A stretch of 64,000 nt of DNA from Bryobacteraceae bacterium. GTDB taxonomy: Bacteria > Acidobacteriota > Terriglobia > Bryobacterales > Bryobacteraceae. The notes below the pieces were generated by a model, which ran no database searches, was not told where the DNA came from, and was given only the letters and a program-made list of their open reading frames with translations. The position numbers and the translations under genes were made by a program. Location of the stretch: contig JAIEPW010000011.1 of NCBI GenBank assembly GCA_019748195.1, forward strand, positions 1 through 64,000, given 5' to 3'. This document shows, piece after piece, positions 1 to 64,000 of the stretch; the stretch's first letter is position 1; each line of letters begins with the position of its first letter.

Positions 1-317
1 AGCAGGGTGCGATCCCGGCCATCGGCGCGCGCCGCGGCGCCGGCGCGGCGGAACCCGCGGGCGAGCCGCTGGGCTCGGCCGGCCCTCCGCTGGTCTTCAC
101 TCCTCCCCCCGTGGGAGCCCGCATCAACCAGCTCTTGAATACGCTGGACAGCTTCTCGGCTGCGCCTACCGAGGCACAGACTCAGGAGATGACGCTATTG
201 AAGACGGATCTGGCGGAACTGAACAGCAAGGTGGACAAGCTCGCGCGGGAGGACGTGGCGAGGTTCAACAAGCTGGTTCAGGAGTCCGCGATGCCGGTGA
301 TTCCCACCGGGCAGTAG
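1..317 (+). CDS. C-terminal end of an unidentified (probably secreted) protein, 5' truncated
   Basis: The reading frame is open from the first bases of the window to the TAG at 315-317, so the gene begins upstream. The ORF-track start at 111 is an internal GTG. The visible tail has an Ala/Gly/Pro-rich linker followed by a helical stretch with a heptad-like pattern (TLLKTDLAELNSKVDKLARE) and ends PVIPTGQ. Similar helical tails follow BNR/sortilin-type beta-propeller proteins in Acidobacteriota, but no propeller repeat lies inside the window, so that is only a guess. The gene runs tail to tail with the response regulator, with 3 bp between stop codons. Confidence 0.55.
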   Translation, partial: QGAIPAIGARRGAGAAEPAGEPLGSAGPPLVFTPPPVGARINQLLNTLDSFSAAPTEAQTQEMTLLKTDLAELNSKVDKLAREDVARFNKLVQESAMPVIPTGQ

Positions 318-320
318 CGC

Positions 321-1664
321 TCAGCTTTCGATGCCCATCTGGCTGAGGCGGTAGCGAAGCGCATTCCGCGTCAGTCCGAGCATGCGGGCCGCGTGGCTTT
401 TGTTGCCGTCGGCCCGCCGCAGCGCCTCGCGGATGATGGCCTGTTCCAGTTCGTCCAGCGTCATCCCGTCCGGCAGAAAAACCGGCCCGGAGGCGGCAGG
501 GCGGCGAGAGGTGTCGAAGCGGATGCCCGCGGCTTCCAGCCGGTTCGCCGGGCACAGCACCATGCTTCGCTCCAGCACGTTCTGCAGTTCCCGGACGTTA
601 CCCGGCCAGTGATACTCCATCAAGCGATCGAGAGCCTGGGGACTGATTGCGCGCACCGGACTGCCGAGGTCTGGCGCGAGCTTGGCGATCAGATGGTCCA
701 CCAGGTAAGGGATGTCCTCCTTGCGCTCGCGCAACGGGGGAATGCTGAGCGGTACAACGTTCAGCCGGTAGTACAGGTCTTCGCGGAAGGTTCCCTGTTC
801 CAGCGCGGCGCGCAGGTCCACGTTGGTGGCGGCGATCACGCGGACGTCGATGTGCCGCGTCCGGTTGGAGCCAAGCCGTTCGAACTCGCGCTCCTGCAGG
901 ACGCGCAGCAGCTTCACCTGGACGGAGGCGGGAACGTCGCCGATTTCGTCGAGAAAGACGGTGCCGCCGTCGGCGAACTCGAACTTGCCGGGCTTGCTTT
1001 GCGACGCCCCGGTGAAGGCGCCCTTCTCGTAACCGAACAGCTCGCTTTCCATCAGATTCTCCGGAATCGCGGTGCAGTTGATCTTGACAAACGGCTTGTT
1101 CGCGCGCGGCGAATGGTGATGAATCGCGCGGGCAATGAGGTCCTTCCCCACGCCGCTTTCCCCGGCCAGCAGCACCGTGGCGCGGGTCGGCGCGACGCGA
1201 GCCACCTGCGCGAAGATGTCCTGCATCGCCGCGCTGTGGCCTACGATGTTGGCGAAGCGGTAGCGGGCGCCCAGTTCCTCCCGCAGTTCCTCGTTCTCGC
1301 GTCGAAGGTCGCTGACTTCCAGCGCTTTTGATACCACCGCCGAGAGATGATCGAGGGAGAACGGTTTCAGCAGGAAATCGATCGCGCCTGCCTTCATGGC
1401 GTGGACCGCGTTCTCCACCGTGCCGAACGCCGTCATCACGATCACCGGCGCGCGCGAGTTCTGGGCGCGAAGGTGGTCGAGCAAGTCCAGCCCGTCCTTG
1501 CCCGGCAGCTTCAGATCGGTGAGCACCAGGTCGGCGTCGGGATGCCGCGCCGCCTCCTCGGCCGAGGCGGCGGAGATCGTCTCGAATCCCGACGACTCCA
1601 AATGCAGCGCGATCACCCGGCGGAGCTTCTCTTCGTCCTCCACGATGAGGATTCGTTGCGGCAT
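321..1664 (-). CDS. Sigma-54-dependent NtrC-family response regulator
   Basis: A 447-residue three-domain activator. The receiver domain spans about residues 4-115, with phospho-acceptor Asp50 in the VLTDLKLPG context and the conserved Lys at 100. The AAA+ domain carries Walker A GESGVGKD at 168-175 and the sigma-54-contacting GAFTGA loop at 215-220. A Fis-type helix-turn-helix ends the protein (KSHAARMLGLTRNALRYRL). The ORF-track start at 1712 would add 16 residues inside the upstream kinase gene; MPQRILIVEDEEK at 1664 fits the family start and lies 4 bp after the kinase stop. It is inferred to be phosphorylated by the kinase encoded just upstream and to activate sigma-54 promoters. Targets cannot be read from the window. 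Confidence 0.93.
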   Translation of the reverse strand: MPQRILIVEDEEKLRRVIALHLESSGFETISAASAEEAARHPDADLVLTDLKLPGKDGLDLLDHLRAQNSRAPVIVMTAFGTVENAVHAMKAGAIDFLLKPFSLDHLSAVVSKALEVSDLRRENEELREELGARYRFANIVGHSAAMQDIFAQVARVAPTRATVLLAGESGVGKDLIARAIHHHSPRANKPFVKINCTAIPENLMESELFGYEKGAFTGASQSKPGKFEFADGGTVFLDEIGDVPASVQVKLLRVLQEREFERLGSNRTRHIDVRVIAATNVDLRAALEQGTFREDLYYRLNVVPLSIPPLRERKEDIPYLVDHLIAKLAPDLGSPVRAISPQALDRLMEYHWPGNVRELQNVLERSMVLCPANRLEAAGIRFDTSRRPAASGPVFLPDGMTLDELEQAIIREALRRADGNKSHAARMLGLTRNALRYRLSQMGIES

Positions 1665-1668
1665 GCGA

Positions 1669-2946
1669 TCAGTTCCTGTTCTCTCGCGGCGGGCGGTGAT
1701 CGATGGGAACAAGCACGCGAAATACGCTTCCCTGGCCGGGCGTGCTGTCCACGGCGATAGCGCCCCCGTGTTCGCCGACGATCTTGGACACGATCGCCAG
1801 CCCGAGCCCGGCGCCGCTGCTCTTGGTGGTGAAGAAGGGGTTGAAGATGCTTTCCCGATGCCTCGGATCGATGCCCGCGCCGCGATCGATCACGGAGACT
1901 TCCACCTGCTGTCCCGCCGGGCGTGTCTTCACCGTGATTGCTCCGCCCGCGGGGCTGGCCTCGGCAGCGTTCAGCAGAAGGTTGTACACCACGCGCTGCA
2001 TCCACTCCGGATCCATGTCAGCGGGCAGCACCTCGGGAGAGTAGTTCTTGTATACGGTGATTTGGAACGGGGGCTGGCGGCGCTCCAGCTCGGCAATCGC
2101 CTGATCGGCGATGTCCTGGATCCGCGTCTTGATGAGCCGCAGCGGCAGCGGGCGGGCGAAATCCAGAAACCGGGTGATCAAGGAGTTTGCCCGGTTCACC
2201 TCGGCGTTGATGTAGCCGGCCATCTCGCGGGCAACCGCGTTGTCCCCGGCGACTTTTTTCTCCAGCATTTCCGCTGAGACGCGGATGGTACCCAGCGGGT
2301 TCCGCAGTTCGTGCGCCAGGCCCGCCGTGAGCTGGCCGAGCGCGGCCAGGCGTTCGGAGCGCTGCACGGCCGCTTGCGCCAGTTGCAGGTCGCGATCCGC
2401 GGTGGCCAGCTTCTCCGCGGCCGCCTGGTAGCGCTGCGCCGCCTGGCGGTTCTGCTGCGCCAGCCGCTGCGTCAGGAAACCGACCACGAACAGGAACAGC
2501 ACCCGCATGGTGAGCTCCTGAATCTGGTCGACCGGAATGAACTGACGATCCCAATCGAGAAAGGCGAGGAACGAAAGATACGCGGCGCCCGCGCCGGCCG
2601 CGGTCCACGCCGCGCCCCACGGTCCAAAGCGGGTGGCCGCGGAGATGACGGGAACCAGCAGCAACAGGTAGTAACTCGAGGAGACTCCGCCCGTCAAGCC
2701 GATGAGCACGTAGGCCAGAAGAACCTTGCCCGCGGTGAACAGCGCCGATCCGCGCACGGAACCAAGCGCCGGCGCCCGCGCTTCGAGAACTTGCAGCGCG
2801 GCAAGAGCGATGAGCAGCGCCGCCACCGTGGGGCTTCGTTCCGGGCCGAACACCGCCAGCGTCGCGAATAAAGCTGCCCAGGCAATGTCGGCGGGACCGA
2901 ATCCCATGCGGTTGCGGGTCTCGGGGGCTTCGTTCACCACTGCCAT
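1669..2946 (-). CDS. Membrane sensor histidine kinase, partner of the NtrC-type regulator
   Basis: About 425 residues. The N-terminal half holds several hydrophobic segments (roughly residues 24-42, 46-57, 77-93, 100-110, 115-136 and 149-168), then a coiled-coil linker, a HisKA box with His222 (GLAHELRNPLG) and a HATPase domain with N-box NLLLNAAEASPAG and glycine loops. No periplasmic sensor domain of any size is visible, so the signal may be sensed in the membrane. The ORF-track start at 3243 lies inside the divergent rpsA gene; the ATG at 2946 (MAVVNEAPETRNRMG) leaves a 42 bp divergent gap. It is followed 4 bp later by the response regulator, forming a two-gene operon. Confidence 0.9.
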   Translation of the reverse strand: MAVVNEAPETRNRMGFGPADIAWAALFATLAVFGPERSPTVAALLIALAALQVLEARAPALGSVRGSALFTAGKVLLAYVLIGLTGGVSSSYYLLLLVPVISAATRFGPWGAAWTAAGAGAAYLSFLAFLDWDRQFIPVDQIQELTMRVLFLFVVGFLTQRLAQQNRQAAQRYQAAAEKLATADRDLQLAQAAVQRSERLAALGQLTAGLAHELRNPLGTIRVSAEMLEKKVAGDNAVAREMAGYINAEVNRANSLITRFLDFARPLPLRLIKTRIQDIADQAIAELERRQPPFQITVYKNYSPEVLPADMDPEWMQRVVYNLLLNAAEASPAGGAITVKTRPAGQQVEVSVIDRGAGIDPRHRESIFNPFFTTKSSGAGLGLAIVSKIVGEHGGAIAVDSTPGQGSVFRVLVPIDHRPPRENRN

Positions 2947-2988
2947 CTTAGCCGCCGAAGTGTGACACAATAAGGGTTCCGACCCCGC

Positions 2989-4680
2989 ATGAACCCGAAA
3001 TCCCCAGATTTTGCGCCCGAACTCGGCGATTTGTCGGCTGAGACTTCGTTCGGCGATATCCTCTCCGAATTCGAAGCAGCCCAGTCGCCCGGACCTTCCG
3101 GACCCATCCCGGCCACCGTCGTCTCGGTGTCGGCGGATGCGATCTTCCTGGACCTGGGCCGAAAGAGCGACGGCGTTTTGCCGCTCGAAGAGTTCCGGCG
3201 GATCGCGGGCGACGATCCGGTGAAAACCGGCGATATCCTCCATGTCAACATTGCCGGGAGGGACGAAGAGGGCAACTATCGGGTTTCCTTAATCAAGGCG
3301 GAGCGGCCCAAGGATTGGAGCGCTCTGGAAGCAGCTTTCCAGGAGAAGCGGACCATCGCCGGTATGGTAATGGAAGTGGTGAAGGGCGGGTTGCGGGTGG
3401 ATGTCGGCGCCCGCGCCTTCATGCCCGCCTCCCGTTCGGGAACGCGCGATCTCGCGGAGATGGAAAAGCTGGTGGGGCAGGAGATCCAGTGCCGCATCAC
3501 CAAGCTCGACACCGCCAAGGAAGACATCGTCGTCGATCGCCGCGTGGTTCTCGAGGAAGCCGTCGCGGAAGCCCGGCAGAAAGCGCTCGAGCAGTTGCGG
3601 GAGGGCGCCGTTGTCAGCGGCACGGTGCGCAACGTGACGGACTTCGGCGCATTCGTCGACCTGGGCGGATTCGACGGCCTGCTGCACGTCACCGACATGG
3701 CATGGCACCGCGTGGCGAAACCGTCCGATGCGGTCAAGGTGGGCGATTCGCTGCAGGTGAAGATCCTGAAAATCAACCGCGAGACCCGCAAGATCTCCGT
3801 CGGCTTGAAGCAGTTGCAGCCAGACCCCTGGACTGTGGCGGCGGAGAAGTTCAAGAACGGCGATCGTGTCCGCGGCACGGTGACCCGGTTGACCGATTTC
3901 GGCGCGTTCGTGGAGCTCGACCCCGGCGTGGAAGGACTCATCCACCTTTCCGAGATGTCGTGGACGAAGAAAGTGCGAAAACCGGCGGATGTGGTGCAGA
4001 TCGGCGAAACCGTGGAAGTGCTGGTCTTGAACGTCAACCCGGGCGAAAAGCGCATCTCCCTGGGATTGAAGCAGGCTCTGGGCGATCCCTGGGAAACCGC
4101 CAAGACCAGGTTCCCCGTTGGGTCCGTGGTAGAGGCTCCAGTGACCAGTTTGGCCAAGTTCGGCGCGTTTGTGGACCTTAGCGAAGGCATTGAAGGCATG
4201 ATCCACATCGGCGACATCAGCCGCGAGAAGCGCCTGAACCACCCCAACGAGGTGTTACAGGTCGGGCAGACGGTGAAGGCTCAGGTGCTGGAATTCGACA
4301 AGGAAAAGCGCCGCATCCGCTTAGGTATGAAGCAGTTGGAGCCGACATCCGCGGACGAGTTCATCGCCGAGCACAAGGTGGGTGAGATCGTCACCGGGCG
4401 AGTGGTGGACGTGGCCGGCGATCGCCTCAAGGTCGAATTAGGCGAAGGCGTGTATGCCAATTGCAAGCTGAAGGCTGCTCCGGAGGCGTCCGCAACCCGG
4501 CAGACTCCGGTCTCCGCCGATCTCGGCGCCTTGACCGCCATGCTTTCGGCGAAGTGGAAAAGCGGCGGGAACGTGGGTGGGGGCGGAGGCACGGAAGCGG
4601 TGCGAGCCGGCCAGATCCGCAATTTCAAGCTGACCAATCTGGACGCGGCGCAAAAGCGGATCGAGATCGAACCAGCCTGA
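2989..4680 (+). CDS. rpsA: 30S ribosomal protein S1
   Basis: A 563-residue protein made mostly of S1 RNA-binding repeats, at about residues 37-103, 120-187, 206-274, 291-361 and 377-448, with a degenerate sixth at about 464-500. Repeats 3-5 have the canonical DFGAFV/KFGAFV and GLIH/GMIH motifs. In the 30S subunit S1 unwinds and captures mRNA for initiation. The acidic N-terminal tail and the glycine-rich segment near residue 530 lie outside the repeats. S1 proteins usually carry four to six repeats, so the length is normal. It is transcribed divergently from the sensor kinase. Confidence 0.9.
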   Translation: MNPKSPDFAPELGDLSAETSFGDILSEFEAAQSPGPSGPIPATVVSVSADAIFLDLGRKSDGVLPLEEFRRIAGDDPVKTGDILHVNIAGRDEEGNYRVSLIKAERPKDWSALEAAFQEKRTIAGMVMEVVKGGLRVDVGARAFMPASRSGTRDLAEMEKLVGQEIQCRITKLDTAKEDIVVDRRVVLEEAVAEARQKALEQLREGAVVSGTVRNVTDFGAFVDLGGFDGLLHVTDMAWHRVAKPSDAVKVGDSLQVKILKINRETRKISVGLKQLQPDPWTVAAEKFKNGDRVRGTVTRLTDFGAFVELDPGVEGLIHLSEMSWTKKVRKPADVVQIGETVEVLVLNVNPGEKRISLGLKQALGDPWETAKTRFPVGSVVEAPVTSLAKFGAFVDLSEGIEGMIHIGDISREKRLNHPNEVLQVGQTVKAQVLEFDKEKRRIRLGMKQLEPTSADEFIAEHKVGEIVTGRVVDVAGDRLKVELGEGVYANCKLKAAPEASATRQTPVSADLGALTAMLSAKWKSGGNVGGGGGTEAVRAGQIRNFKLTNLDAAQKRIEIEPA

Positions 4681-4802
4681 GGGCGGGCGGGCGGCGGTAA
4701 GCCCCCGGGCCCTGCGAATCGCCCCGCTTCCGAGGCGCTTCGCCCCACCACGCAAAATCCGGAAATCTTGTCATCCAAGACGTTTTCCCCGCGAAAGCGT
4801 CT

Positions 4803-5435
4803 ATGATTACGTTGAAAGGGAAGGGTGGAGCCGCACAGGCCGTGGCCTTAAATCCGGCCTCTCGATCGGATGAATCGGCGCTGATCCGTGCCGCGCAGAG
4901 CGGTGACGCGGCGGCGTTCGAGCAACTTGTCCGTCTGTACGACCAGAATGTTCTGCGGCTGGCCCTGAACCTGTTGCGAAACCCGGATGACGCCCAGGAT
5001 GTGTATCAGGAAGCGTTTCTTCGGGTCCACCGCAACCTCCACTCCTTCCGTTTCGACTGCAGTTTCCATACGTGGCTGTATCGGATTGTGACAAATCTCT
5101 GCCTGGATCACCTGCGGAAACGCAAGGTGAGGAAAGAAGAGCCGACGGTGCTATCGACGCCCGACGGTCCGCTTGATCGGATGGACACGGTGCAGGAGGA
5201 GCGGGTGGATGGCGACCCCCAGAGGCACCTGTTCAGCCGGCAGTTGCGCGTCCGGGTGCGCGAGATTCTGGAGCAATTGACGCCGCGGGAGCGGATGGTT
5301 TTTGAGTTACGGCATTTCCAGGGGATGCGCCTTCGGGCTATCGGGGAAACTTTGGGAACGACCGAAGAGGCGGCGAAGAACTGCCTGTTCCGGGCCACGC
5401 AAAAGATGCGGGCTGCTTTGGGAGATTTTCTATGA
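4803..5435 (+). CDS. ECF-subfamily RNA polymerase sigma factor
   Basis: 210 residues with region 2 at about 24-95 (LARN-like helix, QDVYQEAFLRVHRNL, TWLYRIVTNLCLDHLRKRK) and region 4 at about 150-205 (LTPRERMVFELRHFQGMRLRAIGETLGTTEEAAKN). It lacks regions 1 and 3, as expected of an ECF/RpoE-type factor. Its stop overlaps the start of the next gene by 4 bp (ATGA). The downstream gene has a zinc-finger anti-sigma N-terminus and a membrane segment, so this sigma factor is probably held at the membrane until released by an envelope signal. The first 20 or so residues precede region 2; a start slightly further in is possible. Confidence 0.92.
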   Translation: MITLKGKGGAAQAVALNPASRSDESALIRAAQSGDAAAFEQLVRLYDQNVLRLALNLLRNPDDAQDVYQEAFLRVHRNLHSFRFDCSFHTWLYRIVTNLCLDHLRKRKVRKEEPTVLSTPDGPLDRMDTVQEERVDGDPQRHLFSRQLRVRVREILEQLTPRERMVFELRHFQGMRLRAIGETLGTTEEAAKNCLFRATQKMRAALGDFL

Positions 5436-6391
5436 ACTGCGGATCTGTCGAAAAGAACCTGGCTCTGTTTCTGTACGGCGAGCTGAGCTTCGACGAAGAA
5501 GAGGCGGTGCACGTCCACCTGGACGAATGCGAGGCTTGCCGCAAGGCGTTGGCGGCCGAGAAGGCGTTGCACGCCACCGTGGATCGCCAGGAATTGGAGC
5601 CGTCACCCGCCTTGCTGCGGCAGTGCCGGGAGAACCTGCGGGTCCGCCTGGCCGAGGATTTGGCCCTGGCCGGCATGCGCGAGGAGCCGCGCCGGTCCGC
5701 GTCGTTGTTCGGTTTGTTTGAGGGTTTGGCGGCGGTGTTCGCGTTCCCGGTGGCGCGTTGGGCGGTGCCGCTGGGCGGCTTGGCGCTGCTGGCCGTCGGT
5801 TTTGTGAGCGCGCGCCTGACTGCGCCTGTGATGTCGCCTCAGGTGGCCCGCCTGGCGTCGGAACCGATGAGCGCCCGCGTGCGCTATGTCGAACCGGACA
5901 ACCAGGGGCGGGTGCAAATCGTGGTGGACGAAACCCGGCAGCGGGTCTTGAGCGGCAGTATCGACGATGCGCAGATCCGCCGATTGCTGCTCGCCGCCGC
6001 CAAGGATCCCGCCGACGGCTTGCGGGTGGAAACGGTGGGCATTCTGAACCAGCGGTCGGCCGAGGCCGATTTCCGGAACGCGCTGGTGCATGCGCTGCAG
6101 CATGATTCGAATGACGGCGTCCGCCTGAAGGCCCTTTCCGGATTGAAGATGTATGCGCATGAGCCCGATGTGCGAACGGTGCTGGCGGAAGTTCTTCTGC
6201 GTGACGCCAATCCGGGAATCCGGGGCCAGGCGATCGATCTGCTGACGCAGCCCCGCGCGGCGGGTGCGGCGTCCGATCCCAAGCTCGCCGGAGTCCTGCA
6301 GGATATCCTGCGTCAGGCAAACGACGGGTATGTGCGGCTCCGCTGCGAGCGGGCGCTGGAAGAGATGAAGGCGTCGCGCGAGACGTATTAG
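5432..6391 (+). CDS. Zinc-finger anti-sigma factor with HEAT-like repeat domain
   Basis: 319 residues. The N-terminus shows a zinc-binding anti-sigma motif, His29-x3-Cys33-x2-Cys36 (HLDECEAC), typical of factors that hold ECF sigmas. A hydrophobic segment at about 106-128 should cross the inner membrane. The C-terminal part after about residue 180 consists of Ala/Leu-rich helical pairs resembling HEAT repeats (VRLKALSGLKMYAHEPDVRTVLAEVLLRD), which would face the periplasm. Start and stop overlap with the sigma gene implies translational coupling. The HEAT part probably binds a partner that signals envelope state; that role is inferred. Confidence 0.85.
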   Translation: MNCGSVEKNLALFLYGELSFDEEEAVHVHLDECEACRKALAAEKALHATVDRQELEPSPALLRQCRENLRVRLAEDLALAGMREEPRRSASLFGLFEGLAAVFAFPVARWAVPLGGLALLAVGFVSARLTAPVMSPQVARLASEPMSARVRYVEPDNQGRVQIVVDETRQRVLSGSIDDAQIRRLLLAAAKDPADGLRVETVGILNQRSAEADFRNALVHALQHDSNDGVRLKALSGLKMYAHEPDVRTVLAEVLLRDANPGIRGQAIDLLTQPRAAGAASDPKLAGVLQDILRQANDGYVRLRCERALEEMKASRETY

Positions 6392-6407
6392 ATCGTTTGA
6401 GGAGACC

Positions 6408-7595
6408 GTGTTGGTGAAGTTGTATTACCTGCTTTCCCTGGCGGCGGCCGCGGCGCCCATGGCGTTGTGGTCCCAGGGTTCAACGCCGCTCAAGAAGGAA
6501 GGCTCTTACTGGGTGCGGCGGACGGTGAACTCGGCAAGCTGCAAGCCGAACGGCCGGCTGCAGGTGAACACGCGTGGATCGGTGACCGTGCGCGGTACCG
6601 ATAAGACGATGATCACCTACACGCTGACCCAGAAGGCGCGCGCCCGCTCCGCCGAGGATGCGGCCAAGGCCCTGGGGGACGTGTACTACACCGCCCGCTC
6701 AAAGGGTGACCTGACCACGCTGGTGGTGATGAGCGAGGAACGCCCCGGGCTGAGTTCGCACCTGGAGATCGCGGTGCCGCGCACCCTGGAAGAGGCGATC
6801 ATTGAAACGCAATCGGGCGACGTGGACGCCGCCGACCTGAATGGGATGGTCCGCGCCACCACCGCGTTCGGACGAATTCTGCTGGACCGGCTCTCCGCGG
6901 CCGCGATTGCCCGCACGGGCGGCGGTGAGATCCGCGTGGGGCGCGTCGCCGGCAACCTGCGCGCATGGTCTTCCGGCGGATCGGTAAGCATCGAAAGCGC
7001 GGGCGGCGAAACGTGGGTGGAAACCGCCGGCGGCGAGATCCTGATCCGCGAAGTGGGCGGGCCTGTGTTCGCCGCCACGGAAGGCGGCAATATCAACGTT
7101 TGGAAAGCGATGAAGGCGGTGCAGGCCCGTTCCGCCTCGGGGCTCATCGAAGTGATCGAGGCCGGCGGGCTGGTGACGGCGGAGACCAAGGCCGGCTCCA
7201 TTCAGGTGGGATCGTCCAAGGGCGTGCGCTGCCAGTCGGCCGAAGGAACCATCCGCGTGAAGGCGGTTTCGGGTCCCCTGCGGTGCGCAACGGCGGCGGG
7301 CAGCATCCTGGCGGAGTTCGCCGGCGGTGTTCGCCCCGAGGAATCGTTCCTGACTGCCGGGCGCGGTGACATTACGGTTTTGATTCCGTCCAACTTTGGG
7401 GTTTCGGTGAAAGCCCGGAACGATTCTCCGGAACTGGTGGGACGGATCGTGTCGGACTTTCCGCAGGTCCGGGTGAAGACGCTGGGGTTTGAGCCCACCC
7501 GGCCCGCGGTGGCGGAAGGCGCCATTAATGGAGGCGGTCCCCTGCTGCGCATCAACGCGGCGGGCGGCACCATTTTTCTGCGCCGCCAGAAATGA
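6408..7595 (+). CDS. Secreted DUF4097-like beta-solenoid (adhesin-type) protein
   Basis: 395 residues with an N-terminal signal sequence ending near WSQGS. The body is a run of short Gly/Ser/Ala-rich beta-strand units (GGEIRVGRVAG, GGSVSIESAGG, GGEILIREVGG, AGSIQVGSSKG), the pattern of DUF4097 right-handed beta-helix proteins. The start is GTG at 6408 with GGAGA just upstream, 16 bp after the anti-sigma stop, so it belongs to the same operon. Genes of this kind often follow ECF/anti-sigma pairs, but their biochemical role is unsettled; a surface or periplasmic structural role is the most that can be inferred. Confidence 0.75.
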   Translation: MLVKLYYLLSLAAAAAPMALWSQGSTPLKKEGSYWVRRTVNSASCKPNGRLQVNTRGSVTVRGTDKTMITYTLTQKARARSAEDAAKALGDVYYTARSKGDLTTLVVMSEERPGLSSHLEIAVPRTLEEAIIETQSGDVDAADLNGMVRATTAFGRILLDRLSAAAIARTGGGEIRVGRVAGNLRAWSSGGSVSIESAGGETWVETAGGEILIREVGGPVFAATEGGNINVWKAMKAVQARSASGLIEVIEAGGLVTAETKAGSIQVGSSKGVRCQSAEGTIRVKAVSGPLRCATAAGSILAEFAGGVRPEESFLTAGRGDITVLIPSNFGVSVKARNDSPELVGRIVSDFPQVRVKTLGFEPTRPAVAEGAINGGGPLLRINAAGGTIFLRRQK

Positions 7596-7619
7596 TTTTG
7601 TGAAAGGCTGGATGATGGG

Positions 7620-8441
7620 ATGAGACGCAGTTTCCTCTTCTTGTGGCTGGGTTGGACCGCGGCGGCGGGGGTCGCCGTGGCGCAAACGCCCGCCCCCGCT
7701 CCCGGCGCGAGGACGAAGGTGATTCCCGCCGGTGTGCTGGCGGGCAGCTACCTGGGCGTGGGAATCGCGGAAATCGATTCCGAGCGCGCCAAGATTCTGA
7801 AGCTAAAGGACGAAAGCGGCGTGGAGATCACACGGGTGGACCCGGAGAGTCCGGCCGACCGAGCCGGCTTGAAAGCCGGCGACGCGGTGCTGGAGTTCAC
7901 CGGGCAGAAGGTGATCGGCATCGAGCAATTCTCCAGGCTGGTTCGCGAGACGCCTCCGGGGCGCGAGATCAAGCTGCTGGTGAGCCGCGACGGCGCCCTG
8001 CAGACGATCGTCGCCAAGGTGGCCGCTCGCAAGGTGCGCACCTGGGGCGGTGAGCCGGTAACGGTGATCGCACCGGGCATGGAGTTCCCGCAGTTGCGCA
8101 TCCCGGATATGCCGAAGTCCTACATGTCCTGGCGCAGCGCCGTGCTGGGCGTGGAAGCCGAAGCGCTCGACGGGCAACTGGCCGAGTTCTTCGGTGTGAA
8201 GCAGGGAGTTCTGGTCCGAACCGTAACCAAGGGCTCAGTCGCCGAGCGAGTGGGCATGCGGGCGGGCGACGTGATCGTGAAAGTGGACGACAGCCGGGTG
8301 GTGACGCCCGGAGACATCAGTGGAACCATCCGCTCCCTGGGATCGAAACGGACTTTCCCCGTGGTGATTGTACGGGACAAGCGCGAGATGACGGTGACCG
8401 TCACCCTGGATTCGGACGGCGGCAAGCCGGTCAAGATGTAG
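7620..8441 (+). CDS. Secreted double-PDZ-domain protein
   Basis: 273 residues: signal peptide (about 1-21, cleavage near VAVAQT) and two PDZ domains at about 45-125 and 145-265. Both carry the carboxylate-binding loop region (SYLGVGI; AVLGVEAEA) and the GLKAGDAVLEF / GMRAGDVIVKV strands. No trypsin-like protease domain is present, so it is not DegP/HtrA itself. It could bind C-termini of periplasmic proteins or scaffold a protease. It is the last gene of the ECF cluster, and its stop overlaps the stop of the convergent downstream gene by 11 bp. Confidence 0.85.
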   Translation: MRRSFLFLWLGWTAAAGVAVAQTPAPAPGARTKVIPAGVLAGSYLGVGIAEIDSERAKILKLKDESGVEITRVDPESPADRAGLKAGDAVLEFTGQKVIGIEQFSRLVRETPPGREIKLLVSRDGALQTIVAKVAARKVRTWGGEPVTVIAPGMEFPQLRIPDMPKSYMSWRSAVLGVEAEALDGQLAEFFGVKQGVLVRTVTKGSVAERVGMRAGDVIVKVDDSRVVTPGDISGTIRSLGSKRTFPVVIVRDKREMTVTVTLDSDGGKPVKM

Positions 8442-8817
8442 CCGGTTTTCGCTCCAGGGCCTGCATCTTCAACAATAAGTCAACCTCCGCCCGCGGCACT
8501 CCCAGCAGGGCGGCAATGTGGGAAGCCGACTCGCCCCTCTTCGCCAGGCGCAAGGCTTCGGCGCGGCGGGTGCGGTTCATGCCGCCGCGGATTTCCACGG
8601 GTGCGACGGCGTCCGGCTGAGGATCGCGCGCCGTCCGGTGCAGCGCCTCGATGCTTCGCCGCAGTTCACCTACCTCCTTTTCCAGCCGCGCGTACGCATC
8701 CTCCGTACGCCGGGCGCGGTCGCGGCCCGCGGCCGCGACAAGCATCCGAAACAGAACGGTGGCCGCAACCCCCGCCACGGCGATCAACGCAAGAACCCCA
8801 GCGATCATCCGGCGCAT
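8431..8817 (-). CDS. SwrB-like (DUF6115/DUF2802-type) small membrane protein of the flagellar cluster
   Basis: About 128 residues. An N-terminal membrane helix (MIAGVLALIAVAGVAATVLF) is followed by a coiled coil (YARLEKEVGELRRSIEALH) and a C-terminal helix-turn-helix-like segment (ALRLAKRGESASHIAALLGVPRAEVDLLL). This architecture matches the SwrB/DUF6115 and DUF2802 families, which sit in flagellar operons; SwrB promotes flagellar export activation in Bacillus. The ORF-track start at 8949 overlaps fliY; the ATG at 8817 gives a sensible membrane helix at the N-terminus. It lies 46 bp downstream of the fliY-like gene on the same strand. The family call is by pattern only. Confidence 0.6.
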   Translation of the reverse strand: MRRMIAGVLALIAVAGVAATVLFRMLVAAAGRDRARRTEDAYARLEKEVGELRRSIEALHRTARDPQPDAVAPVEIRGGMNRTRRAEALRLAKRGESASHIAALLGVPRAEVDLLLKMQALERKPATS

Positions 8818-8863
8818 TTCCTCCTGTTCATGGGGCACACGGTAGGAGCTCGCATGGCCGCTG

Positions 8864-9685
8864 TTAGTCGAGCACCCGCAGCCGGTCCTGCCGGCTGACC
8901 ACTTCCTGAATGCGGACCCCGAAATTGCCCTCCACCACGACCACCTCACCGCGAGCGACCACGCAGTTGTTCACGATGATCTCCACCGGCTCCGAGACGG
9001 ATCGGTTCAGCTCCACGATGGAGCCGGTGGTGAGCTTCAGTACTTCCTTAAGGGGCACTTGTGCCCGCCCGAAGGAGACCCGCACCGGAAGTTCGACATC
9101 CAGGAGCAGATCGAATGTACGGGAGCTGTCCGTTTTCTCGAGCTCCGTTTTCGCTGGCGCGGCGGCGGGCAACGGAGCCGGCTCCGGCCTCGATCTTAAG
9201 CTGTCGACAAGTTCCGGCGAGAAGCCGAAGAGCAGCAGCGTGGCGGGCTCGCCCTCCCGCGGATGGATCGCGACATGTTTCCAATGGACACCCGCGGTGT
9301 GCGCGGCCGCCGCCTGCGGCGGGCTGGGCGAAAGCTCCCGTCCGACGCGGGCGGACGCGGCCCGCGCCAATCCGCCCACGGCTTGGCTGACGGCTTCGAG
9401 AAACGTGGAGCGGACCTCGGCCGGATCGATCTGTTCTACTCCGGCCGCCTTAAGGATCGCGGCGCCGATCGATTCCGAACTCTGTTCGGAGGCGGCATAG
9501 AGGATCTCGGCGCCCGCCAAGCCCGCGAGCTTCTGCCGCCAGACAAAATCGTTGCCGGCGGAGGCGGCATCGCCGGCGATCTCGATGGCCGGCCGCTGCC
9601 CCGTCATCATTTCGAAGACGAGCGCAAGCTGCTGGGCGAGTTCGTCCAACAACCAGCGGAGCGTATCTGCCTGCGTATCCGCCAC
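8864..9685 (-). CDS. FliY/FliN-type flagellar switch protein
   Basis: 273 residues. The C-terminal 80 or so form a SpoA/FliN domain (LLLDVELPVRVSFGRAQVPLKEVLKL ... PVEIIVNNCVVARGEVVVVEGNFGVRI), a C-ring component of the flagellar switch. The N-terminal 165 residues resemble a CheC/CheX-like fold (STFLEAVSQAVGGLARAASARVGRE), as in FliY of Bacillus and Thermotoga, but no clear CheY-phosphatase E-x2-N motif was seen. A second, short FliN is encoded at 17108-17356, so the switch may contain both. The start is GTG at 9685, 10 bp after the fliA stop. Confidence 0.82.
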   Translation of the reverse strand: MADTQADTLRWLLDELAQQLALVFEMMTGQRPAIEIAGDAASAGNDFVWRQKLAGLAGAEILYAASEQSSESIGAAILKAAGVEQIDPAEVRSTFLEAVSQAVGGLARAASARVGRELSPSPPQAAAAHTAGVHWKHVAIHPREGEPATLLLFGFSPELVDSLRSRPEPAPLPAAAPAKTELEKTDSSRTFDLLLDVELPVRVSFGRAQVPLKEVLKLTTGSIVELNRSVSEPVEIIVNNCVVARGEVVVVEGNFGVRIQEVVSRQDRLRVLD

Positions 9686-9695
9686 GTGCGACTGC

Positions 9696-10469
9696 CTAGG
9701 CGCCTCCTTTGCGCAGCGGCCAGCGTTTCTCCAGGTAAGCCCGCAGCCGCAGAATCGCCTGGCTCTTCAATTGCGAGATGCGCGATTCGTGCAGGTGCAC
9801 GATTTTCGAGATCTCCCGCAGGGTGAGCTCCTCGTGGTAATAGAGGCTGAGCACGGTCTTTTCGATGGGCGGCATCTTGTCAATTGCCGAGGCGAGCAGC
9901 CGCTCGAGTTCGGAGCGCTCGGCGAGGCTGGAAGGCCAGCTTTCCTCGGCGTCCGATACGTAGCGCAGCAGGTCACGCCCGTCTTCGTCCGGCGAAGCGG
10001 TCTCCAGACTGCCGAGGTTGACGCCGCGCACCTCCACCAACCACTCGTGGTACTCGTCGATGGTCAGCGAGAGCTCGCGGGCGATTTCATCCTCAGCCGG
10101 CATGCGGTGGAGCTTCTGCTCGAGCACGCTGATGGCGGCTTCGATTTGTTTGCATCGCTTACGCTGCTGCCGAGGGGCCCAGTCGAGGCCCCGAAGGCTG
10201 TCGAGAATGGCGCCGCGGATTTTGTATTCCGCATAAGTCTTGAGCTTGACGTTGTGCGCCGGATCGAAGCGGTCGATCGCGGAGATCAGCCCCACAACGC
10301 CCGTCGAGATCAGGTCTTCCAGACTTACGCTCTCCGGCAGCCGTTCATGAATGCGGCGGGCGATCAGCCGCACCTGGGGAAGATGTTCCAGGATCAGCCG
10401 CTCCCGCTCCTCGGCGGCGCCTTGTACCGTTTCATAGCTTCGAGTGGCGGAAATAAGCTCCTCCTTCAC
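9696..10469 (-). CDS. fliA: Flagellar sigma-28 factor FliA
   Basis: 257 residues from a GTG at 10469 that overlaps the flhF stop by 4 bp (GTGA); the track start at 10598 would lie inside flhF. Sigma region 2 shows the FliA signature NVKLKTYAEYKIRGAILDSL and then RGLDWAPR. Region 3 follows (EDEIARELSLTIDEY), and region 4 ends with EKTVLSLYYHEELTLREISKIVHLHESRISQLK. FliA directs transcription of late flagellar genes such as flagellin and motor genes and is held inactive by FlgM until hook completion. A flgM gene ends the opposite arm of this island at 25531-25806. Confidence 0.93.
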   Translation of the reverse strand: MKEELISATRSYETVQGAAEERERLILEHLPQVRLIARRIHERLPESVSLEDLISTGVVGLISAIDRFDPAHNVKLKTYAEYKIRGAILDSLRGLDWAPRQQRKRCKQIEAAISVLEQKLHRMPAEDEIARELSLTIDEYHEWLVEVRGVNLGSLETASPDEDGRDLLRYVSDAEESWPSSLAERSELERLLASAIDKMPPIEKTVLSLYYHEELTLREISKIVHLHESRISQLKSQAILRLRAYLEKRWPLRKGGA

Positions 10470-11776
10470 CACTGGCCCGCGGCGGCCGAAGCCACGTCCC
10501 GATGGCCGAGCCGGCTCAGCAGTGCCTCGGCGGACGCAAGCTCCAGATCTTCCGGCATGCGCTGTCCGGTCCCAAGGAAAGAGATGGGCATTCGGCACTG
10601 GAGCGCGAGCGACAACGCAGCGGCCGCGCCTCCTGTCTCGTCAATGCGCGTGAACGCCAGCCGGGACGGGCGAAAGCGGGCAAAGCGCCGGACGGTTTGC
10701 TCCAACAGGGCGGGGCGGACGGCGGCATCCAATACCAGATGCACCTCGATATCCAGCCGGGACGCAAGCCAGCCGGCCAGGTCCTCGGAGTCCTCGGCCT
10801 CCCGGCCCGAAAACCCCGGCGTGTCGATGAGAACCAAGCCCTTCGCGCGATGATCGAGAAGGGCGTGCTCCAGTCCGGCCGGCGTCTCCACGACCTCCAC
10901 GCCCACCCCGAGCACGGAGCCGGCCACTCGCAATTGCTCTGCCGCCGCGAGCCTTTGCACGTCGATGGAGAGCAGATGCGTTCGGCGCCGCGCCAACAGG
11001 CCGTATCGCGCGGCAATCTTGGTGAGCAAGGCGGTCTTGCCCGAACCGGGCGGACCGACCACCGCCACGGCTCGCGGCGCCTGGTCTGACCGGAAGCCGC
11101 TATCGAAAGTCAGATTCGATGCGAGCCAAAGCTCGATCGACTGCCAGAGCCACTCGGCGGAGACGGCAGCCTGGGACGCGGCTTCGAGCACGCCGCACTG
11201 CTCGATCAGCTCCGCTGCGGTTGCCGGCGGGAATCCACAGTCGAGGAGTTGGTGAAAGGCCGCCTCTGCGGGCGGCGGCCAGGGTTTCCGTAGCGCCAGC
11301 CTCTCGACGCGTTGCGATAGCCGGGCGAGCTCCTGGCGGAGCGCTCGCGCGTCCGCATCGATTACCGGTCTTGCTTCCACCCCTGTTGCCGCATCCTGCC
11401 CGCGGGTCGCAGGTTCGGCGGCGGACGGCGCCATGCCGAAAACGACCTCGTACTTCCCCAGGTAACGTGCTTCCGGTTTGGCTGGCCTCGCGTCGAGAAT
11501 CATGGCATCTCCACCCAACTGCTGCCGCGCAAGCGCGACCGCGGCCTCCACGCTGCTGGCGAAGTACGATTTCAAGCGCAGCGATCCGCCGCCTGGTGGC
11601 GGGCTCTCCGGCCTGACTTCAGCGGGCGGTTGCGCCGGCTTGCGAGCCGGACCGAACAGTGTTTGCGCGTCCCACCCCGTCACGATGCGTGCGAACCGGC
11701 TCAACCTCCCGCGGAACCCGTCGCGCCGGGCGCGGGACAGGGAATCGGCATCGCTTCCAGCGGCGCGCCCGCTCAC
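10466..11776 (-). CDS. flhF: FlhF, SRP-type GTPase for flagellar placement
   Basis: 436 residues. The FlhF N-terminal motif (LRLKSYFASSVEAAVALARQ, about residue 66 onward) is preceded by some 65 extra residues. A central helical N domain leads into the G domain with Walker A GPPGSGKT at 241-248, DVQRLAAAEQL and the G3 motif DTPGFS. FlhF sets flagellar position and number together with FlhG/FleN. The start is GTG at 11776, overlapping flhA by 4 bp; starts nearer the conserved motif cannot be excluded. No flhG follows: the next gene is fliA, with another 4 bp overlap. Confidence 0.88.
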   Translation of the reverse strand: MSGRAAGSDADSLSRARRDGFRGRLSRFARIVTGWDAQTLFGPARKPAQPPAEVRPESPPPGGGSLRLKSYFASSVEAAVALARQQLGGDAMILDARPAKPEARYLGKYEVVFGMAPSAAEPATRGQDAATGVEARPVIDADARALRQELARLSQRVERLALRKPWPPPAEAAFHQLLDCGFPPATAAELIEQCGVLEAASQAAVSAEWLWQSIELWLASNLTFDSGFRSDQAPRAVAVVGPPGSGKTALLTKIAARYGLLARRRTHLLSIDVQRLAAAEQLRVAGSVLGVGVEVVETPAGLEHALLDHRAKGLVLIDTPGFSGREAEDSEDLAGWLASRLDIEVHLVLDAAVRPALLEQTVRRFARFRPSRLAFTRIDETGGAAAALSLALQCRMPISFLGTGQRMPEDLELASAEALLSRLGHRDVASAAAGQW

Positions 11777-13869
11777 TGGATCACCCCCAGCGAGGTGACG
11801 CGAACACCCGGCGGAATCTCACTATGCGAAAGCACGGAGACCGACGGGAATTGGTTTTCCGTGATCTGCCTTAGAAACGAGCGTGCACCCGCGCTGGCGA
11901 GCAGAACGGCCGAGCTGTCCGGGCCGGCGAGGCTGCGGGCGATGCGATCGCCGATCTCGCGGATTTTGTGGGGCGGCAGTTGCAGGCTGGCGCCATGCTC
12001 CGTGTACTCCACGGCGGTTTCAATAAGTTGCTCCAGCCCGCCGTCGACAAGATAAGCGGGCAGGTCGCCGGCGGCGGTGAGATGCGGCTTCACCAGCACC
12101 CTTCGGAGTGATTGGCGTACAAATTCGGTAAGAAGGACGGGATTGCGCGTTATTGCTGCGGCTTCGCCCAGCGCCTCCACGATGCTGGCGCCGTCTTTCA
12201 CCGGTACACGTTCCCGCAACAGATTCTGAAGCACCCTCTGCACGACAGCAAGGGGAAGCAATTTGGGAACCAAGTCCTCCACGGCACGAGGGTTTTCCTC
12301 CGCCACGCGGTCCAACAGCTTCTTCGCCTCCTGGCGATTCATCAATTCGTGGGCGTTCCGGCGGATCACTTCCGCCAGATGGGTTCCGAAAACGCTCAGC
12401 CCGTCCACCACGGTGTAGCCGGCGGCTCGGGCCTGCTCGGCGGCTTCGAGGGGCACCCACTGCGCCGGGATTCCGAAGGCCGGCTCCCGCGTGGGAACCC
12501 CGGCGATGGGCGCCGCCGGTCGCGCCGGTTGGATCGCCAACTCATGATTCTGCAGGAGTTCAAAGCGCGCTACCTCCACGCCCCGCAGGTGCACGGTGTA
12601 CTCGCCCGAGCGCAACGACACGTTGTCCGTCACGCGCACCGCGGGCACGATGAAGCCGAGCTCCGCGGCAAGTTGACGCCGGATTCCGGCGATCCGGCGC
12701 AGCAAAGCCGAGTTCTGCCCGCCTTCCACGTAGCGCACCAGCCCCATCCCCACTTCGACGGAGAGAGGGTCCACTCTGAGAAGCGATTCTACGGGGGGCC
12801 CCTCGCGAGCGCTTGGCGACGAACTGGCCGCCTGCGCCAATTCGATGCCTCCGGCAATTTCCCGTCGCAGTTTCCAGCCCAACGCGCCCACGCCGCCGCT
12901 GAGCACCAGGAAGGGAACGGCCGGTAAGCCCGGAAACGTGGCCAGCGCCGCAAGCACTCCGCTCGCCAGCAGCAGTGGTTGCGGCTGGCTGAAGATCTGC
13001 AGCCGGACGTCCTGGCTAAGGCGGGCGTCCGAACTGGCGCGGGTTACGATCAGACCTCCCGAAATGGAAATCATCAGTGCCGGAATGACCGTGACCAGAC
13101 CGTCCCCGATGGTGAGCACTGTGTACGTCTCCAGCGCCTTCCGCAGCTCCATGCCGTGCTGCAGCACTCCGATCAGAAATCCGGCGAGGATGTTGATCGC
13201 GGTAATCAGGATGCTGGCCACGGCGTCCCGCTGCGTGAAGCGCGAGGCGCCGTCCATCGCGCCGTAGAACTCGGCTTCCGCGGCGAGTTCCTTGCGCCGC
13301 CTCCGTGCTTCGGATTCGTCGATCAAACCGGCATTCAGATCGGAGTCGATCGACATCTGTTTGCCGGGCATCGCGTCCAGCGTGAACCGCGCGGTGACCT
13401 CCGAGATGCGAACCGCGCCATGGTTGATCACGACGTATTGAATGGCGATCAGCACCAGGAAGATGACCACGCCAATGATGTAGTTGCCCCCGACCACGAA
13501 GTTGCCGAAGGCCTCGATCACTTCGCCCGCCGCGCTGGTCCCGCCGCTGCCGTGAATCAGAATCAGCCGGGATGACGAGATATTGAGGGCAAGACGAAAC
13601 AGCGTCATCAGCAGGAGCGCTGTCGGAAAGACACTGAACTCCACCGGCCGGGTGATGTAAAGGGAAACCAGAAGGACCACCACGCTGACGGTGATGTTCG
13701 CGCTGATCAGGATGTCCAGAAGCAGCGGGGGGATGGGAGCGATCATGGCGATCACGATCCCCAGCACCGCCAGCGGCACCGCGGCTTCAGATATCGACCC
13801 CGGCGAGGCGCTGAGAGCCCCTTCGGGCGCCACCATCTTCCCTTTGCGTTCGGTCGCGGATGGAGTCAT
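11773..13869 (-). CDS. flhA: Flagellar export gate protein FlhA
   Basis: 698 residues, full length for the family. The N-terminal half has eight or so membrane helices with the FHIPEP hallmark regions (TRPVEFSVFPTALLLMTLFRLALNIS, and ARFTLDAMPGKQMSIDSDLNAG). The C-terminal half is the cytoplasmic domain that forms the nonameric docking ring for export substrates and chaperones (LSVEVGMGLVRYVEGGQ; PRAVEDLVPKLLPLAVVQRVLQNLLRERV). It sits downstream of fliOPQR-flhB and upstream of flhF, completing a flagellar type III export gate. Confidence 0.97.
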   Translation of the reverse strand: MTPSATERKGKMVAPEGALSASPGSISEAAVPLAVLGIVIAMIAPIPPLLLDILISANITVSVVVLLVSLYITRPVEFSVFPTALLLMTLFRLALNISSSRLILIHGSGGTSAAGEVIEAFGNFVVGGNYIIGVVIFLVLIAIQYVVINHGAVRISEVTARFTLDAMPGKQMSIDSDLNAGLIDESEARRRRKELAAEAEFYGAMDGASRFTQRDAVASILITAINILAGFLIGVLQHGMELRKALETYTVLTIGDGLVTVIPALMISISGGLIVTRASSDARLSQDVRLQIFSQPQPLLLASGVLAALATFPGLPAVPFLVLSGGVGALGWKLRREIAGGIELAQAASSSPSAREGPPVESLLRVDPLSVEVGMGLVRYVEGGQNSALLRRIAGIRRQLAAELGFIVPAVRVTDNVSLRSGEYTVHLRGVEVARFELLQNHELAIQPARPAAPIAGVPTREPAFGIPAQWVPLEAAEQARAAGYTVVDGLSVFGTHLAEVIRRNAHELMNRQEAKKLLDRVAEENPRAVEDLVPKLLPLAVVQRVLQNLLRERVPVKDGASIVEALGEAAAITRNPVLLTEFVRQSLRRVLVKPHLTAAGDLPAYLVDGGLEQLIETAVEYTEHGASLQLPPHKIREIGDRIARSLAGPDSSAVLLASAGARSFLRQITENQFPSVSVLSHSEIPPGVRVTSLGVIQ

Positions 13870-13934
13870 TCGAAGTGTGGCGCCGGCTGGACGAGCCGCC
13901 CTTGCCGGGATCGCAAAAGCAACTTACCTGCCAT

Positions 13935-15002
13935 TCACGCTCGCGGCCCCCGGCCATGCAGCAGCCGGTAAATGTAGGCCAGAATCTCGGCGACGGCGCG
14001 GTATAAATGCGGCGGAATCTCCTGACCGACCTTTACGCCGAAGTACATCGCTTGCGCGAGCGGCGGGTTCTCGACGATCGGCACCTGATGCTCCAGCGCC
14101 TTCCGCCGGATGCGGGCGGCAAGCCAGTTCTTTCCCTTGGCCACGACGCGCGGAGCGGTTCCGGCTTCCACTTCGTAGCGCAGCGCAACCGCATAATGCG
14201 TTGGATTTACAACCACCACGGTCGCCGAGGGAACGTCGCTCATCATCCGGCGGCGCCGCGCGTCCCGCTGCAGGCGGCGGATGCGGGCTTTGGCCTGCGG
14301 ATTGCCCTCCTGCTGTTTCAACTCCTCCCGGATCTCCTGCTTGCTCATCCGCAACTGGCGGAAGTACTTGTGACGACGGCGGACCAGGTCCAACACCCCC
14401 AGCACGAGAAACACCGCGGCGAAACGCTGGAGCAGCGTCTTCAGGATTTCTCCGAGCAGCGCGCACGATTCTCCCAGTCCCGCGCGCCGGAGGCGGGCGA
14501 GGTTCCCGATCTCGTCCAGCGCCAGCACCCAAACCGTGTAGAGGAACAGGGGCAGCAGTACCGCTGCTTTGAGGAACGCCGCGACGTTATTCGCGAAGAG
14601 ACTCCGCAGGCGTGGCCCCGGATTCAACCGCTTCAGATCCGGCGACAGCCGCGCGAGCGCCAGTCCCCCTCCGCTGACTCCCATCTGCACGGCGATCGCC
14701 GTGACCGCCAGCAGGGCTCCGCCCATGGCCAGCGGTTGACCCACTTGCGCCGCCAGGACGCGAATTAGCTCGGCGGCTGTCTCCGGGCCGATTTCGGCTG
14801 ACAGGAATGCGTTTCTCAGCCCCGCCCGGACCCACGCCGCCAGGTAGCGTGTCGATTCGGGAGCGAAGCTGATCGCGAGCGCGGCAAAAGCAGCGAACTG
14901 CGCGGCCGAAACCAACTCGTCGCTGACCGGGAAGTTGCCTTCCCGTCGAGCCTGCTCCAGGCGCCTCGGAGTCGCCTTCTCCGTGCGTTCCGACTGCGAC
15001 AT
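13935..15002 (-). CDS. flhB: Flagellar export switch protein FlhB
   Basis: 355 residues. The N-terminus shows the family pattern SERTEKATPRRLEQARREGNFPVS. Four hydrophobic segments lie between about 32 and 205. The cytoplasmic domain contains the autocleavage site N266-P267-T268-H269 (VVVNPTHYAVAL), where self-cleavage switches export from hook/rod to filament substrates. The downstream PPLAQAMY/PPHLYRAVAEILAYIY motifs are also typical. It begins 4 bp after the fliR stop. Confidence 0.96.
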   Translation of the reverse strand: MSQSERTEKATPRRLEQARREGNFPVSDELVSAAQFAAFAALAISFAPESTRYLAAWVRAGLRNAFLSAEIGPETAAELIRVLAAQVGQPLAMGGALLAVTAIAVQMGVSGGGLALARLSPDLKRLNPGPRLRSLFANNVAAFLKAAVLLPLFLYTVWVLALDEIGNLARLRRAGLGESCALLGEILKTLLQRFAAVFLVLGVLDLVRRRHKYFRQLRMSKQEIREELKQQEGNPQAKARIRRLQRDARRRRMMSDVPSATVVVVNPTHYAVALRYEVEAGTAPRVVAKGKNWLAARIRRKALEHQVPIVENPPLAQAMYFGVKVGQEIPPHLYRAVAEILAYIYRLLHGRGPRA

Positions 15003-15006
15003 GGTC

Positions 15007-15765
15007 TTAGGGCGGCATCAGCCGGAGCAGCACCGGCCGCAGCGCCTGCCGGCCGTCGGCCCAAAGGCGCCACTCGGAGTTGGCAAGCAACGCCATCATC
15101 GCCAGCGTCACCAGAATCTTCACCGGAAACGCGAGTGTCAGCAACTGCAACTGTTGCTGCAATCGCCCCAGCAGGGCGAGCGAGATGTCCAGAATGAAGA
15201 GGATCGCCGTAAGGGGAAGAGCCATGGCCAGGCCCGCCGAAAACATCCGGCTGCCGAGCGCCGCTACGTCGGCGAAACTCCCCAGCAAGGGTCGGGGCGG
15301 ATTGGTGAACGACGCGCCGAGCGCCGCGAGGAGGTCGCGGTCCAGGCCCGCGGCGAAAAAGAACAGCCACGAGGAGAGGTACGCGGCGACCAGCAGGACG
15401 CCCGAATCCGCCTGGCTGCCCGGATCCACGGTCGAGGCAAACGAGAATCCCGCCTGCAGGCCAGCGATCTGCGCGGCGACCTGAAACGACTCCAGGAACA
15501 ACGCGGTCACCAGGCCAAGCACCAGCCCGGTGGCGATCTGAACCGCCGTCGCCGCCGCCATGCTCCAGAGGAGATCGGAATACGGCGGCGCACTTGGCCA
15601 GACCGGGTAAAGAGTGATCGTGATGGCCAGAGCGAGCGCGGCTCGCACCGTGACGTCGGCCGCGCGGAAACCCGGCAAGGGAACCAGCGCGACCCATCCA
15701 GCGACCCGTGCGAACGCCAGCAGAAATCGAAATATGGATTCCTGCAGAATGAGGTCACCGGGCAT
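15007..15765 (-). CDS. fliR: Flagellar export gate protein FliR
   Basis: 252 residues, almost wholly hydrophobic with about six membrane segments. Family features include RVAGWVALVPLPGFRAADVTVR near the N-terminus, a GLVLGLVTALFLESFQVAAQIAGLQAGFSFASTVDP core and the PVKILVTLAMMALL helix near the C-terminus. FliR assembles with FliP and FliQ into the helical core of the export gate. Its start overlaps the end of fliQ by 11 bp. Confidence 0.93.
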   Translation of the reverse strand: MPGDLILQESIFRFLLAFARVAGWVALVPLPGFRAADVTVRAALALAITITLYPVWPSAPPYSDLLWSMAAATAVQIATGLVLGLVTALFLESFQVAAQIAGLQAGFSFASTVDPGSQADSGVLLVAAYLSSWLFFFAAGLDRDLLAALGASFTNPPRPLLGSFADVAALGSRMFSAGLAMALPLTAILFILDISLALLGRLQQQLQLLTLAFPVKILVTLAMMALLANSEWRLWADGRQALRPVLLRLMPP

Positions 15766-16015
15766 AACGTCCTAAGTCCGAGAACAGACCGGCCGTGTAG
15801 CCGATCCAATGCTGCATCATCCAGGGAAGCGCCAGCAGCAGCGCGGCCAGGAACGCTCCCAGGCGCGGCAGCGCACTGAAGCCGGAGTCCTGGATCGAGG
15901 TCAGAATCTGAACCAGGCTTACCAGCGCCCCGGCGAGGAAGCCTACGCCCAACAGGGGAAGCGCAAGCCAGAGCGTCTCGAGAAATGCTCCGCGAAACAG
16001 ATCGGCGACCGTCAT
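15755..16015 (-). CDS. fliQ: Flagellar export gate protein FliQ
   Basis: 86 residues from the ATG at 16015 (MTVADLFRGAFLETLW), the usual FliQ length. An ATG 9 bp further upstream at 16024 is an alternative. The ORF-track start at 16117 would run into fliP. Two membrane helices (LALPLLGVGFLAGALVSLVQ; FLAALLLALPWMMQHWIGY) flank the conserved TSIQDSGFSALPRL loop; FliQ forms the hairpin ring of the export gate with FliP and FliR. Confidence 0.92.
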   Translation of the reverse strand: MTVADLFRGAFLETLWLALPLLGVGFLAGALVSLVQILTSIQDSGFSALPRLGAFLAALLLALPWMMQHWIGYTAGLFSDLGRYAR

Positions 16016-16055
16016 GTAGGTCATCCCCGTGAACCTCCCACGCGCGAATGCGAGT

Positions 16056-16778
16056 TCATGCGGTAAAGCTCCGCACCAGGGAACCCACCACCAGGTTCCA
16101 ACCGTCCGCGAGCACAAACAGCAGTATCTTGAAGGGCGCCGCGATCATCACCGGCGGAAGTTGCACCATCCCCACCGCGAGCGTCACCGATGCGGCCACC
16201 AGGTCGATGATCAGGAAGGGGAGGAACAGAACCGCCCCGATCTGGAATCCGGCGCGTAACTCGCCCAGAATGTATGCCGGCACCAGCACGTCGAAACCGA
16301 GAGCGGACGCGTTGTTGGGCCGAGGCAGCCGCGAGATCTCCACGAGCATCGCCAGGTCCTTTTCGCGCGCGTGACGGAGCAGGTGGTTCTTGAGCAGCGG
16401 CGCGGCGCGTTCCCAGGCTTGGCCCGGCGTGGACTCGCCCCTTTGCAGCGGGTCCCAACTAACGGCCTGAATCTCTCCTAGCAGAGGCTGCAGCACCAGC
16501 AACGTCAGGAAAAGCGCCAGTCCGACCAGAACCTGGTTCGACGGCGTGGTTTGGGTTCCCAAGGCCTGCCGCAGGAAGTGGAGTACGATGATCAGGCGCA
16601 GAAACGGCGTAACCGACATCAACACGGCGGGCAGCAGCGTCAGTGCCGTAAGCAGTACAAGGACTTGAATCGGGCTGCTCAGTTGACCCCCCGAGCCTCC
16701 GCCGAAACTGACACCCAGAAACGTGTCCGCCACGGCCGGGGGCGCGGCGGCAATTAGAAAGATGCCCAACAGCCTCAC
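16056..16778 (-). CDS. fliP: Flagellar export gate protein FliP
   Basis: 240 residues with an N-terminal cleavable-looking signal sequence, as is usual for FliP, and four membrane segments. Signature stretches are LLPAVLMSVTPFLRLIIVLHFLRQALGTQTTPSNQVLVGLALFLT and ELRAGFQIGAVLFLPFLIIDLVAASVTLAVGMVQLPP. FliP forms the pentameric core of the gate with FliR and FliQ. The start is GTG at 16778, overlapping the fliO stop by 4 bp. Confidence 0.95.
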   Translation of the reverse strand: MRLLGIFLIAAAPPAVADTFLGVSFGGGSGGQLSSPIQVLVLLTALTLLPAVLMSVTPFLRLIIVLHFLRQALGTQTTPSNQVLVGLALFLTLLVLQPLLGEIQAVSWDPLQRGESTPGQAWERAAPLLKNHLLRHAREKDLAMLVEISRLPRPNNASALGFDVLVPAYILGELRAGFQIGAVLFLPFLIIDLVAASVTLAVGMVQLPPVMIAAPFKILLFVLADGWNLVVGSLVRSFTA

Positions 16779-17080
16779 GCGGTGATCTCCTCCCGTCGCG
16801 ATTCCTTACACACCTCCCGCCCGGGTAAGCGAGTGACCCGAACTACGCGTACGCCGGTGGCGTGCGCCGCCAGGATGAGCAGTTCCCCGCCCGCCCGTAC
16901 GGCATGCAAGGAGTGCTGGGGCGTCAAGGCCAGCGAACCGACGGCTTCCATCACCCGGTTTCCTTTCGCGCGAGAGAATGGCGTCCACCCCTTGTTGCTC
17001 GACCACCTTCCGTAAAGCCACAGCCCCAGGACGGCTGCCACCAGAACAACTCCGGCCATTGTGCGGATGGCATCCATCAC
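16775..17080 (-). CDS. fliO: FliO-like flagellar export assembly protein
   Basis: 101 residues with one N-terminal membrane helix (MAGVVLVAAVLGLWLYGRW) and a small basic cytoplasmic domain (VMEAVGSLALTPQHSLHAVRAGGELLILAA), the architecture of FliO, which assists FliP assembly. Sequence conservation of FliO is weak, so the call leans on its position directly between fliN and fliP. The 4 bp overlap with fliP suggests coupled translation. Confidence 0.82.
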   Translation of the reverse strand: MMDAIRTMAGVVLVAAVLGLWLYGRWSSNKGWTPFSRAKGNRVMEAVGSLALTPQHSLHAVRAGGELLILAAHATGVRVVRVTRLPGREVCKESRREEITA

Positions 17081-17107
17081 CGTCCCCGCCTTCCCGCTGC
17101 CTTGCGT

Positions 17108-17356
17108 TTAATCATCGTCGTTGAAATCCGTTATGCGCACGCCCACGATCTCTTCCAACACCACGATTTCGCCTGACCCCACCAGCGCACCTCCCACCAG
17201 CAGGCTGATGTTTTCTCCGGCCGAACGCGACAACTTGATTACCGTGCCGGGTTTGAGTTCCAGAATTCGCCGCACGGTCATCACCCGGCGGTCGAGCTCG
17301 GCTTCGATGGTGAGCGGCACGTCTCCGATATGCGCGATAGACTCCAGGGCGGTCAT
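17108..17356 (-). CDS. fliN: Flagellar motor switch protein FliN (short form)
   Basis: 82 residues forming a single SpoA domain: VPLTIEAELDRRVMTVRRILELKPGTVIKL followed by GGALVGSGEIVVLEEIVGVRITDF. This is the minimal FliN core that forms the base of the C-ring. It lacks the N-terminal region seen in many FliN proteins and in the FliY-like protein at 8864-9685. Its position ahead of fliO-fliP-fliQ-fliR matches the classical order. Confidence 0.9.
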   Translation of the reverse strand: MTALESIAHIGDVPLTIEAELDRRVMTVRRILELKPGTVIKLSRSAGENISLLVGGALVGSGEIVVLEEIVGVRITDFNDDD

Positions 17357-17365
17357 AGAACCGTG

Positions 17366-18610
17366 CTATCGCTTCAAATTGATGGTCTCCTGGCTGACCT
17401 CGTCCACCGTGGTCACCACACGGGCATTCGCCTGATAGCCCCGCTGATAAACGATCAGGTTCGTGAATTCGCGAGCAATATCCACCGTGGAACTCTCGAC
17501 AGCGCCGCCGATCACGGTACCCCGGCCGCCTGTGTTCGGCAGACCGACGGCCGGAAGAGCCGTCCTCGCGCTGAGCTGGAAGGTGTTGTTGCCGGAAGCG
17601 ATCAGAGATTCCGGATTGCGGATCGTGACCATCGCCACCTGGCCGGCGACGATCTGCTGGCCGTTGGAATATTGCGCCAGAATCTGGCCGCCATTCGCCA
17701 GTCCCACGCGAATCAGATTTGCCGACGGCGATCCGTCCTGCGAGAGCGCCGACACCGAGGATTGCTGCGCATACTGGGTGACCCGCGGAGTCTGCCCGTT
17801 CAGCAGCCTCCAGGTGATCTGCATGTCAGCCGCCCCGCTCCGAAGTCCGGTAACGTTGAGGACAGGGGGCGCGTCCGCCGCGGTGGGAGAAGTCATCTGG
17901 CCGTTGCCGTCAAAGGTGAGCGTGCCCGTCACCGGTGTAAACGGAGCGCTCAGGCTGCTGTCGGGAAATGCAGCCGAATACTCCCATTCGTTCGGGTTCG
18001 TTCCCTTGGTGAACGTAAACCGGACCACATGCGACATTCCGAGCGCGTCGAAGACCTCGATTGAGGTAGAGTACTGATCCGGCGGCGGTCCGGCCGACGC
18101 CGCGGCATTAAGGTTCAGGTCGAGCGACACCTCGCGTGTCGCTACAGGCGCTTTCAGGGTCCCCACGGGAACAACCACATCCGAGACCGGCTGGTTCGTA
18201 TCCACTCGTCCGTTTGTGCTCGGCCAACCCTGGACACGCTCCCCGGTCGCCAGCGTCAGATTGCCTCCGATATCCACCTGCAGATTCCCGCCTCGCGTGT
18301 ACAGGACTCGATTCTCGGCGGTCTTCACCACGAAGAATCCGTCCCCTTGTATCGCGGCATCCAACGGGCCCGCGCTGGTCTGGATGGCTCCCTGGGAAAA
18401 CTGCCGGAGAGTCAGCGGGCGGCCGACGCCGAAGCCGACCTGCGTTTCTCCCAGGCCGGCCCCGAGCGATTGAGTCACCAAATCGAAAAACGAAACCGCG
18501 CTCCTCTTGAAGCCTGGTGTGTTCAGATTGGCAAGGTTGTTACCCACAACGTCGATGGCGGTGGTGTGGGCGCCGAGGGCCGACAACGCGGTTGAGAACG
18601 ATGTAAACAT
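17366..18610 (-). CDS. flgE: Flagellar hook protein FlgE
   Basis: 414 residues. The N-terminal rod/hook helix (FSTALSALGAHTTAIDVVGNNLANLNTPGFKRS) and the C-terminal counterpart (VDIAREFTNLIVYQRGYQANARVVTTVDEVSQETINL) bracket beta-rich surface domains containing the FlgE-type GDGFFVV motif and the IEVFDALG motif. FlgE polymerises into the hook, whose length would be set by the FliK-like protein encoded upstream. A GGAGA ribosome-binding site sits close to the ATG. The flanking genes flgD and fliK support the call of hook rather than rod protein. Confidence 0.93.
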   Translation of the reverse strand: MFTSFSTALSALGAHTTAIDVVGNNLANLNTPGFKRSAVSFFDLVTQSLGAGLGETQVGFGVGRPLTLRQFSQGAIQTSAGPLDAAIQGDGFFVVKTAENRVLYTRGGNLQVDIGGNLTLATGERVQGWPSTNGRVDTNQPVSDVVVPVGTLKAPVATREVSLDLNLNAAASAGPPPDQYSTSIEVFDALGMSHVVRFTFTKGTNPNEWEYSAAFPDSSLSAPFTPVTGTLTFDGNGQMTSPTAADAPPVLNVTGLRSGAADMQITWRLLNGQTPRVTQYAQQSSVSALSQDGSPSANLIRVGLANGGQILAQYSNGQQIVAGQVAMVTIRNPESLIASGNNTFQLSARTALPAVGLPNTGGRGTVIGGAVESSTVDIAREFTNLIVYQRGYQANARVVTTVDEVSQETINLKR

Positions 18611-18631
18611 AAAGGTCTCCTGGTTTTATCT

Positions 18632-18946
18632 CTACGTGCGTGGTGGGGCTCCATCCTGAGTGGTGGTCGCGCCGGTTTTCTCCAGAGCTTTGCGGATTGC
18701 GGCCAGATCTTCGCGCATGGCCAGCGACTGCTCCAGACCGGTGAACTGCGCCAATTGCGAAATGAACTGGATACCGTCCGCCGGATCCAGCGGATTCTGG
18801 TTCCGCAACTGCGCCACCAGCAACTGCAGAAAGACTTCCTTGTTTGCCAGGGGATCTTTCGGCACAGTACCGGCTGCCGGTTTCGTGTCGTTTTGCGAGG
18901 CCGAGGATCGGTCTGTAGCGCTACGTTCCAAGGGAAATGTCGTCAC
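18632..18946 (-). CDS. flgD: FlgD-like hook cap assembly protein (short form)
   Basis: 104 residues containing the conserved FlgD N-terminal region (NKEVFLQLLVAQLRNQNPLDPADGIQFISQLAQFTGLEQ). The tudor and Ig-like domains that normally follow and build the hook cap are absent; the reading frame ends after a short helix. Typical FlgD is more than twice this length, although short forms occur. The start is GTG overlapping the fliK stop by 4 bp, and flgE follows after 21 bp. Confidence 0.88.
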   Translation of the reverse strand: MTTFPLERSATDRSSASQNDTKPAAGTVPKDPLANKEVFLQLLVAQLRNQNPLDPADGIQFISQLAQFTGLEQSLAMREDLAAIRKALEKTGATTTQDGAPPRT

Positions 18947-20811
18947 ATCAGTCCTTTCTCCCGGAGACCGGAAATGTGGGCCGGTTCGAAACCGGAATCC
19001 GACAGGCGCCGCTCCGAACCCGCAATTCCCATCGGCCGCCGGTTCCTCCGATTCCTTCGCTCGCGAGCGTCGGCGTCCGGACTGGTTCCAGGAGGGTCTC
19101 TTCGCGCCGCGGGGTCACGTGTGTCGCTCGCCCGGAGCTCTGTGAGATCTGGCTCTCGGAGTTGCGCCTCTGCCGCGTACGGTGTCACCTCGAACCCCGC
19201 GCTCTCAAGACTCCCCACCAACTCCGGGAGGTGAACCTCCAGGTGACTTCGCAGCTCGGGGTCCGCCGCGCGGACGGTGACATCCACCGTGCCGTTCCGG
19301 TCAATTAGCTCTACCGAGACCCCGCCCGCCTGGGGCCACCGCAAACCGAATTCCGCCCTGGCCTTAGGCTTTGCATCCTCAATCGCCGGGGCCTCGACAG
19401 GATCTGCAACCGGGGGCGCCGTTTCCTTAGTTGTAGTCTCGCGGTCTGTGGGCAAGTTGCGGGATTCCGCCGGCGCGAAGACGGGCGCGGAGACCTTTTC
19501 TTGGAAGCTGTATTGTGTCTCGAGCACTCGGTCCGCGGCGGCGTCTTCGCGTCCCGGTACCGACTCCGGAGGGGCGGATGGTCCTGCAAGTCTTATGGAG
19601 TGAGGCGTGGCCGGGCTCCGGTCTGGCGCAACCGACCGCGCGCTCAAGATCAACCGAAAGGACTCTAGCTCGGGCTCCCGCTCGTCGGCAATGTCTCTTG
19701 CCAAGACCGGTTGCGGGCCGCTGTCCACGGAACGATTGATCCTCTGCGCTTCGCCCGTGTTCCTTTGCCCCTCGCGGACAAACCCAAGCTCCGGTTCTGG
19801 CGGTTGGCGCCGGGGGCTTATGCCCCGAGTGAGGGCCGCGGAGAGGAAGATCGGCTCACGGGCCGAGCCGTGAAGAACCGGCTGTTTCGTCCTGTCCTCC
19901 GCAAAGCCCGCTGAGCCGGGGGGCTCCGGGCTCTTGAGCGGCACCGGTAATTCCAGCGGATACGCTGGCAGGATGGCGGGAAACGGAGCTTCCACTTGCG
20001 TCTCGCGCTTCGCCTCGCGTGGGTCTTCGCTGAGCTGGAGTGTTGGCTGGCGCTCCTGGTTCCAGGGGGGCCTCTCCTCGGCTGCCATTGGCATTTCCTC
20101 CCGCGCACGCGGCTCAAGCCCTGTGTCGTCCCGGTCCACGAGATGCTCTGGAGGACGATCAAAATGGAACACCGATGCCGGTCCGGCACCTGGCTCCCCC
20201 AAAAACGGAGCCGGACGCGATCGCAGATCCGGTGTAGCCGGGAGGGGCGGCGGAACTGGCGCCTCTTCCATTCCGGCCGGCTCGGACGCCCGGCCCGGGA
20301 CGGATGGTGTCGCGCGCAGGCGCGGGTCTAACGGTGGCGGTGGGACGAGCTGATTGGTTGGCGGCGGCTCGTTCCAAATCGCCGGACGTTGGGCGGCCGT
20401 AGAGTGTGCGGCCGGAACGTATGGTGCCGGGACTTCGACGGGGCTGGCGTCCCCGGCGAACGGCACCGGGAAGACTTGCACGAAGCGAGCGACCGGTAAG
20501 GTGTGGATGCTTTGCGGCCCAACCGGTGCGCCCGGAGCGAAGTCCGTCAGTTCGGACCCGATAGACCGGCTGTAGCCTCCTTGAGACTCTGACTGCTCCT
20601 CGGATGGCTGCGCGTGGTGAGCAAGACCTTCTAGAGCGGTGCAAAGGGCGTCCGGCCAAAGACAGGCAGTGGGAGTCAGTTGCGTTGGGGGTAACGGAGC
20701 GACCGGAAGTGCGATCGCGGCGCCGGCATAGATATCAATCCGGAGTGTCTCGCCGCCGAATTGCAAGGACCGCAGGGCGTCGGCGAGTTCGAGTGTCACG
20801 AGCGGAAACAT
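18943..20811 (-). CDS. fliK: FliK-like hook-length control protein
   Basis: 622 residues with a very long Pro/Glu/Arg-rich, probably disordered middle (about 90-490). A C-terminal domain at about 500-575 (GVSVELIDRNGTVDVTVRAADPELRSHLEVHLPELVGSLESAGFEV) matches the FliK C-terminal domain, which interacts with FlhB to switch export specificity. The extended middle would act as the molecular ruler. The N-terminus (MFPLVTLELADALRSL) is not recognisable. Position upstream of flgD-flgE agrees. The middle varies rapidly between species, so the call rests on the C-terminus and context. Confidence 0.78.
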   Translation of the reverse strand: MFPLVTLELADALRSLQFGGETLRIDIYAGAAIALPVAPLPPTQLTPTACLWPDALCTALEGLAHHAQPSEEQSESQGGYSRSIGSELTDFAPGAPVGPQSIHTLPVARFVQVFPVPFAGDASPVEVPAPYVPAAHSTAAQRPAIWNEPPPTNQLVPPPPLDPRLRATPSVPGRASEPAGMEEAPVPPPLPATPDLRSRPAPFLGEPGAGPASVFHFDRPPEHLVDRDDTGLEPRAREEMPMAAEERPPWNQERQPTLQLSEDPREAKRETQVEAPFPAILPAYPLELPVPLKSPEPPGSAGFAEDRTKQPVLHGSAREPIFLSAALTRGISPRRQPPEPELGFVREGQRNTGEAQRINRSVDSGPQPVLARDIADEREPELESFRLILSARSVAPDRSPATPHSIRLAGPSAPPESVPGREDAAADRVLETQYSFQEKVSAPVFAPAESRNLPTDRETTTKETAPPVADPVEAPAIEDAKPKARAEFGLRWPQAGGVSVELIDRNGTVDVTVRAADPELRSHLEVHLPELVGSLESAGFEVTPYAAEAQLREPDLTELRASDTRDPAARRDPPGTSPDADARERRNRRNRRPMGIAGSERRLSDSGFEPAHISGLREKGLM

Positions 20812-21029
20812 TGCAGTTCATGGGCCATCGCTCAAGATGTCCATCCCGCTGATCCACAGGCCGATTCGCGCGCGCTCTCTCTTCGCCATCGGCGCATCCG
20901 CCAACTTCCTGGCAGGCCTTGTGACAAGTTCGTGGCGCGTCACAGCCGCTCACTACCTCTTTCCCAGAACTTCTAAATGGGTCTTCGCCCTCCACGCTCT
21001 GGCCCGGCGCGTGCAGAGACCCAAGACAG

Positions 21030-21776
21030 ATGGACGCGCTTCTGATCGCTGCCGCAAGCGGGCTCCGCTCCCGAATGGAATCTTTGGATCTGCTCGCCAA
21101 CAACCTGGCCAACGCCGGAACCCCTGGCTTCAAGCCGGACCGCGAGGCTTACACCCTCTATGCCAGTGATGCGGCTTCGCTCGGGAACCCGGCCGGGGGC
21201 TGGATGGACTGGACGAAATCGCCCTTGATCGAGTCCAGTTGGACCGATCACAGCCAGGGCGCCCTGATCCCGACCAGCAATCCGCTGGACCTCGCGCTCG
21301 AAGGGCCAGGATGGCTCGCGGTCCAGCACGCCAACGGGGTTCGCTACACGCGAAGCGGCAATCTGCGCCTTTCCGCGGAGGGCAACCTGGTGACCGCCGA
21401 CGGCTTTCCGGTACGGAACAAGGAAGACGGCGGGCCGATCCGGCTGAGGCCAGGCGCCGCTGTTGAGGTCGATGCGTCGGGCCGCATCCGCCAACGGGGA
21501 GAATCGGCGGGCCAGCTCGAACTCGTCGAAGCCAACGGAGAACAAATGGGCAAGGAAGGACACACGTACTTTCGCTTCCTGCCGCCGGGCTCGCCCCGGC
21601 CCGCCGCGGAGGCCCGCGTGCGTCAAGGCTATCTGGAGGGTTCCAACGCCAACCCGTCGGAGTCGGCAACCCGCCTGATCAGCATTCTGCGGCAGTTCGA
21701 GATGCTGGAACGCGCGGTGGCGCTGGGTCAGGAGATGAACCGCCGGGCGGCCGAGGAGGTGGCTCGCGTCAGTTGA
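21030..21776 (+). CDS. flgF: Flagellar basal-body rod protein FlgF
   Basis: 248 residues. It carries the rod-type N-terminal motif (AAASGLRSRMESLDLLANNLANAGTPGFK), a central beta domain with PLDLALEGPGWLAVQ and YTRSGNLRLSAEGNLV, and a C-terminal helix (NPSESATRLISILRQFEMLERAVALGQEMN). This is one of two tandem FlgF/FlgG-type genes; it is shorter and more divergent than the following FlgG, hence FlgF (proximal rod). It starts the plus-strand arm, 218 bp from the divergent fliK. Confidence 0.86.
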   Translation: MDALLIAAASGLRSRMESLDLLANNLANAGTPGFKPDREAYTLYASDAASLGNPAGGWMDWTKSPLIESSWTDHSQGALIPTSNPLDLALEGPGWLAVQHANGVRYTRSGNLRLSAEGNLVTADGFPVRNKEDGGPIRLRPGAAVEVDASGRIRQRGESAGQLELVEANGEQMGKEGHTYFRFLPPGSPRPAAEARVRQGYLEGSNANPSESATRLISILRQFEMLERAVALGQEMNRRAAEEVARVS

Positions 21777-21799
21777 CGCGGGCCGATGGGGAAGACACT

Positions 21800-22591
21800 A
21801 TGATTCGAGCTTTGTACAGCGCAGCAAGCGGCCTGAACGCGCAGCAATTGAACATCGATACGATCGCCCACAACCTGGCGAACGCCAACACCACCGGATA
21901 CAAGGCGCGGCGGACGCAGTTTCAGGATCTGCTCTATCAGAATCTGATGCAGCCCGGGGCTGCGGCGGGGTCGCAGACGGTCGTCCCCAGCGGATTGCAA
22001 TTGGGCCTGGGAACGCGCCCGTCGTCAAATGCCATCGTCTTTTCCCAGGGCAATTTCCAAATTACCGAAAACCCATTGGATGTCGTCATCCAGGGCCGGG
22101 GATTCTTTCAGATCCGCAGGCCCACGGGTGAAACCGCCTATACCCGGTCGGGCGCGTTTCACCGCGACCGGGACGGCAACATCGTGACCGGCCAGGGGGA
22201 TCCGATCGAGCCGCAGATCACGATCCCGGCGGAGGCCACCTCCGTGACCATTGCGCCCGACGGAACCGTAAGCTATGTCCAGCCGGGACAAACCGCGGCT
22301 CAGATCGCGGGTCAGATCCAGCTTGCAAACTTCGCGAACCCGGCGGGTTTGAACGCGGTGGGCAACGGGCTGTTTCTGCCGACCGACGCGAGCGGTGACC
22401 CCGTAATCGGAATCCCCGGGGGGCAGGAAGGCCTAGGGAGCCTGCAACAGGGCTACGTGGAAGCTTCTAACGTGAGCGTTGTGGAGGAGTTCATCAGCAT
22501 GATCGTCTCGCAGCGCGCCTATGAGGCAAACACAAAGGTAGCGCGAGCAGCCGACGAGATGTATCAGCAGATCAACAACGTAACGCGATGA
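21800..22591 (+). CDS. flgG: Flagellar distal rod protein FlgG
   Basis: 263 residues from the ATG at 21800; the track start at 21773 overlaps flgF and adds nine residues. It has the canonical FlgG ends: MIRALYSAASGLNAQQLNIDTIAHNLANANTTGYK and YVEASNVSVVEEFISMIVSQRAYEANTKVARAADEMYQQINNV. The middle carries PLDVVIQGRGFFQIRRPTGETAYTRSGAFHRDRDGNIVT. FlgG forms the distal rod. A GGGGAAG site lies upstream, and the stop overlaps flgA. Confidence 0.95.
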   Translation: MIRALYSAASGLNAQQLNIDTIAHNLANANTTGYKARRTQFQDLLYQNLMQPGAAAGSQTVVPSGLQLGLGTRPSSNAIVFSQGNFQITENPLDVVIQGRGFFQIRRPTGETAYTRSGAFHRDRDGNIVTGQGDPIEPQITIPAEATSVTIAPDGTVSYVQPGQTAAQIAGQIQLANFANPAGLNAVGNGLFLPTDASGDPVIGIPGGQEGLGSLQQGYVEASNVSVVEEFISMIVSQRAYEANTKVARAADEMYQQINNVTR

Positions 22592-23460
22592 TTGCCCTGA
22601 TTGTGCTGCTCAGCCTGAACGAATGCGCCACGGCGCGAGGCGCGTGGCTCCGCGCCGGCGAGGTTTCGGCCGTGGCGCCGGAATTCGGCGCGCTGCCGCG
22701 CGACACCAAGTTGTTTCGCGCGCCGGATCCAGGAGTTGACCGTCGAATCCCTGTTGCGGAGCTCCAAGCCATCGGGCGCCGGCATGGAATTGCCGTGGTC
22801 CGGGACGGCGACCTCTGCGTGACACGGGCCACCCGGATCTTTTCCGGATCGGACTTCAACGACGCCCTGGATCAGGCTCTTCCCCAGGACAGCTTCCCGT
22901 TTCGCGTCCTGGAACATAGCCGAGGCCCGCTTCCCGAAGGCAATCTCCTGTTCCGCGCTCCGCAGCTACGCGTACTCGACGCAACAGAGGGAAAGGCGCA
23001 TTGGCGCGGCGCCCTGGTCGATGATGGGGGCCGTTCCTTCCCGGTTTGGGCGGCGCTGCAGTTCACCGCCCGTGAGGAATACCCCATAGCGCGCCGCGAC
23101 CTCCGCCACGGTCACGTGCTACGCGGGGACGATATCGAGTGGAAGTCGCGGGCATTGCTGCCGGGACGCTCCGCGCCGGGCGGCGGGTGGGAAGGGAAGG
23201 CGCTCCGGCGCGGTATTCGGGCGGGCGATGAGATACCGCACGCAGCGCTGCGGCCGCCACCAGCCGTCTCTGCCGGCGAACCCGTTTCGGTCGAGGTCGC
23301 GCACGGAGCCGCTCGTCTTGTGCTGGAGGCCAGCGCCGAAACGGGAGGCCGACCCGGCGACGCGGTGATCGTCCGCAATCCCTCGAGCGGGAAGAAGTTC
23401 CGGGCTAATATCGTGGGACGTTCCCGCGTCGAAGTGCGGCTCACGGCGGGGCAACCATGA
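22588..23460 (+). CDS. flgA: FlgA-like P-ring assembly chaperone
   Basis: 290 residues with a short N-terminal hydrophobic segment. The C-terminal 140 residues match the FlgA SAF region (YPIARRDLRHGHVLRGDDIEWKSRALLP, RRGIRAGDEIPHAALRPPPAVSAGEPVSV, GDAVIVRNPSSGKKFRANIVG). FlgA is a periplasmic chaperone for FlgI P-ring assembly. The N-terminal half is less conserved. The gene overlaps flgG by 4 bp (ATGA) and flgH by 4 bp, so the rod and ring genes are tightly coupled. Confidence 0.9.
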   Translation: MIALIVLLSLNECATARGAWLRAGEVSAVAPEFGALPRDTKLFRAPDPGVDRRIPVAELQAIGRRHGIAVVRDGDLCVTRATRIFSGSDFNDALDQALPQDSFPFRVLEHSRGPLPEGNLLFRAPQLRVLDATEGKAHWRGALVDDGGRSFPVWAALQFTAREEYPIARRDLRHGHVLRGDDIEWKSRALLPGRSAPGGGWEGKALRRGIRAGDEIPHAALRPPPAVSAGEPVSVEVAHGAARLVLEASAETGGRPGDAVIVRNPSSGKKFRANIVGRSRVEVRLTAGQP

Positions 23461-24125
23461 GGTGCGCCGTAGTTGTCCTGATCGCTTGCGCGCACGCCTG
23501 GCCGCAGGCCGCCGACCGCTACGTGGCGGAGGCGCAAGGCCGCGCCATGGGCGCGACGGCGCCCGGTGCTTCGCCCGGCTCCTTGTTTCAACCCGGCGCC
23601 CGCCTCGCCGACCTGGCGCGTGATCTTCGCGCCAGTCAGATCGACGACATCGTAACGGTGGTGGTGCTCGACCGCGCCACCGCGGTCACCCGCGGCGCGA
23701 CGACCACGCAAAGGCAATCCTCAGCCAATGCAACCATTCCCGCGATCGCGGGGACTTACGGCGGCACGCTAGGCAGCCGCCTCACGAATCTCCTGAATCT
23801 CTCTGGCGAGCAGCAGTTACAGGGTCAGGGCCTGACCAGCCGGGAAACCAACCTTGCAACCACCCTCACCACGCGGGTCGCCGCTGTCCTGCCCAACGGC
23901 AATCTCTTAATTGAAGGAGTAAAAGACATCCAGGTGAACTCGGAGCGGCAACAGATCAGTATTCGCGGGGTGATCCGCACGGCCGATCTGAACCCCGGCA
24001 ACGCAATTCGTTCGGACCGCATCGCCAATCTGGAGATCAAAGTCAACGGGAAAGGAGTGGTGGGAGACGCGATCCGGCGTCCGAACCTGCTATATCGCAT
24101 TCTCCTCGGCATTCTGCCCTTCTAA
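23457..24125 (+). CDS. flgH: Flagellar L-ring protein FlgH
   Basis: 222 residues. A lipobox-like LIAC at residues 8-11 would make it an outer-membrane lipoprotein, as FlgH usually is, although the signal is short. Family motifs are SLFQPG near residue 42, QIDDIVTVVVLDRATAVTRGATTTQR and the C-terminal block ITTRVAAVLPNGNLLIEGVKDIQVNSERQQISIRGVIRTADLNPGNAIRS-like strands. It forms the bushing through the outer membrane with FlgI and is direct evidence for a diderm envelope. Confidence 0.92.
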   Translation: MRCAVVVLIACAHAWPQAADRYVAEAQGRAMGATAPGASPGSLFQPGARLADLARDLRASQIDDIVTVVVLDRATAVTRGATTTQRQSSANATIPAIAGTYGGTLGSRLTNLLNLSGEQQLQGQGLTSRETNLATTLTTRVAAVLPNGNLLIEGVKDIQVNSERQQISIRGVIRTADLNPGNAIRSDRIANLEIKVNGKGVVGDAIRRPNLLYRILLGILPF

Positions 24126-24128
24126 CTC

Positions 24129-25229
24129 ATGACGCACGGCAAGTTATTCCTCCTCGCGATCTCTTTCGCCCTCGGCGCGCGGGGCGATGTTCGCCTGAAA
24201 GAGCTGGCCGCCCTCGAAGGCGTGCGCGATAATCAGTTGATCGGCTACGGGCTGGTAGTCGGCTTGAACGGCACCGGCGACAAGCGACAGACCTTCTTCT
24301 CAGCGCAATCTCTCACGAACCTGCTCGAGCGCATGGGAGTCACTGTTCCTCCCCAGGCGATCCTGGTGCGCAACATGGCCGCGGTGATGGTGACCGCCAA
24401 CCTCCCCGCGTACGCACAGCCGGGCCGGCGGATCGATGTCACGGTGGGCGCCATCGGAGATGCGCAAAACCTGCAGGGCGGGCTTCTGGTTCTGACGCCG
24501 TTGCGGGCCGCGGACGGCCAGATCTATGCAGTCGCGCAGGGCCCAGTAGTCACCGGGGGATTCGCGGTGAACGCTGGAGCGGGAAACGCCCAGGCCGTCA
24601 ACCACCCGACCACAGGCCGGGTTCCGGAAGGCGCCATCGTGGAGCGGGCGCCGCCCTCGATCCCCCCGGCGGCCCGCATCCGCCTGCAACTCCGGCAAGC
24701 CGACTTCACCACCGCCGCGCGGATCGCCGAGGCAGTCAATCAGCGTTTCGCGCCCAACGCGCCGCCGATCGCGGTCGCGGAAAACTCCGCCGCCGTCGTA
24801 GTGGACGCTCCCCCCGGCTACGCGAATCGACCCGTCGAGTTCATCGCCGACCTGGAAACCCTGCGGGTCAAGGCCGACCGCGCCCTGAAGGTGATCGTGA
24901 ATGAGCGCACCGGGACGGTGGTGATGGGCAAGGACATTCGCATTGCACCGGCCGCAATCATGCACGGCGCCCTTTCGGTCGAAATCCAGACTCAGTTCCA
25001 GGTCTCCCAGCCCAATCCATTGGCTGAGGGCCGCACGACAGTCACACCGGACGTGAGCGTCCGCTCGCGCGAGGAGAAGGCCCGGAACATATTGCTCAAG
25101 GACGGAACCACCGTGGAGGAGTTGGTGCGAGCCCTGCAAGCGATCGGTTCCACGCCACGCGACATCATCGCCATCCTGCAGGCGTTGCGCACGGCAGGGG
25201 CGCTCGAAGCGGAAATCGAGGTAATCTGA
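24129..25229 (+). CDS. flgI: Flagellar P-ring protein FlgI
   Basis: 366 residues with an N-terminal signal peptide ending near ARGDV. Conserved FlgI stretches include RLKELAALEGVRDNQLIGYGLVVGLNGTGD, VMVTANLPAYAQPGRRIDVTVGAIGDAQNLQGG and LKVIVNERTGTVVMGKDIRIAPAAIMHGALSV. The C-terminal TVEELVRALQAIGSTPRDIIAILQALRTAGALEAEIEVI is nearly invariant in the family. It builds the periplasmic ring around the rod. The stop overlaps the next start by 1 bp (TGATG). Confidence 0.97.
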   Translation: MTHGKLFLLAISFALGARGDVRLKELAALEGVRDNQLIGYGLVVGLNGTGDKRQTFFSAQSLTNLLERMGVTVPPQAILVRNMAAVMVTANLPAYAQPGRRIDVTVGAIGDAQNLQGGLLVLTPLRAADGQIYAVAQGPVVTGGFAVNAGAGNAQAVNHPTTGRVPEGAIVERAPPSIPPAARIRLQLRQADFTTAARIAEAVNQRFAPNAPPIAVAENSAAVVVDAPPGYANRPVEFIADLETLRVKADRALKVIVNERTGTVVMGKDIRIAPAAIMHGALSVEIQTQFQVSQPNPLAEGRTTVTPDVSVRSREEKARNILLKDGTTVEELVRALQAIGSTPRDIIAILQALRTAGALEAEIEVI

Positions 25230-25534
25230 TGCATCTCGGCAACATTAGCTGGAGCCCCGCGGAACCCGCGGCGTCCGTCCCGCCGGCGCGGATCCGTGAC
25301 ACCGCCCAACAATTCGAAGCGCTACTGATCGAGCAGATGCTGCGATCCGCTCGCGAATCGGGAGCAACCGAATCGGACAACGCGATGCTCCAGGTGGCGG
25401 AGCAGCATTTCGCGCGGGTGATCGCCGCCAACGGGGGGCTCGGCATCGCGGACCTGCTGGAACGCGCACTTGACTCACCCACTCCGGCGGAAGAACGGAT
25501 TACTATCGTTTCAGCCCAGGAGGCAATCCGGTGA
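25229..25534 (+). CDS. flgJ: Rod-binding protein FlgJ (N-terminal domain only)
   Basis: 101 residues matching the rod-cap domain of FlgJ: RDTAQQFEALLIEQMLRSARES and MLQVAEQHFARVIAANGGLGIADLLERAL. The muramidase domain found at the C-terminus of enterobacterial FlgJ is missing, which is common outside the gammaproteobacteria; a separate lytic enzyme would then be needed for rod penetration. The gene is coupled to flgI by a 1 bp overlap and to flgM by a 4 bp GTGA overlap. Confidence 0.9.
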   Translation: MHLGNISWSPAEPAASVPPARIRDTAQQFEALLIEQMLRSARESGATESDNAMLQVAEQHFARVIAANGGLGIADLLERALDSPTPAEERITIVSAQEAIR

Positions 25535-25806
25535 AGGTCGATTCATTCATTCCATCGGGCAGCGGTCCGGAACCGGCCCGCCGGGCTGCGGAAATGGCCG
25601 GCGCTGGACGCGCCCAGGAAACCGCCCGTCATTCCGCGGCCGGCGCGGCGGACTCCATCGAGCTGTCGCCTTTCGCGAAGGCTGCTTTCGAACGGGAAGA
25701 ACTGGTGGAGAGGCTCCGCCTGGAGGTCTCCACCGGAGCCTACGCCGCCGATCCCATGGCGATTGCCCGAAGGCTTCTCGACGACTCCCTCACCGCTGAC
25801 AAGTAA
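25531..25806 (+). CDS. flgM: Anti-sigma-28 factor FlgM
   Basis: 91 residues from a GTG overlapping flgJ by 4 bp. The C-terminal half carries the FlgM pattern: DSIELSPFAKAAFEREELVERLRLEVSTGAYAADPMAIARRLLDD, where a helix pair embraces sigma-28. The N-terminal part is Ala/Gly-rich and probably disordered, allowing secretion through the completed hook. It antagonises FliA, encoded at 9696-10469. It is the last gene of the plus-strand flagellar arm. Confidence 0.86.
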   Translation: MKVDSFIPSGSGPEPARRAAEMAGAGRAQETARHSAAGAADSIELSPFAKAAFEREELVERLRLEVSTGAYAADPMAIARRLLDDSLTADK

Positions 25807-25853
25807 CCCGTCCGGCGCATATACTGATCCTCTACCGAAGCAAAGAGGATCCC

Positions 25854-27404
25854 ATGCGGCTACCCATCTGCTCATTCTTACTTACGGCGCTGCTCACGGC
25901 CCAGACCGCCGACCTCGCCCAGCTTAAGTCCCAGGCCGTTTCTGAAGTCGATTCGATGCGCAAGCTGACTCAGGAAATGGTCGACTCCATTTTCAGCTTC
26001 GGCGAGCTCGGCTTTCAGGAATTCGAGACGTCGGCCTACGTCACCGCCATTCTCGAAAAAAACGGATTCCGGGTGGAGCGCGGAGTCGCCGGGATGCCGA
26101 CCGCGTGGGTCGCCTCCTGGGGCTCGGGCAAACCGGTCATCGGATTCATGACCGACATCGACGGAATCCCGCGCGCCTCTCAAAAGCCGGGCGTCGCCTA
26201 CCATGATCCGCTGGTGGAAGGCGCCCCCGGTCATGGAGAAGGCCACAATTCCGGGCAGGCCGTAAACGTCACCGCGGCGCTCGCGCTAAAGAAGCTGATG
26301 GAGAGACACCGGATTTCCGGCACGCTTCGACTCTACCCCGGCGTGGCGGAAGAACTCGTCGGCGCGAAGGCGTTCTTCGTTCGCGCGGGCATGTTCAAGG
26401 ACGTGGACATCGTTCTCGGCTGCCACGTATCGAGCGATCTGTCCACCGCATACGGCCACACCGGCAACAACGGGCTGGTTTCGGTGATGTACACCTTCAA
26501 GGGCGCGGCCGCGCACGCGGCCGGAGGACCGTGGCGGGGCAAGAGCGCCCTGGACGCCGTGGAGCTGATGAACATGGCCTGGAACATGAAGCGCGAGCAT
26601 TTGCGAACCGAGCAGCGCTCCCACTACGTGATCACCAACGGCGGCGACCAGCCGAACGTGGTCCCCAGCGAAGCCCAGGTCTGGTATTACTTCCGGGAAC
26701 TCGACTATCCGCACATTCGGGAGATGCACGAGTTCGGGAACACGTTCGCCAAGGCTGCCGCGTCCATGACCGGCACCAGCTACACCGCGCGCGTGGTGGG
26801 ATCCGCTTGGCCGAATCACTTCAACAAAGTCATCGCGGAAACCCAACAGAAGAACATCGACGCGGTGGGCATGCCGCAGTGGGACGAAGCCGACCAGACC
26901 CTGGCGAAGGCGCTGCAGCGCGAAATCGGGCAGAAGGCGGAAGGGTTGAAGACAAAAGTGGAGCCGCTGAAGCCGCCGGCGCCCGCCCGCGGCGGGGGTT
27001 CCGACGACATCGGCGACATCTCCTGGGTGGTGCCCACAACGTACCTCCGATTCCCGGCGAACATCCCCAACCTTCCGGGACACAGTTGGGAGAACGCCAT
27101 CGCCATGGCCACCCCTATCGCGCACAAAGGTTCCACGGCGGGCGCCAAGGTGCAGGCAATGACCGCCCTCGATTTCCTCCTGAAACCGGAGTTGATCCAG
27201 CAGGCCTGGGATTACCTCAAGAACATCCAGACCAAGGACACGCAATATCAGCCGCTCATCGGGCCTGACGATGTCCCCGCCATCGAGTTGAACAAGGAAA
27301 AGATGGAGAAGTTCCGGCCGCTGATGAAGAAGTATTACTACGATCCTTCGAAGTATCCGACGTACCTGGATCAGTTGGGTATCAAGTATCCGACCACTCG
27401 GTAA
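25854..27404 (+). CDS. Secreted M20-family amidohydrolase (AbgB-like), first of a tandem pair
   Basis: 516 residues with an N-terminal signal peptide (MRLPICSFLLTALLTAQT). Peptidase-M20 features are the metal-binding DIDGIP motif (about residue 103), GHGEGHNSGQAVNVTAALALKK and a dimerisation domain (VMYTFKGAAAHAAGGPWRGKSALDAVELMN). SDDIGDISWVVP supplies further metal ligands near the C-terminus. AbgB-type enzymes cleave p-aminobenzoyl-glutamate and related amides; the exact substrate here is unknown. It is closely paralogous to the following gene along its whole length. Confidence 0.86.
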   Translation: MRLPICSFLLTALLTAQTADLAQLKSQAVSEVDSMRKLTQEMVDSIFSFGELGFQEFETSAYVTAILEKNGFRVERGVAGMPTAWVASWGSGKPVIGFMTDIDGIPRASQKPGVAYHDPLVEGAPGHGEGHNSGQAVNVTAALALKKLMERHRISGTLRLYPGVAEELVGAKAFFVRAGMFKDVDIVLGCHVSSDLSTAYGHTGNNGLVSVMYTFKGAAAHAAGGPWRGKSALDAVELMNMAWNMKREHLRTEQRSHYVITNGGDQPNVVPSEAQVWYYFRELDYPHIREMHEFGNTFAKAAASMTGTSYTARVVGSAWPNHFNKVIAETQQKNIDAVGMPQWDEADQTLAKALQREIGQKAEGLKTKVEPLKPPAPARGGGSDDIGDISWVVPTTYLRFPANIPNLPGHSWENAIAMATPIAHKGSTAGAKVQAMTALDFLLKPELIQQAWDYLKNIQTKDTQYQPLIGPDDVPAIELNKEKMEKFRPLMKKYYYDPSKYPTYLDQLGIKYPTTR

Positions 27405-27407
27405 CCA

Positions 27408-28955
27408 ATGCGACTCACATACCTCCTCCTGCTTACCGGCGCTCTCCTCGCCCAGCCGCCTCAACTGGACTCGCTCAAGAAGGAGGCCGTCGCGGAGGTA
27501 AACTCCCGCCAGAAACTGATTCAGGAGATGGTGGATTCCATATTCAGCTTCGGCGAACTCGGTTTTCAGGAGGTGGAAACCTCCCGGTACGTCACCGCGA
27601 TCCTGGAGAAAAACAGCTTCCGGGTGCAACGCGGGGTCGCGGGAATTCCCACCGCCTGGGTGGCGGAGTGGGGCTCCGGCAAGCCGGTCATCGGCTTCAT
27701 CACCGACCTCGACGGCATCCCCAAGGCTTCGCAGAAGCCCGGCGTCGCCTACCACGCGCCGTTGATCGAGGGCGCGCCCGGGCATGGCGAAGGACACAAC
27801 TCCGGGCAGGCGGTAAACGTCGCGGCGGCATTGGCGCTGCAGAAGCTGATGGTCAGGTACAAGATCCCCGGCACGCTCCGGCTTTACCCCGGCGTCGCGG
27901 AGGAACAACTCGCCACCAAGGCGTACATGGTGCGCGCGGGCCTGTTTCGCGATCTCGACGTCATGTTGGGTGCGCACGTGGGCAGCGGCTCCAGCACCAG
28001 TTGGGGAGCCGGCGAATGGTCCGCCGGTCTGGTCTCGGTCCAGTACACCTTCCACGGAGCGGCGGCCCACGCGGCCGGCGCGCCATGGAGGGGTAGGAGC
28101 GCGCTGGACGCGGTCGAGTTAATGAACGCGGCGTGGAACATGAAGAAAGAGCACCTTCGCCCCGAACACCGCATGCACTATGTCATCACCAACGGCGGCG
28201 ATCAGCCGAACGTCGTGCCCTCGGAAGCCAGCGTCTGGTATTACTTTCGCGAGCTGGATTATCCACGCATCAAGGAACTGCACGAATATGCCCGTACCTT
28301 CGCCAAGGCCGCCGCTTCCATGACCGGCGCCACCTACACGGAGCGCGTCGTGGGAGTTGCCTGGCCCACGCATTTCAACAAAGTCGTGGCGGAAGTCCAG
28401 CAGCGCAACATCGAAACCGCCGGCATGCCGCAATGGTCGGAAGCGGATCAGGCGCTGGCGAAGGCGCTGCAGCGCGAGCTCGGCCAGAAGGAAACCGGCC
28501 TTGAAACCAAAGTCCAGCCGCTGCGCGGCCCCAATCCCGGCTCCGGCGGCTCGGACGATATCGGCGACATCGCCTGGGTGGTGCCCACCGTCTACTACCT
28601 GTATCCCGCGAACATCCCCAACCTTCCGGGCCACAGTTGGGCGGACGCGGTCGCCATGGCGACGCCGATCGCTCATAAGGGCTCCACCACCGGCGCGCAG
28701 GTACAGGCGATGACCGCGCTCGACTTCCTCCTTCGGCCCGAACTGATCCGGCAGGCTTGGGATTACTTCCGCGACGTCCAGACCAAGGACATCCAATACC
28801 AGCCGTTGATCGCCGCCGAGGATCAGCCCGCCATCGAAATGAACCGCGACAAGATGGAGCGGTTCCGGCCGGAGATGAAGAAGCTTTATTACGATCCAGC
28901 GCGCTTCAAAACTTACCTGGAGCAGCTCGGCATCCGCTACCCGACTCTCCGTTGA
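27408..28955 (+). CDS. Secreted M20-family amidohydrolase (AbgB-like), second of a tandem pair
   Basis: 515 residues, 3 bp after the preceding paralogue and alignable with it from signal peptide to last residue. The same metal-site motifs are kept (DLDGIPKASQKPG, GHGEGHNSGQAVNVAAALAL, SDDIGDIAWVVP). Differences cluster around the substrate-facing segment near residue 195 (GAHVGSGSSTSWGAGEWSAG here, CHVSSDLSTAYGHTGNNG in the first copy). A tandem duplication with divergence in specificity is the simplest reading. The next gene encodes a dipeptidase, suggesting a small peptide/amide scavenging operon. Confidence 0.85.
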   Translation: MRLTYLLLLTGALLAQPPQLDSLKKEAVAEVNSRQKLIQEMVDSIFSFGELGFQEVETSRYVTAILEKNSFRVQRGVAGIPTAWVAEWGSGKPVIGFITDLDGIPKASQKPGVAYHAPLIEGAPGHGEGHNSGQAVNVAAALALQKLMVRYKIPGTLRLYPGVAEEQLATKAYMVRAGLFRDLDVMLGAHVGSGSSTSWGAGEWSAGLVSVQYTFHGAAAHAAGAPWRGRSALDAVELMNAAWNMKKEHLRPEHRMHYVITNGGDQPNVVPSEASVWYYFRELDYPRIKELHEYARTFAKAAASMTGATYTERVVGVAWPTHFNKVVAEVQQRNIETAGMPQWSEADQALAKALQRELGQKETGLETKVQPLRGPNPGSGGSDDIGDIAWVVPTVYYLYPANIPNLPGHSWADAVAMATPIAHKGSTTGAQVQAMTALDFLLRPELIRQAWDYFRDVQTKDIQYQPLIAAEDQPAIEMNRDKMERFRPEMKKLYYDPARFKTYLEQLGIRYPTLR

Positions 28956-28983
28956 ACAGCCGATGTGTCAAACTGGCACGGAT

Positions 28984-30138
28984 ATGACGCGCCGGACTTT
29001 GCTCACCCTGCCGCTCGCGGCGGCCGCGAATTCACAGGATACGCTTGCGCAGGCTCGCGCGATACACGCCACCAGCCTGGGCGTCGATTCGCATCTCGAT
29101 ACAGCGCAGCGCGTCCTCATGGAGAATCTGGACCTCTCCAAGCGCCATGCCGACGGACATGTCGATATCCCCCGGCTGAAGGAAGGCGGGGTTCGCGCGC
29201 CCTTCTTCGCTCTGTGGGTTCCGGTGTACTACAAGGGCTCGGAGGCGGTTCGCCGTACTCTGCAGTTGCATGACGCGATGCTCAAGGTCTTCGCCGCGCA
29301 TCCCGGCCAGATCGCGCTGGCGCGGAACGCCTCTGAGATTGAGTCGCTCGCCAAGGCGGGCCGCATCGCGGCGGTGCTCACGCTCGAAGGCGGACACCAG
29401 ATCGCCGACGATCTGGCGGTGCTGCGCACCTACCAGCACTTGGGAATTCGCTCCATGACGCTCACGCACTTCCGCAACAACAATTGGGCGGATGCGTCCA
29501 CCGACAAACCCGTTCACAACGGGCTGACCGCGTTCGGCAAGGATGTCGTGCGGGAGATGAATCGCATCGGCATGATCGTCGACATCTCTCACGTCTCCGA
29601 CAAGACTTTTTTCGACACGCTTGCGGTCACCAGCAAGCCGGTGATCGCGTCACACTCCTCCTGCCGCGCGCTCTCGCCCGTCCCCCGCAATATGTCCGAC
29701 GAAATGATCGGCGCCCTGAGCCGCAACGGCGGCGTTATCTCGATCAACTTCGGCGAAGGCTTCATCCATCCCAAGGATGCCGAAGCCCTCATGCGCGCCG
29801 TTCAAAGCGTGGGCTATAGCGAACCGGCGCTTTCCGGCGCCGCTCTCGACGAGTACGCGAAGAAGAGCCATTCCACCCTGCTCAAACCGGCAGCGGTGCA
29901 AGCCGCCATCTCCGATGTCGCCAATCACATCGACCACGCGGTGAAGATCGCCGGCGTCGACCACGTCGGCATCGGCAGCGATTACGACGGCATCTCCGGT
30001 CCCCCCAACGGGCTTCCCGACATCGGCAAGATGCCGCTTCTGACCGCCGAACTGCTCCGGCGCGGCCACAAGGAGGATGCCATCCGCAAGATCCTGGGCG
30101 GCAATCTCATGCGTGTCATCCGCGAGACCTGTGGCTAG
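28984..30138 (+). CDS. Membrane dipeptidase, peptidase family M19
   Basis: 384 residues from the ATG at 28984. The N-terminus reads MTRRTLLTLPLAAAANSQ, a signal resembling a twin-arginine (Tat) sequence. Zinc-ligand motifs of the renal-dipeptidase family are present in order: GVDSHLDT, TLEGGHQ, DISHVSD, ASHSSCRAL and GIGSDYDG. M19 enzymes hydrolyse dipeptides, including D-amino-acid and beta-lactam-like substrates. It follows the M20 pair with a 28 bp gap on the same strand, so shared transcription is likely. It runs tail to tail with the EamA transporter. Confidence 0.9.
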   Translation: MTRRTLLTLPLAAAANSQDTLAQARAIHATSLGVDSHLDTAQRVLMENLDLSKRHADGHVDIPRLKEGGVRAPFFALWVPVYYKGSEAVRRTLQLHDAMLKVFAAHPGQIALARNASEIESLAKAGRIAAVLTLEGGHQIADDLAVLRTYQHLGIRSMTLTHFRNNNWADASTDKPVHNGLTAFGKDVVREMNRIGMIVDISHVSDKTFFDTLAVTSKPVIASHSSCRALSPVPRNMSDEMIGALSRNGGVISINFGEGFIHPKDAEALMRAVQSVGYSEPALSGAALDEYAKKSHSTLLKPAAVQAAISDVANHIDHAVKIAGVDHVGIGSDYDGISGPPNGLPDIGKMPLLTAELLRRGHKEDAIRKILGGNLMRVIRETCG

Positions 30139-30140
30139 GG

Positions 30141-31049
30141 TCAGTGGCGCGCGGTCCGCTTCACCACGGCCACGCCCAGAAAGATGATCGCCATCGCGAC
30201 CGTCTCCCGCATCCCAAACGGCTCGCGGTAAATCAGCCAGCCCAGAAAGACGGCGACTAGCGGATTGATGTAGTTGTAAATCGAGACCACCGGTACCGGC
30301 AGCCGGTCCAGCGCGTAGATATAGGCGCTGTAGCCGACAATCGAACCGAACGTGATCAGGTAGATCAGAGCGCCCACGCCGCGCCCGCTCCACTCAACCG
30401 GATGCTGCGGAATCGCCGCCGTCAGCAGCGTGAAGAGCAGGCCTGTCGCCAGTTGCTGCACCGCCCCGCTCACCACCGGATGCGACTTCGAGGTCAGTCG
30501 CCGTTGCAGGATCGAGCCGACGGACCATCCCGCGCAACCGAACTGCAGCAGCCCGAAACCGGCCAGCATCGCCGAACCCTCCGCGCCGCCGCGCATCGCA
30601 TCCGGGCCCAGCAGAAACGCAACGCCCGACAGCCCGATCAGCATCCCCGCCATCGTCGGCCCATGCAGCCGGTCCCCTCCGGGGATCAGCGCCTCAATTC
30701 CCACCATCCAGAACGGCGAGGTCGTCAGGAACAGAGCGGCCATCCCGCTGGGAATCCATTGTTCGGCGAAAGCCAGGCATCCGTTCCCGATTCCCAGCGT
30801 GATCACCCCGAACAGCGCCGTCCGCCACAGCTCTCTTCCCCGCGGGATGTGCATCTTCATCGCCGCGGCCGCAATCAGCAGCACCCCGCCGCTGATCACA
30901 TACCGGATGGCCACCAGCGTCAACGGCGGAAACGACTCCAGGGCCATGCGGATGCCCAGGTACGTCGTGCCCCAGAAGAAACACACCGCAATCAGGGACG
31001 CCCATGCCGCTGCCCTCTCTTTTTCGGTCAATTCTCCAGCGTAGCTCAA
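30141..31049 (-). CDS. EamA/DMT-family transporter
   Basis: 302 residues with ten hydrophobic segments in two EamA repeats, the first opening with WASLIAVCFFWGTTYLGIRMAL and the second with AGFGLLQFGCAGWSVGSILQRR. DMT permeases export or import small metabolites, often amino acids; the substrate is not predictable. The start used is a TTG at 31049, 26 bp from the divergent kinase gene. Another TTG six codons downstream is possible. Confidence 0.85.
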   Translation of the reverse strand: MSYAGELTEKERAAAWASLIAVCFFWGTTYLGIRMALESFPPLTLVAIRYVISGGVLLIAAAAMKMHIPRGRELWRTALFGVITLGIGNGCLAFAEQWIPSGMAALFLTTSPFWMVGIEALIPGGDRLHGPTMAGMLIGLSGVAFLLGPDAMRGGAEGSAMLAGFGLLQFGCAGWSVGSILQRRLTSKSHPVVSGAVQQLATGLLFTLLTAAIPQHPVEWSGRGVGALIYLITFGSIVGYSAYIYALDRLPVPVVSIYNYINPLVAVFLGWLIYREPFGMRETVAMAIIFLGVAVVKRTARH

Positions 31050-31075
31050 GCCGCGGCTTCCACCCGCGGTCTACA

Positions 31076-32014
31076 ATGAAAAGCTTGATTGTCACGCTCA
31101 CGGTGAATCCCGCCATCGAACGCACGGTCACGGTGGACCGCCTGGTGTTCGAGGATCGCGGCTACATCCTTTCCCAGGCCGAGCAGCCCGGCGGCCGCGG
31201 ACTCAGCGCCGCCCGCGTCATCCACAGCTTCGGGGGCAAGGTGACCGCCGTGGTCACCTCCGGGGGCGGCGTCGGCGAGCAGATCGAGGACATGCTCACC
31301 GGGCTCGGCTTCAAGAGCCGGGTCGTCAAAATCCGCAATCAGAATCGGACCAACTTCACCATCTCCGACCGGCAGGGACTCACCGTGAAGCTGAACGAAC
31401 TCGGTCCCCCCATCGAGCGCGAGGAACTGGAGGCGCTCCGCCGGGTAATCGCCGAGGTGCTCGAGAAGTCAGCCTGGTTGATGATCTGCGGCAGCCTGCC
31501 CCCCGGCGTCGACCCCTACTTCTATGCCCGCCTGATCGAGATGTGCCACTCCGCCGGCGTGCAAACGCTGGTCGATACCGACGGCGATCCGCTGCTGCAT
31601 GCTCTCGAAGCAAAGCCCACCGCGATTGCGCCCAACCAGCACGAAGCCGAGCGCCTGCTCAGCCGCGCCCTGATTACACGCAGCCAGACGATGGAGGCGC
31701 TGCAACGGCTTCACGGCATGGGGCCGAATACGGTCCTGCTTTCCCTGGGCAGCCGGGGCGCGATCGCCACCAACGGCGAAGAACAGATCGAGGCGGTCCC
31801 GCCCCGCGTCGAGGCCCTATGCCCCATCGGCGCCGGCGACGCGCTTTCCGCCGCTTATGTCTGGGCACGCCGAAAGGGGAAGAATTTCTCCGATGCTCTT
31901 CGCTGGGGCGTCGCCGCCGGCACCGCCTCCGCCGCGCTGCCCGGCATCACCTTCGCCGATCTCGCGCAAACCAAGGCCGTGTACAAAGGCGTTCAGGTCC
32001 GGCCGCTCCGCTGA
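31076..32014 (+). CDS. PfkB-family sugar kinase (1-phosphofructokinase-like)
   Basis: 312 residues from the ATG at 31076; the track start at 31004 overlaps the divergent gene. It shows the N-terminal TLTVNPAIERTVTVDRL motif of the tagatose-6-P/1-phosphofructokinase subgroup and PfkB signature 1 (QPGGRGLSAARVIHSFGG). The C-terminal anion-hole/catalytic motif is PIGAGDALSAAYVW, with the presumed catalytic Asp in GAGD. The expected reaction is ATP-dependent phosphorylation of a sugar or sugar phosphate. Gly-Arg-Gly replaces the more common Gly-Lys-Gly in signature 1. Confidence 0.85.
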   Translation: MKSLIVTLTVNPAIERTVTVDRLVFEDRGYILSQAEQPGGRGLSAARVIHSFGGKVTAVVTSGGGVGEQIEDMLTGLGFKSRVVKIRNQNRTNFTISDRQGLTVKLNELGPPIEREELEALRRVIAEVLEKSAWLMICGSLPPGVDPYFYARLIEMCHSAGVQTLVDTDGDPLLHALEAKPTAIAPNQHEAERLLSRALITRSQTMEALQRLHGMGPNTVLLSLGSRGAIATNGEEQIEAVPPRVEALCPIGAGDALSAAYVWARRKGKNFSDALRWGVAAGTASAALPGITFADLAQTKAVYKGVQVRPLR

Positions 32015-32043
32015 AAAGTCCGCCCTGCTACCATGGTCGAATC

Positions 32044-32637
32044 ATGAAATTGCTAGCCGTCCTTGCCGCGGGTGCCTGCCTGCTCTCCGCCGAGCCGCTC
32101 ACTAAAGCCGAACGCGACGCCGCCGTCGCCCAACTGCAACGCACCGCCAAGTTATTCAAAAACTCGGTGAAGGGTCTGACGCCGGAACAGTGGAAGTTCA
32201 AGCAGGCCGCCGACCGCTGGTCCGCCGCCGAAGTCGCGGAACACATCACCTTAAGCGAGGACACCATCTTCGGCGCCTCCCAAAACGCGCTGAAAACACC
32301 GGCGAAGCCCCACGCCGCCGACGCCGCCCAGAAGGATGCCATGATCCTGAAAGCCGTTCCGGAGCGCAATCAGAAGGTGCAGGCGCCGGAGGTTCTGCGT
32401 CCTACCAACAAGTGGCCCGACCCGAAAGCCATGTTGAAAGAGTTTGATACCCGCCGCAAACGCAATATCAACTACATCAGGACCACGCAGGACGACCTGC
32501 GAGCCCACTTCGTCCCGCACCCGGTTCTCGGGCCCATGGACGGATACCAGTGGATCCTGCTGCTGTCGGCGCATTCCGAACGGCACACCAACCAGATCCT
32601 CGAAGTGAAGGCCGATTCCAAGTTCCCCAAGAAGTAA
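32044..32637 (+). CDS. Secreted DinB-superfamily protein
   Basis: 197 residues from the ATG at 32044. A signal peptide (MKLLAVLAAGACLLSAEP) precedes a DinB-like four-helix bundle. Probable metal-ligand histidines are spaced as in that fold: WSAAEVAEHITLSE early and LSAHSERHTNQILEV late. DinB-fold proteins include thiol-dependent transferases, but many have no known reaction. It is followed 2 bp later by a second DinB-like gene without signal peptide. Confidence 0.8.
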   Translation: MKLLAVLAAGACLLSAEPLTKAERDAAVAQLQRTAKLFKNSVKGLTPEQWKFKQAADRWSAAEVAEHITLSEDTIFGASQNALKTPAKPHAADAAQKDAMILKAVPERNQKVQAPEVLRPTNKWPDPKAMLKEFDTRRKRNINYIRTTQDDLRAHFVPHPVLGPMDGYQWILLLSAHSERHTNQILEVKADSKFPKK

Positions 32638-32639
32638 TC

Positions 32640-33209
32640 ATGGCCACGCTGACCGCCGAAGAACGCGACTTCCTTGCCGCCCAACTCCGGCAGTCCTCCA
32701 GCCAGTTCCTGGAGGCGATCGCCGGTCTTCCGCCGGAGCAATGGTCTTTCCGCCCCTCGGAGGACGTCTGGTCCGTTCAGGAAATCGCGGACCATGTCGT
32801 GGTAGTGGAACAGCGCATCTTCAAAATGATCCAGAAAATCTTGCGCGATCCGGCGCAGCCCGAAAAGGCCGCCGGGGTCGCGGGCAAGGAACGAAAACTG
32901 ATGCGCGCGGTCCTCGACCGCTCCACCCGCGTGAAAGTTCCGGAACCGATGGAGCCCACCGGTCAGGCGGAAACCCCCGAACAGATCGCCGCTTTGTTCC
33001 AGCAGGTCCGAGCGAAAACGCTGGACTACGTGCGCGACACCGCGGACCCCCTCCATCATCACTTCGCGCCCCACTTTGTTTTGAAGGATCTGGACGGCGC
33101 ACAGTGGCTGCTGATGATCGCCTTGCATACATCGCGGCACGTCCAGCAGATCGACGAAGTGAAGGCCCATGCCGCGTACCCTGGACAGGCGAGTCAGGCA
33201 GCGTCCTGA
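32640..33209 (+). CDS. DinB-superfamily protein (cytoplasmic)
   Basis: 189 residues from the ATG at 32640. It contains DinB-fold helices with candidate metal-binding histidines in VQEIADHVVVVEQ and LMIALHTSRHVQQIDEVK. It is homologous in layout to the preceding gene, including the LPPEQWSFRPSEDVWSVQEIADH segment against LTPEQWKFKQAADRWSAAEVAEH. It lacks a signal peptide, so the pair would place related domains on either side of the inner membrane. The function is unknown. Confidence 0.82.
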   Translation: MATLTAEERDFLAAQLRQSSSQFLEAIAGLPPEQWSFRPSEDVWSVQEIADHVVVVEQRIFKMIQKILRDPAQPEKAAGVAGKERKLMRAVLDRSTRVKVPEPMEPTGQAETPEQIAALFQQVRAKTLDYVRDTADPLHHHFAPHFVLKDLDGAQWLLMIALHTSRHVQQIDEVKAHAAYPGQASQAAS

Positions 33210-33330
33210 CGCGGTCCCCGTATCTCCCAGTACCAGCCGGTACACCCTGTTCTCGAATCGATGCGGCGATCCGCGCGTTTTCCGCTATCCTGGTATGCGA
33301 CCACAAGCAGGACGCGAGTGAGGGACAGGC

Positions 33331-33732
33331 ATGGCGAAGGTAATGCAGATCTATCTGGTTCACGCGGAGGGGGACGACGCCGTCCGCGAAAAACTAACCA
33401 CCCAGGCGAGAACCGCGAAACTGGCCGTTGAGTTCACCTATCTGCCCACCAAGCAGCCTTGGCTTCCCCACTGGAAAGCCAGTTGCCGCGGCAAGATTCT
33501 GCAGAGCAGCGGCGCGATCGTGCTGCTCACCAAGCGCGCTCAGGACCCGGCCGCCATCAAAACCGAGCTCGAGTTGCTTTCGGAGATCGACAGCCCCGTG
33601 ATGGGCGTCTTCATGGAGGGTCGGGGGATCGTCCCGGAGCAGTTGCGGGATGTCCCGGTTATTGAATGGAACTGGCCGGAAGTCGCCAAGTTCATCCAGT
33701 CCCTCGGGCGTGGCATGACAGCCAACGCGTAA
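33331..33732 (+). CDS. Stand-alone TIR-like (ThsB/DUF1863-type) protein
   Basis: 133 residues. A flavodoxin-like alternation of strands and helices begins IYLVHAEGDDAVREKLTTQAR, continues through PHWKASCRGKILQSSGAIVLLTKRAQ, then IKTELELLSEIDSPVMGVFMEG and ends VIEWNWPEVAKFIQSL. The order (short strand with acidic loop, Trp before a basic helix, hydrophobic strand ending LLT, then Glu-rich helix and VMGVFMEG strand) matches the MTH538 TIR-like family that includes ThsB of Thoeris. No ThsA-like SIR2 gene is adjacent. The assignment is by pattern, and the catalytic Glu of NADase TIRs was not located with confidence. Confidence 0.6.
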   Translation: MAKVMQIYLVHAEGDDAVREKLTTQARTAKLAVEFTYLPTKQPWLPHWKASCRGKILQSSGAIVLLTKRAQDPAAIKTELELLSEIDSPVMGVFMEGRGIVPEQLRDVPVIEWNWPEVAKFIQSLGRGMTANA

Positions 33733-33816
33733 GTTGTTGAATCAAAAAGACTAAGTTCAAGTAATAGTACGTTCAAGACGATCGGGTCCATCGCCTTGGC
33801 GCGTCCCCATGCCAAA

Positions 33817-34509
33817 ATGAAGGCGCAAAGGTTCGCCTTGGACCACCAGTACATTGAAGCGAACTCGATCGCCGAACGCTACCTGCGTCGCGAACTGTCC
33901 ATGGAGCAGCGCGCCGCCTTCGAGCAGCACTTCGTGGACTGCGAAGAGTGCCGCGATCGGCTGGCCCTCGCTGAGATGTTTCTCGCCTCGGAACCGGCGC
34001 CTCCGGAGCCCGAACCCCACCCCATCACGTCTCCCGCCCCCGTCCCTGTTTCCGTCTCCAGACACGACGGGCCGCACCTGCCGCCGGTGGCGGTTTGGCT
34101 AGGTCAACTTCAATTGTGGCAATTACTTACAGGAATCGGCGCGGCGGCGATGCTGGTTTTGAGCATCCCCTCCCTCCTGTTCCTCCGGGATCAGCGGCAT
34201 TCCGCTCCGGTCTACCGGCTGCAGCCAGCCGGCGAAACGGCGATCTCTTCCGGCGCGGCCGCGGTTTTGCTGATCCACATTCCCGGAAGCGGCCCCTTTG
34301 GCGAGTACCGGGCCGCGCTTCGCTGCGAAGACGGCGGGACCCGCTGGCTGCTCCGCGACCTCCGGCCCGCCTCCGGTGGAGTGCTGGCCCTGGCGATTCA
34401 ACCAGATACGCTTCGCGCCGGACGCTGTGTTCTGGACCTGTCCGGCGTCGCCGCGGGCGGCGGGGAAACCCGTGTGGCGACGTTCCAGTTGCGGGTCAAA
34501 CCTCGATAG
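33817..34509 (+). CDS. Zinc-finger membrane protein, anti-sigma-like
   Basis: About 230 residues from the ATG at 33817; an upstream TTG at 33796 is the alternative start. The N-terminus carries an anti-sigma zinc finger (FEQHFVDCEECRDR: His-x3-Cys-x2-Cys) after RRELSMEQRAA. A Pro-rich linker and a membrane segment at about 100-125 (LLTGIGAAAMLVLSIPSLLFL) follow, then a periplasmic beta-rich domain. No sigma factor gene adjoins it, so the partner is unknown. The topology parallels the HEAT anti-sigma at 5432-6391, but the extracytoplasmic parts are unrelated. Confidence 0.7.
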   Translation: MKAQRFALDHQYIEANSIAERYLRRELSMEQRAAFEQHFVDCEECRDRLALAEMFLASEPAPPEPEPHPITSPAPVPVSVSRHDGPHLPPVAVWLGQLQLWQLLTGIGAAAMLVLSIPSLLFLRDQRHSAPVYRLQPAGETAISSGAAAVLLIHIPGSGPFGEYRAALRCEDGGTRWLLRDLRPASGGVLALAIQPDTLRAGRCVLDLSGVAAGGGETRVATFQLRVKPR

Positions 34510-34552
34510 CGCCCCTACAAGCCCCCGATTCGCCCGTCCGCTACCTGCTTGG

Positions 34553-34581
34553 TTGTCCACCCCGCGCGGGGATCGTACAAT
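34553..34581 (+). promoter_or_regulatory. Sigma-70-type promoter upstream of the ferredoxin gene
   Basis: TTGTCC (-35) and TACAAT (-10) are separated by exactly 17 bp, and the start codon follows 17 bp after the -10. The expected start site, near 34588, would leave a leader of only about 10 nt, downstream of the AGAGG at 34582-34586. The mRNA may therefore be nearly leaderless. Confidence 0.55.
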
Positions 34582-34597
34582 AGAGGTTCATCCTGCC

Positions 34598-34867
34598 ATG
34601 GCTTACGTAATCGCGGAACCCTGCATTGGAACCAAGGATACGGCTTGCGTCGACGCTTGTCCGGTCGACTGCATCCATCCGAAGAAGGACGAGGGTGGGT
34701 TTGACGGCGTGGATATGCTCTACATTGACCCCGTGGAGTGCATCGACTGCGGTGCTTGCGTTCCGGTTTGCCCGGTTTCGGCGATTTTCGCTCTCGACGA
34801 TCTGCCGGAGAAATGGGCGGACTTCGCCAAGAAGAACGCCGATTACTTCGGCCGCGCCACCGTCTGA
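34598..34867 (+). CDS. Seven-iron (3Fe-4S/4Fe-4S) ferredoxin
   Basis: 89 residues. The first cluster motif has the C-x7-C-x3-CP spacing (CIGTKDTACVDACPVDCI) that is typical of 3Fe-4S sites. The second is a regular C-x2-C-x2-C-x3-CP (CIDCGACVPVCPVSAI) 4Fe-4S site. The C-terminal DDLPEKWADFAKKNADYFG is as in Thermus and mycobacterial FdxA-type ferredoxins. It acts as a low-potential electron carrier in the cytoplasm. The ORF-track version starts at 34298 inside the previous gene and is not used. Confidence 0.92.
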   Translation: MAYVIAEPCIGTKDTACVDACPVDCIHPKKDEGGFDGVDMLYIDPVECIDCGACVPVCPVSAIFALDDLPEKWADFAKKNADYFGRATV

Positions 34868-35298
34868 TCTGCATTCCCGCCACGATGATCGGAGGGTCCC
34901 TTCTGGGGCAACGGCTCCTCGGACGGTTCCCCCGCTTGAGGACCTCCGGCCTTCAAAATCGTTGTGGAAATGCTCCTGCTGATCTTCTCCTGCGATTCCG
35001 CCAGGCTTAACCTCACGTCCGCGTTGAAACGATCCCGGTTCTCCCGGTTCAGGAAGTGGACCGCCGCCAAGGCAAACGCGCTGGCCGCCAGCTCCAGCAT
35101 CTCGAGGGAGTGCTGGACCGGGCCGCCGGGAATCCAGCCCGCCGTTCGCAACATGGTCACGGCCTGGCAGAACGGCAACAGGCCGATGCTGAAGGCCAGG
35201 AATCGAATGCGGCGGTTGGACGCCCTGCGAATCAACAGGAGCGCGCAAACCCCGGTAATGGCGTAGGCCGTTAATGCAGCTAAGGACGCAGCGGACAC
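34843..35298 (-). CDS. Small membrane protein of unknown function
   Basis: 151 residues from a GTG at 35298 preceded by a strong GGAGGAGGG site. It has three hydrophobic stretches (LAALTAYAITGVCALLLI; IRFLAFSIGLLPFCQAVTML; LELAASAFALAAVHFLN), then a hydrophilic tail that is probably cytoplasmic. The 290-residue ORF reported from 35715 is in the same frame, but its first 139 residues are a low-complexity shadow of the LuxR gene. The stop lies inside the 3' end of the convergent ferredoxin gene (25 bp overlap). It is the last gene after pilZ and the LuxR-type regulator and overlaps the latter by 19 bp. I do not recognise the family. Confidence 0.65.
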   Translation of the reverse strand: MSAASLAALTAYAITGVCALLLIRRASNRRIRFLAFSIGLLPFCQAVTMLRTAGWIPGGPVQHSLEMLELAASAFALAAVHFLNRENRDRFNADVRLSLAESQEKISRSISTTILKAGGPQAGEPSEEPLPQKGPSDHRGGNADQTVARPK

Positions 35299-35969
35299 GT
35301 GTTCTTTCCCTCCTCCGTCGAGCTGTCCGTGGGCGGTTCCATAAGCCCTCCCAGAAGCGCGTGCCGAACCGAGAGTTCGGTTCGGCCTCGAATTCTCTTC
35401 TTCTCGAAAGCATGTTTGAGGTGAGCCTTCACCGTTCGAACCGCGATTCCGAGCTCGTGAGCGATCTCGCCGTTGCTGTAGCCCTCTTGCACCCGCACCA
35501 GGACCTGCAACTCGCGGTCGGTCAAGGTTGTGCCCAGTTCCATTCCCAACAACGGGGAGACGGAATGAGCACAATCGTGCACCCAGAGATCGCCATTCGC
35601 CACCGCGCGGATGCACCCCAGGACGCGATCCCGGCTGTCGGATCGATGCAGAATCCCCCTCACCCCCGCGTTGAGGAACCGGAGCACCTCCACCCCGATC
35701 CAGGACCCGCCCCACACCGCCGCGGCGCGAATCTGTAAGCGGTGGGCGCCCAGCCAGTCGAGTACCTCCTTGACACCAAACGCCTTGTCGATGAGATATA
35801 CGTCCGGCTCATCGGCTGAGGCAGGCGGGCGCGGAAGGTGGTTCGAGGCTCCGATCCACTCCAGGTCCCCGGTGCCTTCGATCCACTGCTCCACGCCGGC
35901 GGCGACCGCCGGGCTGGTGTCTAACAGCGTAACGGTGATCTTTTTTGTCTGCACGGTTAAATCCCGCAT
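35280..35969 (-). CDS. LuxR/NarL-type response regulator with divergent receiver domain
   Basis: 229 residues. The N-terminal 125 look like a receiver fold (ITVTLLDTSPAVAAGVEQWI, VYLIDKAFG, LRFLNAGVRGILHRSDSRDRVLGCIRAV). The Asp in VYLIDKAFG is the likely phosphorylation site, although the acidic pair near the N-terminus is reduced to a single Asp (LLDTS). The C-terminus is a GerE/LuxR helix-turn-helix (LTDRELQVLVRVQEGYSNGEIAHELGIAVRTVKAHLKHAFEK). It overlaps the double-PilZ gene by 13 bp and the small membrane gene by 19 bp. The target genes are unknown. Confidence 0.85.
   Translation of the reverse strand: MRDLTVQTKKITVTLLDTSPAVAAGVEQWIEGTGDLEWIGASNHLPRPPASADEPDVYLIDKAFGVKEVLDWLGAHRLQIRAAAVWGGSWIGVEVLRFLNAGVRGILHRSDSRDRVLGCIRAVANGDLWVHDCAHSVSPLLGMELGTTLTDRELQVLVRVQEGYSNGEIAHELGIAVRTVKAHLKHAFEKKRIRGRTELSVRHALLGGLMEPPTDSSTEEGKNTCPLRP
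35308..35316 (-). promoter_or_regulatory. Ribosome-binding site fixing the start of the small membrane protein
   Basis: On the minus strand GGAGGAGGG lies 9 nt before the GTG at 35298. This is the argument for choosing that start over the much longer ORF reported upstream. Confidence 0.6.
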
Positions 35970-36715
35970 TCCAGGTCGAGCGAATCTCCCACGGCATTGC
36001 CTTGCTCATCGAACACATCGATAATCTTCGCTCCCACGAAGTAACCTCCGGCCGTTCCCGCGCGGCAATGCCGAGCCTCGGCGAAGATCACCAGCGCTCC
36101 CGACGCCACGGCGATTTGAGATCCGGGCAGAATGGCTTCGCGGACATGGAGTCCTACGCCGGTTCGAGAAATGTCCCACAGTTCGGCGGAACACCATTGC
36201 GTCACCCGCGGATGGACCGTCTTCACTTTGACGCCGGTGGAGATGGAATAACGGGTTTCGTTGCGCCTCTCCGATTCTGGCGCGGCGGTGAACTTCCGCG
36301 GGTCCGTCACCGAGAGGAGAACCTTGAGTTCCGCGGCCGCGGCGTCGGAAATCGTGCTGGCGCCGCCGGATCGGAACAACACCCGATCCTTGACATCCAC
36401 CAGGCTGTGCCGCACATCCACCCCCACCTCGAAGCGGTCTTGCATCGGGATGCAATAACAGACTTCCCCCAGCAACATCGCCTCCGAGGTCGAAACCTCC
36501 AAACAGCTCCCCGGCACGATCACCTTCCCGGTTTGCACACGCATCCCGTGGGCGGAGACATTCAGAAGAATGCCTTGCAGCACCTCTGGATTGGACCCGA
36601 GCACTTTGATCGTGACTGGCTCAAGAATCCCGAAGCGCTCTTCCCGCCTGCGATCGGCCTTGGGTTCCACCCCGCCGAATCCGAGCATCCGAAGCATGGA
36701 AAATACACCGGCCAT
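35957..36715 (-). CDS. Protein with two PilZ-like domains
   Basis: 252 residues from the ATG at 36715, which has AGGAGG 7 nt upstream; a longer start at 36808 would add 31 residues. Two PilZ-like beta-barrels are visible. Domain 1 (about 20-110) begins with DRRREERF, and domain 2 (about 150-245) with SERRNETRYSI; both are followed by an xSxxG-type strand (LNVSAHGMRV; WDISRTGVGLHV). The Arg-rich N-terminal box plus D/NxSxxG motif is the c-di-GMP-binding signature, so both domains could bind the messenger. No GGDEF/EAL enzyme is encoded nearby. Confidence 0.82.
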   Translation of the reverse strand: MAGVFSMLRMLGFGGVEPKADRRREERFGILEPVTIKVLGSNPEVLQGILLNVSAHGMRVQTGKVIVPGSCLEVSTSEAMLLGEVCYCIPMQDRFEVGVDVRHSLVDVKDRVLFRSGGASTISDAAAAELKVLLSVTDPRKFTAAPESERRNETRYSISTGVKVKTVHPRVTQWCSAELWDISRTGVGLHVREAILPGSQIAVASGALVIFAEARHCRAGTAGGYFVGAKIIDVFDEQGNAVGDSLDLECGI

Positions 36716-36722
36716 ACTGCGA

Positions 36723-36728
36723 CCTCCT
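36723..36728 (-). promoter_or_regulatory. Ribosome-binding site deciding the PilZ protein start
   Basis: A perfect AGGAGG on the minus strand sits 7 nt before the ATG at 36715. No comparable site precedes the alternative ATG at 36808. Confidence 0.65.
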
Positions 36729-36872
36729 GCCGCGGAGACGACGATCACCTGACCGCCGGAATCCCCCGGTACTGGAATGAACCTGGCATACCACTCCAGG
36801 CTATCCATACCTACACTATCGACGACTAATTAGCAGGCCATTACGGAAATTAAGGTGATTTACGGGGCTTTC

Positions 36873-36909
36873 AGGCCAACTTCCCGCGTGCAGTTTTGCA
36901 CACTGGCCT
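36873..36909. repeat. Nested inverted repeat between the stressosome operon and the PilZ gene
   Basis: Outer arms AGGCCA (36873-36878) and TGGCCT (36904-36909) enclose inner arms GTGCA and TGCAC (36888-36892, 36897-36901) around a GTTT loop. No T-tract follows on either strand, so it is not an obvious intrinsic terminator. It lies in the 279 bp gap between the last kinase and the PilZ gene and could be an operator or an RNA structure in the intercistronic region. Confidence 0.3.
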
Positions 36910-36994
36910 TGATTCCCCCGAGCCACCGTGGCGCGGCTCGCCCGCAACGCGACGGGAAAGGCCTTGTTATTCCTACGCTTACGAGAGAAGTCTG

Positions 36995-38770
36995 CTACGC
37001 CGGCACCGTAAAATAAAAGGTCGAGCCTCGGCCCGGCTCGGATTCCACCCAGATCCGGCCCCCCAGCCGCTCCGTGATCTTCTGGCAGAGAGCCAGGCCG
37101 ATCCCCGCGCCTTCGTACTCGGAACCGTGCAGCCTCTGAAATAGCCGGAAAACGTTTTTCTGCTGTTCGGGCGCAATTCCGATCCCGTTATCGTGAACCG
37201 AGAAAATCCATTCCCCGTTCTGACTCCGCGCCGCCACGGAGATGCGCGGCCGTCCCTGCGCGTATTTGATCGCATTGCTGATCAGATTCTGAAAAATCTG
37301 CACCAGCGCGAATTCCTGCGCCGGCACGGTCGGGAGGTCCGAGCTCTGGATGTCGGCGGCGTTCGCGCGAATAATGCCCTCCAGATTGCGGATCGCGATT
37401 GCCAGCGCCGTATTCGCATCCACAGGCCCCAGACGCGCGGTGTCGAATGCGGCCGCCTGCCAGTAATCGCGCAGCCCGTCGATCTGCCGGTGCAGGCGAA
37501 GGACCCCGTCCACGATGGTCCCCAGGAACTGGTCCGCGGTGGAATCCAGCTTGCCGCGGTATCGCTGGCTCAGCAAATCGGCGTAGGCGGAGACCATGCG
37601 CAGCGGTTCGCGCAGATCGTGGCTGGCCGCGTAGCTGAATTGCCGCAGATCATCCACGGCCCGTTCCAGCCCATGCTGGTAGCGTTTCTGCTCGTGGACG
37701 TCGGTGGCCGTCACCAGCCACTTGCCCGCGTTGCGTTCTTCATCGAACCATGCGTTCGCGATCAGCAGGTGCCAGCGGTAAACTTGATCCGCTCGCGCCA
37801 GGCGGCACTCCGTCTCAAAATTCTCGCCGGACAAGGTGGACTGCCTCCACGCCAGGAACGTTGCCTCGCGCTCCTCCGGATGAACGAACTCCAGCCAGTT
37901 CGGCCGGGCGTCGGCGGCTGCGCCCGCGTAGTCACGGAACCGCCTGTTGTAGCTTTCCGACCGTCCCGCCTCATCGCAGGTCCACACCATGTGCGGCAGG
38001 AACTCCGTCAGATGCCGGTAGCGGCGCTCGCTGCGGTGCACCGCTTCTTCCGCCCGGCGGTGCGCGGTCATATCGGAGACGATGCACACCACGCCCGCGA
38101 TGTCTTGATGCTCGCCGGGTATGGGATTCACTCCCAGCCGCAGGAAAAGGCCCAACGTTTCCACCTCGGAAAGCGTGGCCTTCCCGGTTTCGAGCGCCTG
38201 CCGCACGGGCGCGCGGCAAAACTCCGGGATGTCTCCTTCGCGAAGCCCTCCGCGCGCCGCCAGCCGCTGGAACGATGGATTGCTGTGCTGCACCCTCCAG
38301 TCCGCGTCCACGATCACAATTGCATCGCCGATGGCCTCGAAGGTCGCTCCCCACTTGGCGGCCAGTTCCCGCGCGGCGGCCTCGGCGCGCTTCATGCGCA
38401 GCAAGGCGCGCACGGTGGCGATCAACTCCTCCGGCTCAGTCCGCTCCACCAGGTAGGCGTCCGCGCCGGATTCGAGACCCTTCACCTTATCCCGGACCTC
38501 CACGAAGCTCGCCGAAAGGTGCAAAATCGGTATGGTGCTGGTCGCCGGGTCCTGCCGGATCCGCGCGCAGACCTCGAAACCGTTGATATCGGGCAGGTTG
38601 ACGTCGAGAATGATCAGGTCCGGCCGGTTGCGGGCCAGTTCCAGCGCCTCGGAGCCGGTGCCGCCCTCGATCACCGCGAAACCCTCGCGCCGCAGGAACC
38701 GCGAAATCGCGTAGCGCTTGGCTTCGTCGTCGTCGATGCAAAGGATGCGGGCTGACTCCTCGCTATTCAT
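36995..38770 (-). CDS. REC-PAS-PAS histidine kinase at the end of the stressosome operon
   Basis: 591 residues: receiver (about 7-125, Asp56 in LIILDVNLPDING), PAS-like segments (about 138-240 and 245-365), a HisKA box with His384 (YAASHDLREPLRMVSAY) and a HATPase domain (QIFQNLISNAIKYAQG, DNGIGIAPEQQKNVF, GAGIGLALCQKI). No membrane helix is visible, so the enzyme is cytoplasmic. The Lys-Pro normally closing a receiver's active site is replaced (AYLVERTEPEEL), which may alter phosphorylation. The start overlaps the preceding hybrid kinase stop by 4 bp (ATGA). The N-terminal receiver makes it a natural acceptor of a phosphoryl group from that upstream kinase. Confidence 0.88.
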   Translation of the reverse strand: MNSEESARILCIDDDEAKRYAISRFLRREGFAVIEGGTGSEALELARNRPDLIILDVNLPDINGFEVCARIRQDPATSTIPILHLSASFVEVRDKVKGLESGADAYLVERTEPEELIATVRALLRMKRAEAAARELAAKWGATFEAIGDAIVIVDADWRVQHSNPSFQRLAARGGLREGDIPEFCRAPVRQALETGKATLSEVETLGLFLRLGVNPIPGEHQDIAGVVCIVSDMTAHRRAEEAVHRSERRYRHLTEFLPHMVWTCDEAGRSESYNRRFRDYAGAAADARPNWLEFVHPEEREATFLAWRQSTLSGENFETECRLARADQVYRWHLLIANAWFDEERNAGKWLVTATDVHEQKRYQHGLERAVDDLRQFSYAASHDLREPLRMVSAYADLLSQRYRGKLDSTADQFLGTIVDGVLRLHRQIDGLRDYWQAAAFDTARLGPVDANTALAIAIRNLEGIIRANAADIQSSDLPTVPAQEFALVQIFQNLISNAIKYAQGRPRISVAARSQNGEWIFSVHDNGIGIAPEQQKNVFRLFQRLHGSEYEGAGIGLALCQKITERLGGRIWVESEPGRGSTFYFTVPA

Positions 38771-40542
38771 GGTCTCTCTCCCGATCGCCCGGACTCGCCT
38801 GCCAATGAGGCGATGCTGTCCGTCAATTCCTCGCGCGAGCCTCCCTTACGGAGGATCAGCGCGGCGTGCCGCCCCAGTTGGCTTTCCTGCTCGCTCGACA
38901 GGACACCGGAGGTATAGATCACCACTGGAATCTCGCGGGTGCGGTGGTCCCGCTTCAATTGCTCCATTGCCGCCATGCCGTCGATCCCCGGCATCACCAG
39001 GTCCAGAACAATCACGTCCGGCCGCTCCGCGCAGGCCCGTTCGATGCCTACCCTTGCATCCGGCGCCTCCAACACCTGAAACCGGGTGCCCTGCAGCGCG
39101 TGATTCACAAGATAGCGCGATGCTTCGTCGTCGTCGATCACCAGCACCTTGCGATCCCGCGGGCGCGCGGCGGGCGCCGCGACTTCCACCTCCGCCGCGC
39201 CCGAGCCGAGGCGCGCCGGAACCTCCACGCGGAACGTGGAACCCTCGCCCGGCGCGCTCCGTACCGTGATCCCGCCGCCCAGCAGCGCGGCCAGCCGCCG
39301 CGAAAGCGGCAAGCCCAGCCCAGTGCCCTTGCTCCGTTTCTGAATCGCGGACTCCACCTGGCTGAACTCCTCGAAAATGCGCTCCTGCTCGTCGACTGGT
39401 ATGCCGATGCCGGAATCCTGAACGTAGAACGCGACCCGGGCGCCGCCGCCCACCGGCTCCGCCCACAGCCGGACCTCGCCCCGCTCGGTGAATTTCAGCG
39501 CGTTCGACAACAGGTTGCGCAGGATCTGGCCCAACCGCTGTTCGTCGGTGAACATCTCCGGCAACTCCTCGCTATCGTCGATCCGGAGCAGCACGCGCCC
39601 GCCCGGAACCACCGCCCGGAACATGCCCCGCATCGTGGCGAACAGGTCCGCCACCCGGAATGCCGAGGGGCGCAGGACGGTCTTGCCCGCCTCCACCTTG
39701 GCCAGGTCGAGCAGATCGTTAACCAGTTCCAGCAACTCCTGCTGCGACTTCTGGATCAACCGCACCTGCTTCACTTGTTCCTCGGTAAGCGGCCCCGCGT
39801 CCTCTTCCAGCAACAGGCGGCACAGGCTCTGGGAGGAAATCAGCGGCGTCCGGAACTCATGGCTCATGTACGAAAGGAACCGGCTCTTCACCTCGTCGGC
39901 GCGTTTCAGCCGCTCGGCGCGGTCGTCCAACTCGGCGTACAACGCCACCACCCCGCGATTTGTGGCCGTTAGTTCGCGGTTCAGCCAGGACAACTCCTCC
40001 TGCCGGCGCTTGAGTTCGGACAACGTTTGCAGCAGTTCCCGATTCTGCTGCTCCACTTCGGTCAGCGGGCTCGGCGGCGCGTGACGGGCGAGCTTCGCCG
40101 CGATGTCCGGCACGTCCGGAGACGCCGCGCCCCGCGGCAGCATCTTCGCCATCCGGACCGTGGTTCCCTCGCCCGGCCGCGAATCCACCTGAAACGCATC
40201 CATCAGGCGCTTCGCCCCGATGATGCCGAGGCCCATCCCGGTTGACGACTGGTACGTTCCCGACAGCACCGCTTTCAGGTTGGCGATCCCCGGCCCCCGG
40301 TCGGAAACCACCACCCATAACGCCGGCTCGCGCTGTTCCGGCTCCACCGAAAACGACACCAACCCGCCGCCCGCATACAAAAACGCGTTCCGCGCCAGTT
40401 CGGAAACCGCGGTGGCGATGCGCGTCTGCTCCACCGGTTCGAACCGCAGCAGCCCGGCCAGCTCCCGCGCCCGCTGCCGCGCCGCCACCACATCGCTTTC
40501 GCGCTGGAGGGCAACCGTCAGCAGGGTTTGCGTTCCGGTCAT
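38767..40542 (-). CDS. RsbT-like ATPase domain fused to a hybrid histidine kinase (HATPase-HisKA-HATPase-REC)
   Basis: 591 residues from the ATG at 40542; the track start at 41016 would read through the upstream gene in another frame. An RsbT/RsbW-type GHKL domain occupies about 8-135 (QTRIATAVSELARNAFLYAGGG, SDRGPGIANL, GMGLGIIGAKRLMD). A coiled coil (165-215) leads to a HisKA box with His228 (SYMSHEFRTPL), a second HATPase and a C-terminal receiver (VIVLDLVMPGIDG). The fusion places a stressosome output module on the same chain as a kinase, so release of RsbT-like contacts may gate kinase activity. It overlaps both neighbours by 4 bp. Confidence 0.88.
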   Translation of the reverse strand: MTGTQTLLTVALQRESDVVAARQRARELAGLLRFEPVEQTRIATAVSELARNAFLYAGGGLVSFSVEPEQREPALWVVVSDRGPGIANLKAVLSGTYQSSTGMGLGIIGAKRLMDAFQVDSRPGEGTTVRMAKMLPRGAASPDVPDIAAKLARHAPPSPLTEVEQQNRELLQTLSELKRRQEELSWLNRELTATNRGVVALYAELDDRAERLKRADEVKSRFLSYMSHEFRTPLISSQSLCRLLLEEDAGPLTEEQVKQVRLIQKSQQELLELVNDLLDLAKVEAGKTVLRPSAFRVADLFATMRGMFRAVVPGGRVLLRIDDSEELPEMFTDEQRLGQILRNLLSNALKFTERGEVRLWAEPVGGGARVAFYVQDSGIGIPVDEQERIFEEFSQVESAIQKRSKGTGLGLPLSRRLAALLGGGITVRSAPGEGSTFRVEVPARLGSGAAEVEVAAPAARPRDRKVLVIDDDEASRYLVNHALQGTRFQVLEAPDARVGIERACAERPDVIVLDLVMPGIDGMAAMEQLKRDHRTREIPVVIYTSGVLSSEQESQLGRHAALILRKGGSREELTDSIASLAGESGRSGERP

Positions 40543-41525
40543 AACTTTACCGTGAGTACCGTGCTGTCGTCCCGTTTCCGGCGAAAATCGCGGTAAATTC
40601 GGGCGGCGGAGACCAGCGGATCGGAGGTCCGCAGATCGGCGTGCGGCACCGCCCATTGCGAGATAATGCCGTCGCTGGTCATTACCAGTACCGCCCCCTC
40701 CCCCGCCGGATACCCAAATTCCTGAAGCCGCGGCGCCCCGTACCCCGCCGTTCCGTTGTGCGAGACCAGGTGCCGCACCCCGGTTGCCTGGTGCAAAGAG
40801 GCGGAAATATTCCCGATTCCGGAATAGCGCACGTTCCCCGCCGCGTGCTCCGCCACGGCCACCGATGCGCCCCGCGTGCTTCGAAGACCTCCGTGAATCG
40901 TTTCGATCATCTGCACCGGGGAGGAAGCCGGTTGGTTCAAAAACAGATCCACGGCCGCCGCCGCCGCCTCCCTCGCCGTGGGACCATGACCCAGACCGTC
41001 GCAAACGATCGCCCATACCGACCCGTCCTGGCGCTTAGCCGCCCACCCGTCGCCGCAGACACTCTCCCCCGCGACCGGCACGGAAATCCCGCCCCACGCG
41101 CTTTCCGCCCGATTCGCGGGCTTTCCGTTCCGGTAAACCCGGGTCAACGCGATCGTGCCCTGGTCCGGCCTGGTGAAGAAGGATGAATCGTCGGTCATGC
41201 GGCGGATGGCCCCCAGCCCCGTACCCGGCGTGCCCGCCGTGGAGAAGCCGTCCCGCGCGCATTCCTCGAAACTGTTCATCCCCGGACCGTTATCCAGCGC
41301 CAGGATTTCGACTGCCGCCACGTCGCGAGGCCGGCTGATCAACATGTCGCCGCCGCGCGCGTGACTCAGTATATTGCGGGCGAGTTCCGTGACCACGACG
41401 CTTAATCTTCCAATCTCCGTCTCGCTCATCGCCAGTTCCTGGGCTGCCGCGGCCGCGCACCGGCGTGCCTCGGCGATGTCCGTTCCCGAAGCCAACGGAA
41501 CACAAATCGTCTCGCCCGGTCCCAT
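40539..41525 (-). CDS. RsbT/RsbW-like ATPase domain fused to an RsbX/SpoIIE-type PP2C phosphatase
   Basis: 328 residues. The N-terminal 135 form a GHKL ATPase domain (LSVVVTELARNILSHARGG, LDNGPGMNS, GTGLGAIRRM). The remainder is a PP2C-like serine phosphatase with metal-binding motifs CGDGWAAKRQDGSVWAIVCDGLGHG and MTSDGIISQW. RsbX dephosphorylates RsbR and RsbS to reset the stressosome; this protein stands in the RsbX position of an rsbR-S-T-X order. The fused ATPase domain is not part of Bacillus RsbX. It overlaps rsbT by 1 bp (TAATG) and the next kinase by 4 bp. Confidence 0.86.
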   Translation of the reverse strand: MGPGETICVPLASGTDIAEARRCAAAAAQELAMSETEIGRLSVVVTELARNILSHARGGDMLISRPRDVAAVEILALDNGPGMNSFEECARDGFSTAGTPGTGLGAIRRMTDDSSFFTRPDQGTIALTRVYRNGKPANRAESAWGGISVPVAGESVCGDGWAAKRQDGSVWAIVCDGLGHGPTAREAAAAAVDLFLNQPASSPVQMIETIHGGLRSTRGASVAVAEHAAGNVRYSGIGNISASLHQATGVRHLVSHNGTAGYGAPRLQEFGYPAGEGAVLVMTSDGIISQWAVPHADLRTSDPLVSAARIYRDFRRKRDDSTVLTVKL

Positions 41526-41929
41526 TACTTCCAGCGGGCCACGCGCACCCGCGTTCCTTCCCCCGGTTTGGACTGAATTTCAAATTCGTTGCACAACCGC
41601 TTCGCCCCGCCCAATCCCAGGCCGAGCCCCGAGCCGCTGGTAAATCCGTCCTGCATCGCCTGGTTCAGGTCCGCGATCCCCGGCCCGCGATCCTCGAAGA
41701 TCAACTGCAGGCCTAATCTCCCATGATCCGCCAGCTCGTCAATTCTCACCGTCCCGCCTCCGCCGTACTCGAGAGTATTCCTGGCCAGTTCGCTCGCCGC
41801 GGTGACGATTTTGGTCTGATCCACCAGGCTGAAGGAAAGCCGCACCGCCGCGTCCCGGACCATGTGCCTCACGCGGACGATATCCTCCGAAGTTACGATG
41901 CCCGCTATTTCAGACCGGAGTGTCGCCAT
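41525..41929 (-). CDS. rsbT: RsbT-like switch kinase of the stressosome
   Basis: 134 residues, the same length as Bacillus RsbT and alignable with it throughout: ITSEDIVRVRHMVRDAA-type helix, VDQTKIVTAASELARNTLEYGGGG (N-box), FEDRGPGIADLNQAMQDGFTSGSGLGLGLGGAKRL and GEGTRVRVARWK. RsbT phosphorylates RsbR and RsbS upon stress and is then released from the complex to act on a downstream partner. The usual partner in Bacillus, RsbU, is not encoded here. The gene overlaps rsbS by 20 bp. Confidence 0.92.
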   Translation of the reverse strand: MATLRSEIAGIVTSEDIVRVRHMVRDAAVRLSFSLVDQTKIVTAASELARNTLEYGGGGTVRIDELADHGRLGLQLIFEDRGPGIADLNQAMQDGFTSGSGLGLGLGGAKRLCNEFEIQSKPGEGTRVRVARWK

Positions 41930-42302
41930 CCGGCTCTTCCCAGGGCTGACGGACCGCGGCTCTCAGGAGCTGCATCCCCCTTTCCACATCCAAAGCTGTC
42001 CGGACTCCGTTCAGCGACAATCCAAGTTCCACCAGCGTGATCGCCACCGCCGGACGCATTCCCACCACAACGGTGGTGGCGTCCAGGACGCGCGACATCG
42101 CGGCGGTATTCGCCAGCATTCTGCCGATAAACGAATCCACCACCTCCAAAGCTGAAATATCCATCAGCACGCCGCGCGCGCCGGTGGCTGCAATACGGTC
42201 CGTCAGATCCTGCTGCAGCGCCAGCGCGAGCTTGTCGTGCATGTCCACCTGGATGGACACCAGCAGAAACTCCCCCAGCTTCAATATCGGAATCCGTTCC
42301 AA
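41910..42302 (-). CDS. rsbS: RsbS-like STAS protein of the stressosome
   Basis: 130 residues forming a single STAS domain: IPILKLGEFLLVSIQVDMHDKLALALQQDLTDRI, then VLMDISALEVVDSFIGRML. Ser57 in VVDSF aligns with Ser59 of Bacillus RsbS, the residue phosphorylated by RsbT. The PAVAITLVELGLSLNGVRTALDVERGMQ block is also shared. RsbS co-assembles with RsbR into the stressosome shell and holds RsbT inactive. About a dozen extra C-terminal residues exceed the Bacillus length. It follows rsbR after 8 bp. Confidence 0.93.
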   Translation of the reverse strand: MERIPILKLGEFLLVSIQVDMHDKLALALQQDLTDRIAATGARGVLMDISALEVVDSFIGRMLANTAAMSRVLDATTVVVGMRPAVAITLVELGLSLNGVRTALDVERGMQLLRAAVRQPWEEPDGDTPV

Positions 42303-42310
42303 GGTGTCCC

Positions 42311-43189
42311 CTATCCGGCCGCAGGCGGGTTTTTTTGAACGCGGACAACGGCCAGGTTTTGGCGTTGCAGGGCGATGGCGAAGGCATCCGCCAGGGTGGC
42401 CTTTGTGATGACGGCCGTCAGTTCCACGCCCAGGTGCACGATGGTCTGGGCGATCTGCGGCCGGATCCCGCTGATGATGCAGTCCGCCCCCATCAGGCGC
42501 GCCGCCGCCACCGTCTTCAGCAGATGCTGCGCCACCAGCGTGTCCACCGTCGGCACGCCGGTGATGTCGATGATCGCGATGGAAGCGCCCGTCGACACGA
42601 TCTGGTGCAGCAGGCTTTCCATCACCACCTGCGTCCGCGCGCTGTCCAGCGTCCCGATCAGCGGCAGCGCCAGCACCCCTTCCCAGAGCCGCACCACCGG
42701 TGTCGAAAGCTCCAGCATCTCCTGCTGCTGCTTACGGATCAGCTCCTCGCGGCCCTTCTGGTGGACTTCCGTGACGAACAACCCCAAACGGTCCAGGATC
42801 TCGGTGGCATTCCAGATTTCCGAGGCCAATTCCTCGGGTTTGCTGCTCAAGCTCCGCCGGATCGCTTCGAATACGGGCTGCTTCAGGCTGAAGATCAACA
42901 TCGCGGTTTCCAGCGGACCGAAGCCGCGGGTGGCGCGGGTGATGGCGATCTGCTCCAAAGTCTGCCGCAAATCGGCCCAGCCGGAGGAGGACAAGTCGAG
43001 TTCTCTGGTCGCGGCCAGCGCCTTCCCGAAGCCGTGAAGGAAGGAGCGGGAGGTCTCCACGTCGTCTTTCACCGATACCTGGTCCCGCCGTCCCGCTAAC
43101 GCAACTTGTTGTAATTCCAACCACTTGTCCAGAATCGCTGCTTCCTCTTTGCGCAGCAATTCCGACAGAAAGCGATATTTGTCCGCCAT
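42311..43189 (-). CDS. rsbR: RsbR-like stressosome sensor (RsbRD N-terminal domain + STAS)
   Basis: 292 residues. The C-terminal STAS domain (about 160-285) is strongly RsbR-like: LDSARTQVVMESLLHQIVSTG, IIDITGVPTVDTLVAQHLLKTV and GIRPQIAQTIVHLGVELTAVITKATLADA. Threonines in the DITGVPTVDT and IAQT segments are where RsbR paralogues carry their RsbT-phosphorylated residues. The N-terminal 150 residues form a helical domain beginning RFLSELLRKEEAAILDKWLELQ, resembling the RsbRD-type sensor and not a globin-like one. It is the first gene of the operon. Upstream is a 200 bp gap to murB. Confidence 0.92.
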   Translation of the reverse strand: MADKYRFLSELLRKEEAAILDKWLELQQVALAGRRDQVSVKDDVETSRSFLHGFGKALAATRELDLSSSGWADLRQTLEQIAITRATRGFGPLETAMLIFSLKQPVFEAIRRSLSSKPEELASEIWNATEILDRLGLFVTEVHQKGREELIRKQQQEMLELSTPVVRLWEGVLALPLIGTLDSARTQVVMESLLHQIVSTGASIAIIDITGVPTVDTLVAQHLLKTVAAARLMGADCIISGIRPQIAQTIVHLGVELTAVITKATLADAFAIALQRQNLAVVRVQKNPPAAG

Positions 43190-43389
43190 GCTCTCGGGCC
43201 TCCAGGAACTGAACCAACGGTGGTCTGGCCTACGAGTTTATAACTCTAAAATGGGAAGGTGAAGAGGCGGGCGCGAAATTATTGTACGATTTCGCACTGT
43301 AAGTCCGATCCCGGAGCACAGCCCAGGCCGGTGGCGATCACGCGCGCGGCCTCTAGAGTCGTTTCACTCCCAGGATTGTACGCCCGGCG

Positions 43390-44337
43390 TCAGAAGCCGA
43401 TGTACTGAACTTCTTCCTCGAGCTCGAAGCCGAAGCGGTCCGCCACGCGGGCCTTCAACTCCGCGATCAACGCGGCCAGGTCGTCCGAACGGCCGCCGCC
43501 ATCGTTATAGATCAGATTGGCGTGGTAGGCCGCCACCTGAATGTTGCCGCGGCGCATGCCCTTGGCGTTCACCTGCTCCAGGAACCACGCGGAAGGAGCC
43601 TTACCCTCGCGAATCACCTTCCGCGGAATCTGGCTCGCGACATCCGCGGGCAGGTCCCGCACGATCAGGTTTTTGAAGATGCTGCCGGCGCACATCATCG
43701 CCGGCGGGTACTTGGCGTCCCGCACGGCGCGGATCTCGTCCGCCGCCCGGCGCAATGCCCCTGCGTCGCCGCGCGGCAGCTCGAGCCCGGCGGAAAAAAT
43801 GATCCAGTCCTTTCGCTCCTTGAACACGCTCTCCCGGTAGGCGAAGCGGCAGCCCGCGTTGTCCAGCGTCCGGATCGCGGCTCCATCGCAGAAGCGGACC
43901 TCCCGCACGAATTCGTGGATCGAATGGCCGTAGGCGCCCGCGTTGCCGTACAGGGCGCCGCCCGTCCATCCCGGGATACCGGTCATGGTGTGCAGCCCTT
44001 CGAGTCCCCCCGCGATGGTCGCATCCACCAGGTCCTGCAACACGACGCCCGCCTGAACGTGCACACAGCCGCCTTCAATCCCGAGCCGGGCGCCGTCATA
44101 GCGCAGAACGGCTCCGCGAAATCCGGCGTCGCTGACGATCAGGTTGGACCCGCCGCCGATGACCACGCAGGGGACGCTTCGCCCGCGAATCGCCGCCCAC
44201 GCGGCCTGAAAAGCGGCCTCGTCTCCGGTCTCCACGAAGAGGTCTGCTGCGCCGCCGATGCCGAAGCGGGTATATTGGCTCAACGGAGCGTTCTCCCGGA
44301 CGCGAATGCCGGAGATCGCTCGCAGTTCGGACAGCAT
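43390..44337 (-). CDS. murB: UDP-N-acetylmuramate dehydrogenase MurB
   Basis: 315 residues. FAD-binding and catalytic motifs of MurB are present: YTRFGIGGAADLFVE, VIGGGSNLIVSDAGFRGAVL, MTGIPGWTGGALYGNAGAYG, YRESVFKERKDWII and AGSIFKNL. The enzyme reduces UDP-GlcNAc-enolpyruvate to UDP-MurNAc in peptidoglycan synthesis. The AGSIFKN segment carries the proton-donating Ser. It belongs to the shorter type II MurB class, judging by length and the YRESVFK motif. It is divergent from the DUF2461 gene, with 25 bp between starts. Confidence 0.95.
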   Translation of the reverse strand: MLSELRAISGIRVRENAPLSQYTRFGIGGAADLFVETGDEAAFQAAWAAIRGRSVPCVVIGGGSNLIVSDAGFRGAVLRYDGARLGIEGGCVHVQAGVVLQDLVDATIAGGLEGLHTMTGIPGWTGGALYGNAGAYGHSIHEFVREVRFCDGAAIRTLDNAGCRFAYRESVFKERKDWIIFSAGLELPRGDAGALRRAADEIRAVRDAKYPPAMMCAGSIFKNLIVRDLPADVASQIPRKVIREGKAPSAWFLEQVNAKGMRRGNIQVAAYHANLIYNDGGGRSDDLAALIAELKARVADRFGFELEEEVQYIGF

Positions 44338-44362
44338 TCTTCACCAGTATAGAGGAGCCGCA

Positions 44363-45103
44363 GTGGCAGACACGGCGTTCGCGGGGTTTCCACCCGCCGG
44401 GATGAAGTTCCTTCGCGACCTGGCGAAGAACAACGATCGCGATTGGTTCCAGCCGCGCAAGGAGATCTACGAATCCAGCGTCCGGCAGCCCATGCTGCGC
44501 CTGGTGGAGGCGATCAACGCGCGCCTGGCGAAAACGGCGCCCGAGTATATTTCCGATCCGGCGAAAGCCGTGTTCCGCGTCTATCGCGATACCCGCTTCA
44601 GCGTCGACAAGACGCCCTACAAGACTCACATCGCCGCGTCGTTCTGGCGCCGGGGAATGGAGAAGAACCAGAGCGCCGGCTTCTACATCCACGTGCAGCC
44701 GAAAGAAGTGTACGTGGCCGGAGGCGTTTACTTTCTGATGCCGGAGGACTTGCTGACCGTGCGCATGCACCTGGCCGTGAATCACGCCGAGTTCCGCAAG
44801 CTGGCCTCGTCGAAAAAGCTGAAAAGCCTGCTGGGGGACCTGGAGGGCGACTCCCTGACCCGCGTTCCCAAGGGCTTCGATCCGGAGCAACCCGCGGCGG
44901 ACCTCATCCGGCGCAAACAGTGGTATTTTTCCGCCAAGCTGGACCCCGCGCTGGCCGCGTCGCCGTTGCTGGTGAAGGAGTTCGCCGATCGCATCGCGGC
45001 GGTGACGCCGGTGTGCGAATACTTCAACCACGCCTTACTGAAGCGGGCGATTTCCAGACCCAAGGATCCGCTTTCCGGATCGCAGGCCGCGCGCCCCCGC
45101 TGA
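44363..45103 (+). CDS. DUF2461 family protein
   Basis: 246 residues from a GTG at 44363 with AGAGGAG 6-12 nt upstream. The family pattern is clear: FPPAGMKFLRDLAKNNDRDWFQPRKEIYE, FRVYRDTRFSVDKTPYKTHIAASF and GFYIHVQPKEVYVAGGVYFLMPEDLLTVR. DUF2461 proteins are common in bacteria and some fungi and have no established function. The 45258-series track start lies in murB. It converges on the L7/L12-domain gene with an 11 bp gap. Confidence 0.88.
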   Translation: MADTAFAGFPPAGMKFLRDLAKNNDRDWFQPRKEIYESSVRQPMLRLVEAINARLAKTAPEYISDPAKAVFRVYRDTRFSVDKTPYKTHIAASFWRRGMEKNQSAGFYIHVQPKEVYVAGGVYFLMPEDLLTVRMHLAVNHAEFRKLASSKKLKSLLGDLEGDSLTRVPKGFDPEQPAADLIRRKQWYFSAKLDPALAASPLLVKEFADRIAAVTPVCEYFNHALLKRAISRPKDPLSGSQAARPR

Positions 45104-45114
45104 CGCGCGCCAGG

Positions 45115-45540
45115 CTATTTCACGCGGTCGCGCAGCCGGTCCACCAGCTCCTTCGATTCCTTCAGGCCCATGCCGGTGGCCTGCCGGACCTCCTTGATCG
45201 CTTCGATCACCTGCTTCTTCTTGATGAGCTGGGCGATCTGCGCCAGCTTATCTTCCGAGATGCCCGGCAGCACCGCGCGCACCTGGTCGGATTCCCGCTC
45301 CGCCGCCGCCGACGCCACCGCCGTTGCCGACGCCGAGGGTGTATGCGTGGGAGCGTTCACGTGAGCGGACTCGAAATCGACGCTGTCGCCGGATGGACGT
45401 CCCAGGCTGAGCACGATCAGGATCGCGGCGACGCCCATCAGAATGTAAGGCAGCAGCTCGAGTCCCGTTCCGGCAAGTTGACCCTGCACGGTGAGCGCGC
45501 CGAAACCGGCGACCAGCAGGATGATGCCCAGGATACGCAT
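45115..45540 (-). CDS. Membrane-anchored protein with ribosomal L7/L12 C-terminal-like domain
   Basis: 141 residues. Two membrane helices at about 1-20 and 29-46 (LGIILLVAGFGALTV; LPYILMGVAAILIVLSL) are followed by a flexible Ala/Ser linker and a C-terminal 55-residue domain. That domain (IAQLIKKKQVIEAIKEVRQATGMGLKESKELVDRL) matches the L7/L12 C-terminal fold that binds translation factors on the ribosome. It is not L12 itself: the dimerisation domain is replaced by the anchor. It might tether translating ribosomes or GTPases to the membrane, which is speculation. It lies between deoC and DUF2461. Confidence 0.75.
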   Translation of the reverse strand: MRILGIILLVAGFGALTVQGQLAGTGLELLPYILMGVAAILIVLSLGRPSGDSVDFESAHVNAPTHTPSASATAVASAAAERESDQVRAVLPGISEDKLAQIAQLIKKKQVIEAIKEVRQATGMGLKESKELVDRLRDRVK

Positions 45541-45559
45541 GTGCCAAATGATACGCGAT

Positions 45560-46282
45560 TCAGCTTGCCTTGCGCTGAGCGTCGAGTTCCGTCTTCCAGC
45601 TCTCCAGCATCGGGACGGTGTGAATCGTTCCCGCGCGCTCCACGCCCGCCGCGCGCAGTTGTTTCAGGTGATCCAGCGTCCGCACGCCTCCCGACGCCTT
45701 GATCTTGACCCGCCCCTCCAGCAGGCGTTTCATCAATGCAATGTCCTCCATCGAGTACGGGGCCGGTCCGAAGGGAGTCGAGGTTCGGGCGTAATCCACC
45801 TGGGCTCGCTTGGCGATGCGGCAGGCGATCGTCTTTAAGTCCTGCGTCAGGTATCCGTTTTCAAACGCCACCTTCAGGATCGCGCCGCCTTCATGGCAGG
45901 CCGCCGAAAGCTGCGTCAGTTCCATTTCGACGTACTGGAACTGGCGCGAGATCATTTTCCCGATGTTCAGCACCGTATCGATTTCGCGCGCGCCCCGGCG
46001 AATCAGGTCGCGCGCCGCATAAAGTTTGGCGGGGGTGGTGTCGTCCCCGTGCGGATAGCCGACGTGGCTGGCCACCGGGATTCCCGATCCTTCCATCCAG
46101 CGAACGGCCAGGTCCACGTCCGACGGCCGGACGCAAACCGCGGCGATGCGATACTGCCGGGCGATTTCGCAACTGATGCGAATGTGTTCCTCGCTCAGCT
46201 CCGGGCGCACCGCCGAGTGCTCGATCATGCCCGCCAGATCTTCATATCGAAGTTCCGGCTTCGGCGCCCCGGCGGAATCCAT
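45560..46282 (-). CDS. deoC: Deoxyribose-phosphate aldolase DeoC
   Basis: 240 residues. Family segments are LAGMIEHSAVRPELSEEHI, AAVCVRPSDVDLAVRWMEGSGIPVASHVGYPHG, IDTVLNIGKM and KVAFENGYLTQD. The Schiff-base Lys lies in RVKIKASGGVRTL. It cleaves 2-deoxyribose-5-phosphate to glyceraldehyde-3-phosphate and acetaldehyde in nucleoside salvage. It begins 4 bp after cpoB and so is probably cotranscribed with the Tol-Pal genes. Confidence 0.92.
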   Translation of the reverse strand: MDSAGAPKPELRYEDLAGMIEHSAVRPELSEEHIRISCEIARQYRIAAVCVRPSDVDLAVRWMEGSGIPVASHVGYPHGDDTTPAKLYAARDLIRRGAREIDTVLNIGKMISRQFQYVEMELTQLSAACHEGGAILKVAFENGYLTQDLKTIACRIAKRAQVDYARTSTPFGPAPYSMEDIALMKRLLEGRVKIKASGGVRTLDHLKQLRAAGVERAGTIHTVPMLESWKTELDAQRKAS

Positions 46283-46286
46283 CTCT

Positions 46287-47183
46287 CTACCTCTTTCTCG
46301 GCGAGCGCGACGCGGTGGGCGGCGCGATCCCCAGCGCCTTCAACTGGTCCTTGGCCTTCGCCGCCTGCTCCGACGCCGGGTACTTCTTGATCAGTTCCCG
46401 GAACTCGTCGGCGGCCGCGGTGCGCTTGCCCGTCTGCAGCAGCATGCGCGCTTTCATGTACTGCGCATCCGCGGACTTGTTGTTCTCCTGATACTTCTCC
46501 AGCACCTGATCGTAGGCCGCCATCGCCGCGTCGGGATCGTTGTTGCGCCGGTGGATCTCGCCGATGTAGAACTGCGCGTTCGGCGCCAGTTCCGTGCTCG
46601 AAAAGTACTTCACGTAATCCTGAAACTCCATCAGCGCCAGTTCCAGCTTGCCGGAGTTCATGTCCGCCAGCGCATTCTTATACAGAGTCTCCGCCGACAT
46701 CCCGGCTGGAGGGACGTTGCCCGCCGGCGCCGTCGATCCCTCCGCCCCGGGAGGCTTGGGTGGATTGTTGAGCGTCCGCACGGTCGTATCCAGGTCCACG
46801 ATCTTCTGGTCCAGCTTCGCCAGCCGCGAGTTCGTTTCGGCGATGGCCTCCCGCATCCCGCGCACCTCTTCGCCCACCTGATCCATTTTCGTGCTGACGC
46901 CCACCACGCCCGAGGCCACCGTCTTCGACTGCTCCCGGAAGCTGTTGCCCAGGCTGCTCTGCAGCGCGGTAACGCCTTCATTGGATTTGTTCGCGGTCTC
47001 CAGCGCCTGCTGCACCAGCTTCGTCAACTGCCCCAGCTTGTCATCCAGGTTCTTCTCGAGCTGCTTCATCTGCTCCTGCAGCAACGCCATGTCGCGCTGC
47101 AGATCGACGATCTCCTTCCTCTGGGCGAAGGCGGGCGCCGACACAAGCATCAGGAAAACCGTCAATAAGCCGAAAACACGCAT
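46287..47183 (-). CDS. cpoB: Tol-Pal accessory protein CpoB/YbgF
   Basis: 298 residues from the ATG at 47183 with signal peptide MRVFGLLTVFLMLVSAPAFAQ. A long coiled coil follows (about 25-135: DLQRDMALLQEQMKQLEKNLDD and heptads through LAKLDQKIVDLD), then a Pro-rich linker and three TPR-like repeats (YKNALADMNSGKLELALMEFQDYVKYF; AQFYIGEIHRRNNDPDAAMAAYDQVLEKY; AQYMKARMLLQTGKRTAAADEFREL). CpoB coordinates Tol-Pal with septal peptidoglycan synthesis in E. coli. It follows pal on the minus strand. Confidence 0.9.
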   Translation of the reverse strand: MRVFGLLTVFLMLVSAPAFAQRKEIVDLQRDMALLQEQMKQLEKNLDDKLGQLTKLVQQALETANKSNEGVTALQSSLGNSFREQSKTVASGVVGVSTKMDQVGEEVRGMREAIAETNSRLAKLDQKIVDLDTTVRTLNNPPKPPGAEGSTAPAGNVPPAGMSAETLYKNALADMNSGKLELALMEFQDYVKYFSSTELAPNAQFYIGEIHRRNNDPDAAMAAYDQVLEKYQENNKSADAQYMKARMLLQTGKRTAAADEFRELIKKYPASEQAAKAKDQLKALGIAPPTASRSPRKR

Positions 47184-47258
47184 CACCAACTCCTTCCACA
47201 AAACGCGCGGGCGCCCGCGAACCCGCACCACGGTCCGCCGGGCGCCCGTCTAGGCCGG

Positions 47259-48053
47259 TTAACGGACCGGTTCGATGTGAGCCCGGCGGTTCTTCTGCCA
47301 GCAGCTCTCATTTGCCTCGGTACACGTGGGACGTTCCTTGCCGTAGCTGATGGTACGCAGCTTATCGGCGGCAACGCCCAACTGGGTCAACAACTCCTTG
47401 GCCGCCGTCGCCCGGCGATCGCCCAACCCCAGGTTGTACTCCGCCGAGCCGCGCTCGTCGCAGTGGCCTTCCACCGTGAAGCTCGCGCCGGCGTCCAACC
47501 CGAACACCCGCTTGATGACGTCCGCGTTCTTCGTCAGCGTCTCCCGCGCATCCGGACGGATATCGCTCTTGTCGTAATCGAAATAGGCGTCGCCCGCGTT
47601 TTCGGTCTGCCACAGTTGACCCCAGGTCATGCTCGGCGCCTTCGGCGGCTCCGCCGGACGCGGCACCACCGGCTCACCCACGGTCAGCGTCACCGCGCGC
47701 GAGGTCTCCCCGCCCGGACCCTTCGCCGTCAGCGTGTACGTTGTGGTCTGGTTCGGCGATACCGAACGGTTGCCCTGCGCATTCACCGCCCCGATCCCGC
47801 TGATGTTTACGTCCGTTGCGTCCGAAGTGGACCATCGCAGAGTCGCCGACTGCCCGCGGTCCACGCGCGACGGCTCCACCGTGAAGCTGCCGATCTGCGG
47901 CGCGCGCGGCGTCATCTTCGGCGGCTCCGTTACCGGCGTCGGGGGCGCAGCCGGAGCCGGCACCTTCTTCTTGCAACCTACCGCAAACAGGCTCAATCCG
48001 AGCGCAACCGCCACCATGCTCGTCCGCCCGATCTGACTTCGCTGTTGCTTCAT
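47259..48053 (-). CDS. pal: Peptidoglycan-associated lipoprotein Pal with an Ig-like insertion
   Basis: 264 residues from the ATG at 48053. A lipobox FAVGC at about residue 27 makes it a lipoprotein. An unusual Ig-like domain (about 50-125: IGSFTVEPSRVDRGQSATLRWSTSDATDVNI, TTTYTLTAKGPGGETSRAVTLTV) precedes the OmpA/Pal C-terminal domain (YFDYDKSDIRPDARETLTKNADVI, FTVEGHCDERGSAEYNLGLGDRRATAAKELL). Pal links the outer membrane to peptidoglycan and to TolB. Typical Pal lacks the Ig-like part, and its length here is nearly double that of E. coli Pal. Confidence 0.92.
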   Translation of the reverse strand: MKQQRSQIGRTSMVAVALGLSLFAVGCKKKVPAPAAPPTPVTEPPKMTPRAPQIGSFTVEPSRVDRGQSATLRWSTSDATDVNISGIGAVNAQGNRSVSPNQTTTYTLTAKGPGGETSRAVTLTVGEPVVPRPAEPPKAPSMTWGQLWQTENAGDAYFDYDKSDIRPDARETLTKNADVIKRVFGLDAGASFTVEGHCDERGSAEYNLGLGDRRATAAKELLTQLGVAADKLRTISYGKERPTCTEANESCWQKNRRAHIEPVR

Positions 48054-48084
48054 TTCGATCTCCTGCCTCCCTAGCGATCTCTCT

Positions 48085-49476
48085 CTATTGAATTGCCTTC
48101 GCCCACACGGGCTTTTCATTGTTGCCCTGCGACGTCAACTGCTTCTGCTGTGTACCATCGGCCAGCATCGTGAAAATCGACGTACGCCCACCGCGCCGCG
48201 AGGAATAGGCCAGATGGACTCCATCCGGAGCCCAAACCGGATTCTCGTTGCGGCCCTGCCCGCTGGTGAGCTGTACAAGCTGCCGTGTCGCTACGTTCAT
48301 CACAAAAATGTTGAAGTTCCCCGGCTCAAAGCCGCGCGTCCAGGCGAACGCGATGAACTTACCGTCGGGGTGCCAGGCCGGATTCACCGCGTCGCCTTCG
48401 CCGGTGGTCAGCATCCCGATGTCGGTCCCTTCGATATTCATTCTATATACTTGCGGGGGGCCGGAGCGACCCGAGACGAACACCACATCCTGCCCGGTCT
48501 TCGGATTCACCTTCGGCTCCACCTCAACGGCCCGCACCTGCGTCAGCCGCCTCAGGTTGCCGCCGTTCACATCCGCCATGTAAATGTTGGCGTAACCGTC
48601 GCCCGCCGCCGTGGAGGAAAAAATCACATGCTTGGAGTCCGGCGTGAATGATGCGTTCGCGTTCATCGATGCGCGCTGGTTGTAGAATGTCAACCGCCGG
48701 CCGGATTCCGCCGACAGAACCACGATTTCCGGCTGTCCCCGCGCGAACGTCGTGCAGGCCACCAGCCGCCCGTCCGGCGACACCGACGGCATCGTGGTGA
48801 TCGACCGGAAGTTCGTCAACTGCTTCTGGTTCGATCCGTCGTAGTCCATGGACCAGATTTCCTTATTGCCCGTCCGGTCGCTTACGAAATGAATCCGCGA
48901 GCCCGCCAGGCTCACCGCGCCGAACTGCGTCAGGATGTCCGCCGCGAAGTCGCGCGCCACCTTCCTCGCTCCGTCGTCATCCAGCGATCCCGTGTACACC
49001 TTGCCCACCACCTGCGCGCTCGCGATGTCCGGCTGCCCCACGTTGTACAGCCACCCGAACAACACCAGCCGCCCGTCCTGCACCGCCGTGTACCCGAACG
49101 CCAGGTAATTCGCGTTCACCGGCGGATTGAACCAGTCGGTGAGCCACGGACCCACCCTCCGCGGCTGCTCGCCCCGACGCGCCGGAGCTTCCGGCGCCTT
49201 GAAGTCCGACGGCTGTTGCGGGACTTCCAGGGGATACAGGCTCTTGGCCACCATCTGCAATCGCCCCGATTGCTCCAGTTCGCTGAACAGCGTGGCGTTG
49301 AACGCGGGCATGAAGCGCCCGGCGTCCCCCGCGCCCTTGAAGTCCGGCGCCGCGATCGCGGGAATCCGCGTCCCTCCGGTGATCACGCTCAGAATGTCGC
49401 TTTGCTGGGCCAGCAGCAGAGCCGCCCCGGCCGCCAGAAACCCAACCGCGATGAAGAACAGAATCTTTTTGGTCAT
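48085..49476 (-). CDS. tolB: Tol-Pal system beta-propeller protein TolB
   Basis: 463 residues: signal peptide or anchor (about 1-23), an N-terminal alpha/beta domain (to about 185) and a C-terminal beta-propeller with WD40-like/PD40 blades (ISFVSDRTGNKEIWSMDYDGSNQKQLT; PSVSPDGRLVACTTFARGQPEIVVL; PAWHPDGKFIAFAW; PVWAPDGVHLAYSSRRGGRTSIF). TolB is periplasmic and binds Pal. It sits between tolA and pal and overlaps tolA by 4 bp. Confidence 0.93.
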   Translation of the reverse strand: MTKKILFFIAVGFLAAGAALLLAQQSDILSVITGGTRIPAIAAPDFKGAGDAGRFMPAFNATLFSELEQSGRLQMVAKSLYPLEVPQQPSDFKAPEAPARRGEQPRRVGPWLTDWFNPPVNANYLAFGYTAVQDGRLVLFGWLYNVGQPDIASAQVVGKVYTGSLDDDGARKVARDFAADILTQFGAVSLAGSRIHFVSDRTGNKEIWSMDYDGSNQKQLTNFRSITTMPSVSPDGRLVACTTFARGQPEIVVLSAESGRRLTFYNQRASMNANASFTPDSKHVIFSSTAAGDGYANIYMADVNGGNLRRLTQVRAVEVEPKVNPKTGQDVVFVSGRSGPPQVYRMNIEGTDIGMLTTGEGDAVNPAWHPDGKFIAFAWTRGFEPGNFNIFVMNVATRQLVQLTSGQGRNENPVWAPDGVHLAYSSRRGGRTSIFTMLADGTQQKQLTSQGNNEKPVWAKAIQ

Positions 49477-50261
49477 CTCTTCAACTCAAACCACAGTTCC
49501 ACCCGGGCCGTGTCGCGCTCGAATCCCGCCGGCAGGGGCGGAAAAGGAGCCGCGTCGAATACCGCGCGCTGCGCCGAATAGTCCAGCGCGCTGATCCCGC
49601 TCGTCTGCAGCACCTTCACGTTCCGGACGCTGCCGTTGCGCAACAGATCAAATACCACAATTGCGATGGGCGCCGTTTTTGTCCGCGGATCCACGTCGCC
49701 CGTGTTCCACTTCTCCGCCACCCGTTGCCGCAGCAGCGCTTCATAGCCGCCGAACCGCGTTCCCAGCGAGCTCGCCGGGCCTGTCCCCACGCCGCCCGCG
49801 CCCGGCGCCTGCGAAAAAATCTGCGAAACCGCCGCCTGGCCCTGCGTCGAATACATCTGGTTGGGTCGGTCCGCGTCCGGATTGCGGTACTTCTGCGCCT
49901 GCACGGCTTTCTTTTCCTGCTCGCGCGGCTTCTTCGCGTCCTTGCTCTTCAGCGCGATCGCATCCGGCTCCGGCCTGGCCCGCTCCACCTTCTCCTCCTT
50001 GGGAGGAGTGGGCAGGTTGCTCTTGGTGTCCCGCGCCACCGGATTCTGCAATCCCGTGCGCTGCTGCAGCGGAATGCTGCTCACCACGTTCACCGTCATC
50101 GCGCCCGCGCCCGGATTCTCCACGCCGAACTTGGGCCCCGACGCGGCTAGCCAGCTCGACAGGCCCATGAACACGCCGAGCCCCACGTGCGCGCCGATCG
50201 ACAGGACGAACGGGCCCCTCAGGCTCTCCCGTTCATCCAGAATGTCCACCGGCCGCGCCAT
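49473..50261 (-). CDS. tolA: TonB/TolA-family energy transducer
   Basis: 262 residues: a membrane helix near 19-40 (FVLSIGAHVGLGVFMGLSSWLA), a charged Lys/Glu/Pro-rich linker (about 85-125: KEEKVERARPEPDAIALKSKDAKKPREQEKKAVQ) and a C-terminal TonB-like domain (YEALLRQRVAEKWNTG, VVFDLLRNGSVRNVKVLQTSGISALDYSAQRAVFDAAPFPPLPAG). In this operon it takes the TolA role, spanning the periplasm to TolB and Pal; the C-terminal fold alone would equally fit TonB. Confidence 0.85.
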   Translation of the reverse strand: MARPVDILDERESLRGPFVLSIGAHVGLGVFMGLSSWLAASGPKFGVENPGAGAMTVNVVSSIPLQQRTGLQNPVARDTKSNLPTPPKEEKVERARPEPDAIALKSKDAKKPREQEKKAVQAQKYRNPDADRPNQMYSTQGQAAVSQIFSQAPGAGGVGTGPASSLGTRFGGYEALLRQRVAEKWNTGDVDPRTKTAPIAIVVFDLLRNGSVRNVKVLQTSGISALDYSAQRAVFDAAPFPPLPAGFERDTARVELWFELKR

Positions 50262-50701
50262 CAGCGTTTCCGTCCGTTCTCCAACGGCTGCGTTACCACG
50301 TTTACGCCATACCCGGCCTTGTGCAACCGGGCCATCACCTGCACCGGCGTCTCCCAGATCGCGGACTTGTCCGCCCGCAGGTAAACGCTCTTGGCCTTCG
50401 GAAAGCGCTCCTTCAAGGTCCGGTCCAGGGCGTTGATGTTCACCGTCTTCTCGTTCAGGTACAGCTCGCCGGCGGGCGACACCGTGATCACCGGCAGAAT
50501 CTCCACCGTGTCCTTCACCATGTCCACCTTGGGGACATCCACTTCGATTCCAAACTCCATCACGTGCGCCGTCAGCATGAAGATGATCAGCAGCACCATC
50601 ACCACGTCCACCAGCGGAATGATGTTGATTTCCGACAGCGTCCCCGCCGTCCGCGACCTGCGCCCGCCGCCATGCCCGTTACCGCCGAGTTGGATGGCCA
50701 T
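50261..50701 (-). CDS. tolR: Biopolymer transport protein TolR/ExbD
   Basis: 146 residues. One membrane helix follows SEINIIPLVDVVMVLLIIFMLTAH, which contains the conserved membrane Asp (LVDVVMVL) needed for proton-motive-force coupling. The periplasmic domain ends VMARLHKAGYGVNVVTQPL. It forms the stator with TolQ. A 1 bp TGATG overlap links it to tolA. Confidence 0.92.
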   Translation of the reverse strand: MAIQLGGNGHGGGRRSRTAGTLSEINIIPLVDVVMVLLIIFMLTAHVMEFGIEVDVPKVDMVKDTVEILPVITVSPAGELYLNEKTVNINALDRTLKERFPKAKSVYLRADKSAIWETPVQVMARLHKAGYGVNVVTQPLENGRKR

Positions 50702-50716
50702 ATGTCTTGGGATGCC

Positions 50717-51403
50717 CTACAGCTCGTAGTTCCTTTCGGTCATGTTCAGGAACTCCAGCGAGAAATCGTCCATCCGCGCCCCGAACTCGCGAATCTGCTG
50801 CCCGAAAAGGTTATAGAACACTGCCGCCGGAATCGCCGCGAACAGCCCCAGCGCCGTCGCCACCAGCGCGTGCGCGATACCCGGCGCCACCGTGCGCATG
50901 CTCGTCGAGCCCGCGAGCCCGATCGCCTGGAACGCGTCAATGATGCCCCACACCGTTCCAAACAGCCCGATAAACGGACTCACCGTAGCCGTCGTGGCCA
51001 GCCAGTTCATGTTGCGCTCCAGCTTCGCCAGCTCCTCGCTGATTCCCAGCAGCAGCGTCCGCTCAATCGCCGTCTTGTTCGTCAGCCGCCCGCGCGTGGT
51101 CACCTGCCGGCTCACTTCGCTGTAGCCGAAATCGAAAACCAGGCTCAGAGGCGATTCCTTGTACTGACCCGCCGCCTGCGCCACCGCGTCCAGCGCCGGC
51201 GCCTTGCGAAACGCACGCAGGAAGTCGCGGCTATGCTGCCGCGCCCGCCGGAACGCTCCCCACTTCGAGAAGATGATCGCCCACGAGACCACCGAGAACA
51301 CCGCCAGAAACGCCATCACCGCCAGCGGGATCGGTTCCGAGGTTGCCACCATTTCCCATACGTTGACTTCGGCGAGGACGCCCGAGGAGAGAAAATCCGT
51401 CAA
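50717..51403 (-). CDS. tolQ: TolQ/ExbB-family proton channel protein
   Basis: 228 residues with three membrane segments: about 25-45 (PLAVMAFLAVFSVVSWAIIFSKW), 130-155 (NWLATTATVSPFIGLFGTVWGIIDAF) and 170-195 (VAPGIAHALVATALGLFAAIPAAVFYNLF). The ATATVSPFIGLFGTVWGI and APGIAHALVATALGLFAAIPA blocks are the MotA/TolQ/ExbB signature. The start used is a TTG at 51403. It is the first gene of the tol operon, with a 110 bp divergent gap to recN. Confidence 0.92.
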   Translation of the reverse strand: MTDFLSSGVLAEVNVWEMVATSEPIPLAVMAFLAVFSVVSWAIIFSKWGAFRRARQHSRDFLRAFRKAPALDAVAQAAGQYKESPLSLVFDFGYSEVSRQVTTRGRLTNKTAIERTLLLGISEELAKLERNMNWLATTATVSPFIGLFGTVWGIIDAFQAIGLAGSTSMRTVAPGIAHALVATALGLFAAIPAAVFYNLFGQQIREFGARMDDFSLEFLNMTERNYEL

Positions 51404-51513
51404 TCCGGCTCCTTACACACTCATTGTAACCAGCGTACGCGGCTGGAAGGGATCATCAAACAGAATGTCCTATTTCTGTTTTAAGGTCAATCGTTATAAT
51501 CTGGTATCGCTCC

Positions 51514-53184
51514 ATGCTGGTTGAGCTGACCGTCGCAAACTACGCCGTTGTCGAGCGCGCGAGAGTCCGCTTCCACGCCGGCCTGAACGTCCTCACCGGC
51601 GAAACCGGATCCGGCAAGTCCCTGCTCGTCGACGCCCTCGCTCTCTTGTTCGGCGGCCGCGCGTCCTCCGACATGCTCCGTTCCGGCTCCGATCGCGCCC
51701 GCGTCAGCGCCATCTTCGAAACCGGGGACTCCCCTCCCCTCCGCAAACTCCTCGACGGCGCCGGAATCGACTCCGAGGAAGGCGAGCTCCTCCTGGAACG
51801 CGAAATCCTCGCCAATGGCAAGTCGCGAGCCTTCGCCGGCAGCCGCCCCGTTACCGTCGCGCTCCTCCGCGATCTCGCCCCCCTGCTTGGCGATATCCAC
51901 GGCCAGCACGACCAGCAACTCCTGTTCTCCCCCGCCGCGCAGCGCGAGATCCTGGATGCCTTCGCCCGGTGCGAAGCGCTGGTTGCCGAAATTGGCGGCC
52001 TTTTCGAGCGCTGGCAAGCCGTTTCCGCCGAGCTCGCCGGGCTCGACCGCGCCGAGCAGGAGCGCCTCCGCCTGGTCGACTTGTGGCAGTTCCAGCGCAA
52101 GGAAATCGAAGCCGTGAATCCGCGGCCCGGCGAGGAAGACGAGCTCGAAGCCGAGCGCCGCGTGCTGCGCAACGTCACCCGCCTCGAGGAAAGCGCCTCC
52201 GCCGCTTACAGCGCCCTCTACGACGCGCCCGACAGCGCCGCGTCGCAGTTGAAAACCGCCCTGAGAAAGCTGGAGGATCTGGCGCGCATCGATCCCGCGA
52301 TCGAGGAAACGCTCGCCGCGATCCGCCCCGCCGCCATCTCCGTGTCCGAGGCCGCTCACTCCCTGCGCGACTACCTCGCCAGGCTGGAAGCCGATCCCGC
52401 CCGCCTGGAAACCGTCGAGAACCGGCTGGCCGCCATCGGCAAGCTGAAGCGCAAATACGGCTCCACGGTGGCCGGGATCCTCGATTTCCTCCACGAGGTC
52501 ACGGACAACCTGAACGCCGTCGAGAACGCCGCCGGACACCGCGCCGCCCTCGAGGAACAGCGCAACCGGCTCGCCGAAGAGTATCGCGTTGCCTCAGGCA
52601 AGCTCTCCGCCAAGCGACGCGAGGGTGCCCGGCAGCTCGCCCGCAAGGTGGAAGCCGAGCTCGCGGCGCTGGCCATGGAGCGCAGCGTGTTCGTCGTCCA
52701 CGTAGGTGATGCCCCCTGGTCCGAGCACGGCGTCGACTCCATCGCCTTCCTCGTCTCCGCCAATGTCGGCGAGGAACCCAGGCCGCTCGACAAAATCGTC
52801 TCCGGCGGCGAGCTTTCCCGCATCGCCCTGGCCTTGAAAACCGCCGCGCCGGTCCGAGCCCGCGCCCCCAGGACCCTGGTCTTCGACGAAGTGGACGCCG
52901 GCGTCGGCGGCGCCGCCGCTGAAGCCGTCGGCCGCCGCCTGAAGAAGCTCTCTGCCTCCCACCAGGTGCTGTGCGTGACCCATCTCGCGCCAATCGCCAG
53001 CTTCGCCGACCATCACTACGCGGTCGAAAAACGCGCGGTGAAAGGCCGCTCCGTCGCCGAAATCGAGGAGATCCAGGGCGCGGCACGCACCCGCGAGATC
53101 GGCCGCATGCTTTCCGGACAGACCCTGACTCCCGAGGCCCTCAAACACGCCGAACACCTCATCCGGCTCGGCCAATCGGCGTAG
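51514..53184 (+). CDS. recN: DNA repair protein RecN
   Basis: 556 residues. Walker A GETGSGKSLL near residue 32, a long central coiled-coil region (about 150-400), the ABC-signature region (IVSGGELSRIALALK) and Walker B (TLVFDEVDAGVGGAAAEAVGRRL), followed by QVLCVTHLAPIASFADHHY, define an SMC-like RecN. It takes part in double-strand break repair by recombination. The IHGQHDQQLL motif is also typical. The gene is divergent from tolQ and followed 9 bp later by the PQQ-propeller gene. Confidence 0.96.
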   Translation: MLVELTVANYAVVERARVRFHAGLNVLTGETGSGKSLLVDALALLFGGRASSDMLRSGSDRARVSAIFETGDSPPLRKLLDGAGIDSEEGELLLEREILANGKSRAFAGSRPVTVALLRDLAPLLGDIHGQHDQQLLFSPAAQREILDAFARCEALVAEIGGLFERWQAVSAELAGLDRAEQERLRLVDLWQFQRKEIEAVNPRPGEEDELEAERRVLRNVTRLEESASAAYSALYDAPDSAASQLKTALRKLEDLARIDPAIEETLAAIRPAAISVSEAAHSLRDYLARLEADPARLETVENRLAAIGKLKRKYGSTVAGILDFLHEVTDNLNAVENAAGHRAALEEQRNRLAEEYRVASGKLSAKRREGARQLARKVEAELAALAMERSVFVVHVGDAPWSEHGVDSIAFLVSANVGEEPRPLDKIVSGGELSRIALALKTAAPVRARAPRTLVFDEVDAGVGGAAAEAVGRRLKKLSASHQVLCVTHLAPIASFADHHYAVEKRAVKGRSVAEIEEIQGAARTREIGRMLSGQTLTPEALKHAEHLIRLGQSA

Positions 53185-53193
53185 AATCGGTTC

Positions 53194-54522
53194 ATGCTCC
53201 CGCTCCTCGTACTGCTGCTGGCCGACGGCAACTGGCCCATGTTCCGCGGCTCCGCCGCCAACGGCCTCGGCGACGCGCCCGCACCGGTGAGCTGGAATGC
53301 CGATCCCGACGCGGGCCCCCTCCGCAACATCCTCTGGAAAACACCCATCCCCGGCTTGAGCCACTCCAGCCCCGTCATCTGGGGCGACAAGCTCTTCGTC
53401 GCCACCGCCGTCTCCTCCGCCGGACCGGCTCCCCTCAAAGTCGGCCTGTACGGCGCCGGCAACTCCGCCGACGATAACGGCGAGCAGAGCTGGAAAGTCT
53501 TCTGCCTCGACAAACGCAGCGGCAAAATTCTCTGGGAAGCTACCGCGCGTAAGGCGACCCCGCGCGTGAAACGACACACCAAGGCCACCCACGCCAACAC
53601 CACCGTCGCCACCGACGGTAAGCGCCTCATCGCCTTCTTCGGCTCCGAAGGCCTGTACTCCTACTCCCTCGACGGCAAGCTGCTATGGAGCAAGGACCTC
53701 GGCGAGATCGACATGGCGCCCTTCAACGATCAATCGCTCTCCTGGGGCTTCGCCAGTTCCCCGGTGTTGATCGACGACACCGTCGTGTTGCAGTGCGACG
53801 GCAAGAAGGATCCCTTCGTGGTCGCGATCTCCGCCCGCGACGGCTCGGAACTCTGGCGCACCTCCCGCTCCGCGCTGGTCAAGAACGGCTGGGCCACGCC
53901 CGCCGTCGTCCGGACTCCCGCCCGCACCCAGGTGGTGCTGAACTCCTATCCCCACATCGTTTCCTACGACTTCAAAACCGGCAAGGAGCTGTGGCGGCTG
54001 AAGTCCGAAGGCGATATCCCGGTGCCGACCCCTGTCTTCGCGCACGGTCTCATCTTCGTCACCAACGCCCACGGCGGCGCGGCGCCGCTGTACGCCATCC
54101 GTCCCGAGGCGCACGGCGACATCTCCCTGGCCCCCGGCGAACGCACCAACGCCGCCATCGTCTGGAGCGTCCCCCGCAACGGCGCGTACATGCAAACCCC
54201 GCTGGTGCTCGGCGACCTCCTCTATAGCTGCTCGGATCGCGGCGTGCTGAAGGTCTATGACGCCAAAACCGGCGCCCTGCAATACGAACAGCGCCTCGGC
54301 GCGGGAACCACCGGCTTCTCCTCTTCCCCGGTAGCCGCCGCCGATAAGCTCTACTTCGCCAGCGAGGAGGGCGAGGTGTACGTCTTGAAAGCGGGACGCC
54401 TGTTTGAGCAGCTTGCCATGAACCGGATGGGCGAAATCACCATGGCCAGCCCCGCGCTTTCCGGCGGCGTGCTCTTCTACCGCACCCGCGGTCACCTCGT
54501 TGCCGTCGCGGAAAAGCCTTAA
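53194..54522 (+). CDS. Secreted PQQ-like beta-propeller repeat protein
   Basis: 442 residues with a short N-terminal signal (MLPLLVLLLADGNWPMFRG). The chain consists of PQQ-type propeller blades with Trp docking motifs, for example WKVFCLDKRSGKILWEA, SYSLDGKLLWSKDL, VVAISARDGSELWRT and VSYDFKTGKELWRLKSEG. No haem or PQQ-enzyme catalytic residues stand out, so it is more likely a binding/scaffold protein than a dehydrogenase. It is adjacent to recN by position only. Confidence 0.85.
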   Translation: MLPLLVLLLADGNWPMFRGSAANGLGDAPAPVSWNADPDAGPLRNILWKTPIPGLSHSSPVIWGDKLFVATAVSSAGPAPLKVGLYGAGNSADDNGEQSWKVFCLDKRSGKILWEATARKATPRVKRHTKATHANTTVATDGKRLIAFFGSEGLYSYSLDGKLLWSKDLGEIDMAPFNDQSLSWGFASSPVLIDDTVVLQCDGKKDPFVVAISARDGSELWRTSRSALVKNGWATPAVVRTPARTQVVLNSYPHIVSYDFKTGKELWRLKSEGDIPVPTPVFAHGLIFVTNAHGGAAPLYAIRPEAHGDISLAPGERTNAAIVWSVPRNGAYMQTPLVLGDLLYSCSDRGVLKVYDAKTGALQYEQRLGAGTTGFSSSPVAAADKLYFASEEGEVYVLKAGRLFEQLAMNRMGEITMASPALSGGVLFYRTRGHLVAVAEKP

Positions 54523-54562
54523 TCAACGGCGCTCGTCGGCCGGTACTCCTGCTCGGCGACCC

Positions 54563-54612
54563 CAATGGGAGCCACGAGTCACCGAATGGCAAACGTTGCG
54601 CTTCATCGCGTT
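54563..54612 (+). repeat. Copy A of a dispersed GGGAGCC repeat
   Basis: The segment beginning caatgggagccacgagtc matches segments near 59222 and 59845 in order of blocks (TGGGAGCC, CGA, AC.GA..GGCA, ACGTT..GC). It is the most divergent of the three and lies between the propeller gene and tRNA-Asp. Confidence 0.4.
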
Positions 54613-54637
54613 CCCGTAACGCTCAGCCACCCCGAAT

Positions 54638-54666
54638 TTGCGGCTCCACCCCGCCCGTGATACTCT
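54638..54666 (+). promoter_or_regulatory. Sigma-70-type promoter for tRNA-Asp
   Basis: TTGCGG (-35) and TACTCT (-10) are spaced by 17 bp, with the -10 ending 16 bp before the mature tRNA 5' end. This would give a short 5' leader. Confidence 0.5.
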
Positions 54667-54682
54667 GTAAGGACGATCTCGC

Positions 54683-54759
<77 letters not shown>

Positions 54760-54771
54760 TTCGTTCCCGGT

Positions 54772-55047
54772 TCAGGGCGTCAGGCGAACCTCAATTTGAT
54801 TGGTCACGGTGGTAACTCCCTTTACCTTCCGCGCGATCTTCTCCGCCTTTGCCTTCATGTTGTCCTTCCGGACCCGGCCCTTCAGCGTCACCTCGCCGTT
54901 TCTGACAATCACCTCGATCACCCCGCCGCCCACGTCGCGATCGTTGGCCATCTTGCGGCGAACCTCATCGTAGATCCGGTCGTCGACAGGATTTCCCTGC
55001 GCCAGCGCCAGCCCGGCCGCGAGAGTCAATACAGATAAGAAACGCAT
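54772..55047 (-). CDS. Secreted BON-domain protein
   Basis: 91 residues. A signal peptide ([18 protein letters not shown]) precedes a single BON domain ([61 protein letters not shown]), with the usual GEVTLKG strand. BON domains bind membranes or ligands in the periplasm, as in OsmY. It converges on tRNA-Asp with a 12 bp gap and follows the quinoprotein gene on the same strand. Confidence 0.87.
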
Positions 55048-55092
55048 GGTCTGTTGTCCCCATTATCCGCCATCCCGCCCGAACCCGCGCGC

Positions 55093-56943
55093 TTATTCCA
55101 GCGCGAACGCCACCACGTAATCTCCCTGCTTGCTCCCCAGCTTTCCGTGCCCCCCGGCCGCGATCACCACATACTGCTTGCCCCCGGCCGAGTACGTCAT
55201 CGGCGACGCCTGCCCCGATGCCGGCAGCTCATGGCTCCAGACCTCCGCTCCGCTATCGGAATCGAACGCCCGCAAACGGTTGTCCAGCGTCGCCGCGATA
55301 AACACCAGCCCCCCGCCCGTCACCAGCGGACCGCCCAACCCCGGCGATCCCGTCCGCACACCCTCCGCCAGCGACCCCAGCGGCGACTCCCACTTCTTCT
55401 TCCCCGTGTTCAGGTCCAGTGCCGAAATCGCACCCCACGGCGGCGGCGCGCAGATGCCTCCGTCCGGCGATCGCAGCGGCTCGCGATACATTCCGTACGG
55501 CGTGCCGCGCTGCGGTGCAAACTCCCCCTGCAGCCGGTTCTTCGCCGCCTCCGTCCGCTGCCGCGCGAAATCCTCCCGCGGAATCAGGCGCACCGAAAAC
55601 GGTATCCGGTTGGTGTTGACGATCAGCAGCCCCCGCTCCGGATCGTGCCCCGGACCTCCCCACGCTACACCCCCCGCGTTTCCCGGAAACGACAGCGTGG
55701 CCTGCTCCGACGGCGGCGTATACATCCCCTCCCAGCGCAGGGATCGCACCAGATCCTGACAATGTTTCTTCCCCTCCGGCGTCGCCGCATGGATGTCCTC
55801 CGCGCGCAAGCTCTGCGGAGCCAGCAAATCCGCCGAGGAGAACGGCTGCGTCGGCCACGACTCTTCCCCCGCCACCGGACTTCGCGGCACAGGACGCTCC
55901 TCCACCGGAAGCAGCGGCTTCCCCGTCAGGCGGTCCAGCACGAACACCATCCCCGTCTTCGTGGCGATCGCCACGGCCGGCGTCTTCCCGCGCCACGTGA
56001 ACAGCAGCGGCTGCGACGCCACATCGTAGTCCCACAAATCGTGGTGCACCACCTGGAATCCCCACACAAACTGCCCCGTCGACGCCTTCAACGCGACCAC
56101 CGAGTTCGCCCAGCGATTGTCGCCCTTACGCTCCCCGCCGTAGAAATCCGGGCTCGCCGAGCCCGTGGGAACGAACACCAGATCCCGCTCGGCGTCCACC
56201 GAGATCTGGCTCCAGGCGTTCGCCGCCCCGGCATTCAGTTCCGGCGGCAGCGGATCCCAGCTCCACAACACCTTCCCGCTGCGCGCGTCGAATCCGCGCA
56301 CTGTCCCGCGATCCATCTTCACGTTGCCGTTATCGCCGATGGAGGAACCAACAACGATCACATCTCCCGCGATCGCCGGCGGCGATGTCACCTGGTAATC
56401 GCCCGGAAACCGGACGCCCCCGATGCCCTCGCCCAGGTCCACCTGGCCGCCTTTGCCGAATCCGTCGCAGCGCTTCCCGTCAAGCGCGTCCAGCGCGATC
56501 AGCCTAGCGTCCAGCGTCCCCAGCAGGATCCGCTCCCGGCACGGCGCGTTCCGGGCCGCCCTGCGATCCAGCCAGTACGACACGCCCCGCGAGGTCACCT
56601 CCGAGTAATTCCGCCCGCGGTCGATCTCCGCGTCGAACACCCACTTCCGCTCCCCCGTCGCGGGATGTAGCGCCAGCACCCGGTTGAATGCCGTCGACAG
56701 GTACAGCGTTCCGTTCACCAGAATCGGTGTCGCCTCGAACGCCGCCTTGCGGTTATTGCCGCTCGCGGGCTCCAGGTCGCTCGTGCGGTACGTCCAGGCG
56801 ATCCGCAGCTTGCCTGCGTTCCCCTTGTGAATCTGCTTCAGAGCCGAGTAGTGGCTTCCGCCAGCGCCTCCGCTGTACGATGGCCACTCCTGCCCGGAAA
56901 GCACCAGCCGGAAAACCAGAATCGCGAATACCGTCTTCATCAC
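55093..56943 (-). CDS. Secreted PQQ-dependent dehydrogenase (quinoprotein)
   Basis: 616 residues with a signal peptide (MMKTVFAILVFRLVLSGQ). The quinoprotein start (EWPSYSGGAGGSHYSALKQIHKGNAGKLRIAWTY) and propeller blades (ALHPATGERKWVFD, RGFDARSGKVLWSWDPLP, VALKASTGQFVWGFQVVHHDLWDYD, ALDLNTGKKKWESPLG) are those of PQQ glucose/alcohol dehydrogenases. HHDLWDYD is a hallmark of the membrane-type glucose dehydrogenase/quinate group. No haem motif (CxxCH) is present. The substrate is uncertain. No PQQ biosynthesis genes lie in the window. Confidence 0.88.
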   Translation of the reverse strand: MMKTVFAILVFRLVLSGQEWPSYSGGAGGSHYSALKQIHKGNAGKLRIAWTYRTSDLEPASGNNRKAAFEATPILVNGTLYLSTAFNRVLALHPATGERKWVFDAEIDRGRNYSEVTSRGVSYWLDRRAARNAPCRERILLGTLDARLIALDALDGKRCDGFGKGGQVDLGEGIGGVRFPGDYQVTSPPAIAGDVIVVGSSIGDNGNVKMDRGTVRGFDARSGKVLWSWDPLPPELNAGAANAWSQISVDAERDLVFVPTGSASPDFYGGERKGDNRWANSVVALKASTGQFVWGFQVVHHDLWDYDVASQPLLFTWRGKTPAVAIATKTGMVFVLDRLTGKPLLPVEERPVPRSPVAGEESWPTQPFSSADLLAPQSLRAEDIHAATPEGKKHCQDLVRSLRWEGMYTPPSEQATLSFPGNAGGVAWGGPGHDPERGLLIVNTNRIPFSVRLIPREDFARQRTEAAKNRLQGEFAPQRGTPYGMYREPLRSPDGGICAPPPWGAISALDLNTGKKKWESPLGSLAEGVRTGSPGLGGPLVTGGGLVFIAATLDNRLRAFDSDSGAEVWSHELPASGQASPMTYSAGGKQYVVIAAGGHGKLGSKQGDYVVAFALE

Positions 56944-57004
56944 AGGAACAACGTACCAGCCGCGCGAAAGTTCCGCCTCCCCCTCGCCGGAATATCATGG
57001 TCGG

Positions 57005-57520
57005 ATGCGTTTTGGAACCCTGCTCGTCTGCATCCCCCTTCTGGCCCTGTTCGGCCAATCCCCCGAGGACAAGCTGAAACAACTCAATATCCAACTGCCG
57101 ACACCATCCAAACCGGTGGCGAACTACGTCAAGGCGGTCCGCACCGGGAATCTTCTGTTCCTCTCCGGTCACGGAGCCTGTGAGCGCACGCCGGAAACCA
57201 CCGGCAAGATCGGCAAGGATCACACCACCGCTCACGGCTATAAGGCGGCCCGCGAGGTCGGCGTCTGCCTCCTCGCGACCCTAAAATCAGAGCTGGGCGA
57301 CCTGCGCAAGGTCCGCCGCATCGTCAAGGTGCTCGGCATGGTGAACGCAACGCCCGAATTCACCGAACAGCCCCAGGTGATCAACGGCTTCTCGGACCTG
57401 ATGGTGGAAGTCTTCGGCGATCGCGGCCGCCACGCCCGGTCAGCCGTGGGCATGGGTTCGCTCCCCGGCAATATCAGCGTGGAAATCGAAATGGTAGTGG
57501 AAGTCGCCGAAAAGCCCTGA
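57005..57520 (+). CDS. Secreted RidA/YjgF-family protein
   Basis: 171 residues. A signal peptide (MRFGTLLVCIPLLALFGQS) leads into a YjgF-type domain: YVKAVRTGNLLFLSGHGA, LLATLKSELGDLRKVRRIVKVLGMVNATPEF and RHARSAVGMGSLPGNISVEIEMVVEV. The last segment includes the Arg that binds imine carboxylates in RidA. It belongs to the longer YjgF group with a Rid-like LPG.ISVEIE end. A secreted location is unusual, because enamine deamination by RidA is cytoplasmic. Confidence 0.83.
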   Translation: MRFGTLLVCIPLLALFGQSPEDKLKQLNIQLPTPSKPVANYVKAVRTGNLLFLSGHGACERTPETTGKIGKDHTTAHGYKAAREVGVCLLATLKSELGDLRKVRRIVKVLGMVNATPEFTEQPQVINGFSDLMVEVFGDRGRHARSAVGMGSLPGNISVEIEMVVEVAEKP

Positions 57521-57653
57521 AGACTTACCAAGCTTCGCGAGCCTTCGTCCGCACCGCCGGCGCCGGCAGCGGACCTGTGTACGATCCACGGCTTGCCTTG
57601 TGGAACGCATGCGAGCATCGCTTAAAAACAACCTGGAATCTGGCGCCAAAAGC

Positions 57654-59174
57654 CTACAGTGTCCTCAAAAACGCCACAATTTGCGCCCGCTCCTCCGCCT
57701 TCAGATGCAACCCGAACGGATGCCCCGGAATCGCGCGAGTCTTCACTCCGACCGGCCGGAATCCTCCTGGCTCATGCGTCTCTTTCAACCGCTCCGGATG
57801 GAACATCTCTTCCAGGCTCGCCACCGATCCGTCATGCAGGTAACGCTCCCGGTACCAGACCCCCTTCAAGGAAGGCACCTTGTAGTACCCCGTGCCTTTC
57901 CGCGTCCGCAGCGCGAGCCCCGGGTCCGTTCCCACCGTTAACGGCAACACATCCAGTGACGCGGGCCGGTTCTTAGGCATTTCGAACCCCTCGGCGAGCG
58001 TGAGCTGATTGCTTGTATACAGCGGCGGCACGTGACATCGCGCGCACTCGCGCTCGAACAGCTTCTGGCCTGCCGCTGCCCTCGCATCGAACACGTTCGG
58101 GTTCGCCGGGGGCTGTAGAGAATAGAGATAAAGCGCCAGCGCGAAGAGCGCCTCATCCGGGACCCGGAGCCCCGGACGCCGCGTAGCTTTGCCTACCATT
58201 TTGTGAGGTCCGAACTCCGCCGCCTCCGCCGACGTGACGAGCGCCGCATACCGCATCAGATCGCCGACGCCGCGATGCAGGTGCGTCGCCGTGTGGTCGA
58301 TGTACTTGCGGTCCTTGATGCCGATCAGGTCGGGGACTTTCGCGGGGAATAGGGGGCTCCCGTTCCATCGGGGAATGCCGCCCGCCCGCGCCGCCAGGTC
58401 AAGAGCCTCATAATCGGTCTGCGTCGCCGATTTGAGGCTCTTGTGAATGTCATCCTTCCGCCACGGCACTCCGTATGCGCGATACAGTTGCGTCCCAATT
58501 GGCTCGCCTGGCATAAAGAACGGCGGCGAGCCGACCAAAACGCCCTTGGACAATTGCACCCGTGAAATCAGCGGCCAAACCCGGAACGTCTCCGGTGGGC
58601 GAGGCGCGACCGTTTGAAAGGGCGCGCCCGCCACTCGGGTCCCGTCTGGCAGGAACTTCACGTGGCAAAAACTGCAGTTGGAAAAACTGAGCGCAACACC
58701 TTCGCTGGTTGGAACCCACCTCATGCCGAACAGCGTGCCGTCCGGCAGCATGCGGGAAGGCGCTTCGCTCCCGTTCCGCACTTCGTTGATGTACTTCCGA
58801 TCCAGAGTGCGGAGGTGCAGAAGGTCCATTTCATCGAACACCCGCTTGCCGGCGCGAATCCAGTCTTCCTCCGTCTTCAGTTCGCTCCGCTCAATCAACG
58901 CCCGCGGACCCGTCTGCTGAAGCCTTCTCCAGTACCCTTCCGGCTCCCGGCCCGGCGCGTACACCGGGTAAGTTCGAAGGTTCTCCACCCTCTGCGCGTA
59001 ATACTCTTTTTCGCTGATGTGCTTCGGCCGAAGGTTCAGGCCGGCTACCGGCGTCGCCCACTCCGCTAAGGCGGCTTCGTCCCAAACCCGTGGGATTTCC
59101 GGTTGGAAGCCGGGCTGTCCGTAAGCTTCCGGTCCAGTCACCGTCAATAGTAGCCCGCTGACAAGAATCCGCAT
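57654..59174 (-). CDS. Secreted di-heme cytochrome c (cytochrome-c-peroxidase-like)
   Basis: 506 residues from the ATG at 59174. Signal peptide MRILVSGLLLTVTGPEAYGQ. Two c-type haem-binding motifs occur: CSFCH (about residue 170) and CARCH (about residue 390), the latter followed by the YKVPSLKGVWYRERYLHDGSVASLEEM segment of bacterial di-heme peroxidase/MauG-like proteins. It would act in periplasmic electron transfer or peroxide reduction. The 654-residue track version extends 148 codons upstream across the divergent gene and is not used. Confidence 0.85.
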   Translation of the reverse strand: MRILVSGLLLTVTGPEAYGQPGFQPEIPRVWDEAALAEWATPVAGLNLRPKHISEKEYYAQRVENLRTYPVYAPGREPEGYWRRLQQTGPRALIERSELKTEEDWIRAGKRVFDEMDLLHLRTLDRKYINEVRNGSEAPSRMLPDGTLFGMRWVPTSEGVALSFSNCSFCHVKFLPDGTRVAGAPFQTVAPRPPETFRVWPLISRVQLSKGVLVGSPPFFMPGEPIGTQLYRAYGVPWRKDDIHKSLKSATQTDYEALDLAARAGGIPRWNGSPLFPAKVPDLIGIKDRKYIDHTATHLHRGVGDLMRYAALVTSAEAAEFGPHKMVGKATRRPGLRVPDEALFALALYLYSLQPPANPNVFDARAAAGQKLFERECARCHVPPLYTSNQLTLAEGFEMPKNRPASLDVLPLTVGTDPGLALRTRKGTGYYKVPSLKGVWYRERYLHDGSVASLEEMFHPERLKETHEPGGFRPVGVKTRAIPGHPFGLHLKAEERAQIVAFLRTL

Positions 59175-59220
59175 GCGCTCCTCCGCCGGCCCGCGAACTC
59201 CCACATCGTACACCAAGGCT

Positions 59221-59272
59221 CTGGGGAGCCGCGACGGTAACGGACCGGCAATTGTTTCCCTACGCTCCGGAC
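59221..59272 (+). repeat. Copy B of a dispersed GGGAGCC repeat
   Basis: GGGGAGCCGCGACGGTAACG followed by GACCGGCAATTGTTTCCCTACGCTCCGG closely parallels copy C at 59845, with scattered substitutions. It lies in the divergent gap between the di-heme cytochrome and the SnoaL-like gene. Confidence 0.5.
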
Positions 59273-59376
59273 CGGCGGAGTTCCGTGCGAACCGGAGCGT
59301 ACTCCATGCGTAAGCCAGCACGACAGACGAATCGGATATGCTGGACGCGCCCGCGGATATCCCCTCAGGAGGGTTC

Positions 59377-59844
59377 ATGGTCCGGTCACGCGTGCTCATA
59401 CTGATGCTCGCTCTCAACGGGGCGGGATTCCACAGTGCAGCCCAGTTCCCGAACGACGAGGAGGCGATCAAATCACTGATGGCCGCCGCCACGGACGCCT
59501 TCAGCCGGCACGATGCGAAAGCCTGGGCGAAGCTCTGCACGCCGGATGCGCGGGTGGTCACGGTACGCGGCGAATTCATGAAGGGCGCCGCCGAAATCGA
59601 GAAGGGGCTCGCCGGCATCTTTCAGACCAGAGGCCGCAATGTCACCCTGAAAACGCTCGCGATGACCGTGCGATTCATCCGGCCCGACGTTGCGCTCGCG
59701 CACGTCACCAATGAGCTCAGCGGCCTGGTCACTCCCGAGGGGCAAACGCTTCCGCCCCACCGCGAGCTCAGCATCCGGGTGGTCGTAAAGGACCACGGCG
59801 TGTGGCGCATCACGGCCTTTCACAACACGATTGTGCAGAAGTGA
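59377..59844 (+). CDS. Secreted SnoaL-like/DUF4440-type protein
   Basis: 155 residues from the ATG at 59377, which has CAGGAGGG just upstream; the track start at 59338 adds 13 residues. A signal peptide (MVRSRVLILMLALNGAGFHSAAQ) is followed by a cone-shaped NTF2-like domain: DEEAIKSLMAAATDAFSRHDAKAWAKLCTPDARVVTVRG, then VALAHVTNELSG and WRITAFHNTIVQK. SgcJ/EcaC-type members are often annotated as oxidoreductases without evidence, and no catalytic residues were assigned here. Confidence 0.8.
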   Translation: MVRSRVLILMLALNGAGFHSAAQFPNDEEAIKSLMAAATDAFSRHDAKAWAKLCTPDARVVTVRGEFMKGAAEIEKGLAGIFQTRGRNVTLKTLAMTVRFIRPDVALAHVTNELSGLVTPEGQTLPPHRELSIRVVVKDHGVWRITAFHNTIVQK

Positions 59845-59896
59845 ATGGGAGCCGCGACCGTAACGGAGCGGCAGACGTTCCGATATGCGCTCCGCC
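59845..59896 (+). repeat. Copy C of a dispersed GGGAGCC repeat
   Basis: ATGGGAGCCGCGACCGTAAC begins immediately after the SnoaL stop and continues through GGAGCGGCAGACGTTCCGATATGCGCTCCG. The GGAGCG and CGCTCC blocks within it form an inverted repeat, so the element can fold into a stem-loop. Confidence 0.5.
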
Positions 59897-60311
59897 CTAT
59901 CGCGAGCCGGAAGAACTAGTTTACTTCTTCTGGAAGTATGAGGAGCGGCTAGCCGGGGGGGCGGGAGAACAGATCGATCAATTGACGTGGGGCAAAGTAT
60001 GGGAGAAAGTATCAAAGGGCGATCGGTCGAGCACATTACCCTCAGAAAGATCCTCATCTCAATTGGAAGGGGAAAGCACGACAGAATGTCAGGCCGGAGT
60101 CATTCGTGCATCGCATTGGACATTTGATCGTTCTTCCGCCTGGAATCAATAGCAGGGCTGGCACAAGTCGATTCGCGGATAAGGTGGCTATCTACAAAGA
60201 AGTGGCGGCATGCATCACGTCAGGAAGATCGTCAAGCTGAAGAACTGGGGTCTCTCGGCGATCGAGAGGCGAGAGAAGGAATTGCTCAAGTTTGCTCATG
60301 AGCAGGGCGGT
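59895..60311 (+). pseudogene. Decayed C-terminal remnant of a DUF262/DUF1524 (GmrSD-like) endonuclease
   Basis: Three-frame reading recovers an ordered protein broken by at least three frameshifts and a stop. YFFWKYEERLAGGAGEQIDQ (frame of 59922) gives way to VEHIT (frame of 60026), then PHLNWKGKARQNVRPESFVH, RIGHLIVLPPGINSRAGTSR and FADKVAIYKEVAACITSG (frame of 60052, ending in TGA at 60238-60240). The last piece is IVKLKNWGLSAIERREKELL (frame of 60228). The YEE helix, EHI-x-PQ HNH start, IGxLxxLPPGxN and W-x(4-5)-I-x-R-x(4)-L order match the HNH-containing end of DUF262/DUF1524 nucleases. The N-terminal domain is missing. Confidence 0.7.
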
Positions 60312-60606
60312 AGTTGTTACGTTACCCGATCCTGGTGGGGCTTTGCCTGTCAGCGAAGCGCAAGGTCAATTGTCGAAACGTGGCGGAATTGCTTACCAAT
60401 TCGTCTGCTGGGTTGATCGGGGTGCTGTCCAGCGTTTGCCGGTTGTTGACCGTCAGATCGACGGGGGCCTGAAGGCCCCTGCCGCCTGAAGGCGGCACTA
60501 CGGCTTACTTAGCAGAGGCTCTCAATCTGTAGTGGCCTAGCGTCACTCGAATCGGGCCTGAAGGCGGTTTCATAGGCGTTAGGTATCCCCCATTACTCCT
60601 CGCGCG
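60312..60606. other. Non-coding stretch after the nuclease remnant
   Basis: No intact gene is visible. Short ORFs here (60210-60416, 60292-60489) are fragments. The frame of 60292 reads LPDPGGALPVSEAQGQLSKR and on to DRQIDGGLKAPAA, which could be a piece of another decayed gene, but I do not recognise it. The stretch ends in a hairpin cluster and then the stop of the ThyX-like gene. Confidence 0.4.
60463..60567. repeat. Cluster of CCTGAAGG hairpins
   Basis: Two near-perfect stem-loops, GGGGCCTGAAGGCCCC (60464-60479) and GCCGCCTGAAGGCGGC (60481-60496), are separated by a single base. A third, imperfect unit (GGGCCTGAAGGCGG) lies at 60554-60567. All share the core CCTGAAGG. They sit between the decayed nuclease and the 3' end of the ThyX-like gene and could act as transcription stop structures, though no T-run follows. 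Confidence 0.6.
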
Positions 60607-62040
60607 CTAGCGGGTCAGGGGGTCCTCGATCCAGGGCGGGGTGGCTTCCATCAGGCGGCCCAATTGGGGCTCGAGTTCTTCCATCCGCTGCTTCATCTCC
60701 CAGGCGATCTTGCGGTAGCTGAAATGGCCCTTCACGCCGCTGCGGAGCTTGGATATGTACTCGGCTTCGGCGAAGTCCATTTTGAAGAGGAAGCGCGATC
60801 GCGCGCCGAAGGGGAGCAGGTAATGCGATCCGGGTTCAGGAAGCTCGCGCATGGCGGCCAGCGCGCGCTCCATCGCGGTGGTGTATTCCGCGGTGGCTCC
60901 GGCCGCGCCGACCGCCTCCGGAGTTTCGAATCCGAGCCGTCCCGAATACGCCTGCCGGAATTGCTGGCAGCGGCGGTGGCGATGCAGGTCGCGATACGCG
61001 CCGATGTCCATCACGATGTCGTACACGTAAGGGGCCGAGCGAAATTCGCGAAGCAGGTCGTCGCGCCGGGAGCGGGAACGCAGCGCGATGTCCACTACCT
61101 CGTTGCGCCGCGCCGGACTCCAGGAACAGGCGAGTTCGTACAACTCGCGGAAGGGGCGGTCAGTGACGGGATACAGCAACGTGGCCACGATGTCGCAGAG
61201 CGTATCGGCGGGCTTCAGCAGGTCCACGTCGGGGAGGTTCGGATGGGAAGGAGCGGGCAGATTCTGCGCCGCCCACAAGCGGCGATCGGCGAGGCTTGCG
61301 CTGAGGTGATCGTCGGGGTTGCCGTACTTCGCGAGGGTGGGCGCGAGAGCTTCGCGGCCGGTTTCGGGATCCCAGACGCAGCCCGGAGGGGCGGCGCAGG
61401 CGGCGGCAGCTTCCGCGGCGATGTCGCGGATTTCGGCGTACTCGCTGGCCTTCAGCCGGCGGATCTGTTTTTCGAGCGTGCGAATGCTGGTGACCTGGCC
61501 GACGCCGGTGGGAACGCCGAAGAACAGGAGGTAGCGGGCGACATCGAAGGCGCGCGCCGCGAGGTTGCGTTCGTAGGCGTCCTGTTTCATTGCCTCGGGA
61601 CGGGGCAACTTTTCTTTCAGATGCTCGAAGACGCGGGCATGGATCGACTGGTAGGCCGCGATCAGAGCGTCTCCGGTGGCGCGGTACGCGGCAGCCTGGG
61701 TCGCGTCGAATTCCGGCGGGGTCACGAAGCCGGACTTCGAGAAGTCCTGATAGCGGGAGCTTCTGGCCTGCCCGTCCCACACCTGCTCGTCTTCAATTTC
61801 GGTGGCGGCAAGTTCGGAGACGCCCTCGAAGCAGAGGATCGCGTGCCCGAGGTCGGCGATGGAGGCATGTCCGTACTGGAAATAGAAGCTGTCGAGAAAT
61901 TTGGCCGAATCGTGGGTGCGGACCCAGTCGACGGAGGCATGGATGGAGTCGGGGGACCGCGAGTAGCGGGCCAGCGCGTATGCGGCTTTCTCCGGAGGCA
62001 TGGGAGAGACGGCGATTACGCGGGAAGTCGCATCGGGCAT
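60607..62040 (-). CDS. Two-domain ThyX-like (flavin-dependent thymidylate synthase family) protein
   Basis: 477 residues, about twice the length of ThyX. Both halves show the ThyX fold pattern. The first half has [42 protein letters not shown] and [29 protein letters not shown]. The second has [35 protein letters not shown] and [20 protein letters not shown]. The RHR-x7-S active-site motif is split: half 1 keeps the Ser (Ser94) but has DEQ for RHR, while half 2 keeps RHR (354-356) but has Ala at the Ser position. Enzymatic competence is therefore uncertain. It is divergent from dut with 36 bp between starts. Confidence 0.82.
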
Positions 62041-62076
62041 GAGGAAACAGCTATTCTAACCGGGAATCGCCACGCC

Positions 62077-62508
62077 ATGAAAATCCGTATCAAACGTTTG
62101 TCGCCGGATGCGTTTCCGCCGCAGTATGCTCATGGGCCGGAGGAGGACGCCGGCATGGACTTGCGATCGATTGAAAGCGTCCTGTTGGTTCCCGGGGTCC
62201 CGTACGCGGTGCAGACCGGTTTGTCGCTGGAGCTGCCGCCGGGGTTCGAGGCGCAGATCCGGCCGCGGTCGGGGATGGCGCTGAAGCATGCGATCACGGT
62301 GCCGAACTCGCCCGGCACGATCGATCCGGCATACCGGGGCGAAGTGAAAGTGATTTTGCTGAACCTGGGCAAGTCGAATTATCAGATCGAGAAGGGCGAC
62401 CGCATCGCGCAGATGGTGATCGCGCGGTACGAACCGGTGGAATTGGTGGAGGGGGAGTTGTCGGAGTCGGAGCGGGGCGAGGGCGGATTCGGCTCCAGCG
62501 GACGCTAG
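62077..62508 (+). CDS. dut: dUTP diphosphatase (dUTPase)
   Basis: 143 residues from the ATG at 62077; the long ORF from 60664 is antisense to the ThyX-like gene. All five dUTPase motifs are present: [40 protein letters not shown] and the C-terminal [11 protein letters not shown]. The trimeric enzyme hydrolyses dUTP to dUMP and pyrophosphate, protecting DNA from uracil and supplying dUMP for dTMP synthesis. Its pairing with the divergent ThyX-like gene is consistent with that pathway. Confidence 0.95.
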
Positions 62509-62544
62509 CGGGGAGGCGGATACGCTATCCTGAAAGGTCCCGCC

Positions 62545-63537
62545 ATGGAGCCCCTGGTCGACCAATTCGGCCGCCTGCACGACAATCTTCGGATCAGCGT
62601 AACGGACCGGTGTAACATCCGCTGCTTCTACTGCATGCCGGAGACCGGAGTGAAGTTCCAGCCTCGCGAGGAGATTCTGTCTTTCGAGGAGATCGAGCGG
62701 TTTGTGCGGGTGGCGGTGTCACTGGGCGTTCGCAAGATCCGGTTGACCGGCGGGGAGCCGCTGGTGCGCAAGGATCTGGCGGAGTTGATCGGGAGGCTGG
62801 CGGCGATTCCGGGGGTAGAGGACATCGCGCTGACGACCAACGGCGTGTTGCTGCAGGAGCAGGCGGCGGCGTTGTACGCGGCGGGGTTGCGACGGCTGAA
62901 TGTTCACCTGGACACGCTGAGCCGGGAGAAGTTCCTGAAGATCACGCGGCGGGATGAGTTCGATCGCGTGCTGGAAGGGATCCGCACGGCCAGGGAGATG
63001 GGCTTCGGGCCGATCAAGATTAATGTAGTGGCGGTGAAGGGGCTGATCGACGAGGATGTGGTTCCGATGGCGCGTTTCGGGCGCGAGAACGGTTTTGAGA
63101 TCCGCTACATCGAGTTCATGCCGTTGGATTCGCAGAACCTGTGGGACCGGAGCCGGGTGCTGCTGGCGGACGATATGGTGCGGATGCTGAGCGAGGAGAT
63201 CGCGCCGCTGGAGGAGATTCCGGACGGGGATCCGCGGGCTCCGGCGACGGAGTACCGATTCACGGACGGCATCGGGCGGGTGGGGTTCATCGCGAGTGTA
63301 AGCCGGCCCTTCTGCCTGAACTGCAACCGGATCCGGCTGACGTCGGACGGCAAGCTGCGGTACTGCCTGTTCGCGATCGAGGAGACGGACGTGAAGGGTC
63401 TGCTGCGCGGCGGCGCGCCGGATGAGCAGATCGCCCGGACAATCCGCGATAATGTTCGGGCAAAGTGGTTGGGGCACGAGATCAATTCGCAGCGCTTCGT
63501 GGCTCCTCCGCGACCCATGTATGCAATCGGTGGATAA
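62545..63537 (+). CDS. moaA: GTP 3',8-cyclase MoaA (molybdenum cofactor biosynthesis)
   Basis: 330 residues. The radical-SAM cluster motif CNIRCFYC near residue 23, TGGEPLVRKDL, and the C-terminal 4Fe-4S ligands in PFCLNCNRIRLTSDGKLRYCL are intact. The chain ends in Gly-Gly, required for MoaA activity. With MoaC it converts GTP to cyclic pyranopterin monophosphate. No other moa/moe gene is in the window. It follows dut after 36 bp and overlaps the next gene by about 17 bp. Confidence 0.96.
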   Translation: MEPLVDQFGRLHDNLRISVTDRCNIRCFYCMPETGVKFQPREEILSFEEIERFVRVAVSLGVRKIRLTGGEPLVRKDLAELIGRLAAIPGVEDIALTTNGVLLQEQAAALYAAGLRRLNVHLDTLSREKFLKITRRDEFDRVLEGIRTAREMGFGPIKINVVAVKGLIDEDVVPMARFGRENGFEIRYIEFMPLDSQNLWDRSRVLLADDMVRMLSEEIAPLEEIPDGDPRAPATEYRFTDGIGRVGFIASVSRPFCLNCNRIRLTSDGKLRYCLFAIEETDVKGLLRGGAPDEQIARTIRDNVRAKWLGHEINSQRFVAPPRPMYAIGG

Positions 63538-64000
63538 AGCAAGCTCAATCAAGATTCATGAACTGCACGAGCTGGCGCAGTTGAAGCCCGTGGAGGGCCT
63601 GCAGCGCGAGGTTTGGGGCGACATCGGCGTGATTCCCGCGATGGAGATGGTGGCCGTGGCTGCCGCCGGAGGATGCATCCTGGGAGCGTTCGACAATCAC
63701 GAGATGGTCGGTTTCAGCTACGGCTTTCCGGGGTTTGAACACGGCGAGGTATCGCTGCACTCCCACATGACCGCGGTGGTGGAGAAGTATCGCGATTCGA
63801 GCGTGGGGCACAAGCTGAAGCTGGTGCAGAAGGCGCGCACCCTGGCTCGCGGGATTCATCGCATCACCTGGACGTTCGACCCGTTGCAAAGCCGCAACGC
63901 GCACTTCAATTTTCACAAGCTGGGCGTGATCTGCGACCGGTATTTCGTGAACTTTTACGGCGAGGATACGGTGTTGTTTCTGGAAGGCGTCGGTACGGAC
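63521..64000 (+). CDS. GNAT-superfamily acetyltransferase-like protein (3' truncated)
   Basis: 160 residues are visible from the ATG at 63521 (a GTG at 63530 is the alternative) and the frame stays open to the window edge. IHELHELAQLKPVEGLQREVWG opens the family pattern, followed by GGCILGAFDNHEMVGFSYGFPG, SHMTAVVEKYRDSSVGHKLK (acetyl-CoA loop region) and WTFDPLQSRNAHFNFHKLGV. This matches the predicted GNAT-like COG3375 group, whose substrate is unknown. It is not listed in the ORF track because its stop lies outside. The overlap with moaA suggests coupled translation. Confidence 0.75.
   Translation, partial: MQSVDKASSIKIHELHELAQLKPVEGLQREVWGDIGVIPAMEMVAVAAAGGCILGAFDNHEMVGFSYGFPGFEHGEVSLHSHMTAVVEKYRDSSVGHKLKLVQKARTLARGIHRITWTFDPLQSRNAHFNFHKLGVICDRYFVNFYGEDTVLFLEGVGTD

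What the first reader, a model, noticed from the sequence alone, without database searches (positions are those of the whole stretch)
60607..62040. Fused double ThyX with its catalytic motif divided between the two halves
Each half looks like a ThyX domain. In ThyX the motif RHR-x7-S combines substrate-binding Arg residues and an active-site Ser. Half 1 has the Ser at the right distance but DEQ replaces RHR; half 2 has RHR but Ala replaces the Ser. ThyX active sites form between subunits, so complementary half-sites in one chain might rebuild a composite site. Alternatively the protein has lost synthase activity.
Basis: partly seen in the sequence, partly recalled or inferred. Interest (0 to 1): 0.6.

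Follow-up and report, generated by a model that had tools for sequence, protein, structure and literature searches.

The report
Fused ThyX with divided active site
This bacterium's only recognisable DNA-thymine-making enzyme (ThyX) is two copies of the enzyme joined end to end, each of which has kept only the part of the catalytic site the other has lost; the same arrangement is conserved in enzymes of many bacterial phyla and some phages, so it is an old working design and not a decayed gene.

Summary
The 477-aa ORF holds two ThyX (PF02511) domains: half 1 has S94-S-R96-Y97 but DEQ instead of RHR, and half 2 has RHR but Ala for the Ser. The pattern is general. In 88 Acidobacteriota doubles, half 1 always keeps the residues that two ThyX subunits give to a site (Ser105, Arg107, Tyr108, Ser/Thr71 in M. 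tuberculosis numbering; also Arg172), and half 2 always keeps those of the third subunit (Arg95-His96-Arg97, Arg199). None is reversed among 171 doubles examined, which include records from more than a dozen other phyla and two phages. In published ThyX tetramers each site draws on three subunits. Of the three ways to place the halves in such a tetramer, only one fits: two chains make two complete sites, each from one half 2 plus both half 1s, and two dead sites. The genome has no other ThyX, no ThyA and no DHFR_1-type DHFR, and divergent dut lies 36 bp away. In 396 phylum genomes, none of 206 with two ThyX matches has a strong ThyA. The best reading is an active thymidylate synthase with a composite site, working as a dimer. 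Activity and quaternary structure are inferred. I found no paper describing the division, but only open-licence papers were searched.

The parts
60607..62040 (-). double ThyX gene (477 aa)
   Evidence: ORF; PF02511 twice; AlphaFold2 model pLDDT 92.3, pTM 0.91; Foldseek best PDB matches are M. tuberculosis ThyX (3gwc, 2af6)
61396..62001 (-). half 1, ThyX-like domain that keeps the B- and C-subunit roles (S60, S94, R96, Y97, R169, R187)
   Evidence: PF02511 match 53.1 bits; residues 49/49 in the window's clade; Ser/Arg/Tyr/Arg 88/88 in phylum doubles
61750..61761 (-). half 1 SxRY motif, residues S94-S95-R96-Y97 (dUMP-binding Ser and Arg, lid Tyr)
   Evidence: roles from PMC6514825
61783..61791 (-). 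half 1 position of the lost RHR, residues D84-E85-Q86
60667..61047 (-). half 2, ThyX-like domain that keeps the A-subunit role (R354-H355-R356, R433)
   Evidence: PF02511 match 43.9 bits; residues 49/49 and 88/88
60973..60981 (-). half 2 RHR motif, residues 354-356 (FAD and dUMP contacts)
60949..60951 (-). half 2 position of the lost Ser, A364
   Evidence: unconstrained in relatives
62077..62508 (+). dut (dUTPase, 143 aa), divergent, 36 bp from the ThyX start codon; makes dUMP, the ThyX substrate
   Evidence: PF00692 103.1 bits; divergent dut beside the double ThyX in 27 related loci as well as the window's own

Best explanation
The gene encodes a working flavin-dependent thymidylate synthase in which an ancestral ThyX was duplicated and fused, and the two copies then divided the catalytic work. 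Inferred: two chains pair into a pseudo-tetramer. In each chain half 2 takes the 'A' role of the ThyX site (RHR holds FAD and touches dUMP; R433, the Arg199 equivalent, touches dUMP), and half 1 takes the 'B' role (S60 and R187 on the FAD phosphates) and the 'C' role (S94 and R96 bind dUMP, Y97 is the lid). Only the arrangement with half 2 at diagonal positions gives two complete sites and two dead ones, and this is the one the residue losses fit. Each live site therefore joins one half 2 to the half 1 of both chains. Shown here: the division of residues, its conservation, and the absence of any other recognisable thymidylate synthase in the genome. Inferred: catalysis, dimer assembly and 2 FAD per dimer.
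For: (1) In 88 doubles from the phylum, half 1 has Ser105, Arg107, Tyr108 and Arg172 88/88 and Ser/Thr71 88/88, but no intact RHR. Half 2 has Arg95, His96, Arg97 and Arg199 88/88, but Ser105 7/88 and Arg107, Tyr108, Arg172 0/88. (2) Eight of the 13 invariant columns of a 76-sequence alignment are these residues: S94, R96, Y97, R169, R354, H355, R356, R433. (3) Published subunit roles match the division (PMC6514825). In the window's clade the B-role residues S60 and R187 are 49/49 in half 1; in half 2 Ser is 1/49 and Arg 0/49 (Ala 49/49). (4) The same orientation holds in 80/80 loci of the genome scan, many outside Acidobacteriota, and in two phages and Thermomicrobium roseum. (5) The halves group by position, not by protein, on the tree, so the division is old. 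(6) Own genome, 99.67% complete: no other ThyX, no ThyA, no DHFR_1-type DHFR, Tmk present. (7) 0 of 206 phylum genomes with two ThyX matches have a strong ThyA, against 97 of the other 190, p=3e-39, uncorrected for relatedness. (8) Divergent dut is conserved. (9) A confident single-chain fold most like ThyX.
Against: No experiment. The protein scores far below NCBI's ThyX equivalog cut-off (26 against 87.9 bits). The genome has a thymidine kinase, so salvage of thymidine is possible. The B-role Arg190 equivalent is clean only in the window's clade, and Arg87 is kept in neither half there. Single S88 mutants of the T. maritima enzyme are known to retain activity (own knowledge), so the Ser alone proves little.
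Confidence: 0.82

Rival explanations
1. The protein has lost thymidylate synthase activity and serves another role, for example as a nucleotide- or FAD-binding regulator, while dTMP comes from salvage or an unrecognised enzyme.
For: Neither half alone has a full motif; thymidine kinase is present; low score against the ThyX equivalog model.
Against: The residues that remain are exactly one full active-site set and are invariant. No ThyA or second ThyX is found in this genome, and doubles and ThyA exclude each other in the phylum. dut is beside the gene. The Tunturi_5 phage copy lies beside a dCMP deaminase gene, as expected for dTMP synthesis.
Confidence: 0.08
2. The enzyme is active but methylates a different nucleotide, such as UMP or dCMP, as PolB-type ThyX relatives do in antibiotic pathways.
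For: Variant ThyX enzymes acting on UMP exist (PolB, PMC5003785, listed); sequence divergence is large (about 20-25% identity between double subfamilies).
Against: Only dTMP-synthase candidate in the genome; neighbour is dUTPase, which makes dUMP; dUMP-binding residues are kept between the halves; no biosynthetic cluster in the few genes read around it.
Confidence: 0.05
3. The active site is composite, but the assembly differs, for example a monomer with one site inside one chain, or a higher oligomer.
For: The single-chain model is compact and confident (pTM 0.91), so half 1 and half 2 of one chain do pack together in the prediction.
Against: The published site draws on three subunits, and B- and C-role residues are both kept only in half 1; one half 1 cannot occupy both positions of one site.
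Confidence: 0.15

Closest known systems
ThyX / flavin-dependent thymidylate synthase (PF02511, TIGR02170; M. tuberculosis 3gwc, T. maritima TM0449)
   Same: Same fold by sequence profile and by Foldseek; nearly the full set of FAD- and dUMP-contacting residues is present when the two halves are counted together.
   Different: Known structures are homotetramers whose four identical chains each carry RHR and SxRY. Here two unlike halves in one chain each carry part of the set, which predicts two live and two dead sites.
phrog_36506 'thymidylate synthase' (e.g. Microcystis phage LMM01 gp020) and Tunturiibacter phage Tunturi_5 gp50
   Same: Double-length ThyX with the same division of motifs.
   Different: Phage-encoded and only 27% (LMM01) or 38% (Tunturi_5) identical to the window protein; annotated simply as thymidylate synthase.
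'FAD-dependent thymidylate synthase' of Thermomicrobium roseum (WP_012643046.1) and the SHPFYNSEQVSQRY subfamily in many phyla
   Same: Double ThyX, half 1 SxRY, half 2 RHR.
   Different: A separate subfamily with a Cys-rich C-terminus, far from the window protein.

Membership tests
ThyX (flavin-dependent thymidylate synthase) | PF02511 (Thy1) domain over the curated cut-off | tested here: met
   97.1 bits, two stretches, cut-off 24.8
ThyX (flavin-dependent thymidylate synthase) | NCBI equivalog model TIGR02170 over its cut-off | tested here: not met
   26 bits against 87.9
ThyX (flavin-dependent thymidylate synthase) | RHR-x7-SxRY signature within one domain | tested here: not met
   Half 1 lacks RHR, half 2 lacks SxRY; both parts are present only across the halves
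ThyX (flavin-dependent thymidylate synthase) | Complete set of site residues from subunits A, B and C | tested here: met
   A set in half 2 (R354, H355, R356, R433); B set (S60, R187) and C set (S94, R96, Y97) in half 1 (roles from PMC6514825). Arg87 is not kept in this clade.
ThyX (flavin-dependent thymidylate synthase) | Sole thymidylate synthase of the genome, ThyA and DHFR absent | tested here: met
   phylum-wide exclusion of ThyA
ThyX (flavin-dependent thymidylate synthase) | ThyX fold | tested here: met
   AlphaFold2 pLDDT 92.3; top Foldseek PDB matches are ThyX chains, E 1.7e-5, TM-score normalised to target 0.65
ThyX (flavin-dependent thymidylate synthase) | Homotetramer with four FAD sites | not testable with these tools
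   Predicted instead: dimer of two-domain chains with two FAD sites
ThyX (flavin-dependent thymidylate synthase) | FAD-, NADPH- and CH2H4folate-dependent dTMP formation | not testable with these tools
   Needs an assay or complementation
ThyA (classical thymidylate synthase) | PF00303 domain | tested here: not met
   The only family reported for the protein in the Pfam scan is PF02511; none in the genome

The most novel reading that the evidence does not exclude
A large, old class of thymidylate synthases, spread over more than a dozen bacterial phyla and some phages, has turned the symmetric four-site ThyX tetramer into an asymmetric fused enzyme. Complementary loss follows the three subunit roles of the site, so each chain pair builds two fully formed sites from one half 2 and two half 1s while two sites are dead and free to take another role, such as an allosteric nucleotide site.
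Probability: 0.7. Interest if true: 0.7.

Novelty: new variant of a known kind. Interest (0 to 1): 0.63.

Why it matters
Thymidylate synthesis is essential, and ThyX is an antibiotic target described as a homotetramer with identical sites. A fused form that has split its site along subunit roles is a clean natural case of complementary degeneration after duplication. It would show which residue acts from which subunit without mutagenesis, explain why this protein misses the standard ThyX model, and offer a built-in asymmetric enzyme in which half-sites can be changed one at a time. It also shows that a missing signature motif in one domain need not mean a missing enzyme, which matters when calling thymidine auxotrophy from uncultured genomes.

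Tried and rejected
Chance or misassembly: rejected; the full-length frame is found in most of the 61 relatives searched, with invariant motifs. A canonical ThyX or ThyA elsewhere in the genome: none found. Reversed or intact doubles: none among 171 examined; the other two-match cases looked at were a permuted single ThyX and a single ThyX interrupted by an intein-like insert. Distance between the motifs in the model could not be measured, as coordinates are not exposed. Literature searches found no paper on a tandem or divided ThyX; the library holds only open-licence papers. Arg190 as a phylum-wide B-role marker: not clean outside the window's clade, so used only there.

Full report
What is there. 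The minus-strand ORF 60607-62040 encodes 477 aa. Pfam finds the ThyX domain PF02511 twice (97.1 bits in total). Searched separately, half 1 scores 53.1 bits and half 2 43.9 bits.

The genome around it. The genome (5.83 Mb, 99.67% complete) has no other ThyX match, no ThyA, no DHFR_1-type dihydrofolate reductase, a thymidylate kinase and a thymidine kinase. Lack of a recognisable DHFR is common in ThyX-using bacteria (PMC1971073). A dUTPase gene starts 36 bp away on the other strand (62077-62508, PF00692); the divergent pair is conserved in 27 loci of relatives as well as the window's own. dUTPase makes dUMP, the ThyX substrate.

Which organism. The phylum is therefore most likely Acidobacteriota.

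Conservation. A full-length orthologue is found in most genomes of the family and order (52 of 61 genomes searched have a match, one of them a distant class-level hit). In 49 such sequences S94, R96, Y97, R169, S60 and R187 in half 1, and R354, H355, R356 and R433 in half 2, are all 49/49. The position of the lost Ser in half 2 is unconstrained, the half-2 equivalent of R169 varies (H31 Q9 E6 D2 V1), and the half-2 equivalent of R187 is Ala 49/49.

The wider family. A PF02511 scan of 396 phylum genomes found ThyX in 278; 206 have two or more matches. I read doubles from about 50 families. In 88 of them mapped to M. tuberculosis ThyX numbering, half 1 keeps Ser105, Arg107, Tyr108 and Arg172 88/88 and Ser/Thr71 88/88, and none of the half-1 motifs read has a complete RHR; half 2 keeps Arg95, His96, Arg97 and Arg199 88/88, with Ser105 in 7 and Arg107, Tyr108, Arg172 in none. 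Of 13 invariant columns in a 76-sequence alignment, eight are these residues. Four further doubles could not be paired by the script and were left out.

Outside the phylum. All 80 kept have RHR in half 2 and SxRY with a replaced RHR in half 1; they come from records labelled Nitrospirota, Planctomycetota, Verrucomicrobia, Bacteroidetes, Ignavibacteria, Kryptonia, Marinimicrobia, Omnitrophota, Sumerlaeota, Myxococcales, Chloroflexi, Armatimonadetes, Gemmatimonadales and others. Thermomicrobium roseum, Microcystis phage LMM01 and Tunturiibacter phage Tunturi_5 have it too. That makes 88 + 80 + 3 = 171 sequences without a reversal.

How it should work. In M. tuberculosis ThyX, site 1 takes RHR 95-97 and Arg199 from subunit A, Ser71 and Arg190 from B, and Ser105, Arg107 and lid Tyr108 from C (PMC6514825). 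By the symmetry of the tetramer the four sites are (A;B;C), (B;A;D), (C;D;A) and (D;C;B). If the half 2s sit at A and D and the half 1s at B and C, sites 1 and 4 have everything and sites 2 and 3 have nothing, so every residue is needed in only one half. If the half 2s sat at A and B, Ser71 would have to be kept in half 2; if at A and C, RHR and SxRY would have to be kept together. Neither is seen. The pattern thus selects one arrangement, in which each live site uses one half 2 and the half 1 of both chains. This step is inference from sequence plus a published description. The model of one chain is confident (pLDDT 92.3, pTM 0.91) and most like ThyX chains, but the complex was not modelled.

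Is it active? None of 206 two-match genomes has a strong ThyA; 97 of the other 190 do (Fisher p = 3e-39, lists). The 206 include a few that are not true doubles (permuted or intein-containing singles), and related genomes are not independent, so the p value is only indicative. Strict conservation, genome context and exclusion of ThyA all point to an active thymidylate synthase.

History. On a tree of halves, half 2s form one side of a branch (SH-aLRT 89) and no protein has its two halves as neighbours; half 1s need two groups. The fusion and division of labour are old. Whether the two main subfamilies share one fusion is open.

Known or new. Databases call such proteins (FAD-dependent) thymidylate synthase, so the double form as such is not new. 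I found no paper that describes the division or its fit to the three subunit roles, but subscription papers were not searchable. I rate it a new variant of a known kind.

Noticed in passing
L121, L122, L154 (genomes G382, G393, G347; also G171): A single ThyX of about 290 aa with circularly permuted order: the catalytic block (THRxFSRNxSSSRAIP) comes first and the GHxSPFEH block lies at the C-terminus.
   Followed up: partly
L106 (G146:C1:4376400-4379400): A single ThyX gene interrupted by an in-frame insert of about 380 aa right after KHRIA, beginning CLTGDA; looks like an intein at the catalytic motif.
   Followed up: no
A2 subfamily, e.g. L110:1055-2611:+ C-terminus: The SHPFYN subfamily of double ThyX ends in a conserved Cys-rich stretch (PPC..R...P.C.EG..FCG..VW) absent from the window protein; possible metal site.
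   Followed up: no
window 62545-63537: MoaA-like radical SAM protein (PF04055 + PF06463) just downstream of dut.
   Followed up: partly
phylum scan, e.g. G124, G206, G259, G349: Weak partial ThyA-like matches (E about 1e-7 to 1e-10, profile positions about 80-220) in open frames of roughly 280-510 aa that coexist with double ThyX; identity unknown.
   Followed up: no
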